DNA of 34,161 nucleotides. It comes from a virus. The stretch's first letter is position 1, and each line of letters starts with the position of its first letter. Below, piece after piece: positions 1-34,161 of the stretch. Both the position numbers and the translations under genes were made by a program. The stretch is taken from the IMG/VR virus record IMGVR_UViG_3300021961_009680, positions 1 to 34,161 of that record; one strand, written 5' to 3'. Under the pieces are notes generated by a model. The model worked only from the letters and a program-made list of their open reading frames with translations, was not told the origin of the DNA and made no database searches.

Positions 1-643
1 ATGTCATAACGGGTTTTTGTCCTTTACCTGATTGCGTATCTTTTTTTTCCGCCCTTCTTTTTTGTTGACATGCAGATTTTTTTTGTGAATCTGTCATTTT
101 ACCTGCAACACCAGCCGCCCTACATTTAGGATAGGCTCCTTTATCAGCATCACTTCTTCCACAAGGGGGGTGTTTTCCGTCAACTTTTCTACATATATCA
201 ACCCAAGGTCCTTTTGGTTGTTTTGAACCTTTTGGTTTTTTCTTTTTACCAAACCAAACGGCCAAATCTTCGTTTAATGGTATTCTATTTAAATCGACCC
301 ATTCTCTAACTATTGGCACTATTTTCTGACCTTTCCCTGGTGTTTGATTTATTATTCCACCATCTTCATCATTTAATTCGTGATGTTTTTTATTATATTT
401 TGAAATTTTACGTGATTTGGACTCTAAACTTTTTCTATCTTTTTTGTGAGAGTCTAAAGATCCGTCATAACTGTCGTGTTCCAGTTCAGCATTATAAAAC
501 TTAGATACTTTATTAGTAAATGGACCTAAAGTATTATCTTCCCAATCAATTTCTCCCATAGTTAATGGTCCATTATAATAACCGGCATATCTACTTGAAT
601 TTGCTTCTATTAATATTTTTTTTACAATATTATTAACATTCAT
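1..643 (-). CDS. DUF5872-like protein, C-terminus beyond window
   Basis: Reading the minus strand from the ATG at 643-641, the frame stays open to base 1, so at least 214 residues are present and the stop lies outside. It starts MNVNNIVKKILIEANSS. Residues about 145-200 hold the recognisable part: PWVDICRK, then GKHPPCGRSD, then YPKCRAAG, then a basic tail with SACQQKRRAEKK. This Cys/Pro pattern (WxxICR, HPPCGR, YPxC) matches my memory of DUF5872, a small domain of large phages and other viruses, often fused to other enzymes; its biochemical role is unknown to me. The four cysteines could bind a metal. The ATG overlaps the TGA of the upstream membrane-protein gene by 4 bases (ATGA), so the two are probably translationally coupled. 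The middle (residues 50-100) is very hydrophilic and has no recognisable fold. Confidence 0.7.
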   Translation of the reverse strand, partial: MNVNNIVKKILIEANSSRYAGYYNGPLTMGEIDWEDNTLGPFTNKVSKFYNAELEHDSYDGSLDSHKKDRKSLESKSRKISKYNKKHHELNDEDGGIINQTPGKGQKIVPIVREWVDLNRIPLNEDLAVWFGKKKKPKGSKQPKGPWVDICRKVDGKHPPCGRSDADKGAYPKCRAAGVAGKMTDSQKKSACQQKRRAEKKDTQSGKGQKPVMT

Positions 644-1104
644 TTTTGACTTCTTATATCTAATAAATATCTATATATTGTTAAATGTGTGTGATAAAAA
701 ACTAAAGATAATATCCCCCAAGTTTCTGCCCAAAATAATCCATCAAAAAGAAAAATAGCGGTTAATAAAAATATAAAAAAATAATACCTGAATTTTTTAA
801 TACTCCATAACGATACGGCTGAGAATATAAAAAATGATACCGCAAAAATATTATGTAAAACAAAATGATCGGTTACTGAAAAAGAAGTTAAAAGTAATAA
901 AAGTATTGCAGGTATTCTCCATTTTGGCATTTTAAAAAAGAAAAAACTAACAAGAGCGTTTGTAATTATAAAAAGTGGTTGGAGTGGAGTGTCCCAAGAT
1001 CTAGATATAGCATTGTTATCACCGTATAGGAAATAAATGATGAAAGGTTGAACTACCGCTAAAACGGATGCGAACAACCTTTCAAACATATCCCATCTAT
1101 TCAT
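640..1104 (-). CDS. small polytopic membrane protein, function unknown
   Basis: A 154-residue, strongly hydrophobic protein. I see about five membrane spans: residues near 10-27, 43-57, 64-77, 84-102 and 106-125, with a possible sixth near 127-145. The termini are short and polar (MNRWDMFER at the start, LLDIRSQK at the end). No signal peptidase site, catalytic motif or known family is evident. It is the first gene of a two-gene minus-strand unit, overlapping the DUF5872-like gene by ATGA. An octamer TATTTATA in sense orientation lies at 1124-1131, about 20 bases before the start codon. It is longer than a typical phage holin and has more spans, so I do not call it one. Confidence 0.7.
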   Translation of the reverse strand: MNRWDMFERLFASVLAVVQPFIIYFLYGDNNAISRSWDTPLQPLFIITNALVSFFFFKMPKWRIPAILLLLLTSFSVTDHFVLHNIFAVSFFIFSAVSLWSIKKFRYYFFIFLLTAIFLFDGLFWAETWGILSLVFYHTHLTIYRYLLDIRSQK

Positions 1105-1123
1105 TTATTTATTATTTGTTATA

Positions 1124-1131
1124 TATAAATA
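1124..1131 (-). promoter_or_regulatory. TATTTATA promoter-like octamer upstream of membrane protein
   Basis: Minus-strand TATTTATA, 20 bases before the ATG at 1104. It is one of about ten such sense-oriented octamers in front of minus-strand genes here. The role is inferred from recurrence and position only. Confidence 0.35.
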
Positions 1132-1220
1132 TTAAAAAATTAAAGATAAATTTAGATAAATAATAATTTAAATCCATAAAATAATAATTTGGTGATGTCA
1201 TTTTAATATAGATAGTATAT

Positions 1221-1256
1221 TTATTAAGTAGAAATACTTATTATTAAGTAAGTACT
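1221..1256 (+). promoter_or_regulatory. direct and inverted repeats upstream of exported protein gene
   Basis: The 175-base gap between the divergent genes at 1104 and 1280 contains a 10-base direct repeat TTATTAAGTA at 1221-1230 and 1241-1250, a spacing of exactly 20. Each copy is followed by a mirror half: AAGTA GAAA TACTT at 1226-1239, and AGTACT at 1251-1256. It lies 24-59 bases before the ATG at 1280. The two-turn spacing and dyads look like an operator for a dimeric regulator. I see no clear TAnnTTTG element here and nothing else in the gap. Confidence 0.4.
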
Positions 1257-1279
1257 ATAAAAAAACAAGACCAATTATT

Positions 1280-3031
1280 ATGAAAACATTATTATTTACA
1301 TTAGCAATCATGCTATTTAGTTGTTCTTTATTTGGTCAACTAAATGAAACATTTCAATCATGGAGTTCACAAACCTCATATCTAACAACACAATCCACTC
1401 AAAACGGTAACGGTGGTACTTGGTTATACACCAAGACAATAGTTGCACCAGGCGGTGCTGCAAATGGTACGGGTTCTGCCGGATACTCTCAATTATCAAA
1501 AGCAGGTGGAGAATTGATCACACCAGTAATAAGCTCAGGAGGTGTAGGTACATTAACACTAAAGTTAAGGGTAAGTGGATCTAATGGTGGATTTGCTTTA
1601 TATAAGCGAGCGAACGGTGGTGCTTGGGAATTAATTAACTCATATACAACCTCAGCAACAACTGCCATCACTTCAAATATAACCATCGATGATGGTAGAT
1701 CCAATTTAGAAATAAGAATATACAACAACAACGCAAACAGGGCTCTATATCTTCACGACTTCGCTACAACAGTTGGTCCACCATTACCATCTAATAGTGA
1801 TTGTGCAACAATTACAACACTCTCTGTACCAACAACACAAGGTTCTACAACAACTACCGGAACTCAAACAACTTGCGGTAGAGGTAATGACTTTCCAGTA
1901 AACTCTTTTGGTTCTTCTTTATACGGTGATGGTGAAGATGCCGTTTGGCAAATAACAATTCCTTCTGGAGGAGGTAATTACCAATTTGATTTAGGTGGTA
2001 CTGGAACTTATAAAATATTATCACTTCACTCTGCATGTACACCTAGCAATGCAAATGTAATCAACTACAATGTAACATCATCAGGAACTTCTATTTCTTT
2101 TTCTCAGATACTAGCAGCAGGAACGTATTATTTGTGGACTGATACTTGGCCATCACCTACTTGTGGTGAGTATTCTATAACAATTACAAAGTTAGCAGAC
2201 CCACCTCCACCACCATCAAATGACGATCCAGCAGGAGCAATACTTCTTACTGTAAATGATGGGTTAGGATACAAAACATATTCAAATGAAAACTCAACTA
2301 ATACAACAACAGAATCAACTCCATCTTGTGCATCTTACACAGGTCAAGATGTTTGGTTTAAAGTAGTAGTTCCTCAATACGTTACTGTTTTAGATTTTGA
2401 TACTCAAACTGGAGATATAACTGATGGCGGGATGACAATCTATAGAGGAACACCAGGTTCATTAACAGAAATAGAATGTGATGACGATGATGCGTTAGAT
2501 GGATTAATGCCTTGGATTTATAGAGAGGATTTTATACCAGGAGAGACGATTTATATTCGCTTTTGGGAATATGGTGGAGGAACAGTAGGTACGTTTAAAA
2601 TGTTTGTTTCTACACCTCAAGCGTTACCTATTGTTTTAACACAATTTGAGGCAAGCCCATACCCACAATGGAATGTTATTAAATGGACAACGGCTTCTGA
2701 ACAGAATAGTGATTACTTTTCTTTAGAATCAAGTGTTGATGGTGAGATGTGGAGAGAAATTGCCAAAAGGCCGTCAGCCGGCAATTCAACAGAAGAAATT
2801 AAATATTCTTGGATTGACTATACACAAAAAGAATTAACTTATTATAGATTAATTCAATACGATATTGATGGTGAGTATGAGACATATGGTCCTATCGTGG
2901 TTTCAAAAACTATTAATAAAACTATAGTTAAGTACGTTAATTTAATGGGACAAGAAGTGAATCCTCTAACTACGATTGGTCTTGTAATAGAAGTTTATTC
3001 AGATGGGTCAACTAAAAAATTGATCCGATAA
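1280..3031 (+). CDS. exported multidomain surface protein with T9SS-like C-terminus
   Basis: A 583-residue protein with a clear signal peptide (MKTLLFTLAIMLFSCSLFG before Q20). Residues about 20-165 form a Gly/Thr-rich beta-sandwich-like region. Two similar segments follow, about 170-305 and 312-450, each with DAVWQI or QDVWFKV and a Cys pair, like the bacterial pre-peptidase C-terminal or choice-of-anchor modules of secreted Bacteroidetes proteins; the second carries an acidic CDDDDA stretch that could bind calcium. Residues about 455-545 read as a fibronectin-like module (IKWTTASEQNSDYFSLE). The last 30 residues (NLMGQEVN, then VIEVYSDGSTKKLIR) match the type A sorting signal of the type IX secretion system. 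There is no catalytic motif, so the job is probably adhesion or surface display. It stands alone on the plus strand, and a hairpin follows at 3060-3082. Such a protein is normal in Bacteroidetes chromosomes and surprising beside phage capsid genes. Confidence 0.8.
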   Translation: MKTLLFTLAIMLFSCSLFGQLNETFQSWSSQTSYLTTQSTQNGNGGTWLYTKTIVAPGGAANGTGSAGYSQLSKAGGELITPVISSGGVGTLTLKLRVSGSNGGFALYKRANGGAWELINSYTTSATTAITSNITIDDGRSNLEIRIYNNNANRALYLHDFATTVGPPLPSNSDCATITTLSVPTTQGSTTTTGTQTTCGRGNDFPVNSFGSSLYGDGEDAVWQITIPSGGGNYQFDLGGTGTYKILSLHSACTPSNANVINYNVTSSGTSISFSQILAAGTYYLWTDTWPSPTCGEYSITITKLADPPPPPSNDDPAGAILLTVNDGLGYKTYSNENSTNTTTESTPSCASYTGQDVWFKVVVPQYVTVLDFDTQTGDITDGGMTIYRGTPGSLTEIECDDDDALDGLMPWIYREDFIPGETIYIRFWEYGGGTVGTFKMFVSTPQALPIVLTQFEASPYPQWNVIKWTTASEQNSDYFSLESSVDGEMWREIAKRPSAGNSTEEIKYSWIDYTQKELTYYRLIQYDIDGEYETYGPIVVSKTINKTIVKYVNLMGQEVNPLTTIGLVIEVYSDGSTKKLIR

Positions 3032-3059
3032 TTAAAATTCTTAGTCCCTGCATGAAGGT

Positions 3060-3082
3060 GAGTGCTGTCAAAAACAGCACTC
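3060..3082. terminator. hairpin terminator between convergent genes
   Basis: Perfect nine-base arms GAGTGCTGT (3060-3068) and ACAGCACTC (3074-3082) with a CAAAA loop. It lies between the convergent ends at 3031 and 3133 and could serve both strands. The following T tract (ATTTTT at 3089-3094) is short and displaced, so efficiency is uncertain. Confidence 0.6.
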
Positions 3083-3132
3083 CCATCATTTTTAAATCAT
3101 CTATCTTGGCCTTGTGATTTTTATTTTTCATA

Positions 3133-4596
3133 TTAATTTTTATATATTTTTTTAGTTATAATTCCGTTATTCACTACGAAGTAGTATCCAGGTAATGCGT
3201 TATCTAAAGTTGTTGTTCTACCATTTATATCAATTACAACCATATTTGATAAATCATCACCTAAAGTTGTTTTTTCATTTTTGTCCCAACCAAAGTGATT
3301 ACCATTCCCACCTTGATTTCCGTTGTTTCCTTGATTTCCGTTACCTTGACCTGGATTAGAATCATCCACCCCATCTTCATCGTTTCCGTGACCGTTATTT
3401 CCGTCGTCTTCAACTACTTGAGTCATTTCCCATACTTTTTGTACTGCAAATCCTGAGTTTAATCTTCCTGAACCGATCATACCAATATAATTTGGATTTA
3501 AAGTATCAATGTTTGTTGCTGTTAATCTTAAAATTGAATCAATTTCATCATTTGTTAAATCTGATTTTACCGATAACATAAGAGCAACTGTTCCTGTAAC
3601 GTAAGGTGCCGCAAATGAAGTGCCTGAAGAGTTTAAATACCATCCTGGTGCTGCGGTTAATGGTACGTTATGTCCGGGTGCACAAATATCAACTGATGAG
3701 TTTGTTTGGTGTCTTGTGTTTGGATTACCGATTGTTTTTTCTATGTTATCTTGTGAACCAACACTTGTTACGGCAAATACATGATTGTAAGCTGCGGGAT
3801 AAACAAGTGAGTTAGGGCCACCACATGTTGAACCATTTCCTGCTGACGCCACGATAAATGTTCCGTTATTATAAACCTCATCAATTGCTTGTTGTGCGTA
3901 AGTATTAAAAAAACATCCTGAAGTCCAAGATAAGTTAATAACTCTAGCCCCATTATAAGAAGCGGTTAACATTTCGTTATAGTTCATTCTATAAAGATTA
4001 AGGGTTGTGTTGTAACCGATTGATGATAAACCGATTGAGTTGTTTGTGTTTCCTGCAACTATTGTTGCCACGGCCGTACCATGTGTTTTTGTTGCTGTGT
4101 TTGTGTTGTCATAATAATTAATTTTACCTGTTAATTCTTCGTGATTATTATAAAAGTTTTGGTCCGATACCGCTACATTTAAAGTTGGGTCACCTGTTGT
4201 ATAAACCCATGCGTTTTGTGCTCCAATTAAATCTAAAGCCCAATTTGTTGTAGAAACTAAACTATAATCATTCGGTGTTTCTAATGTTTCGTATGTTGGT
4301 CCATACTCAACACCTTTTAAACCACTCACTCTACTTAATGTAATATATAAGTCTGTCACATCACAATTACAAGTAAATTCATATACCATTTGTAATGACT
4401 CTTGTTTTGAAGAAGAAAATGCTTTGTTGTATGTTAATGAAATGTTTTGATTAGTAAGGATTGATGTGAACTGTGGATTTCTTTTTAATTGATCTATATT
4501 TTCTACAGTTGCCCATACAGAACTTTTTTGACCAAATGATATTACAGTTACTAAACTGATTAATGTTGTTGTGATTAAGTTTTTTAAATTTTTCAT
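3133..4596 (-). CDS. secreted subtilisin-like serine protease (S8) with T9SS-like C-terminus
   Basis: 487 residues. The signal peptide is MKNLKNLITTTLISLVTVISFG, before Q23. The S8 catalytic triad is visible: Asp145 in VAVSDQNF, His172 in THGTAVA and Ser327 in SGTSFAAP, with the oxyanion Asn254 in ASAGNGS. The Asp motif is unusual, SDQNF in place of the common DTG or DSG. Residues 24-120 look like an inhibitor-type propeptide. After the catalytic domain (about 130-390) comes an acidic then Gly/Asn/Gln-rich linker (about 395-437), and the last 40 residues (VVIDINGRTTTL, GYYFVV, KKIYKN) match a T9SS type A sorting signal. It should therefore be exported and anchored or released at the cell surface. 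Its upstream control region is a near copy of that of the SprB-like gene, implying joint regulation. It could attack competing phages, host surface proteins or its own neighbours; the substrate is unknown. Confidence 0.9.
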   Translation of the reverse strand: MKNLKNLITTTLISLVTVISFGQKSSVWATVENIDQLKRNPQFTSILTNQNISLTYNKAFSSSKQESLQMVYEFTCNCDVTDLYITLSRVSGLKGVEYGPTYETLETPNDYSLVSTTNWALDLIGAQNAWVYTTGDPTLNVAVSDQNFYNNHEELTGKINYYDNTNTATKTHGTAVATIVAGNTNNSIGLSSIGYNTTLNLYRMNYNEMLTASYNGARVINLSWTSGCFFNTYAQQAIDEVYNNGTFIVASAGNGSTCGGPNSLVYPAAYNHVFAVTSVGSQDNIEKTIGNPNTRHQTNSSVDICAPGHNVPLTAAPGWYLNSSGTSFAAPYVTGTVALMLSVKSDLTNDEIDSILRLTATNIDTLNPNYIGMIGSGRLNSGFAVQKVWEMTQVVEDDGNNGHGNDEDGVDDSNPGQGNGNQGNNGNQGGNGNHFGWDKNEKTTLGDDLSNMVVIDINGRTTTLDNALPGYYFVVNNGIITKKIYKN

Positions 4597-4757
4597 TTTC
4601 TATTGGTTTTTATTTTGTTATACCAATAGATAGTTGAGATTGGTCGGTAAAACCACTTTTTGACACCCCCTAAACATTCAATTTACATAGTCGTTTCTAT
4701 TGTTATATGTGTAAAATTACGTAGTACAATACGTAATAAAAACTAATTTTTATAAAA
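4597..4757 (-). promoter_or_regulatory. control region, copy A, upstream of subtilisin gene
   Basis: About 150 bases that closely match 5497-5655 upstream of the SprB-like gene. Shared elements, in transcription order: a palindrome ATTACGTA N6 TACGTAAT (4716-4737), CGACTATGTAA, a block reading CAAAAAGTGGTTTT, and a hairpin with eight-base arms CTATTGGT and ACCAATAG (4600-4629) ending four bases before the ATG. The palindrome looks like an operator; the hairpin could act in the leader RNA or as a second operator. I could not place a convincing TAnnTTTG element. Confidence 0.6.
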
Positions 4758-4788
4758 TAAAAAAAGGGATAATCTCTTACCCCTTTTT
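4758..4788 (-). terminator. terminator after SprB-like gene
   Basis: On the minus strand an A-rich arm AAAAAGGGG, a loop with GAGATT, and CCCTTTTTTT form a hairpin ending in a U tract, directly downstream of the stop at 4807. Confidence 0.65.
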
Positions 4789-4806
4789 CAATAATCAGTT
4801 ATGTTT

Positions 4807-5496
4807 TTATTTGATTATTTTAGTTGTTTTGTTGTTTTCTAAAATAATATACATACCAGATGGTGAATTATCTAAAATAACTTGTTTACCACTTAAATCA
4901 TATACTATTTTTTCACCTGTGTTTGAAATAGTATTTTCAGTTATTGAGGATGTTTGTTCGTTAATAACATAAGTTCCTAAATTTAATGAACATCCGTTAT
5001 CGTCTGTAATATTAACTTCATATATACCCTCTTCAGTTATACCGTAAAGATCTTCAGTGGTTTGTGAGTTACTCCAAGAATAATTATATGGTGATGTGCC
5101 ACCTTGTACCATTAAATCTAAATTAACAATTCCATTAAAATTATCTTGAGTTATCATACCTTGTAATTGATCGGGTGAATCAACAGTAAATGATGCCCAA
5201 ATTATTTCACCTTGTGGGGTCTCAATTTTAACTCTAAAAATACCTTTTGAAAGATTATATAAATCTTTAGTATTCACACCACTATCCCAAGAAAAAAAGT
5301 AGTTATTCCCATCTACGATATTAATCTCAATACTACCATCATTATTGTTGTGACAAGTTTGATCTTTAACCTCAAATGACATAATCTCTTGTTGATTGCT
5401 GTAAATTGACCCTGTTTGATTTGCCATCGACGTTGTTGTTATAAATCCGAATAATCCGGCTAATAAGATTTTTTTAAGTGTTTTTAAATTTTTCAT
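4807..5496 (-). CDS. exported SprB-repeat protein with T9SS-like C-terminus
   Basis: 229 residues. The signal peptide is MKNLKTLKKILLAGLFGFITTTSMA. Two tandem modules follow, about residues 40-105 and 108-175. The second reads GGTSPYNYSWSNSQTTEDL then GIYEVNITDDNGC, the signature of SprB repeats found in the giant gliding adhesin SprB of flavobacteria; the first has the variant CHNNNDGSIEINI then YFFSWDSG. The final 45 residues (KIVYDLSGKQVIL, GMYIIL, TTKIIK) match a T9SS type A sorting signal. The protein is therefore a mini-adhesin predicted to be displayed on or released from the host surface. It shares its upstream region and the first residues MKNLK with the subtilisin gene downstream, although each has its own control region and a terminator separates them. 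Gliding and SprB machinery is linked to phage sensitivity in Flavobacterium, so a decoy or exclusion role is possible but not shown. Confidence 0.82.
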   Translation of the reverse strand: MKNLKTLKKILLAGLFGFITTTSMANQTGSIYSNQQEIMSFEVKDQTCHNNNDGSIEINIVDGNNYFFSWDSGVNTKDLYNLSKGIFRVKIETPQGEIIWASFTVDSPDQLQGMITQDNFNGIVNLDLMVQGGTSPYNYSWSNSQTTEDLYGITEEGIYEVNITDDNGCSLNLGTYVINEQTSSITENTISNTGEKIVYDLSGKQVILDNSPSGMYIILENNKTTKIIK

Positions 5497-5655
5497 TTTC
5501 TATTGGTTTTATTTTGTTTACACCAATAGATACTCGTATATATAAGGAAAAACCACTTTTTGGTACCCTCTAAACTATCACATTACATAGTCGTTACTAC
5601 TATTGTTTGGGTAATATTACGTAGTATAATACGTAATAAAACTAATTATATAAAA
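5497..5655 (-). promoter_or_regulatory. control region, copy B, upstream of SprB-like gene
   Basis: Near copy of 4597-4757. It keeps the palindrome ATTACGTA N6 TACGTAAT (5616-5637), CGACTATGTAA, the CAAAAAGTGGTTTT block and the hairpin arms CTATTGGT and ACCAATAG (5500-5529) ending four bases before the ATG. The bases between these elements have diverged, which argues that the elements themselves are under selection. Confidence 0.6.
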
Positions 5656-5659
5656 ACAA

Positions 5660-5685
5660 AAAAGGTCAGATTACTCTGACCTTTT
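5660..5685 (-). terminator. terminator after major capsid gene
   Basis: Perfect 11-base arms AAAAGGTCAGA and TCTGACCTTTT around a TTAC loop, with a T tract on the minus strand, 20 bases past the capsid stop codon. A strong stop here isolates the exported-protein genes from late capsid transcription. Confidence 0.85.
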
Positions 5686-5704
5686 CTTATTCTAAAGATA
5701 TTGA

Positions 5705-7579
5705 TTATCTCAATTCTTGTAAGTCGAATGTTCTAACTCCATCAACTGTGATTCTACCATAGAAACGGTTGTTAACCATTTTCTTAGCGTATCTAGTCAT
5801 GATACCTTTGATAGGTGTAAAGTTGAATGGGTTATACATTGTAGGTGTTAATTGTAGAGGTACATACGGAGCGTATACATATCCTGTGTCTAACAAAGAT
5901 GAACCTTTGTGTCCGATAAGGATTTGGTTAGCTGGGAAGTATGGATCTCTATACACTTGGTAACGCCCTGCCAATGTACCAACTCTTTCGATACCCATGT
6001 TGTACTGATCTTGCTCAGGTGAAGCGTTAGATACGTGGAAGTACTCTAGGTCATCAAAGATGGCTGAAACCTCAGAAGAAACAACAATCCAGTTAGCCCC
6101 ACCTCTCAATGTTGATTTGTGGATTTGTGCCGACAATTGGTTGATTGCTGTGATCAATGTTTGATTCCAGTCTTTTTGAGTGTATGATGTTGTTTGAGAA
6201 ATTCTTCTCCATCCGTTGTAATCCCATCTTAGGTTCCAAGCCGCTCCTTTTCTAAGGTCTCTCAAGATTTCTCTATCGATTTCTGCCGCTACTTGCTCAG
6301 ACAATAAAGCCGTTAATTCAGCTTCAGCGTCGATGTTATGGAATGCAGAAACGTCTTGTGCTAATTCAGGTGACCATTGTGCTCTTAGTTTTCTTTCTGT
6401 AACTGATACAGTAACTGACTCAAGGTCAAAAGATACTTCACCAATTTGGTCTTCAAATTCTAAGTTAGCATATCTTCTCCAAACAGCTGAGAATGGAGTA
6501 CCACTTAAACCACCAGTTAATGTAGTACCTGTATAACCGTCTAGTGACGTAGCATTACAATCGGCACACACCGGACAAGAAAGATCAACCTCCAATAATA
6601 TTTTACCGTTTTGTGTACAAATATCATCATAAGAACCACCATTTCCTGTAGATGCCCATGAAGTTGGTGTTTGAGTGGATGTAGGGTTTACAATACCTCT
6701 ACCATATTGTTGAGTAACAACTCTAAATAATAATGAATTAGGGTTACCGTCACTGTTATAAACAACGTTACATGGTGTGGACGCAGATAAAACTGAAGAC
6801 GCCTTTGCAACATTAGAGAAAATTCTCAAATCAGAAAGGAAAGTTTCAGTATCTACTTCACTACCATCAGGACCAATTAATTTTCCAGTACCTGCAGTTG
6901 TAAAACCACCAAGCTCCAAAATTACTTTTCTTACGTTAGTTCCGCTAGGGTATTGGTTAGTAGCATTAACTAATGTACCATTGCTCCAAACTTTAACAGT
7001 TGCAGTTGAAGTAACTGCCGACCATTTTCCTTTTGAATAATCAAATAATCCTGGAGGGTTTAATTGACCTTCAGCCCCTTCATAAAATAAATCATAAAGA
7101 CTTTTACCGAAAGCGTTTGAGTTAGGTGGGTATCCAGCACCAACACCAGTTGTACCTGTGTTAGATGGAGATCCAACAGGTGAATAGTGATATGCGTCAC
7201 CACCATAAGCGTTAGCCGCTGTTTGATCAGTTGAAGAAGAATAACCTTGAATTCTTGGTACAAAGTAGAATAATTTACCGATTGGTAAATTCATTGCTTG
7301 TACTGATACTAAATCATTAGCTAATAATTTAGAGAATACTCTTCTAACGATAGGAAATACTACTGTTTCGAATGAACCTGAACTATCAGTAGACGCCGCT
7401 TCGTTAATTAGGTGAGATGCTTGGTTTTCATATAATTGTGCCATGTTCTCTTTAATGTGTCCTTTCAAACCATCTAGGAATCCTAATCTATCCCATTTGT
7501 TAATTGTATCTTCTTTGATAACTTTCAAGTGCTTAAGACCGATGTTACCAACAAGACCTGATTCTAATAATGCTCCCAT
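5705..7579 (-). CDS. 23: major capsid protein, T4 gp23 type
   Basis: 624 residues; T4 gp23 has 521. The N-terminal delta region reads WDRLGFLDGLKGHIKENMAQ, closely matching gp23, followed by LINE60-A61, a good site for gp21-type cleavage (hydrophobic-x-Glu). Next is FPIVRRVFSKLLANDLVSVQAM (with T4-like FPIVRR and ANDLV), the start of the HK97-like core. The conserved C-terminal core includes RAQWSPELAQDVSAFHNIDAEAELT (about 399-423) and the REILRDLR helix. The extra length lies in about residues 112-370, a variable Gly/Ser/Thr-rich insertion with a CPVCADC cluster (335-341). It ends a unit starting at the scaffold gene, or has its own promoter (TATTTATA at 7625-7632), and is closed by a strong terminator. 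This gene anchors the window as T4-like phage. Confidence 0.95.
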   Translation of the reverse strand: MGALLESGLVGNIGLKHLKVIKEDTINKWDRLGFLDGLKGHIKENMAQLYENQASHLINEAASTDSSGSFETVVFPIVRRVFSKLLANDLVSVQAMNLPIGKLFYFVPRIQGYSSSTDQTAANAYGGDAYHYSPVGSPSNTGTTGVGAGYPPNSNAFGKSLYDLFYEGAEGQLNPPGLFDYSKGKWSAVTSTATVKVWSNGTLVNATNQYPSGTNVRKVILELGGFTTAGTGKLIGPDGSEVDTETFLSDLRIFSNVAKASSVLSASTPCNVVYNSDGNPNSLLFRVVTQQYGRGIVNPTSTQTPTSWASTGNGGSYDDICTQNGKILLEVDLSCPVCADCNATSLDGYTGTTLTGGLSGTPFSAVWRRYANLEFEDQIGEVSFDLESVTVSVTERKLRAQWSPELAQDVSAFHNIDAEAELTALLSEQVAAEIDREILRDLRKGAAWNLRWDYNGWRRISQTTSYTQKDWNQTLITAINQLSAQIHKSTLRGGANWIVVSSEVSAIFDDLEYFHVSNASPEQDQYNMGIERVGTLAGRYQVYRDPYFPANQILIGHKGSSLLDTGYVYAPYVPLQLTPTMYNPFNFTPIKGIMTRYAKKMVNNRFYGRITVDGVRTFDLQELR

Positions 7580-7624
7580 TTTTTAATTTTTTAATTAGAG
7601 TTTATTTTTTTTTATTATTTTGTA

Positions 7625-7632
7625 TATAAATA
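7625..7632 (-). promoter_or_regulatory. TATTTATA promoter-like octamer upstream of capsid gene
   Basis: Minus-strand TATATTTATATAC, octamer 7625-7632, 45 bases before the capsid ATG, in a 78-base AT-rich gap that holds nothing else. Candidate late promoter. Confidence 0.4.
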
Positions 7633-7657
7633 TACAGATTTTTAAAAAAGTTTATTT

Positions 7658-9094
7658 TTATTTAATTTTTGCCATCAAATCCTTCATTCTCAAGAACTGA
7701 GGATTCTCATAAGTTTTATTTTCAATTAGATTTGTTGAAGAACCAGTCTTAGGTGTTTTTATAACTCTTTCAGTTATAGATTCTTTAACCACATTATTAG
7801 TTACTTCACCATCTAATTCGTTTTTAATTGTTTTGTAAAGATTTTTTGATTCTTTTAATGATTCAACATTATCAAATCTTCTAAGAATATTAATCTTTTC
7901 TTGTTTTGTTGTTGAGTGTTCAGTAAACAATCTTGTAGAATATGCGAGATTAGAATTAAATACGGCAACTTCGTTTAATTTATTTCTAAAAAAATCTAAT
8001 GCTTTTTTATATTCCTCATTTTTTTCTCTCAAAACTTCTAATTCCTTGTTAACTGATTCAACTTTTAAGTGTCTAGGTGCTGTTCTTGGTTTAGGTAAAC
8101 CTTTTCTACCCCAATATTTACCATTACCTAAAGTTCTAGAAGCTTCAGTAGTTTCCATATCAACGTCTTCTTCATAAGGCATAACATCTTCATATTCTTC
8201 TTCTTCCCAAGCTTCAAATTCTTCTTCTTCGTGATCAGTTTCAGTAACGCCGTGTTTCATTTTAGAAGGGTATTTAGTCGCATTTTTAGCATTTCCATTT
8301 TTACCATGTCTTTTAGGTCCTTCTTTCATTTCTTCATCGAACCCACCTTCCATGTTAGGCTTTTTACTATATTTAAATGTTTCCATAACAGATTCTAAAT
8401 CATCTTCAGACATTTCGTAAAAATTTTCATTTTCACCCATCTCTTCATATCCTTCATTAAATTCATCATCAAAAGACATAAAATCTTCATCTTCATCATC
8501 GTACTGTTCTTCCATTTCACTACCGTACAAAGAATCACTCAATGCACTTAAAAAATCGTCTTTATCTTCATTTTCCATTACATTATCTTGTATTGGTTCA
8601 GACTCACCACCAAATGAAATTAGGTATTCTGTATTATTGTTACTATCAACTAAATGAATGTCTCCATCATCTTGTTTTTTAACAATTATACCGTCCTGAT
8701 CTCCCATCGCCTTAAATACACGTAAAACTTCATCAGGTGAAGCTTGCGTCATATCCAATGGTGGTAATTCTTCTTGATTATCTTCTTCGGAATCCATCGC
8801 CATTTCAGCGTCAATTTCCTCAGAATCTTCTACACCATCTTCTTCTCCATCTATTTCAGGTTCAACGTCAGTCGCGAGCTGATCATCACCTTCAATTTCA
8901 GGTTCATCCATTTCAGGATCGTTTTCATCTTGTTCGTGTAGATTATTTTTCCCTTTTAGGGATTCTTTTACTAATTCACTGATTTCTTGTTTCATTGTTG
9001 AAGCAAGTATTCCTTTTGCGTTTTCACTGATAGCATCCTCAACTGCTTTAATTTGCAATAAAGTTTGTTCAACTACAGATTTGTTTTTTTCCAT
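7658..9094 (-). CDS. acidic scaffold-like prohead core protein (gp22 position)
   Basis: 478 residues, with no domain I can name with certainty. Residues 1-50 are helical (VEQTLLQIKAVEDAI). About 50-330 are dominated by Asp/Glu runs (EDEDFMSFDDEF, EEEEFEAWEEEEYEDV). The last 150 residues are helical coiled coil (KVESVNKELEVLREKNEEYKKALDFFRNKLNEV begins near 345). It sits exactly between the prohead protease and the gp23-type capsid protein, where T4 encodes the gp22 scaffold, and gp22 is also acidic and helical. The central acidic block makes it longer than T4 gp22 (269 residues). Hydrophobic-x-Glu sites for protease processing are plentiful. It has its own upstream octamer (9133-9140), and a terminator separates it from the protease unit. 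The scaffold role is inferred from position and composition. Confidence 0.7.
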   Translation of the reverse strand: MEKNKSVVEQTLLQIKAVEDAISENAKGILASTMKQEISELVKESLKGKNNLHEQDENDPEMDEPEIEGDDQLATDVEPEIDGEEDGVEDSEEIDAEMAMDSEEDNQEELPPLDMTQASPDEVLRVFKAMGDQDGIIVKKQDDGDIHLVDSNNNTEYLISFGGESEPIQDNVMENEDKDDFLSALSDSLYGSEMEEQYDDEDEDFMSFDDEFNEGYEEMGENENFYEMSEDDLESVMETFKYSKKPNMEGGFDEEMKEGPKRHGKNGNAKNATKYPSKMKHGVTETDHEEEEFEAWEEEEYEDVMPYEEDVDMETTEASRTLGNGKYWGRKGLPKPRTAPRHLKVESVNKELEVLREKNEEYKKALDFFRNKLNEVAVFNSNLAYSTRLFTEHSTTKQEKINILRRFDNVESLKESKNLYKTIKNELDGEVTNNVVKESITERVIKTPKTGSSTNLIENKTYENPQFLRMKDLMAKIK

Positions 9095-9132
9095 AAAAAA
9101 TGCAATATTTTTTGCTTTATTATTGTTTATTT

Positions 9133-9140
9133 TATAAATA
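9133..9140 (-). promoter_or_regulatory. TATTTATA promoter-like octamer upstream of scaffold gene
   Basis: Minus-strand GCAATATATTTATTTATAAAA region, with the octamer 38 bases before the ATG at 9094. It resembles the sequence upstream of the gene at 23783, which also reads AATATATTTATTTATAAAA. It lies just after the terminator at 9180-9210, as expected for a new unit. Confidence 0.4.
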
Positions 9141-9179
9141 AATATATTGCCTTTATAAAAAAGTTAATTTTAGACAAAA

Positions 9180-9210
9180 AAAAACGGAAGCCAACATGAC
9201 TTCCGTTTTT
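9180..9210 (-). terminator. terminator closing protease unit
   Basis: Perfect 11-base arms AAAAACGGAAG and CTTCCGTTTTT around a nine-base loop, flanked by A and T tracts, 22 bases past the stop at 9233. The A tract at 9175-9183 reads as a U tract on the minus strand. Confidence 0.85.
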
Positions 9211-9232
9211 TAATTTAGATTTAATTTTTTTT

Positions 9233-9442
9233 TTATTCTATCACCTCATCTATTTTACTTTCAACAATTGCAGTAATTCTCCAATCCATAGTATATGTTT
9301 CATAAGCCTTTGTTACTTTAGCTTCAACATCTGTTGGTGAATATGCTTTAACTAATTTTTCTTCTTTAATTTTTTTAACTTTCCCTGTGTTTTCATCTAC
9401 CATGTCGGTAGTTACTCTAGCTACAAAATATTTTTCTTCCAT
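9233..9442 (-). CDS. small DUF4494-like protein
   Basis: 69 residues: starts MEEKYFVARVTTDM, then NTGKVKKIKEEKLVKAYSPTDVEAKVTKAYE, ends IVESKIDEVIE. The pattern of an N-terminal beta strand pair, a phrase like KxxKEExLVxAxSxTxAEA, then a C-terminal beta strand matches the N-terminal half of DUF4494, a short protein family of Bacteroidetes and their phages. Its function is unknown. The start is the only ATG in a sensible place, 12 bases past the protease stop, so it is probably co-transcribed with the protease and ended by the hairpin at 9180-9210. It is shorter than the DUF4494 proteins I remember (about 150), so it may be a minimal form. Confidence 0.6.
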   Translation of the reverse strand: MEEKYFVARVTTDMVDENTGKVKKIKEEKLVKAYSPTDVEAKVTKAYETYTMDWRITAIVESKIDEVIE

Positions 9443-9454
9443 TTCTTAATAATT

Positions 9455-10165
9455 TTATTTATCCAAATAATCGGATAATCTTTTCATTAAGTCAATAGAT
9501 TTACCAAAAGGATTTGAGCTAGTCTCTATATTTTCATGTTCTGTTAGTTTTTCCTCATATTTTGGTCTGTCTTCTTTATTTAAATAAAGGTATGCTCCGG
9601 GTGTCGATGGTGACGAAACCAAATCAAAACAAATTAATTCAAAATCTTCTTGTACCTCGTTTTGTTCTCCCTTTTTAACTAAAGAACCAACCCCTCTTGA
9701 AGATACCCCCATAGTCACTCCTTGTCTCATCATATTTGCCGCAACATCACCTTTTGAAGAAACAATACCTCTTTCATGGAAACCAGGTGTTGTTAGTAAT
9801 TTAATTTTTCCCATCAATACATTATCTTCCCACCAAATATCGGTAATTAAATGCGCAACTCTATCTAAATCAATAAGAGAAGACTCAGGGTGATTTAATT
9901 CAGATATCGACATACCCCTATTAATCATTTCTTTATACCTATCGGCTTCTCTTTTTAATATTTTTTCAGGATAAATTCTTCCGTTTCTGTTTGGTACTCC
10001 GTATTTTTGTAATGTTGCATAAAATACAAACGGTTTAGAGTGATCTAATTGACCGTAAGATTCTTTTATTACTTGGCTATTTCTATACTCATTTGGGTTA
10101 AGTGTACCAGCATCCCACTCAACTAAAATACCTTTACCTATATCATTTGGACCTAATATTTTCAT
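9455..10165 (-). CDS. 21: prohead core protease, T4 gp21 type (peptidase U35)
   Basis: 236 residues, close to T4 gp21 (212). The fold signature is clear: NRNGRIYPEKIL (about 59-70), SELNHPE with His92, then a strand region DRVAHLITDIWWEDNVLMGKI split by the usual GKI, then GVSSRG with the nucleophile Ser155 or Ser156, and CFDLVSSPSTPGA (179-191) as the third conserved block. In T4 this serine protease is built into the prohead, cleaves scaffold and the gp23 N-terminus after hydrophobic-x-Glu, and then digests itself. The capsid site LINE60-A61 in this window suits it. The C-terminal tail (about 195-236) is charged and may be the self-processed part. A variant TATTTATC element lies about 12 bases before the start. 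Confidence 0.92.
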   Translation of the reverse strand: MKILGPNDIGKGILVEWDAGTLNPNEYRNSQVIKESYGQLDHSKPFVFYATLQKYGVPNRNGRIYPEKILKREADRYKEMINRGMSISELNHPESSLIDLDRVAHLITDIWWEDNVLMGKIKLLTTPGFHERGIVSSKGDVAANMMRQGVTMGVSSRGVGSLVKKGEQNEVQEDFELICFDLVSSPSTPGAYLYLNKEDRPKYEEKLTEHENIETSSNPFGKSIDLMKRLSDYLDK

Positions 10166-10185
10166 AATGTTTTTTATGATAAATA

Positions 10186-10638
10186 TTATATTAATTCGGT
10201 TTCTTTTATTTTTGTTTTACTTAAAGTAAAATACTTAGATTTTTTTAGGTCATCGTAATAAACAGATGTGATTATTTTTTTTATTTTAGACCTTAAAATT
10301 AAAGATTTAAAATCTACATTTTTTTCATGCACAAATAAAGTTATTTCTAAATTTAAAAAACTTTTTTTGTTTCTTTGTATCCCACTTGTTCTTAAATCAA
10401 GGTCAACTATTTGTTTTTTTTCAAATGTTGTGAAATCAACAACCTCTAATAGTGTATGTAAAATTTGTCTCTTTATTAAACCAGTTATTTTATTCCAATT
10501 ATTGTCATCATCAACTATAGGTTCAACCCATGTTTGTAATACTAAATAAATTGATTTTAATTCTTTAGAGTCGACAGTACCGTAGTGACATTTTGCATCA
10601 TCAAAAATGTTTAATTTTGATGTTTTTCCTTTTTTCAT
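10186..10638 (-). CDS. unrecognised head-cluster protein
   Basis: 150 residues, basic, no family recognised. It starts MKKGKTSKLNIFDDAKCHYG. Alternating hydrophobic and charged strands follow (LNLEITLFVHEKNV, KKIITSVYYDD), suggesting an alpha/beta fold, and the C-terminus is lysine-rich. It is the first gene of the unit leading into the prohead protease, 20 bases upstream of that gene. In T4 the small head proteins gp67 and gp68 occupy this interval, but I see no similarity to them. A perfect TTGACA-17-TATAAT promoter lies just upstream (10669-10697). Confidence 0.65.
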   Translation of the reverse strand: MKKGKTSKLNIFDDAKCHYGTVDSKELKSIYLVLQTWVEPIVDDDNNWNKITGLIKRQILHTLLEVVDFTTFEKKQIVDLDLRTSGIQRNKKSFLNLEITLFVHEKNVDFKSLILRSKIKKIITSVYYDDLKKSKYFTLSKTKIKETELI

Positions 10639-10668
10639 TTTTCATTTCTTTCGAGTTTATTTTTAACA

Positions 10669-10697
10669 ATTATAATTAAAAATGATATACTTGTCAA
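10669..10697 (-). promoter_or_regulatory. perfect sigma70-consensus promoter upstream of protease unit
   Basis: On the minus strand TTGACA (10697-10692) and TATAAT (10674-10669) are separated by exactly 17 bases, matching all twelve consensus positions. Transcription would start near 10662, about 24 bases before the ATG at 10638. Bacteroidetes primary sigma factors normally read a different pair (TTG at -33, TAnnTTTG at -7), so activity in the presumed host is uncertain. Confidence 0.5.
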
Positions 10698-10716
10698 AAA
10701 TTAAAAAAATATCTAC

Positions 10717-10724
10717 TATTTATA
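10717..10724 (+). promoter_or_regulatory. TATTTATA octamer upstream of bS21 gene
   Basis: Plus-strand TATTTATA, 21 bases before the bS21 ATG at 10746, in the divergent gap 10639-10745. It has the same sense orientation as the octamers before the minus-strand genes. Confidence 0.35.
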
Positions 10725-10745
10725 TTGTAAAACCAAAAAAAATTT

Positions 10746-10934
10746 ATGATTATTGTACATGTAAAAAACGAAAAGTCTTTAGAACAAGCATTAAAAACAT
10801 ATAAGTTTAAAATATATAAAACTAAACAAATCCAAAAACTACAAGAACGTCAAGAATATAAAAAACCCTCCGTAAAACGAAGGGCTCAAGTTCAAAAAGC
10901 AAAATACAAACAAAAGAATCAAATGTTTTCTTGA
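10746..10934 (+). CDS. rpsU: phage-encoded ribosomal protein bS21
   Basis: 62 residues. It starts MIIVHVKNEKSLEQALKTYK and ends in basic helices with LQERQEYKKPSVKRRAQVQK. This is the whole bS21 pattern: a short beta start, a first helix with ALKxYKxK, then RQxYxKPSVKRRxxxxKAxY. Host Bacteroidetes bS21 is about 64 residues, so this is full length. bS21 binds the 30S platform next to the 3' end of 16S rRNA; in Bacteroidetes it helps sequester the anti-Shine-Dalgarno tail, and I recall Tyr54 as a contact there; this copy has Tyr54. The gene is inserted in reverse between two head genes, overlapping the 89-residue membrane-protein gene by 16 bases at convergent ends. I see no Shine-Dalgarno before its ATG, whereas host Bacteroidetes rpsU genes are reported to carry one for autoregulation. 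Phage bS21 genes are known from environmental viruses. Confidence 0.9.
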   Translation: MIIVHVKNEKSLEQALKTYKFKIYKTKQIQKLQERQEYKKPSVKRRAQVQKAKYKQKNQMFS

Positions 10935-11188
10935 GTTTCTTCTTTTTTCTCTTCTGATTTTTTTCCAAAAATCTTTTCAGTAGAAGTAAGACCTAAACAA
11001 CCAAACGCTAACATTGCTACCGCATTAACTAACGTGTCAGACGGTTTAATGTCTCCGTGCGTGTAGCTATTAGCATACAAAGTAACACAAAGAGAAACAC
11101 CACAAAGTATTCCTACAAATCTTTTGGAAGAAGCGTTACCTTGGCTGTCCATAAACAATCTACCGATTCCTTTAAAAAAATTTTTCAT
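10919..11188 (-). CDS. small two-span membrane protein, holin-like
   Basis: 89 residues. After a basic amphipathic start (MKNFFKGIGRLFMDSQGNASSKRFVG) come two hydrophobic segments, about 25-43 (VGILCGVSLCVTLYANS) and 53-70 (VNAVAMLAFGCLGL), then TSTEKIFGKK and a Lys/Glu-rich tail. SSKRFVG followed by two spans and LGLTSTEKIF resembles small membrane proteins in many Bacteroidetes phages that are often labelled holin-like. Size and topology suit a holin, but no lysin is adjacent and the gene sits in the head cluster, so the role is unproven. It overlaps the preceding gene by ATGA and its 3' end overlaps bS21 on the other strand. Confidence 0.7.
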   Translation of the reverse strand: MKNFFKGIGRLFMDSQGNASSKRFVGILCGVSLCVTLYANSYTHGDIKPSDTLVNAVAMLAFGCLGLTSTEKIFGKKSEEKKEETQENI

Positions 11189-11916
11189 AGTCCCAAACTT
11201 AATTTTTTTAGTTTATAATAATCATAATGGTTACATTTAGACTCCATTATTTTATTGATTGTTTTGTTAATTGCAACCTTTAGTTCATCATCTTTTGATT
11301 CATTTATTGAACTTTTTAAATTTTCCAAAACAATATTTTTTACTTTATCAAAATTTTCTTTTAATTCTTCACCTGTTAGTGATAATATTTCGTCTAACTG
11401 TTTTTTATCATTTTCATTTAATGAGTTTAATTCTTTTTTTAAATTTTCATTTGCAATTTTTACCATCGACGAAATTGGTAAATTAACACTTTCTGTTACA
11501 GATTTTTTACTCTCTTCTTTTGTAATTGTATTTTTTATATTTTTTTTAGATTCCAAAATACTTTCTAAATTTCTAATTCCCGTAGTATAAACAGCATTAT
11601 CAATGTCCGAGTAATTGTTTTGATTTTTATTATTCCATGAGTTTATCCATAGAGAAATATCTTCTAATCTTTTAGATTGACTTTCAAGTAATATTTGAGA
11701 ATATTCAACGGTTTCATTTATGTAATCGTTAGCAATATCTGAAGGTAATCCTTTATTTGATGATAAATCATCATAAATATAATATAACTCACAAAGGTCT
11801 TTATTTTTTAAAACCAAAGAATTCAATTCAAATATAAATCTTTTAAATGATGGTTTTTTTGCTAATTCAGTAGCCGTGTTTTCTATTTTTGTTTTTATTG
11901 TACCAAAAGTGCTCAT
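11185..11916 (-). CDS. helical head-cluster protein of unknown function
   Basis: 243 residues from the ATG at 11916-11914 (MSTFGTIKTKIENTATELAKK). A GTG at 11940 is in frame but its codons run through a TATTTATA promoter-like octamer (11929-11936), so I prefer the internal ATG. The protein is almost entirely helical and charged, with a coiled-coil stretch near the centre and C-terminus (LKKELNSLNENDKKQLDEILSL) and several Asn-Glu-Ser motifs (TESVNLP, INESKDD) that recur in other proteins of this cluster. It lies just after the portal gene, where T4 has the small prohead genes 67 and 68, but I cannot align it with them. Possible scaffold or portal-associated component. Confidence 0.65.
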   Translation of the reverse strand: MSTFGTIKTKIENTATELAKKPSFKRFIFELNSLVLKNKDLCELYYIYDDLSSNKGLPSDIANDYINETVEYSQILLESQSKRLEDISLWINSWNNKNQNNYSDIDNAVYTTGIRNLESILESKKNIKNTITKEESKKSVTESVNLPISSMVKIANENLKKELNSLNENDKKQLDEILSLTGEELKENFDKVKNIVLENLKSSINESKDDELKVAINKTINKIMESKCNHYDYYKLKKLSLGL

Positions 11917-11928
11917 ATGATTTTTATT

Positions 11929-11936
11929 TATAAATA
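11929..11936 (-). promoter_or_regulatory. TATTTATA octamer between portal and next gene
   Basis: Minus-strand GATATTTATAAATAAAAATC, 13 bases before the ATG at 11916, directly after the portal TGA (11939-11937). It contains TATTTATA and an overlapping TATAAATA, so orientation is ambiguous at this copy. Confidence 0.35.
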
Positions 11937-13757
11937 TCACTTATCAATTAAATCTTTCAGTTTTTTGTCTACTTGATCTAAAGATAATCTTCCTTTTGAT
12001 AAATCTATTGATGTTTTACCGTAATATAGGCTATCTTCTAACAATAAATTTAGATCATTTCGTTTGAAACTTTCGGGAGTTACTTCACCTCCTGGAGGTG
12101 GTTCAGATGTTGGTGATGGTGGAGACCCGCCTGCTTCAGGTACTCCTCCAGGTTCCGGCGTTCCTCCAGGTGCCGGTGCTACTCCAGGTGCCGTACCTGC
12201 CGCTCCCGCTTCTTTTTTAGTATAAAGCTGATCAATATTATCAAATAAACCTGTTTTAGTTATAACTTCAGGTGTCTTAGCTAATTCACCATAAACTGCC
12301 CTTTCTATTCTTTGTTGTTGAATATCTAGTCTTATTTCCTCATCAGAAAACCCTAAAATGTGTTTTTTAGCCCAAGACGCCGATGTTGGTGCTAATGAAT
12401 TTGGAACTTCAGCAACCGCATCTTTGTATAGAGTTATTTTTTCTTTCCAAATTTCTATAGATAAAAGTTCACCTTGTTTTGAAGGATTATTTAAACTCAA
12501 AGTAAAGTTAGTTAACTCATCTTCAAACCCAAGTAAAAATAAATGTATGATTGCAATTTTATTCAACTCAGCAATCATAGATTTTTGTATTCTATTAATA
12601 GTTCTTGCAAATCTAATATCTAATAGTGATAGATTTTTTCCATCACCTACAGCCTCTTCAAAACCTAAATATGCCTTAGGTATCCTTAATGCTGTTACTA
12701 ATTTTTTCTGTATATATTCAATATCTGCAATTTCCGCTAAATTCTGACCCGCAGGTAACGTGTCTATTGGATTTGCAGCACCAGCATCTCTAACAGGAAT
12801 AAAATAATCTTGATCTACCGCTAACTGATTATATCTTAAATCAACATTTCCTGTTTGTGGGTCGGCAATTTGATCTCTTTTAAATTTATTTGCAACTTTT
12901 TGAACGTAAGCGTCAACATCTTTATCGTCCATATTACCTACAAAAATCTTGAAAACTCTTCTTTCAGGTGCTCTTGAAACTCTATATACTAACATCGCAT
13001 CTTCGGATAGTAATAATTGTTTCCAAATACGCCTTGCTTTTTCTAACATAGATGTCCCATATGGTAGTTTTCTATCATCTCCTAAAATTCTAAAATGTGC
13101 AATTTCCCAAGTATTAAATTCCATGTTTTTTTCTTTCCAAACAAACTTCAAAGCATCATTTTCCATTTCTTGTGAATATTTGTCTGGTTGAAATCTCATA
13201 CCTTTTTCTAATCTTTCAATTTGTATGTTAGGTAATTGTTGGCAACCAACGACCCCATTTTCGGGATCTAATTTTAGATAAACAAAATTGTCACCAAACT
13301 TACATGTGTTTCTTGTCCACATAGGTAAATTTGTATTTATATCTAATTTATTTTGAAATAAGTCAGTTAATACTTGTTTTATTCTTTTTGATTCAGAATA
13401 AACCCTCAATATTAACCCGTCTTGGTCAGGTGTTGTGGATTCTTCAGAGTATATATCAAGAGCCGCCGATATTTCAGGCGTATATTCCATAGACTCATAA
13501 TCATAATATGAGGCCATTCTTGTTGGTTCATAATAAACCGCCTGTTGATAAAGATTAGTCTCGACTCTTTGCCATTGTTTACCAACATACATAGTTTGTT
13601 GGGCTTCAAGTTTTTCTTTTTCAAATTCAGATTTATCTGTTGTTTTCAGTAATTGTTTTTTATCAAATTTGAAAACAGGAGCCTGTTGGTCCATAGTTGA
13701 ATTAGGTCCAAAAACTCTACCTAATCTCTGCCAAACTGTATATTTTTGTTCTGCCAT
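11937..13757 (-). CDS. 20: portal protein, T4 gp20 type
   Basis: 606 residues; T4 gp20 has 524. Recognisable portal blocks are YDYESMEYTPEISAALDIYSEE (about 83-104), KDVDAYVQKVANKFKRDQ near 280, and a VTALRIPKAYLGFEEAVGDGKNLSLLDIRFARTI region (about 355-390) typical of gp20-like portals (active helix and stem). A Pro/Gly-rich linker (about 510-560) and a short helical tail follow, beyond the usual gp20 end; the tail (SFKRNDLNLLLEDSLYYGKTSIDL) may mediate a capsid contact. The portal forms the dodecameric ring at the packaging vertex and starts prohead assembly. It follows terminase by 37 bases. In T4 the sheath and tube genes 18 and 19 lie between terminase and portal; here they are absent from that interval. 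Confidence 0.93.
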   Translation of the reverse strand: MAEQKYTVWQRLGRVFGPNSTMDQQAPVFKFDKKQLLKTTDKSEFEKEKLEAQQTMYVGKQWQRVETNLYQQAVYYEPTRMASYYDYESMEYTPEISAALDIYSEESTTPDQDGLILRVYSESKRIKQVLTDLFQNKLDINTNLPMWTRNTCKFGDNFVYLKLDPENGVVGCQQLPNIQIERLEKGMRFQPDKYSQEMENDALKFVWKEKNMEFNTWEIAHFRILGDDRKLPYGTSMLEKARRIWKQLLLSEDAMLVYRVSRAPERRVFKIFVGNMDDKDVDAYVQKVANKFKRDQIADPQTGNVDLRYNQLAVDQDYFIPVRDAGAANPIDTLPAGQNLAEIADIEYIQKKLVTALRIPKAYLGFEEAVGDGKNLSLLDIRFARTINRIQKSMIAELNKIAIIHLFLLGFEDELTNFTLSLNNPSKQGELLSIEIWKEKITLYKDAVAEVPNSLAPTSASWAKKHILGFSDEEIRLDIQQQRIERAVYGELAKTPEVITKTGLFDNIDQLYTKKEAGAAGTAPGVAPAPGGTPEPGGVPEAGGSPPSPTSEPPPGGEVTPESFKRNDLNLLLEDSLYYGKTSIDLSKGRLSLDQVDKKLKDLIDK

Positions 13758-13794
13758 ATTTTTTTATTTTAAAAATAATTCTATAATTTATAAA

Positions 13795-15573
13795 CTAAAC
13801 TCTTTTTTTACCGAATAACCATAAATAGTTTTGGTAATCACTTTGAGTTAACGTACTTCTACTCATATACATATTATCTACATACCCAACAGGTAATCCA
13901 GGATTAAAGTTTTGAGAAGATTCTTTAAATTCTTTTTTCTCCGTAGACCAAGAATTTAACATCGCTTTTGCTTGTTCTGTCGCTTTTTCTAATTTAGAAA
14001 AAGACGTTTCTGCAACATATAACGCCATAGCCAACGCCATAATTAAATCGTCATGTTGACCTTTTTGGTGATCCGGTTTTCCATTAACATAAACAAAAGT
14101 ATTAAGCTCATTAAATAATCTTTGGGATCTTACTCCAAAATCGTGTCTTAATGCCTCCTCAAAAGCGGCAACTATTTGAACTCTTTTAGAGTTGAAGTTT
14201 ATACCGGGTATTTTTTCATTTGCCTTTGGATCCCACTTCCATTTGTCTGCAAGATTAACACCATCTATATAAAGATTTTTGTAACCTAATTCTTGAAGTT
14301 TTCTTGAAGTTGCGACACCCATACCTCCTGTTATATCTGTCACAATAAATGCATTATACATAGTTGCCCATTTGAATGCGATTTCTGCAACAACATCAGG
14401 TGGGACTTTTGCTAAGTATTCTAAAACCTGTTCCCTTTCATCAAAATCTATTATTGTAAATGTTGTAAAATCTTCACTATCACCTCTAGAAACGTCCATC
14501 CCCATTATGTATTTATGACCCTCTATTGGTTCTTTCCACTGCCAAAGAACCCCACCCATGTACTTATTTTCAGGTTCTTTTAATTGATTATCCTTAATTG
14601 ATTTCATTGTTTCAGGTGGAATAACGTTATCACCAGAACCCAAAAAGTTACATTCAAGTTCCTGAGAAATTTTTCTTCTATCAAACTTTAACTTTTTAGC
14701 CATGGCCTCAAACCAAGAACTATAGGCTTTATACCCCTCGTTTTCTATTTTTTGTTTTATTTCTTGGAAATCTCTGTCACCAACTTTAGTATTGGTATAA
14801 TCTATAGTAATTTCATCGTCTTTATAGTCTGCTCTATTTAACATGTAATGTACAATATCATTACATTTAATTAATTTTAAATCTTTAGAGTATCTAGGAT
14901 CCCTAAACCAATACATTTCAGTAATTCTAAAGTCATTCATTCCTTTAATTGCCTGACTGTATATTGAGTAATATATTGGATCAAATCCATTTGGTGTTGA
15001 AATAACAATCACTTTACCTCCTGTTGATAGGGACGCCATACATGCTGACCAAAAATCTTCGTCGGCATCAATATATGCCGCTTCGTCGAAAATAAGAATC
15101 GTTGGTGTATATCCACGTAACGCATCTTTTGATGTTGCAACCGCCTTTACTTCACAACCGTTAGTTAATTTAAAATGTCTTTGTGAATTTTTTTCATTTG
15201 AAAACGTAACACCCATCCATTTTGGCCATTGGTCAACAAATGCCCTAACTTTATTTGCCATTTCAACGGCAGTATCTAGTTTGTTGGCAATAATTAGAAT
15301 TTTTTCGGGTTTTTCTTTACGGGCAAATACTAATCTTTTTGACGCCCATGCAGAGGTTACTGTTGATACACCAGCCTGTCTATATTTAAGTGCGATATTT
15401 TCTTCACAGGTGTCATAATCTTTTACGAGAGTTACTTGATCGTTAAATAATTCTAATGGAACATATTTTGATTGTGTGTTGTCGTAAGTTTGTAAATATG
15501 TTTTAAGTGCGTATGGTGTATCATTTACGCATTTAGCATATTCTAAAAGTGCTTGTTCTTTTGATAAAGACAT
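13795..15573 (-). CDS. 17: terminase large subunit, T4 gp17 type
   Basis: 592 residues; T4 gp17 has 610. ATPase domain: a Walker A of the displaced-lysine type, ALKYRQAGVST (61-71, with Lys63 before RQxG and Val in place of the usual GK lysine), as in many phage terminases; Walker B LIFDEAA (160-166); and coupling motif ISTPNG (191-196). The RNase H-like nuclease domain follows with MGMDVSRGDSEDF (first acidic site, about 355-367), VTDITGG (second site) and GQHDDLIMALAMA (third site, near 530). It cuts concatemeric DNA and pumps it through the portal. The start is a normal ATG 3 bases after the preceding stop. No small terminase is recognisable nearby; the 184-residue gene upstream is not an obvious candidate. 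Confidence 0.95.
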   Translation of the reverse strand: MSLSKEQALLEYAKCVNDTPYALKTYLQTYDNTQSKYVPLELFNDQVTLVKDYDTCEENIALKYRQAGVSTVTSAWASKRLVFARKEKPEKILIIANKLDTAVEMANKVRAFVDQWPKWMGVTFSNEKNSQRHFKLTNGCEVKAVATSKDALRGYTPTILIFDEAAYIDADEDFWSACMASLSTGGKVIVISTPNGFDPIYYSIYSQAIKGMNDFRITEMYWFRDPRYSKDLKLIKCNDIVHYMLNRADYKDDEITIDYTNTKVGDRDFQEIKQKIENEGYKAYSSWFEAMAKKLKFDRRKISQELECNFLGSGDNVIPPETMKSIKDNQLKEPENKYMGGVLWQWKEPIEGHKYIMGMDVSRGDSEDFTTFTIIDFDEREQVLEYLAKVPPDVVAEIAFKWATMYNAFIVTDITGGMGVATSRKLQELGYKNLYIDGVNLADKWKWDPKANEKIPGINFNSKRVQIVAAFEEALRHDFGVRSQRLFNELNTFVYVNGKPDHQKGQHDDLIMALAMALYVAETSFSKLEKATEQAKAMLNSWSTEKKEFKESSQNFNPGLPVGYVDNMYMSRSTLTQSDYQNYLWLFGKKRV

Positions 15574-15576
15574 TCA

Positions 15577-16131
15577 TTATCTTTTGTATCCTTTAATAAC
15601 TTTAAGTAGTTCCGCCTTTGTTGTGTGTGGAGGTAAATGATTTTCCACTATTTTTAAAATATTCTCTTCAAGTTTTTTAACTTCAGATTTTTTACTTTTT
15701 GTTTTTTTCTCCGGTAATCCTTTATGTTTTGTTGATGCAAAATCCTCTAAATCACTTTTTGACATTTTAACCATTTCTTTAGATGAGCCTTTCAGTTCAC
15801 TTTTAGGTATATCTCCTTTTTTTGCCGCTAATGCGATTCCCATGGCTTTTTGTTGTTTTCTTGATACAGACTTTTCGGTAACTTCAGTTTCGATAGTTAC
15901 TTTTGTACCTGGCGCAACTTTTTTCATAGCATCAATTGTTTTAGGGTCTGTCAATTTATCTTTTTTAACGACCATGTCTAATTGTTCACCAAACTCCTTA
16001 GTTTTTTCTTTTTTTACTTTTTCATATAATAAATCAATTTGTTTATTATTGAATTTTTCTAAGGTTTTCATAGAAAATCCTTCGTGTAATAATACGCCTA
16101 TTTTATAATTAATGTGATTCATTTTTAACAA
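15577..16131 (-). CDS. basic DUF3008-like protein
   Basis: 184 residues from the first ATG (other in-frame ATGs at 16122 and 16071). Residues about 88-145 read SRKQQKAMGIALAAKKGDI, then LKGSSKEMVKMSKSDLEDFASTKHKGLP, which is the DUF3008 pattern (KSxxQQxAxGxALxxKxG, SMxKSMSKxxLexFAxTKxKGLPxK). The family is a short basic phage and bacterial protein of unknown role. The N-terminal 20-40 residues, with LLHEGFSMKTLEKFNNKQIDLLY, look like a separate helical module. The gene overlaps the 3' end of the 137-residue gene by 23 bases if the first ATG is used. It immediately precedes terminase, the place of a small terminase in many phages; I see no evidence beyond position for that role. Confidence 0.65.
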   Translation of the reverse strand: MLKMNHINYKIGVLLHEGFSMKTLEKFNNKQIDLLYEKVKKEKTKEFGEQLDMVVKKDKLTDPKTIDAMKKVAPGTKVTIETEVTEKSVSRKQQKAMGIALAAKKGDIPKSELKGSSKEMVKMSKSDLEDFASTKHKGLPEKKTKSKKSEVKKLEENILKIVENHLPPHTTKAELLKVIKGYKR

Positions 16132-16522
16132 AGTTTTTTTCCCAATTTAATACGATGTCTCGTTCATATAATTTATCTTCAATTGACTTTATACTCTCAC
16201 CATAATTGAAAACAAGTCTTTTTCTTTTATGTATTAATATATCGTCACTATTTGCATTTTCCCAACCTAAAGAAATAACACCATCAATTGCATCATAAAC
16301 CCCAAAATAGTCTGAATTTTGAATCAAAATTAATTCTATTTCTGAATTTTTTAAAACCCCAACCTTTTCTATGTAATTAATATTAGGCGGAAGTGGTTTT
16401 CCCGCGGCCGGTTCCGCATCCCAATCCTCACCCCAAACATCGTCCATATCTGAGAAAATAAATTCGTATATATTATCCCCTTTATAATTTGGACCTAACT
16501 CATTTATATAAACTAATTTCAT
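16109..16522 (-). CDS. conserved-looking hypothetical protein
   Basis: 137 residues, acidic; starts MKLVYINELGPNYKGDNIYEFIFSD. It has WGEDWDAEPAAGKPLPP near 30-46 and a beta-rich middle (IELILIQNSDYFGVYDAIDGVISLGWE), then RLVFNYGE and a helical end. No family recognised. Its ATG overlaps the TGA of the 455-residue gene (ATGA), so it is translated from the same message. It may be a DNA-packaging or head-completion accessory by position only. Confidence 0.65.
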   Translation of the reverse strand: MKLVYINELGPNYKGDNIYEFIFSDMDDVWGEDWDAEPAAGKPLPPNINYIEKVGVLKNSEIELILIQNSDYFGVYDAIDGVISLGWENANSDDILIHKRKRLVFNYGESIKSIEDKLYERDIVLNWEKNFVKNESH

Positions 16523-17886
16523 AAAATTCTTCCTCTTTGAGTTACCTTTAATTGTTTTCCGTTTTTAATAAAAATTAAATTTTCTTTATTTGTTTTTCCA
16601 ACAAATTTGGCATTTTCATTTAGAAGTTTAAAAGACGCTTTCATTTGTTCGATACTTTCTGACATTTGTCTTATTTCTTTTTTTATTTCGGCGTTTTTTA
16701 ATTGATTTTTTAAAAATTCTTTTTTTCTTTTTTCTTCTAATATTTTTTTCTCATTTGGTTTGTATTTGAAATATCCACCTAATACCTTCTCAACAACCGA
16801 TTCATTAAATCTATTGTGAGTTTCCATTGGTTCTCCAACCGGTCCTCCAGTATCTTCAGGTGATCCCATATCTTCAGATCCTCCCATATCAAAATCATCT
16901 TCTGAAGACATATCAAGATCTCCTTCCCCCTCGGCACCATACTCGGATTCATCTTCATCGAATTTAGAAAGTATATCTTCTCTATCATCTTCTTCTAAAT
17001 TATCTAAATTTAAGGCAGATATGATTGAATTTAAAACGTATTTAATATCGTCAGACTCTAAACTTTTTTCTTTTTCTATTGTTCTTAATCTTTGACTTAA
17101 TTTACCGGTTAATCTTTGTATTGATTTAAAACTTGGTGGTCTAGTTCCACCATCTAAATCTAAATCATCTCCTCCTTCAGGTTCTCCTGTTGGTTCCCCC
17201 ATAGGTTCTTCATCGCCTTCAGGCCCTCCTGTTGGTTCTGTACTTAATTCAGGTGTTGCACCCATATCACCTTCAGGTTCTCCTGTTGGTGTTTCTGACC
17301 CTGGTTCTCCTGTTGGCTCTCCGCTTTCGGGTGTTGCTGTTGGTTCTGTACTTAATTCAGGTAATCCTCCAGCGTCAGACGTAGGTTCACCTACAGGTCC
17401 TTCTTCACCTCCTGGGGGTGTTGTTGGAGCCGCTGGTGGTGCTGGTGCGGCAGGTGTAGATCCTCCCACATCAGGTGTTTTGTTTCCACCTTTTTTAGGT
17501 ACTTTTAGTACGAACTTTTTTTTTTGACCGGCTTGTTCGCCAATTAACGCAATACCTTCCTCATTTTCATAAATTCTATTAAGTTCAGCTGCGGTCAAAT
17601 TGAGTTTTTTCATCGCTTCAGAATAAGATCTGAAATATTTTCTTTGTGGTATTGGTTCTGAATAACCCAAAGCAGTTTCATTCAAACCTTTTTTAATTAT
17701 GTAACCCGATCTTTCTTTAACAATACCATATGTATAACCATCCGCTAACGTGACTGTATAATCAGTAGATGAGGTTTCATTTATATTTTGTTTTGGTGTT
17801 TCTTTGTATTGAGCGATTTCTAAAATCCTTCTAATTTTATCCATTCCTTGTAATTTCTCGCTACCAAGTGGTTTTAAATCTGCCAT
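16519..17886 (-). CDS. large hypothetical protein with Pro-Glu-Gly-rich linker
   Basis: 455 residues. Residues 1-125 are a folded-looking domain (TVTLADGYTYGIVKERSGYIIKKG, then FRSYSEAMKKLNLTAAELNRI). About 130-250 are low complexity, built from repeats of GEPTGEP, PELSTEPT and PEGD. Residues 255-310 are helical (SIQRLTGKLSQRLRTIEKE, VLNSIISALNLDNLEEDDRED). An acidic Asp/Ser/Gly stretch follows (310-350), then a basic coiled coil (365-425) and a small beta end. A domain, disordered linker, domain architecture is common in virion components of these phages. The repeat-rich linker has higher GC than its surroundings. It heads a unit running through the 137- and 184-residue genes to terminase and portal, with an octamer at 17949-17956. 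Confidence 0.6.
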   Translation of the reverse strand: MADLKPLGSEKLQGMDKIRRILEIAQYKETPKQNINETSSTDYTVTLADGYTYGIVKERSGYIIKKGLNETALGYSEPIPQRKYFRSYSEAMKKLNLTAAELNRIYENEEGIALIGEQAGQKKKFVLKVPKKGGNKTPDVGGSTPAAPAPPAAPTTPPGGEEGPVGEPTSDAGGLPELSTEPTATPESGEPTGEPGSETPTGEPEGDMGATPELSTEPTGGPEGDEEPMGEPTGEPEGGDDLDLDGGTRPPSFKSIQRLTGKLSQRLRTIEKEKSLESDDIKYVLNSIISALNLDNLEEDDREDILSKFDEDESEYGAEGEGDLDMSSEDDFDMGGSEDMGSPEDTGGPVGEPMETHNRFNESVVEKVLGGYFKYKPNEKKILEEKRKKEFLKNQLKNAEIKKEIRQMSESIEQMKASFKLLNENAKFVGKTNKENLIFIKNGKQLKVTQRGRIL

Positions 17887-17948
17887 ATTATTTTTTTTTG
17901 TTATTTAATAAATTATTTACACAAATTATGTGATAAAATATTTTTATA

Positions 17949-17956
17949 TATAAATA
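17949..17956 (-). promoter_or_regulatory. TATTTATA octamer upstream of packaging unit
   Basis: Minus-strand GTATATTTATATATAAAA, with the octamer 62 bases before the ATG at 17886. It stands in the 109-base gap 17887-17995, which holds no gene. A near-palindrome GCATAATTTG / CACAAATTATG around 17920-17970 is also visible. Confidence 0.4.
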
Positions 17957-17995
17957 TACGCATAATTTGTATTTTATATTTTTGTATATATATTA

Positions 17996-18754
17996 TTACT
18001 TTAAAGACAACTTTTTATCTACAAATTTATTTTTAAAGTTTTCAAGTTTTCCAATATAACCATTTCTTCTTAGGTATTTAAAAACTAAATTTTCATAAGA
18101 ATATTCACCTTCTCTTTTTAAACCACATGTTCGATATTTTCTAAGTTTTTCTCTATATTTTTTTACAAGTTTTAATGCTCCTTCAATATCCTCATCTTCG
18201 GCGTTTTCTAAAACACCATCAATAATGTCGGTCCATTGTTTAATTTTTTCTTTTAATTTTTTTTCATCTATTTTAAAATCTTCTTTTTTAGGGACCTTTA
18301 TCCATTTGTCTTTTAAAATAGAATAAACACCTTGACTTTCATTTTTTTCATTCAAATCTTGAACATAAAGTTCTGTTTCAAAACCTCTAATTGAAATATC
18401 GTGAGCCGCGTTAAATATTGATTTTTTTAGTCTAAATAATTCTTCATACATTTCTTTATCTTCTCCTGCCTCGTTCAAATCAATTAAAATGTGTAAATCA
18501 AAATCAGAAAATTCGCTCCAATTATAACCAACTAAAGAACCTACAAAAATAACATCTTGTATAAATAAGTCTGTATCTAAATAATCTATAAAAATTTCGG
18601 CAACTTTTAATAAACGTTCTCTAATTAATGGTTTTAATTTATAATTTTGAGCATCTTTATCTCCCATATATTTTTCATTTGGTAAGTCCCAAACATCAGG
18701 ATTTAATTCTTCCTGTAAATAAAAACTATTTATAATTTTTTTGCTGATCGCCAT
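17996..18754 (-). CDS. Pol beta-type nucleotidyltransferase
   Basis: 252 residues. The nucleotidyltransferase signature is plain: VIFVGSLVGYNWSEFSDFDLHI (about 68-89), that is GS (72-73) with Asp84 and Asp86 as the metal-binding pair, and TELYVQD (127-133) as the probable third acidic strand. The remainder is helical and charged (EKKLKEKIKQWTDIIDGVLENA). This fold transfers nucleotides to proteins, RNA or small molecules. The family includes antitoxin or toxin MNT enzymes, tRNA nucleotidyltransferases and uncharacterised phage enzymes; I cannot tell which substrate is used. There is no HEPN partner beside it, which speaks against a HEPN-MNT toxin-antitoxin pair. A TATTTATT element lies just before the start. 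Confidence 0.75.
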   Translation of the reverse strand: MAISKKIINSFYLQEELNPDVWDLPNEKYMGDKDAQNYKLKPLIRERLLKVAEIFIDYLDTDLFIQDVIFVGSLVGYNWSEFSDFDLHILIDLNEAGEDKEMYEELFRLKKSIFNAAHDISIRGFETELYVQDLNEKNESQGVYSILKDKWIKVPKKEDFKIDEKKLKEKIKQWTDIIDGVLENAEDEDIEGALKLVKKYREKLRKYRTCGLKREGEYSYENLVFKYLRRNGYIGKLENFKNKFVDKKLSLK

Positions 18755-18775
18755 AATAATAAATATGGCAAAAAA

Positions 18776-19024
18776 TTAATTATTTAGTTTTTTGTATTTA
18801 TATGTTTTTGATATTTGTGTATTGAAGAATTTTCCTTGTGAATCAGACAACCTAAATTGTGTGTATGTGGTATGTGGTACTTCATCATATTCATAAGACA
18901 TACCATTTTTAAATTCAACAATTAGTTTTTTTGTGTCTAAATCGTATTCAGTTTTTTTTAAATTACTCGACTCTACTTCGCAAATAATTTTTGTTCCAAT
19001 AATTTCAGTCTTTTTAATTGCCAT
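18776..19024 (-). CDS. KTSC-domain protein
   Basis: 82 residues. The sequence follows the KTSC family throughout: VESSNLKKTEYDLDTKKL (first strands, SSNL equivalent to SSNI), VEFKNGMSYEYDEVP (the hallmark FxxGxxYxYxxVP), then FRLSDSQGKFFNTQI and a closing KTYKYKK. KTSC proteins are small beta-rich phage and bacterial proteins, sometimes fused to lysyl-tRNA synthetase, of unknown biochemical role. It lies 21 bases upstream of the nucleotidyltransferase and is probably co-transcribed with it. The hairpin at 19053-19081 insulates it from the UVR-motif gene. Confidence 0.8.
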   Translation of the reverse strand: MAIKKTEIIGTKIICEVESSNLKKTEYDLDTKKLIVEFKNGMSYEYDEVPHTTYTQFRLSDSQGKFFNTQISKTYKYKKLNN

Positions 19025-19052
19025 AATCTTTTATTTATAAAATATATTAATT

Positions 19053-19081
19053 AAAAAAAAAATCCACCTTTTGGGTGGATT
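19053..19081 (-). terminator. terminator after UVR-motif gene
   Basis: On the minus strand arms AATCCACC and GGTGGATT around a five-base loop are followed by a run of ten T. Classic intrinsic terminator, 21 bases past the stop at 19102. Confidence 0.9.
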
Positions 19082-19101
19082 CAAAACTCAAAAAGAACGA
19101 A

Positions 19102-19467
19102 TTATTTTAAATCTTTAATTTTGTCTCTAATTATTATCGCATTTTCAAAATCTTGTTTTTTTACACATTCATCTAGTTCTTTATTAAGTTTTATAAGTTC
19201 TTCTTTATTTTTTTCTAAATTTTTAATTTTGTCTCTGAGTTCTACTGCTTCCTCAAAATTTTGTTTATCAACCGCAATATCTAATTTTTGTTTTAATAAA
19301 GATATCTCATCTTGTTTATTAAGGTTTCCACGTTTATTTGTAATGTAGGTAAAAGAAATACTTCCATCTTCAGACTTATAGTTTTTTCTTTCCCAATTAC
19401 CACCATTAAAAAATGGATCTGATGACCATAGTTCGTTAAATAATTTTTCAAAATTTCTACTAAACAT
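19102..19467 (-). CDS. UVR-motif protein, candidate ClpC partner
   Basis: 121 residues. An N-terminal part (1-52; FEKLFNELWSSDPFF, then SISFTYITNKRG) is followed by two tandem UVR motifs: LKQKLDIAVDKQNFEEAVELRDKI (58-82) and LNKELDECVKKQDFENAIIIRDKI (94-117). UVR motifs occur in UvrB and UvrC, in the ClpC middle domain, and in McsA, which activates ClpC-linked proteolysis in Firmicutes. This protein lacks the CxxC zinc knuckles of McsA. It is transcribed divergently from the ClpC-like gene across a 175-base region with TGACA repeats, so a joint function is the simplest reading: adaptor or regulator of the unfoldase. A DNA-repair link through UvrA-UvrB-like contacts is the alternative; no uvr gene is nearby. 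Confidence 0.75.
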   Translation of the reverse strand: MFSRNFEKLFNELWSSDPFFNGGNWERKNYKSEDGSISFTYITNKRGNLNKQDEISLLKQKLDIAVDKQNFEEAVELRDKIKNLEKNKEELIKLNKELDECVKKQDFENAIIIRDKIKDLK

Positions 19468-19533
19468 AATTTTATTTTTTTATAAGTTTATTTTGGTACG
19501 ATTTTACACCAATTAAATGCCAAATAAAAAAAA

Positions 19534-19560
19534 TATGACAAAATGTCAGTATATATGACA
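19534..19560. promoter_or_regulatory. TGACA operator-like repeats between UVR gene and ClpC-like gene
   Basis: TATGACA occurs at 19534-19540 and 19554-19560, 20 bases apart, with TGTCA between them at 19544-19548. This gives two overlapping dyads: TGACA AAA TGTCA (19536-19548) and TGTCA N7 TGACA (19544-19560). A second dyad TTGGT N10 ACCAA lies at about 19493-19514, nearer the UVR gene. The arrangement suggests a regulator controlling both divergent genes. It is unlike the CtsR or HrcA operators I know. Confidence 0.5.
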
Positions 19561-19583
19561 TTATGATAAAAAATTAAAAATTA

Positions 19584-19614
19584 TTGATTATTAATCTATA
19601 TTTAATTAACTTTT
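19584..19614 (+). promoter_or_regulatory. weak Bacteroidetes-type promoter for ClpC-like gene
   Basis: TTG at 19584-19586 and TAACTTTT at 19607-19614 with 20 bases between, seven of eight at the -7 element, 28 bases before the ATG at 19643. Plausible but weak. Confidence 0.3.
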
Positions 19615-19642
19615 AGACAAATAAAAAATTAAAAAAATTATT

Positions 19643-21688
19643 ATGATTGAATCATTTGACGAATCAGAAAAATCTAAAAATAAAAATACAGAGACAAAAA
19701 CAAAAACACCTGTTTTAGACAACTTTTCAAGAGACCTTATAAAATTAGCAGAAGAGGGAAAATTGGATCCCGTTGTTGGTAGAGAAAATGAGATTAATAG
19801 AATTGCTCAAATTCTTTCAAGAAGAAAAAAAAATAATCCAATTATATTAGGCGAACCAGGTTGTGGTAAAACAGCTATAGTTGAGGGATTAGCTAAAAAA
19901 ATTTTTGAGGGGGATTGTCCTCAAAATTTAGCGGGAAAAAGAATTGTTTCATTAGATATGACCTCAATTGTTGCAGGTACTAAATACAGAGGTCAATTTG
20001 AAGAAAGAATGAAGGTTATAATGGAAGAGTTATATAATAATCCTGATATAATTGTATTCATCGACGAAATACATACGATGATTGGTGCAGGTAACGCCTC
20101 AGGGTCTATGGATGCGTCAAATATCTTTAAACCTGCGCTTTCAAGAGGTGAACTACAGTGTATTGGGGCAACCACACTTGAGGAATACAGAAAAAATATT
20201 GAAAAGGATGGCGCATTAGAAAGAAGATTTCAAAAAGTTATGGTGGACCCATCAACAAAAGAAGAAACTCTACAAATATTAAAAAATGTTAAAGAAAGAT
20301 ATGAAGACCACCATAAAGTCACTTATAGTGATGATATATTAAAATTATGTGTTGAGTTAGCAGATAGATATATTACAGATAGAGAATTCCCTGATAAAGC
20401 TTTTGATATTATTGATGAGGTTGGTGCTAGATCACAAGTAGAAATTAAATTACCTGAAATTATTGAGGATTTAAAAAGACAAGCACAAGAAATAAAAGAA
20501 GAAAAAGTAAAAGTTATTAATAGTCAAAGATATGAGGAAGCAGCAAACCTTAGAGATAAAGAAAGAAAAATTTTAAATGATTTAGAAAGAGAAAAATCTG
20601 AGTTTGAAAAAAATAGAAATTTATTTAAAAGGGAAGTTACTGAAGATGTGGTTTATGACGTAGCATCATTAATTACAAAAATACCTATTTCTAAAATATC
20701 AACGGACGAGACAGAGCAATTAAAAACCCTAAAAGAAACTTTATGTTCTAAAGTAATAGGTCAAGATGACGCCGTATCAAAAATTTCAAGAGCAATCCAA
20801 AGAAATAAAGTTGGTTTAAATGATCCTAAAAAACCAATATTTAGTGGTTTATTAATTGGTAATTCGGGTGTCGGTAAAACTGAGTTAGCAAAACAATTGG
20901 CAAAACATATGTTTAATAGTGAAGATGCATTGATAAGATTAGATATGAGTGAATTTTCAGATAAGATTGCAACATCAAAATTAACAGGAACTTCACCAGG
21001 TTATGTTGGGTATGAGGATGGGTCTCCATTTTTAAATAAAATTAAAAATAAACCTTATTCAGTTATTTTATTAGATGAGATTGAAAAGGCACATCCCGAA
21101 ATATTCAACGTATTTTTACAGATGTTAGATGAAGGATTTTTAACTGATGGTCACGGAAGAAAAATTAATTTCAAAAATTGTATAATATTAATGACCTCTA
21201 ATGTTGGTACTAGAATAGTTCAACAATATGGTACAGGTGTTGGTTTTTCAACAAACACTAAGCAAGAACAAAAAGATGAGGAAATTAAATCAGTATTAGA
21301 AAAAGAATTATTTAAAAAGTTTGCACCTGAATTTATAAATAGATTTGACGAGATAATATACTTTAAAGATCTTACTGAAAATGATTTATTAAAAATTGTA
21401 GAAATTGAATTAGTAAAAGTATATGAAAGAATTAATGGAATTGATTTTGAATTAGAAGTAGAAGAAAGTTTGAAAAAACATATCATTTCTGTAGGTACAG
21501 ACACTAGATTTGGTGCAAGAATATTAAAAAGAACAATTCAAAAGTGGGTTGATGATGCTGTGACTGATAAAATTATTTCCGACAATCCAGAAAAAGGTTC
21601 TAAATTTACATTATCATATAACGAAAAAGATAAAAAAACAGAGGTTAAAATAAAAAAACCCACAAAAAAAAGAAAAAACATTTTGTAG
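19643..21688 (+). CDS. clpC: ClpC-like AAA+ unfoldase lacking the N-domain
   Basis: 681 residues; host ClpC is about 840. The usual 150-residue Clp N repeats are missing: a 25-residue polar start leads straight into [23 protein letters not shown]. First ATPase: Walker A GEPGCGKT (70-77), Walker [10 protein letters not shown] (136-144), arginine-finger region [10 protein letters not shown] (190-199). The short middle domain has a UVR-like helix [14 protein letters not shown] (294-307), as in ClpC and unlike the long ClpB propeller. Second ATPase: GNSGVGKT (406-413), VILLDE (474-479), sensor-2 region GARILKR (624-630). The loop GTGVGFSTN holds VGF (533-535), the ClpP-docking tripeptide of ClpC, so the enzyme should feed host ClpP. 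Loss of the N-domain should remove normal adaptor binding, making the adjacent UVR protein or a phage-specific substrate likely. All catalytic motifs look intact. It ends with a basic tail and TAG. Confidence 0.93.
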
Positions 21689-21712
21689 ATTCTAAAAGTT
21701 TTCGTAAGTTTG
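21683..21712 (+). promoter_or_regulatory. Bacteroidetes-type promoter for exported 174-aa protein
   Basis: TTTTG ending at 21685 and TAAGTTTG (21705-21712), a full TAnnTTTG match with 19 bases between, 26 bases before the ATG at 21739. The -33 part overlaps the stop codon of the ClpC-like gene. Confidence 0.55.
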
Positions 21713-21738
21713 TATTATAAATAATTAAATACACTATT

Positions 21739-22263
21739 ATGAAAACGTTATTAACCTTAATTTCTTGTTTATTTTTAAATTTTGTTTTTTCACAATCAAA
21801 TGAGTATTTGATTAAAGAATCAATATTAAGTTCAATGAACCAAATTCGTTTAGATAAAAACTTAGGTAAAATAGACACTACTTACGAGTCTAATTTTATT
21901 AGTTCAATATTTTATAAATTGCATGATAAAATCGATAAAGACAAAATTATTTTTGAAACGGGATATAGTAATGAATGGGCGGCATACGATTATCAAAAAT
22001 TTACATTATATATTAGTAAATCTGAAAAAAATGTTACTAATCTTGTGGATTCAGTTTTTAAAATTTTAATTTCAAAATACAATTGTTCACACGTTAAATG
22101 GTTTAGTTTTGATAACAATAAATACTCAAAGCCAATTATATTGGGTATTTGTGTAACGAATAAAACAATTGACGATCAAAAAAGTTATTTAACGTATGAT
22201 GTTATTATTACATCCATTAAAAACGTTCCTGAATTAGAAAAATGTGTTTTATTTAACAATTAA
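21739..22263 (+). CDS. small exported protein, function unknown
   Basis: 174 residues. A clean signal peptide (MKTLLTLISCLFLNFVFS before Q19) in flavobacterial style. The mature part is mixed alpha/beta: a first helix with SILSSMNQIRLDKNLGKI, faintly like the start of CAP/SCP-type secreted proteins, then FETGYSNEWAAYDYQKFTLYISKSE, then a Cys pair (C78-type NCSHVKW and GICVTN). There is no T9SS C-terminal signal, so a periplasmic location is likely. It follows the ClpC-like gene by 50 bases but has its own promoter, and it converges on the OmpA-like gene with only two bases between the stops. The function cannot be assigned from sequence. Confidence 0.65.
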   Translation: MKTLLTLISCLFLNFVFSQSNEYLIKESILSSMNQIRLDKNLGKIDTTYESNFISSIFYKLHDKIDKDKIIFETGYSNEWAAYDYQKFTLYISKSEKNVTNLVDSVFKILISKYNCSHVKWFSFDNNKYSKPIILGICVTNKTIDDQKSYLTYDVIITSIKNVPELEKCVLFNN

Positions 22264-22265
22264 TT

Positions 22266-23783
22266 TTATGATGTCTGACATTTTGTAGACATATAAAATA
22301 TAGTACCTTCTAATGGTGAAAAAACATAAAGTTGTATTGTTTCGTTTTCTGTTTGTTTAGTAAAACTAAATTGCCATTTTAACTCAGCTTTATTTTTTCC
22401 TTTTGAAACTATATCAAATTTAGACCTTAGTAATATTAAAGAATAGATTTTTCCTTCTTTAGCTAACTCAACTAGAACATCTGGAGTTATTGGTAGTTGT
22501 TCTAGTCTTGCACCATCCATACCTACACTTCTATTATTTATAGTGTTTAAAAATGCCGACTTTTTTTTCTTATCCCAAGTTTTAGGTATTCCAAAACCTC
22601 CATTTTTAATTAATTTTCTAATAATTTTCCATTTACTTTTTTCAAAAAAGTTCATATCAACATAAAAACCAGGTAGTGATGTTTTTGCCCATGTTGTCTT
22701 TGGGTTCATGCCAATCATCGCGGTTAGGTATGGTGCCCAATTTTCTTTTTTCAATAATGTTTTTGCGGTATCAGATATAAGTGTTTTTATCTCCGTTAAA
22801 TTACCTATTGGTACATATTCGTCGTCTTTTGTTGTTAATGTACCACCAACTGATTTAATAAAATTATCTACGTCAGTTTTTAATCCTTTGGATTTAAGAT
22901 CCGCCAACTCACTAACAAAATTTCTCATACCCCTACCTTTACCCTTTGATGTCATACCAATAAATCCACTGAACGCCTCTCTACCGTCACCACCCTCACC
23001 TACTTTTATGTAAAAGGCATCAGGGAAATCTACAGGGTCAAAATATATTGTCATTTGATCCCCAACACCTATTGGTGTAGAAAAGGTTTGTGAATAACCA
23101 ACATAAGGAGGTTTTAAACTTTCTTTCCCCGCATACTCGGTTGGCGGTAAGTTACATTTTAAATTTTCTGTGGTTGCGGTAATTGGTGGTGGTACATCAT
23201 CTTCTTTTTCTTTTCCTTTAGAAAACGTGGCCTTTACATATCTATCATTTGGATTGTTTTGAGAGGTACTAACCTTATTTGTTCCATTAATTATCACTGA
23301 CTTATCTAACTCATTTTGTGTAATACCCAAATCTTCTGTTAATATTTTCTTTATTAGATCAACTGCGGTTTGCATTCTGGCCCTTGATAGTGTTTCGTTT
23401 TGTTCTTGAGCGGACATACTTGATGTTATACCTAAATCTGCACATAATTGTAATGCGCTTTGGCTAAGTCTAGAAGCATCAGCACTAGCTTCAACGTTAA
23501 TTTGAATGTAGTGATTTTTAAAACCAGGGTCGGGATTTTTTATAAAATTAACTAAAGATGCCAAATCTCCCTTTAATTTTACTTTAATTGCTTCTGTTGG
23601 TCTATATTCTCCAGCAGGAAAATTCAATCTTACTTCTGGTAAATTTAATCCACCTTCATTAATATTAAATCTACCACTTTTTTCATTATAATTAGATATT
23701 AATGTTTTACCTGCCGCGTTATAATGCATTTCAAGTATTCTTTTCTTTTCACCATCATTAAGACTTAATAAAATATTTTTCAT
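22266..23783 (-). CDS. large protein with OmpA-like segment
   Basis: 505 residues without signal peptide. The start MKNILLSLNDGEKKRILEMHYNA is a helical motif I associate with structural proteins of marine and freshwater Bacteroidetes phages. Residues about 92-187 resemble an OmpA-like peptidoglycan-binding domain: YIQINVEASADASRL, then LSRARMQTAVDLIKKIL, GITQNELDKSVIINGTNKV and NPNDRYVKATF, the usual beta-alpha-beta layout with the N-x(2)-LSxxRA phrase. A Pro linker follows (around 195-205), then a 300-residue C-terminal region of unknown fold (GVGDQMTIYFDPVDFPDAFYIKVGEGGDGREAF). Binding to host cell wall, for instance as a tail-associated protein, is a reasonable guess; no hydrolase motif is visible. 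Confidence 0.6.
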   Translation of the reverse strand: MKNILLSLNDGEKKRILEMHYNAAGKTLISNYNEKSGRFNINEGGLNLPEVRLNFPAGEYRPTEAIKVKLKGDLASLVNFIKNPDPGFKNHYIQINVEASADASRLSQSALQLCADLGITSSMSAQEQNETLSRARMQTAVDLIKKILTEDLGITQNELDKSVIINGTNKVSTSQNNPNDRYVKATFSKGKEKEDDVPPPITATTENLKCNLPPTEYAGKESLKPPYVGYSQTFSTPIGVGDQMTIYFDPVDFPDAFYIKVGEGGDGREAFSGFIGMTSKGKGRGMRNFVSELADLKSKGLKTDVDNFIKSVGGTLTTKDDEYVPIGNLTEIKTLISDTAKTLLKKENWAPYLTAMIGMNPKTTWAKTSLPGFYVDMNFFEKSKWKIIRKLIKNGGFGIPKTWDKKKKSAFLNTINNRSVGMDGARLEQLPITPDVLVELAKEGKIYSLILLRSKFDIVSKGKNKAELKWQFSFTKQTENETIQLYVFSPLEGTIFYMSTKCQTS

Positions 23784-23831
23784 AAATTTTTGTTTTTATA
23801 AATAAATATATTACCTTTACAAAAAAAGAAA
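23784..23831. promoter_or_regulatory. compact divergent promoter region
   Basis: Only 48 bases separate two divergent starts. Minus strand: AATATATTTATTTATAAAA, with octamer TATTTATA at 23804-23797, 13 bases from the ATG at 23783. Plus strand: TTTTTG ending at 23792 and TACCTTTA (23812-23819), seven of eight for the Bacteroidetes -7 element, 12 bases from the ATG at 23832, which implies a very short leader. Confidence 0.45.
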
Positions 23832-24878
23832 ATGAACCTATCTAAATTCAAAGAGTTACTATCAATCCCTTCTAAAACATATCAAGAAGAAGATATGGTA
23901 GAATATCTTTGTAATGAACTTGACACAATTCCAGGCGTCTCCTACTACCGAGATAATATGATGAATATATATGCAACTAAAGGCGAATTAAACGAAGGTG
24001 AATACTACCCAATGTTTATTGCCCACACGGACACCGTTCATCAAAAGGTAGATAAAATTATCGTAAAAGAAGAGAACCTCATCAGACCAAACACTTTTGG
24101 TAAAACATTTAATAATGATGAGGTTCCGTGTTTGAAGGCATATACCGAAGACGGTAATCCAACAGGTATTGGTGGTGATGATAAATGTGGTATTTTTATC
24201 TGTTTAGAATTACTTAAAACATTAGATAAAGTAAAAATTGGTCTATTTGTTTCAGAAGAAACGGGTTGTCATGGATCTTCAAAATGTGATGAAAACTTCT
24301 TACAAAATGTTGGATACATTACTCAATATGATGCTCCGGGAAATCATTTAATATCCGAGATTTGCTCGGGAGTTCGTTTATTTGATCGTGATAGTGAATT
24401 TTTTATTAAATCAATTGATGTTATTGAAAGGGCATTTGGAAATGAAATGCTTGTTCAATCACACCCATATACTGACATATCACAACTAAAAAAGAAAATT
24501 GATGTTTGTTGTATCAACATGTCTTGTGGTTATTATAACATGCATTCAAACCAAGAATTTGTATCAATAGAGGATGTAAAAAATGCAATTACCGCAGGAT
24601 TAAATATGGTTAAAGAATTGGGTTTAAAAAAATATAAGTACGAATATAAACCAATTGTTTATACACCACAAACTGTTATGAATTCTTTATTACAATTTGA
24701 AGATGATGAAGAAATTGAAGATTACCCTGTTCATCAATTAGAAAGTATTGATGTAATTGAAGAAAAAGATGGTATTACAATATCAGATATTTTTGACGGT
24801 AATAATCTTTTTATAAATGATGATGATTTGGTTTATCTTTATGAGATATTAAAGGAACGTTTTATTTCTAAGTATTGA
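23832..24878 (+). CDS. M20/M28-type zinc metallopeptidase
   Basis: 348 residues, no signal peptide, so cytoplasmic. Two-metal peptidase layout: MFIAHTDTVH gives His65 and catalytic Asp67; GIGGDDKCGIF gives the bridging Asp116; SEETGCHGS gives catalytic Glu142 and metal ligand Glu143; QYDAPG gives Asp167; YYNMHSNQEFV gives His238. SHPYTDISQL (about 210-219) matches the TDA/TDI block of this clan. Such enzymes remove N-terminal residues or cleave di- and tripeptides. In phage context it could recycle peptides made by Clp proteolysis (inference), or cleave a cell-wall peptide if released at lysis. The C-terminal 70 residues (after YKYEYKPIVYTPQ) are extra and acidic. Its end overlaps the convergent 393-residue gene by 30 bases. 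Confidence 0.82.
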   Translation: MNLSKFKELLSIPSKTYQEEDMVEYLCNELDTIPGVSYYRDNMMNIYATKGELNEGEYYPMFIAHTDTVHQKVDKIIVKEENLIRPNTFGKTFNNDEVPCLKAYTEDGNPTGIGGDDKCGIFICLELLKTLDKVKIGLFVSEETGCHGSSKCDENFLQNVGYITQYDAPGNHLISEICSGVRLFDRDSEFFIKSIDVIERAFGNEMLVQSHPYTDISQLKKKIDVCCINMSCGYYNMHSNQEFVSIEDVKNAITAGLNMVKELGLKKYKYEYKPIVYTPQTVMNSLLQFEDDEEIEDYPVHQLESIDVIEEKDGITISDIFDGNNLFINDDDLVYLYEILKERFISKY

Positions 24879-26030
24879 AAATCTATCAATATGTTCCAAC
24901 ATGTTAAATAACTTCTCGTTATAAATCATATTTATTAAACTATCAATATCAGTTTTTCCTACTTTAGTTTGCCACTTATAAGGTTCTTTAATTTTATATT
25001 TAATTAAACTAGTGCTTGGTTCAATATCGCTAATTAATATTTCATATTTACCATCTTTTGTTTTGATCCAAGTATTAATTCCTCCAAGTTGGGATACTTT
25101 ATCAATAACTTCTAAATATTTTTCATCGTAATCTTCAGGATTATTTTGAATGTCTTCTAATTTTTTTTCAAGAACTTCTGTAACTTTTGTATTCCATGTA
25201 GTTTCAAATCTATTGTCATCCCAAAATTCATATTGCATTTCATAATATGCGGGTAAATGTCTAATACCTTCTTTTTTAATTGATTCAAATAATAAATCTA
25301 AAAGTTTGTCTTCATCAGTTCCAAAACGAGCATATAACATCATACAAGACCCCCAATCCATTTCATATTTCCAAAAACAAGTTTTTTTACTATATCTTTC
25401 AACACCAACATTTCTTAAGCAATCACAATACGTTTCTCTAATTCCTTTTGGTATTTCATCTACAACTGCTTGGTAATTAGCGTCAGTGTAAGCCTCTACT
25501 ATATTATCACCAATATTTATTGTATCTAAAAAATCTCTTACTTCAATATTTAATATTCCATCATATTCCTCTTTTTCTTCTAAAACATTTGTTAGTTTTA
25601 TGTATAATCTTGGTGAAATAGTTTTTGTTATATCTCTAATTAATTCTAAATGATTTTTTCTAAAACGATCTGTAACATAACCTTCTCTCCAATCTTCAAC
25701 ATCTCTATCATAAAAATCATTATACCACTCCCAGTTACCCTCATACATTGATTCATAATTACTAGCATCCCATTCACCATCAGTATTATCTTCACCGTAA
25801 TCTTCAGGAAAAAAGAATTGTAAATAATCTTTTAATCCGTCAAAAGTAAAAATTATACCGTCGCGAGTAACTTCAATAATATCATCAAAACTTTTACCAT
25901 CAGATGTTTCAAAAGTAACACCATACGGACTAATTCTATTTTTAGCCAAATACATGATGTTTTTATAATCAGACCAGTTGTCAGGGTCTTCTTCATGATC
26001 GTTTTCGAAAATAAACTTTTTTTTCAACAT
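24849..26030 (-). CDS. large acidic hypothetical protein
   Basis: 393 residues, acidic, rich in Trp, Tyr, Asp and Glu, no family recognised. It starts MLKKKFIFENDHEEDPDNW; middle segments include WDASNYESMYEGNWEWYNDF and a Cys-containing stretch (YCDCLRNVGVERYSKKTCFWKYEMDWGSC). Soluble, with no signal peptide or membrane span. It overlaps the metallopeptidase by 30 bases tail to tail, and its start lies only 5 bases from a TATTTATA octamer (26036-26043). It is probably a phage-specific intracellular protein; nothing supports a specific role. Confidence 0.6.
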   Translation of the reverse strand: MLKKKFIFENDHEEDPDNWSDYKNIMYLAKNRISPYGVTFETSDGKSFDDIIEVTRDGIIFTFDGLKDYLQFFFPEDYGEDNTDGEWDASNYESMYEGNWEWYNDFYDRDVEDWREGYVTDRFRKNHLELIRDITKTISPRLYIKLTNVLEEKEEYDGILNIEVRDFLDTINIGDNIVEAYTDANYQAVVDEIPKGIRETYCDCLRNVGVERYSKKTCFWKYEMDWGSCMMLYARFGTDEDKLLDLLFESIKKEGIRHLPAYYEMQYEFWDDNRFETTWNTKVTEVLEKKLEDIQNNPEDYDEKYLEVIDKVSQLGGINTWIKTKDGKYEILISDIEPSTSLIKYKIKEPYKWQTKVGKTDIDSLINMIYNEKLFNMLEHIDRFSILRNKTFL

Positions 26031-26045
26031 ATTTATATAAATATA

Positions 26046-26076
26046 TTGGATAATAGAAACAAATATATTATCTTTG
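26046..26076 (+). promoter_or_regulatory. Bacteroidetes promoter for tmRNA
   Basis: TTG at 26046-26048 and TATCTTTG (26069-26076), an exact TAnnTTTG match, 20 bases apart. Transcription would start near 26082, giving a 30-base 5' leader that RNase P would remove to make the mature tmRNA end at 26112. Confidence 0.65.
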
Positions 26077-26111
26077 TATAAGTTCTTTGAAAATCGTTAT
26101 TTAAGATATAC

Positions 26112-26519
26112 GGGCCTATAATGGATTTGACGGGCATTGGTTGAATAAAAGAAGCATGTCGGGACTGAATTAATCTCGTTAAAAACTGATTCACACTACA
26201 AATGGCAATGTGCTAAACAACCTTGAGACTTTGGGTCTAATCTCAACTCAAGAAGTAACTGTAGCTTAAGAAGTTTACGGATACGCGAGCCGGTTCACAT
26301 ACGCTCAGGAACAGAAGTGACTAAGGTAGATTACCACTAAACCCGAAATTGAGTGGTCTATTGGTTTTTGGTTTACGATAGTGAAGAACAAACCATACTT
26401 GTTTTTGATCAAGATAAAATCAAATATTTTGGGGTGTTAGAAAACACCAACCTAAACATGTAGGTGTCTTTTAAACAAGATGATCTGGACGAGGGAGTCG
26501 GAGCCCTCTAGGTCCACCA
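26112..26519 (+). ncRNA. ssrA: tmRNA (transfer-messenger RNA), phage-encoded
   Basis: About 408 bases. The acceptor stem GGGCCTA (26112-26118) pairs with TAGGTCC (26509-26515), including the G3-U70 wobble that alanyl-tRNA synthetase requires, followed by discriminator A and an encoded CCA (26517-26519). The D-domain GGATTTGACGGG is nearly canonical. Helix 2 is supported by AAAAGA (26147-26152) with TCTTTT (26467-26472) and GCATGT (26154-26159) with ACATGT (26456-26461). Pseudoknot 1: CGGGA (26160-26164) with TCTCG (26174-26178), and TGAATT (26166-26171) with GATTCA (26188-26193). Further pairing such as GAGC with GCTC near 26287-26309 suggests pseudoknot 2. The T-arm stem is GAGGG with CCCTC, but its loop is eight bases (AGTCGGAG), not TTCRANY. 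tmRNA with SmpB rescues stalled ribosomes and tags the nascent chain for proteolysis. No SmpB gene is in the window. Confidence 0.93.
26204..26269 (+). other. predicted tmRNA tag reading frame (21 codons)
   Basis: Ten bases after pseudoknot 1 a GGC codon opens a frame reading GNVLNNLETL, then GLISTQEVTVA, then TAA (26267-26269). Gly as resume codon fits Bacteroidetes tmRNA, and the TAA sits in the loop of a short hairpin GTAACT with AGTTTAC (26255-26278), as the stop does in helix 5 of other tmRNAs. The tag is about twice the usual length and ends VTVA, not ALAA. A hairpin CTTGAG with CTCAAG (26222-26252) lies inside the frame and may be an insertion. The frame choice is inference. Confidence 0.5.
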
Positions 26520-26522
26520 CTT

Positions 26523-26553
26523 AACCCACTATTTTATTATGGTGGGTTTTTTT
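26523..26553 (+). terminator. tmRNA terminator
   Basis: Seven-base arms AACCCAC (26523-26529) and GTGGGTT (26542-26548), followed by a T run, starting four bases after the CCA end. Confidence 0.85.
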
Positions 26554-26599
26554 ATTTAAATTTTTGTGGAGACGGACTACTTTTTTGTGGAGATGTGGA

Positions 26600-26607
26600 T
26601 ATTTATA
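26600..26607 (+). promoter_or_regulatory. TATTTATA octamer upstream of HNH gene
   Basis: Plus-strand GATATTTATATAATAAAG; the octamer ends 11 bases before the ATG at 26619. Same sense orientation as for the minus-strand genes. Confidence 0.35.
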
Positions 26608-26618
26608 TAATAAAGATC

Positions 26619-27158
26619 ATGGCAAATAGAAAAAAAGAATTAGTGGTGTGCTCAAATCCTGAATGTAAAAAAGAATTTTACAAAGATTCATCTGAAGTTA
26701 CAAGAAATAAAAAAATTGGTAGAAAAAATCATTGCTCTTTAAAGTGTTGTGGTCATACAAGTCACGAACATTTAAAAAAGTATAGTAAAGAAAATGTGAA
26801 ATACTTATTACCTCACTGCGGTAATATGAGAGACAATTTCACCGGATTAAGAGAACATTTCAGAAGGATTAAAAAAAGAAAACATTATTACGATGTTGGG
26901 TTAGAAGATTTATTAGAATTATGGAACAACCAAAAGGGTATTTGCCCATATAGTGGGGTTAAATTATTACATCCAAACGAAGGTGGTAATAATTTAAATA
27001 CAGCATCTTTAGATAGAATTGATAGTAAAATAGGTTATGTTAAAGGAAACTTACAGTTTATTAGTATCATTTGTAACCAAGCAAAGAACAGCCTTACACA
27101 TGAAGAAATGTTAACTTTCTTAAAAACGGTATGTGATTTTTATTCAAAAAAAGAATAA
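26619..27158 (+). CDS. HNH endonuclease
   Basis: 179 residues from the ATG at 26619 (MANRKKELVVCSNPECKKEF). An upstream in-frame GTG at 26595 would translate through the TATTTATA element, so I reject it. The N-terminus has Cys pairs (VCSNPEC, HCSLKC) like a zinc knuckle for DNA binding. The HNH core is CPYSGVKLLHP, then TASLDRIDSKIGYVKGNLQFIS, then CNQAKNSLTHEEM, typical of phage homing-type HNH enzymes (LDRID with K-GYV-GN-Q). It begins 100 bases after the tmRNA end. Free-standing HNH genes often home next to conserved phage genes, so it may have entered here beside the tmRNA. It has its own promoter-like element and shares a bidirectional terminator with the lipoprotein gene. Confidence 0.88.
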   Translation: MANRKKELVVCSNPECKKEFYKDSSEVTRNKKIGRKNHCSLKCCGHTSHEHLKKYSKENVKYLLPHCGNMRDNFTGLREHFRRIKKRKHYYDVGLEDLLELWNNQKGICPYSGVKLLHPNEGGNNLNTASLDRIDSKIGYVKGNLQFISIICNQAKNSLTHEEMLTFLKTVCDFYSKKE

Positions 27159-27162
27159 TTAA

Positions 27163-27189
27163 AAAACCCACTCTTTTGAAGTGGGTTTT
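27163..27189. terminator. bidirectional terminator
   Basis: Perfect nine-base arms AAAACCCAC (27163-27171) and GTGGGTTTT (27181-27189) flanked by A and T tracts, between the convergent HNH and lipoprotein genes. Confidence 0.85.
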
Positions 27190-27210
27190 CTTTTTTAGGT
27201 TAGTTCCTAA

Positions 27211-27405
27211 TTAATTTTCTGTTGTGTCAACAACAACGTCTGTAGATACTTTTGTAGAATCAACTTTAGTTGTATTAGCAGTTGCACATTCAGTGGCACA
27301 ATCACTTGCACATTCAGTTGCGTTTCCTGTTCCTTTTTCACCACAAGATGTCAAAAGAGATACTGTCGTTAAAAAAGCTGCAGAAAGTAAAACTAATTTT
27401 TTCAT
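27211..27405 (-). CDS. tiny Cys-rich lipoprotein
   Basis: 64 residues. The lipoprotein signal peptide is MKKLVLLSAAFLTTVSLLTSC, with lipobox LTSC and Cys21. The mature part is only 43 residues: GEKGTGN, then a cysteine-repeat stretch TECASDCATECATAN (C every four residues), then Ser/Thr/Val repeats (TKVDSTKVSTDVVVDTTEN). It is predicted to be lipid-anchored in the envelope. Such small lipoproteins are common in Bacteroidetes genomes; in a phage one could serve superinfection exclusion or be a captured host gene. It is divergent from the pyrimidine-dimer glycosylase gene; the 98-base gap is very AT-rich. Confidence 0.75.
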   Translation of the reverse strand: MKKLVLLSAAFLTTVSLLTSCGEKGTGNATECASDCATECATANTTKVDSTKVSTDVVVDTTEN

Positions 27406-27491
27406 TTTTTTGTTTTGTAATTTATGTTTATTATATTTAATATATATCTCTTTTTTTTCAATTATTCAATAATTAATTAGAAAAATTTTCT

Positions 27492-27499
27492 TATCTTTG
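27492..27499 (+). promoter_or_regulatory. -7 element TATCTTTG next to start codon
   Basis: An exact TAnnTTTG match identical to the one before the tmRNA. Only four bases separate it from the ATG at 27504, so transcription would start at or just beyond the ATG and the message would be leaderless or nearly so. No good -33 TTG is visible. Confidence 0.45.
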
Positions 27500-27503
27500 T
27501 ACT

Positions 27504-27992
27504 ATGCAAACATTTCTTCCTTATTCTGATTTCAGAAAATCATTAGAGTCTTTAGACAATAAACGTCTTGGTAAACAACGTGTTGAGGCTTATCAAATTA
27601 TATCGGCAATTACAGGTCGTTTACGTAAAGATGGTAAACCTTACAAGGGTTGGTTAAACCACCCATGTTCAGTAATGTGGCGTGATTATGTAAACGCCCT
27701 CAAACAATATTACAACGACTGTATTGACGTATGGAAAGAACGTGGTTTCAAAAATACTATGGAATATGAAACAATTGAGGGTGAATTTATCTTACCTAAT
27801 TGGTTAGGTTGTGAAGAATTTCATTCATCTCATAGGGCAAATTTATTACGTAAAGATTTTGATTACTATTCTAAACACGGTTGGACTGAAAATCCTGAAG
27901 ATCCTTATGTGTGGTTAGACGATAAGAATATGTGGTATAAACAAATGGTTGGTAGTAAAGAACGTTTGTTTTTTAAACCTGAATTAGTTTAA
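27504..27992 (+). CDS. pyrimidine-dimer DNA glycosylase family protein
   Basis: 162 residues. The N-terminus MQTFLPYSDFRKSLESLDNK, then RLGKQRVEAYQI, followed by GWLNHPCSVMWRDYVNAL and later PNWLGCEEFHSSHRANLLRKD, is the signature of the Pyr_excise family and its bacterial MSMEG_6728-like branch, related to T4 endonuclease V (DenV). The T4 enzyme cleaves the glycosyl bond of UV-induced pyrimidine dimers and nicks the strand; here the role is repair of phage DNA after light damage, consistent with a phage of surface waters or other lit habitats (inference). The second residue after Met is Gln rather than the Thr nucleophile of DenV, so the exact chemistry is open. It overlaps the convergent 172-residue gene at the stop codons. 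Confidence 0.85.
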   Translation: MQTFLPYSDFRKSLESLDNKRLGKQRVEAYQIISAITGRLRKDGKPYKGWLNHPCSVMWRDYVNALKQYYNDCIDVWKERGFKNTMEYETIEGEFILPNWLGCEEFHSSHRANLLRKDFDYYSKHGWTENPEDPYVWLDDKNMWYKQMVGSKERLFFKPELV

Positions 27993-28507
27993 GTAAGTAT
28001 TGTGTTTCTCCAAGTTACTCCGTCATAAATATAAAGTCTTAATGCGGATAGATCAACGTAGGTTGAACCAGAAACCGGTTCTGCCGGTATTGTTGTTGGT
28101 ATTACTAAACCTGCTCCTGAAATAGTTCCAGCAGATGAAAAATCGATTGTTTCGTCTACTGTCAATACAGTGGTGGTCACATTAGTCATTCCTGTCATGA
28201 TTTTATTTTGCCAATCTAAAACACCTATTTCACTACCATCATATAAAATCCTATTATTCCAATCAATACTCAAGTTAGGTCCCGAATCTTTTATTGTTCC
28301 TTGTGTCCAATCCAAAATAACCGAACCACCAACTCCCACCAGCTGAGTCGTCTCCCAATCAACCGTTGGTGTTAGATCAGATGCGTATAAATTCCTAAGT
28401 GAGGTATCTATTGTGTTTGTTTTGAGAGTTGATCCGCTAAAAGTACCTTCTATTGTTGAGTTACCTTTTGAAACAAAACCATTTTTAATTATAAATTCAT
28501 TTGCCAT
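27989..28507 (-). CDS. tail-fibre-like structural protein
   Basis: 172 residues, Thr/Ser/Gly-rich and beta-strand-rich. It starts MANEFIIKNGFVSKGNSTIEGTFSGS and carries spaced repeats ending in DW (TVDWE, ILDWTQG, SIDWNNR, VLDWQNK), the pattern of trimeric beta-helical fibre shafts. The end YVDLSALRLYIYDGVTWRNTI is a known phage-fibre terminal phrase. It is probably a short fibre or a fibre segment. It is the last gene of the adhesin cluster and converges on the glycosylase. A seven-base inverted repeat AATTACT / AGTAATT (28508-28531) sits against the start codon and the TATTTATA octamer is at 28542-28549. Confidence 0.7.
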   Translation of the reverse strand: MANEFIIKNGFVSKGNSTIEGTFSGSTLKTNTIDTSLRNLYASDLTPTVDWETTQLVGVGGSVILDWTQGTIKDSGPNLSIDWNNRILYDGSEIGVLDWQNKIMTGMTNVTTTVLTVDETIDFSSAGTISGAGLVIPTTIPAEPVSGSTYVDLSALRLYIYDGVTWRNTILT

Positions 28508-28549
28508 AATTACTTTCCCTATCCAGTAATTGTTATTTTAATATAAATA
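28508..28549 (-). promoter_or_regulatory. octamer and start-adjacent inverted repeat
   Basis: TATTTATA (28549-28542), then inverted repeat AATTACT N10 AGTAATT (28531-28508) touching the ATG of the 172-residue gene. The hairpin could hide the start region in RNA. Confidence 0.35.
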
Positions 28550-28551
28550 TA

Positions 28552-29274
28552 TCATATACCAAAACGAGATCTATAAGCATTAAAGTTTTGTGAAATTTCT
28601 GAAGTTGTCAAAACTCTATTATATAAAATTAAATTTGAGATATTTCCTTTGAATGGATTAAGATATCCATTTGACTCTTCACCTAACCAATATTCACCGG
28701 TTGACACAGGAAATGACGTAGGGGGGTTATTGGATACACTAAAAACGTCAATTCCGTTAACATAAGGTCTTATTCTATTCGATTGTGTAGCCTGAGATAA
28801 ATCAAAATTAATACTTATGTTAGTCCATATATTACTAGTGACCGAACCACTAATACTTCTACAAAATGTACTTGCTGAATTTACAGAAATGTCCAAAACA
28901 CCTGTAGTACGTAAAAAAATTAAAACTTGAGAATTAGATGCTGTTAGATTTTTTGGTATGTGAAATAAAATCCTACTACTTAATAAATCCGTGACATTAA
29001 TCCACATTGATAACGATAATTTATTTGTACCATTTAAAACACTAAATATACTATCCCCCTTAACATAATCGTTCGTCCCATCAAATACAATACTTCTTCC
29101 ATTATCGGAATTAAATGTGGGTCCATTTATTAATGTGGCATTATACTGATTACGTGAAATATCGGCCCATTCTGTCCCATAACCAACGTAAGAGTCGCGT
29201 TTAGCACTATCTAATAATAGTAGTAATCCTTGCCTAACTATTCCGCCATAGTAATTTCCACTTACAGTGCTCAT
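28552..29274 (-). CDS. LamG-domain adhesin, paralogue 3
   Basis: 240 residues forming one concanavalin/LamG-like jelly roll. Landmarks are GGIVRQGLLLLLDSAKRDSY, TEWADISRNQYNATLINGPTF, SIVFDGTNDYV (the FDG-xDDY strand), LSLSMWINV, then YVNGIDV and SNLILYNRVLTTSEISQNFNAYRSRFGI. Domains of this kind bind sugars or surface proteins and occur in phage tail adhesins. It is one of three tandem homologues (with 29541-30248 and 30252-30983), which differ mostly in the central strands. Its ATG overlaps the TGA of the 88-residue gene. No signal peptide, consistent with a virion protein. Confidence 0.83.
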   Translation of the reverse strand: MSTVSGNYYGGIVRQGLLLLLDSAKRDSYVGYGTEWADISRNQYNATLINGPTFNSDNGRSIVFDGTNDYVKGDSIFSVLNGTNKLSLSMWINVTDLLSSRILFHIPKNLTASNSQVLIFLRTTGVLDISVNSASTFCRSISGSVTSNIWTNISINFDLSQATQSNRIRPYVNGIDVFSVSNNPPTSFPVSTGEYWLGEESNGYLNPFKGNISNLILYNRVLTTSEISQNFNAYRSRFGI

Positions 29275-29537
29275 ACTAAATCAATATTGTTTGTCCATTC
29301 AGGTCCCGATAATATTACCAAAATCTCTTCATAGGTATAAGGACCCTCTTTTGTTGTTAATGAATCAACACTTGATGGAATAGTATTTCCATCCCATTTT
29401 ACAAATGTTTTTGTTTCATCAACACTTTTTCTAACTGTGTCGATTGATGTTTCTAATACTTGTGAAAAATCAATAAGTGGTAATTCAGATACGTTAAATA
29501 TCATAAATTCTCTGTTTGTGTAATCTTGTGTTTCCAT
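29271..29537 (-). CDS. small protein between LamG adhesins
   Basis: 88 residues; starts METQDYTNREFMIFNVSELPLIDF. No known family. The phrase TKTFVKWDGNTIPSSVDSLTTKEGPYTYEEIL suggests a small structural or chaperone-like phage protein. It overlaps the following LamG gene by ATGA and follows the preceding LamG gene by three bases, and a TATTTATA octamer (29542-29549) overlaps that junction. It could be a fibre-assembly helper; this is inference from position only. Confidence 0.65.
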   Translation of the reverse strand: METQDYTNREFMIFNVSELPLIDFSQVLETSIDTVRKSVDETKTFVKWDGNTIPSSVDSLTTKEGPYTYEEILVILSGPEWTNNIDLV

Positions 29538-29540
29538 ATG

Positions 29541-30248
29541 TTATAAATATCTTCCTTTAGTTGCGTTATAGTTTTGTAGTACTTCGGATACTGAGAAGTA
29601 TTTGTTATAAATGAGTACTTGAGATATATTTCCGTTAAAAAACCAACCATTACCATTAGTTAAAGAACCTAAAGTTAGGGTGGTAGTTAAGTTAGTTTTA
29701 ATACCGGTACTGTTTGGTGTAGATTGTTTATCTAAGGATCCATTAATATATATTCTATAGTTATTAGTATTTGTCGTTCCGTCATACGTACAAACTATAT
29801 GTTTCCAAAGACCGTCATCTAAAATATTAGCAGTACTTAAAAGTTCAGTAAATGTTCCATTAGTGTGCCAAACGACAAAATTTAAATATCTAAGAGTACT
29901 ACCTCTGTATATTACATTCCATAATCTAGCACTACCTGTTTCATCTCTACAAACAATAGCATTTAAATTAGCTGTTGTAGTTGTCTTCATCCAAAATGAA
30001 ATAGTTATTGCACTTGTTATTTGTAAAATAGTTGATCCAATTCTATCATCAACACCATCAAACACTATACTACCACCATTTCCAGTATCAAACGTAGGCC
30101 CATTTACCAATGTACCATTATTTCTATTACCCGAAATATCATTCCACGCTGTACCTGTTCTAGGATATGAATCATGTTTAGCGGCATCTAAGTCTAACAC
30201 TAAACCTTGTGTTACAATTCCTCCATAATATGTTATTCTTCCTGCCAT
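29541..30248 (-). CDS. LamG-domain adhesin, paralogue 2
   Basis: 235 residues, the same architecture as its neighbours: YYGGIVTQGLVLDLDAAKHDSY, TAWNDISGNRNNGTLVNGPTF, SIVFDGVDDRI, ITISFWMKT, KHIVCTYDG, YINGSLDKQS, then ISQVLIYNKYFSVSEVLQNYNATKGRYL. The order of strands and the FDGxDD motif identify a LamG-type jelly roll. It is predicted to act as a tail adhesin or receptor-binding subunit. It is packed three bases after the preceding LamG gene. Confidence 0.85.
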   Translation of the reverse strand: MAGRITYYGGIVTQGLVLDLDAAKHDSYPRTGTAWNDISGNRNNGTLVNGPTFDTGNGGSIVFDGVDDRIGSTILQITSAITISFWMKTTTTANLNAIVCRDETGSARLWNVIYRGSTLRYLNFVVWHTNGTFTELLSTANILDDGLWKHIVCTYDGTTNTNNYRIYINGSLDKQSTPNSTGIKTNLTTTLTLGSLTNGNGWFFNGNISQVLIYNKYFSVSEVLQNYNATKGRYL

Positions 30249-30251
30249 ATT

Positions 30252-30983
30252 TTAAAGTCCAAATCTGGTTTTAGTTGCGTTATAATTTTGTATAATTTCG
30301 GATGATGAAAGTGCACGATTATATATTTTTGAGATGTATATATTACCTGAAAAAAATGAATCAGAGATTCCTGTTCTATGTACATATCTAACACCAATTG
30401 TTAATTGTTGTGTATTGTTTTGTATCGCACCGGAAGTCGATAATCCCGAACCACTTTCAACCCCATTTACAAAAATTCTCATTATACTACCATTATACGT
30501 ACAAACCACGTTGTATATTGTGTTTAATTCTATTAAAATATTTGTTGGACTATACAATGGGGTTGAAGAACCGATTCTCATTCTAAATGAAGGTCTATTT
30601 GCCGTTGTATTATTGGCCAAATTTAACTCATAAACACCACTATTTAAGTCAGTTGACAACCCTTTACTAAATAAATTATCTCCGTGACTAACATTTGCAA
30701 GTGCGGTTGATTTAAACCAAGTTTCTAAAGTAATTTCAGATGTAATATTTAATGTTGGTGTTAAACCTGTTGGTGTAATAAAATAATCATCTGTGCCGTC
30801 AAAAGAAATTGAACCCATATTAGTGTCACTAAAAGTTGGCCCATTAATTAAGTTTCCATTATTGGTATTTTTACTCATATCATTCCAAGATGTTGATCCT
30901 GAAACATATGATTTTGTATTTGCAGCATCTAAATACAACACTAAACCGTCTGTAACTATTTTTGGTGAATAATGAAAAGCCAT
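30252..30983 (-). CDS. LamG-domain adhesin, paralogue 1
   Basis: 243 residues: PKIVTDGLVLYLDAANTKSY, TSWNDMSKNTNNGNLINGPTF, SISFDGTDDYF, ITLETWFKS, YNVVCTYNG, IFVNGVESG, then IYISKIYNRALSSSEIIQNYNATKTRFGL. One LamG jelly roll, the first of three tandem copies in transcription order and adjacent to the large tail fibre. AAGGAG at 30998-30993, nine bases before its ATG, is one of the few Shine-Dalgarno-like sequences in the window, but it lies inside the end of the preceding gene, so it may be chance. Confidence 0.85.
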   Translation of the reverse strand: MAFHYSPKIVTDGLVLYLDAANTKSYVSGSTSWNDMSKNTNNGNLINGPTFSDTNMGSISFDGTDDYFITPTGLTPTLNITSEITLETWFKSTALANVSHGDNLFSKGLSTDLNSGVYELNLANNTTANRPSFRMRIGSSTPLYSPTNILIELNTIYNVVCTYNGSIMRIFVNGVESGSGLSTSGAIQNNTQQLTIGVRYVHRTGISDSFFSGNIYISKIYNRALSSSEIIQNYNATKTRFGL

Positions 30984-30985
30984 TT

Positions 30986-32410
30986 TTATATGCTCCTTAT
31001 AATTGTTTTAACTGTCCATCCGGCTGTTGTTGCTGATGAACTTAATACCGCATTATTTCCACTAACAGCAACTGTGAATGTTACACCAGTAGTTGTTCCA
31101 ATATCTGTTGTTGATGTTTCAGTGAAGTTCGCAGTCGAACCACTCCATATTGACATAATTTGTCCTGCTCTTGCACCTGTTGATCCTGTACTAATTAAAG
31201 TATATTCATAAAACGCACCTGTGTAAGCACTTGTAGGAATAGAATATATTGTGTTTGTACCTGCAGTTAAACTTGTTTTCGTTGTTGTATTTAATGATGG
31301 AGACTGATATGATCCCCATAATGTTGTGTTATCTGAAAAAGTTTCTAATATTGGAAGACCTGAAATATCATTTACACTAAATAACGAACCTGTTAGACTA
31401 TCTGTAATTGAAAATAATTCGCCGCTTGATCCTTGAACACTAAATAATGGTGAAGTAGTACTATTTCCTGAACCAATAACAGTAAGAATGTTTTGGCCTG
31501 ATCCTGAAATATATCCGGTCTGAGCACTCATTGACCCATATATTCTTGTATTACCACTAACTTCTAATTTTTGCGTTGCACCTGTAAGACCAATACCCAT
31601 ATTACCACTTTGGTCAATTCTTGCTACCTCAACAGCGTTTGCCGTTTGAAATATTAATTTACCCGTACTGTTTGCTGTTGCTAAAATTAAATTTCTATTT
31701 GTATAATCCCATCTTAAAAAAGAACCAAATGTGTCTGAAGGTGTTCCAAAATATATTTGTGAAATTGCAGCATCAGGACTTAATAAACCAATACTTGTTC
31801 CAATCGTAGATTCTGCTAAAAATACAGTTGATATTGGTAACCCAGTAGTTGCAACCCCTGAAGAGCCGTTTGATGCGTTCAACTTAGTTTCTGCACCACC
31901 GACACCAACTGAAAATACACTTGTCGTTCCAACAGAAACACTTCCACCTGAATTTATTATAAACGGTGTTGAGTCTGGATTTGTGTTGTCCTCAACAACA
32001 AATGCGTTTCCTACTCCTGTTTGCGTAATTCTTACTAAATCTGAAGATGTGTTTGAACTAAACCAATTTATTCCTGAATTTCCACTAACTGTTAAATTTG
32101 CAGTTATTGTTGTATCACCTGTTACTGTTCCACCACTTAAAGGAAGATAATAACCCGTTACGTTGTCAGGTAAATTTTGGTATGTTGTTGCAGATATTGT
32201 ATTTGCGGTTAAACCATTTACTGTTCCACCAGTAAACGTGTCATATAGTCCTATAACTGTGCCTGATGAATTTTTATAATATATTAATCCATCAGACAAA
32301 TCTTTAAAATATGTTGAATTTGTAACTCCCGTCCATTCACTTGACGAGTCGACAACAATTGTAAATGTTATACCATTACCGTTTCTTATTGTACTTTGTG
32401 TTATTGCCAT
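30986..32410 (-). CDS. tail fibre protein
   Basis: 474 residues, rich in Gly, Ser and Thr. The phrases YYLPLSGGTVTGDTTITANL (about 87-106) and GNMGIGLTGATQKLEVSGNTRIYG (about 270-293) are typical of long phage tail fibres of the T4 gp37 and related shaft type. The N-terminal 60 residues (NGNGITFTIVVDSSSEWTGVTNSTYFKDLSDGLIYYKN) resemble a fibre attachment module, and the C-terminal 110 (TGAFYEYTLISTGSTGARAGQIMSIWSGS) form a beta-rich tip. It is probably a trimeric fibre that positions the LamG adhesins encoded just downstream; that partnership is inferred. It follows the beta-helix gene by one base. Confidence 0.82.
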   Translation of the reverse strand: MAITQSTIRNGNGITFTIVVDSSSEWTGVTNSTYFKDLSDGLIYYKNSSGTVIGLYDTFTGGTVNGLTANTISATTYQNLPDNVTGYYLPLSGGTVTGDTTITANLTVSGNSGINWFSSNTSSDLVRITQTGVGNAFVVEDNTNPDSTPFIINSGGSVSVGTTSVFSVGVGGAETKLNASNGSSGVATTGLPISTVFLAESTIGTSIGLLSPDAAISQIYFGTPSDTFGSFLRWDYTNRNLILATANSTGKLIFQTANAVEVARIDQSGNMGIGLTGATQKLEVSGNTRIYGSMSAQTGYISGSGQNILTVIGSGNSTTSPLFSVQGSSGELFSITDSLTGSLFSVNDISGLPILETFSDNTTLWGSYQSPSLNTTTKTSLTAGTNTIYSIPTSAYTGAFYEYTLISTGSTGARAGQIMSIWSGSTANFTETSTTDIGTTTGVTFTVAVSGNNAVLSSSATTAGWTVKTIIRSI

Positions 32411-32411
32411 A

Positions 32412-34161
32412 TTATTCTATATCTGTATCTTCTATTATTGGTCCTAAAACCGATTGCGTCAATGAAAACATACCCGGACTTATTGCAAATACGGTTAAAT
32501 TGGTGGTACTAACAAGTGTGTATTGGTTATTTGCGGTGTCTGATTCGGCATAAAAATAAGTATCGGTACCTGGTGTATCTTGTGATGCGGTAATATCTAA
32601 AGTTCCTGAAGCGTTAATTAAACTAACCATTCTTTGTGCTAAAAGTGCAGTAGTATTATACGTTGTTGTGTCAGTTTCGGTAAATGTTTCATTACCACCT
32701 GTTCCATCATTTAAAACTATACTTGTTGTTGCTACAGAATTAACAGTGTATTTTATTCTCATTTTTTTTTCAGCAAGAACACCACCATTTTGATTCAAAT
32801 TAGTGTTTAGTCCTCCTGCATAAACTTTTAATGATAATCCCGAAGACGTTGCCCTTATTGCCGTAGCACCACTAATATTAGATATTAAAGTCCCACCATT
32901 TGAAATTATTTTTCCTGAATTAAATTCAATTGGTGATGCAAATAAAGAAAGATAACTGTTTAAACCTAAACTTGATGGGAAATTAATTCTTATTGTCCCC
33001 GTTAAAAATAAAGTTCCTCCATTTACTTTTATACCATAATATCTTGATGCTATATAGTTTGGTCCACCATATTCGTAATCACAGTTCATTCTTAAAATAC
33101 CTCCTGTTAAATCGGCGGATGCCGCCATGTCGTCATTTGTCCAAACCCCATTTAATGTAACGTCACCCCCACTAATATTAAATCCTGTTGTAGGGTCTTG
33201 GTTTTCCATTAATAAAACTACTTTACCACCTGACACGGTTATTGTTCCTGTTGTTGCGTTATCATAATACCCTCTAAATGTTGTATTAATTTCACCGTCA
33301 GTTATGTTAACTACTCTTACTTCACCCCCAATTAAGTTAAGTTTACCTGTAATATTATCAGAAAAACCATCTAAATAAATTGTAGTGTAGGGGATTGTTG
33401 ATGTACTACCCAACCCCGTAATTCTTGTAACACTTAGATTAATTCTTGTTGGAGCGGGGGCATTAGTAGCAATCCCATAACCTGAAGATGATGCAGTTCT
33501 TATATAATTGACGGTTAAATTAATCAAATTATTTGAGGAGACTAAAAGCGCAGATGTGCCCAATGAAACACTTGTTGTTTCAATTAAATAACCATATATT
33601 GTTAAATTACAATTCCCAAAATAACCAGCCAAACCACTGCCTGAACCAACAAACACGGACCCTGTTGTTGTAGTCATTGAATGCATATCAATTGATACTG
33701 TAGAAGCATCAAGATTAATTACAGACCCTGCTGTTGATGATGCGTTTTTAAAATTTAAATAACATTTACCTGTACTTCTTATATCAAATATTACTGAAGA
33801 TGTTGTAGTTGTTAAACCATTACCTTCAAAAACTATATTAATTGTTGAAGATACTGTAGTACAATAAAAAATAGACGCAGCAGTTCCTGTTTTATTAAAG
33901 TTCCCATACCCCAAAACACTAAATCCTGTTGTAAAACCATTTACTCTAAACATATCACCAGCAGTCGATTTATTAATTGTGGTGTTAGGCATAAAATAAT
34001 AACTAACACCATCTTTTGCAAGGCCTTCAGTTGCCGTTGTCGTAACTGTATATGTGCCAGGAAAAACATATATAGTGTCTCCTGTAGTTGCCGCACTTTG
34101 AGCAGCTTCTAATGTTAAATATGGTAAATTAGAATTACCTTTTGTTCCTGTAGAATCATTT
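32412..34161 (-). CDS. pectate-lyase-like beta-helix fibre protein, N-terminus outside window
   Basis: An in-frame ATG at 33992 exists, but the frame is open upstream to the window edge and reads a sensible protein: NDSTGTKGNSNLPYLTLEAA, then GDTIYVFPGTYTVTTTATEG, the classic first turns of a right-handed beta-helix (pectin-lyase fold). The true start is therefore beyond 34161, and at least 583 residues are present. Repeating coils follow (for example GGEVRVVNITDGEINTTFRG, SGGDVTLNGVW, NGGTLFLTGTIRI), with Cys and Thr ladders. The C-terminal part changes character (KYTVNSVATTSIVLNDGTGG) and may be a fibre tip or trimerisation domain. Phage proteins of this fold bind or depolymerise surface polysaccharide; I cannot see a catalytic site. 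Confidence 0.8.
   Translation of the reverse strand, partial: NDSTGTKGNSNLPYLTLEAAQSAATTGDTIYVFPGTYTVTTTATEGLAKDGVSYYFMPNTTINKSTAGDMFRVNGFTTGFSVLGYGNFNKTGTAASIFYCTTVSSTINIVFEGNGLTTTTSSVIFDIRSTGKCYLNFKNASSTAGSVINLDASTVSIDMHSMTTTTGSVFVGSGSGLAGYFGNCNLTIYGYLIETTSVSLGTSALLVSSNNLINLTVNYIRTASSSGYGIATNAPAPTRINLSVTRITGLGSTSTIPYTTIYLDGFSDNITGKLNLIGGEVRVVNITDGEINTTFRGYYDNATTGTITVSGGKVVLLMENQDPTTGFNISGGDVTLNGVWTNDDMAASADLTGGILRMNCDYEYGGPNYIASRYYGIKVNGGTLFLTGTIRINFPSSLGLNSYLSLFASPIEFNSGKIISNGGTLISNISGATAIRATSSGLSLKVYAGGLNTNLNQNGGVLAEKKMRIKYTVNSVATTSIVLNDGTGGNETFTETDTTTYNTTALLAQRMVSLINASGTLDITASQDTPGTDTYFYAESDTANNQYTLVSTTNLTVFAISPGMFSLTQSVLGPIIEDTDIE

Follow-up and report, generated by a model that had tools for sequence, protein, structure and literature searches.

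Transfer-messenger RNA (tmRNA) is charged by alanyl-tRNA synthetase (AlaRS), enters the ribosome with SmpB and directs resumption of translation on its own tag reading frame. An earlier description of phage copies as uncommon agrees with the part of a published survey available to us, in which 402 of 18,146 phage genomes, 2.3% of public genomes, carry the gene (PMC9004378). Such phage-borne tmRNAs, to which the one described here belongs, occur in Bacillus phage G, mycobacteriophages (Bxz1), Melnitz-like marine phages, huge phages and Maribacter phage Panino; in the portions of these sources we consulted, tmRNA-bearing phages are listed (PMC4131195) and huge phages are said to carry both tmRNA and SmpB, Al-Shayeb et al. 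having assigned the tmRNAs with ARAGORN (PMC7162821). As far as those accounts go, Melnitz tmRNA is a two-piece form, unlike the one-piece RNA here (PMC9004378), and Panino, a Bacteroidota phage with tmRNA, differs in being a podovirus with an integrase (PMC11590407). The tag of phage G, 13 residues ending LQVA by ARAGORN, also departs from the LAA type, and is unrelated in sequence to the tag described below. In the literature text at hand, no known phage tmRNA is described as linked with a phage-encoded Clp ATPase and a peptidase, and the role of phage tmRNAs attracts several guesses and no test. A cellular parallel is the extended ssrA tag of Mycoplasma and Mesoplasma, reportedly the subject of Gur and Sauer (2008) and of Ge and Karzai (2009). 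There, too, a longer tag with a changed end is matched to a different protease, Lon reading it instead of ClpXP in Mycoplasma relatives according to the part of one account we saw (PMC9382460). That cell lacks active ClpXP, whereas in the present case tag and unfoldase would both be supplied by a virus.

Our analysis of a 34,161-base stretch of viral DNA (the window; coordinates are on its plus strand unless stated) and its relatives describes a tmRNA gene whose identity, tag frame, conservation and linkage to a clp gene are all directly visible. We propose, with a probability of about 0.55, that this is a working phage tmRNA that relies on host SmpB and AlaRS, and that its phage-specific tag is degraded through a phage Clp ATPase together with ClpP. 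While phage tmRNAs as such are known, the tag family and the clp - peptidase - tmRNA gene order appear to be new, since we found no report of either in the open-access literature, a search that is weak evidence of absence.

The first-pass annotation had claimed a complete tmRNA gene at 26112-26519, and the Rfam model RF00023 matches exactly that span (ssrA, 408 nt; plus strand; the untruncated match spans model positions 1-374 and scores 78.4 bits, with a gathering score of 47 and an E-value of 5.2e-29). This is the sole Rfam match at gathering score in the window, and no second tmRNA was found in its 34,161-base IMG/VR virus record. Of the two programs that had been named for checking the gene, the Rfam covariance search scored above its cut-off, and ARAGORN stayed silent, calling no tmRNA on the window. 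The acceptor stem with G3-U70 and the encoded CCA are present as described: GGGCCTA (26112-26118) pairs with TAGGTCC (26509-26515) to give GGGCCUA/UAGGUCC, and ACCA follows, ending at 26519. The D-domain claimed, GGAUUUGAC, was likewise found, its motif GGATTTGAC lying at 26123-26131 behind a 4-nt acceptor-to-D linker. Pseudoknot 1 (PK1; CGGGA/TCTCG and TGAATTA/TGATTCA, 26160-26193) is borne out by compensatory pair changes among relatives, pair 1 of its first stem being C-G in 30, A-U in 21 and G-C in 22 of the 73 sequences parsed out of 88, where the parse required at least 4 of 5 stem pairs. Helix 2, also claimed, and PK2-PK4 appear in the Rfam alignment only, whose mean accuracy is 0.61 and which is weak in the middle. 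The region of PK2-PK4, from the tag to the 3' end, looks modular and exchanged between differing acceptor types (L126, L103, L109 and the window).

Relatives were fetched by portal similarity (80 loci kept), by the Clp ATPase (80 kept), by a 393-aa neighbouring protein (20) and by the tag pattern (at least 120 stretches). An HMM built from 16 tmRNAs was searched with nhmmer against 310 sequences, namely 309 loci and the window, and matched 190, including the window and its own excerpt (L001, the window itself), many loci repeating one contig; all 120 viral tag-pattern stretches listed, of at least 120, are among the matches. The parser, which accepted only loci whose acceptor and T stem pair throughout, resolved 188 of the 227 viral loci. 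Eight parses with interrupted, truncated or misread ends were dropped as spurious (L088, L143, L169, L198, L215, L243, L295 and L391), leaving 180 loci with 88 distinct sequences, same-contig repeats and the window included, and placing 39 of the 227 loci, many cut by contig ends, outside the parse counts. G1-C72, G2-C71 and G3-U70 are invariant in all 180 resolved loci (88 distinct sequences), and acceptor pairs 4-7 and the T stem vary with compensatory changes; the parser imposes the pairing of these stems, but not the fixed G3-U70. ACCA is encoded in 133 of the 180. Contigs of 270-305 kb contain several of the relatives, so that the phage family is probably jumbo-sized and the window a fragment.

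The T-arm departs from expectation. It reads GAGGG - AGTCGGAG - CCCTC (26491-26508), and its 8-nt loop AGUCGGAG (26496-26503) is non-canonical, without the UUC start of a 7-nt UUCRA-type loop. We treat this AGTC loop as a variant within the tmRNA family because the stem still pairs and the model score holds. It may contribute to the silence of ARAGORN, and it could lower the activity of the tmRNA. The same features, the missing UUC start and the absence of an ARAGORN call, could instead mark a dead, decayed gene, which we regard as the least credible of the readings considered: loops of the form AGTC[GA][GA]AG recur in 62 of the 180 loci, on differing stems and acceptors and with a 4-nt linker in all 62, the acceptor, PK1 and tag are maintained, and some relatives whose T-loop is canonical, L090 for example, escape ARAGORN too. 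Among the features expected of an RF00023 tmRNA, the gathering score is exceeded and the acceptor stem, PK1, the A at position -4 and an open tag frame are all in place. The remaining 118 loci have 7-nt TTCGANN T-loops and linkers of 4-6 nt. The T-arm pattern of the window matched once in 148 Bacteroidota genomes, against three matches for the reversed control, and in this single match the stem is unpaired and the contig is not the one that carries the tmRNA of that genome. Across 30 phage tmRNA loci (some of them overlapping records) ARAGORN called five, two with a full tag, and for this reason the rarity of phage tmRNA may be overstated. Our best reading of the sequence is that the gene encodes a genuine, one-piece and working tmRNA, presumably active in infection.

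The gene also appears to be an independent transcription unit. A Bacteroidota-type promoter, in keeping with the host-type promoter noted earlier, precedes it at 26046-26076 (TTGG at 26046-26049, a 19-nt spacer and TATCTTTG at 26069-26076), a TTGG-N19-TATCTTTG arrangement of the Bacteroidota consensus type. TAnnTTTG is found in 70 of 78 distinct 90-nt stretches upstream of the related tmRNAs, compared with 9.5 in mononucleotide shuffles, and TT(T)G stands 17-22 nt before it in 69 distinct upstreams. The expected intrinsic terminator lies directly 3' of the gene (10-pair stem followed by a T-run, 26523-26548), and a terminator scan covering both strands of the region yielded two sites, compared with 0.2 for shuffled sequence. 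The TAnnTTTG promoters and the group I intron that one relative carries at T-loop position 3 are indirect evidence that makes a Bacteroidota host likely. In that relative, a 281-kb phage record (G002), the intron splits the tmRNA T-loop after its second base (L143:14192-14816; RF00028, 92.7 bits, model match 14531-14783). Introns at this position have been reported only from class Bacteroidia, going by the part of the source we saw (PMC11915505), and the site hints at intron exchange between phage and host. Directly downstream of the window's tmRNA lies an endonuclease-VII-like gene (26595-27158), and a relative of it with 62% identity follows the intron-split tmRNA (L143:14941-15486); one may speculate that its product is a homing endonuclease with the tmRNA as target and that altered T-loops might resist it.

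The window encodes a terminase, a portal and a major head protein of T4-type families, which upholds the earlier proposal of a T4-like phage. Among isolated phages, Flavobacterium phage immuto, whose annotation names a T4-like gp20, and Rhodothermus phage RM378 have portals related to its own. A chimera with a host chromosome, raised earlier as a possible objection, is very unlikely because 41 phage loci share this gene order. The window also holds a pyrimidine dimer DNA glycosylase gene (27504-27992, Pfam Pyr_excise) that is 75% identical across 103 bases of DNA to LR756501 and LR756503, two phages of 735 kb. Since tmRNA genes are frequent integration sites, as the parts of two reports available to us state (PMC11915505, PMC11590407), the gene might be an attachment-site relic or a passenger from an ancestral integration in ssrA; we hold this to be very improbable, as a search confined to the tyrosine type found an integrase in 0 of 20 records, the place of the gene is conserved in 41 loci and its tag is under selection.

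The tag reading frame, overlooked in the first-pass annotation, is the most unusual part of this tmRNA. It encodes GNVLNNLETLGLISTQEVTVA (21 residues) followed by TAA (26204-26269), and its resume codon, GGC at 26204, stands 10 nt past PK1. A frame of this pattern is found in all 88 distinct resolved sequences, with 21 residues in 86 and 22 in two; the length and the G1, G11-L12 and last A of the pattern are partly imposed, as the search expressions demand G1, G11-L12, a final A and narrow length limits. The base at -4 to the resume codon is A in 88 of 88 distinct sequences while -1, -2 and -3 vary, and in E. coli the corresponding base, A86, is the main determinant of the tag frame in the portion of the study we consulted (PMC2481249). 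Selection on the peptide is evident from 52 distinct tag DNA sequences, in which entropy at codon positions 1, 2 and 3 is 0.83, 0.44 and 1.15 and the two other frames are open in just 1 and 5 of the 52, and from a pN/pS of 0.41 (pairs with at most 18 differences). For L157 and L384 ARAGORN reads all 21 residues in this frame, for L132 and L375 part of the tag and for L103 a different frame. Four records chosen by portal, for which the reading required just a GG start and 15-30 codons to a stop, give GETFAKLQAVGLLRTEEVYAA, GNTFAKLQAVGLLRTEEVTVA, GNVLNKMALVGLVRQDELVNVA and GNVLNKMAACGLIREEAAVVA, which share the pattern and end in VYAA, VTVA, VNVA and AVVA. The tag was found in 66 of 70 loci that were fetched by Clp or 393-aa similarity and have a tmRNA match; among the other four, two (one contig) are internally deleted and two are cut by the contig end. 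The deletion, from L088:16308 onward on the contig shared with L169, begins inside the tag and extends almost to the 3' end of the tmRNA, so that the tmRNA may at times be dispensable or the contig misassembled.

Compared with the one-piece tmRNA of Bacteroidota (RF00023), the phage RNA shares G3-U70, the D-domain, PK1, the A at -4, the stop codon and the encoded CCA, and its tag starts with Gly, as do many Bacteroidota tags. It differs in its 8-nt AGUCGGAG T-loop, in its 4-nt linker and, above all, in its tag. Among 47 Bacteroidota tmRNA loci, comprising the best-scoring 30 and others that were hand-picked or chance pattern matches, ARAGORN could read 42 tags, and all 42 have 9-10 residues and end in LAA or MAA. 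The phage tag has 21 and ends in VTVA, without the LAA-type ClpX signal, an ending that is typical of tmRNA tags and not defining for a tmRNA. The tag pattern occurs in 10 stretches of 84,980 bacterial and archaeal species genomes, none of them a tmRNA by HMM, and in none of the bacterial tmRNAs examined; tblastn of two tag peptides against 50,697 phage records, which can detect near-perfect matches only, returned nothing. A second tmRNA copy in a Bacteroidota genome, weaker at 49.3 bits (L354, G126:C1:772761-773172), was considered as a host counterpart and set aside because its tag reads GENNYALAA by eye, unlike the phage genes. An amphipathic-helix reading of the tag was dropped because the hydrophobic moment is no better than that of shuffles in 5 of 5 tags (P 0.22-0.76).

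The departure from the LAA/MAA end of all 42 readable host tags could also mean that the tag protects or redirects, the phage tmRNA outcompeting that of the host for SmpB so that its products are spared host ClpXP or sent elsewhere. A precedent for interference is the tRNA-like-only form, as in phage DS6A, which is reported to inhibit host tmRNA in the passages we consulted (PMC4131195, PMC11915505), and the 484-kb phage LR756508 has a short form of this kind beside a full tmRNA. In LR756508.1 the tRNA-like-only tmRNA is a separate gene of 112 nt (L373:1501-1612), and the full tmRNA (L369:1501-1947) has a tag of about 36 residues ending in AAV by eye, which ARAGORN reads otherwise. Against a protective tag, the tight association of the gene with those for a Clp ATPase and a peptidase speaks for degradation, the tag has no known receptor, and 0 of 32 window ORFs end like it, a count that also disposes of mimicry of phage protein ends. 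We therefore judge protection or redirection improbable.

The linkage begins with a Clp ATPase of 681 aa (19643-21688), whose best PDB match is ClpC (6em9, E 1.7e-202, aligned over ClpC residues 149-806), with alignment in D1, the middle region, D2 and the GF loop. Two AAA domains are present by Pfam (AAA_2, AAA_lid_9, ClpB_D2-small), and a VGF loop stands in D2; 78 of 80 homologues show [VI]GF, which we take to be the ClpP-docking tripeptide, and for the remaining two the alignment stops short of it. Unlike ClpC, the phage protein has no N-terminal adaptor domain, the alignment starting at ClpC residue 149, and we therefore describe it as a ClpC-like D1-D2 core and do not file it as ClpC. It reaches none of the listed NCBIfam Clp cut-offs, the best-scoring model being ClpB, which is not a ClpP partner. 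A metallopeptidase of the M20/M42 type follows (348 aa, 23832-24878; Pfam M42, 28.1 bits with a cut-off of 23.2), in which HTD, GGD, EE and a late H are invariant in all 21 aligned sequences, presumably as the HxD, D, EE and H of the M20/M42 metal site. Between it and the tmRNA, and divergent from the latter, the minus strand encodes a 393-aa protein (24849-26030; found in 34 of 41 loci; structure model pLDDT 87.4). As a candidate tag adaptor it gave no PDB fold match at E<=0.001, and another candidate, a 174-aa gene after clp, belongs to no family and was found just in the near-identical L082 of 43 loci.

Gene order in the relatives is consistent. Both clp and tmRNA were found in 41 of 43 loci searched, 1.7-5.6 kb apart in all 41, and the metallopeptidase lies between them in 41 of 41, on the same strand in 27 and inverted in 14; the 43 were chosen for holding both genes, two huge phages excepted, and the 41 include a few pairs that are nearly identical (L103/L438, L133/L445). 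As an unselected check, we took the 80 loci retrieved by Clp similarity with no other condition: 52 carry the tmRNA on the clp strand, 2.1-5.6 kb downstream, and in the remaining 28 the sequence available past clp is shorter than 6 kb, so that no Clp locus with at least 6 kb downstream lacks it. Conversely, 20 of 20 tested records from 118 newly fetched tag-pattern loci contain the Clp gene. A test for both genes in 26 records found tmRNA together with Clp in 18 (in one an intron-split tmRNA scores 45.1, below cut-off), Clp only in three and neither in five, a weak 38-residue Clp match being counted as none. The Clp-only records are a contig ending 2.4 kb past the Clp gene and two huge phages of 634-642 kb with no tmRNA above cut-off; in the 484-kb phage LR756508 the two genes are far apart. 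Genes on the other side of clp are also conserved across loci, and the synteny may thus just reflect a conserved genome backbone. The Clp gene itself is interrupted in places by insertions of about 0.5 or 1.7 kb (L137:10237-10712, L138:10243-10723, L143:8315-10001 and, in Clp-forward orientation, L430:3313-4960) that have no Rfam match at gathering score. A GOLLD RNA (RF02032, 321 bits) lies at L430:2667-3075 of the 296-kb record G177, in the same 15-kb stretch as a phage tmRNA.

The position of the Clp gene near head genes, together with its best NCBIfam model being the chaperone ClpB, feeds the main rival to our proposal. In that account the tmRNA provides supplementary rescue only, tagged proteins go to host ClpXP, the tag has drifted, both in sequence and in length, inside the limits set by ClpX, and the Clp protein does another job, for example as a head-assembly chaperone. 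Host ClpXP might read the phage tag because its VTVA end is similar to LVA, which according to the excerpt of the source we saw serves as a variant degradation tag in E. coli (PMC9382460), and V-T-V-A keeps a small or hydrophobic C-terminal end. Drift, however, is hard to square with a tag that is conserved as protein at the pN/pS given above and with a length of 21-22 residues, itself partly imposed by the pattern, and none of the 42 host tags read resembles it. This account seems to us unlikely, though a serious contender.

We posit instead that the phage tag most likely acts as a degron for the phage's own Clp, given its conserved sequence and its non-LAA end. Its own host-type promoter would drive transcription of the tmRNA, host AlaRS would add alanine to it through G3-U70, and host SmpB would carry it into stalled ribosomes, since an SmpB gene was found in 0 of the 20 phage records searched. 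The ribosome would resume on GGC and add the 21-residue phage-type tag instead of an LAA/MAA host tag, and the N-domain-less ClpC-like unfoldase would then read this tag and dock on ClpP, either that of the host or, in a few relatives, a phage ClpP (present in 5 of 22 records: 2 of the 19 from IMG/VR and 3 huge phages). The neighbouring metallopeptidase may trim the released peptides. In this way ribosomes would be freed and amino acids recycled from unfinished proteins under phage control. The steps from tag to Clp, ClpP and peptidase, like activity in infection, are what we infer from tag conservation, the non-host end and the neighbouring genes. The earlier suggestion that the phage may retag products for its own proteolysis gains support from a tag found only in phages among the genomes searched and from the phage Clp ATPase nearby. 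More tentatively still, and with odds we would put below even, jumbo T4-like phages might split protein quality control from that of the host, a phage unfoldase with host ClpP reading only the phage tag.

These observations bear on how phage tmRNAs are counted and on what they may do. Surveys based on ARAGORN would undercount them, because the program mostly misses this class, many of whose members have an AGUC-type T-loop. With a tag that is conserved as protein, was not found in the host genomes searched and is encoded near an unfoldase with a presumed ClpP-docking loop, whether a phage tag feeds a phage-controlled protease becomes a testable question.
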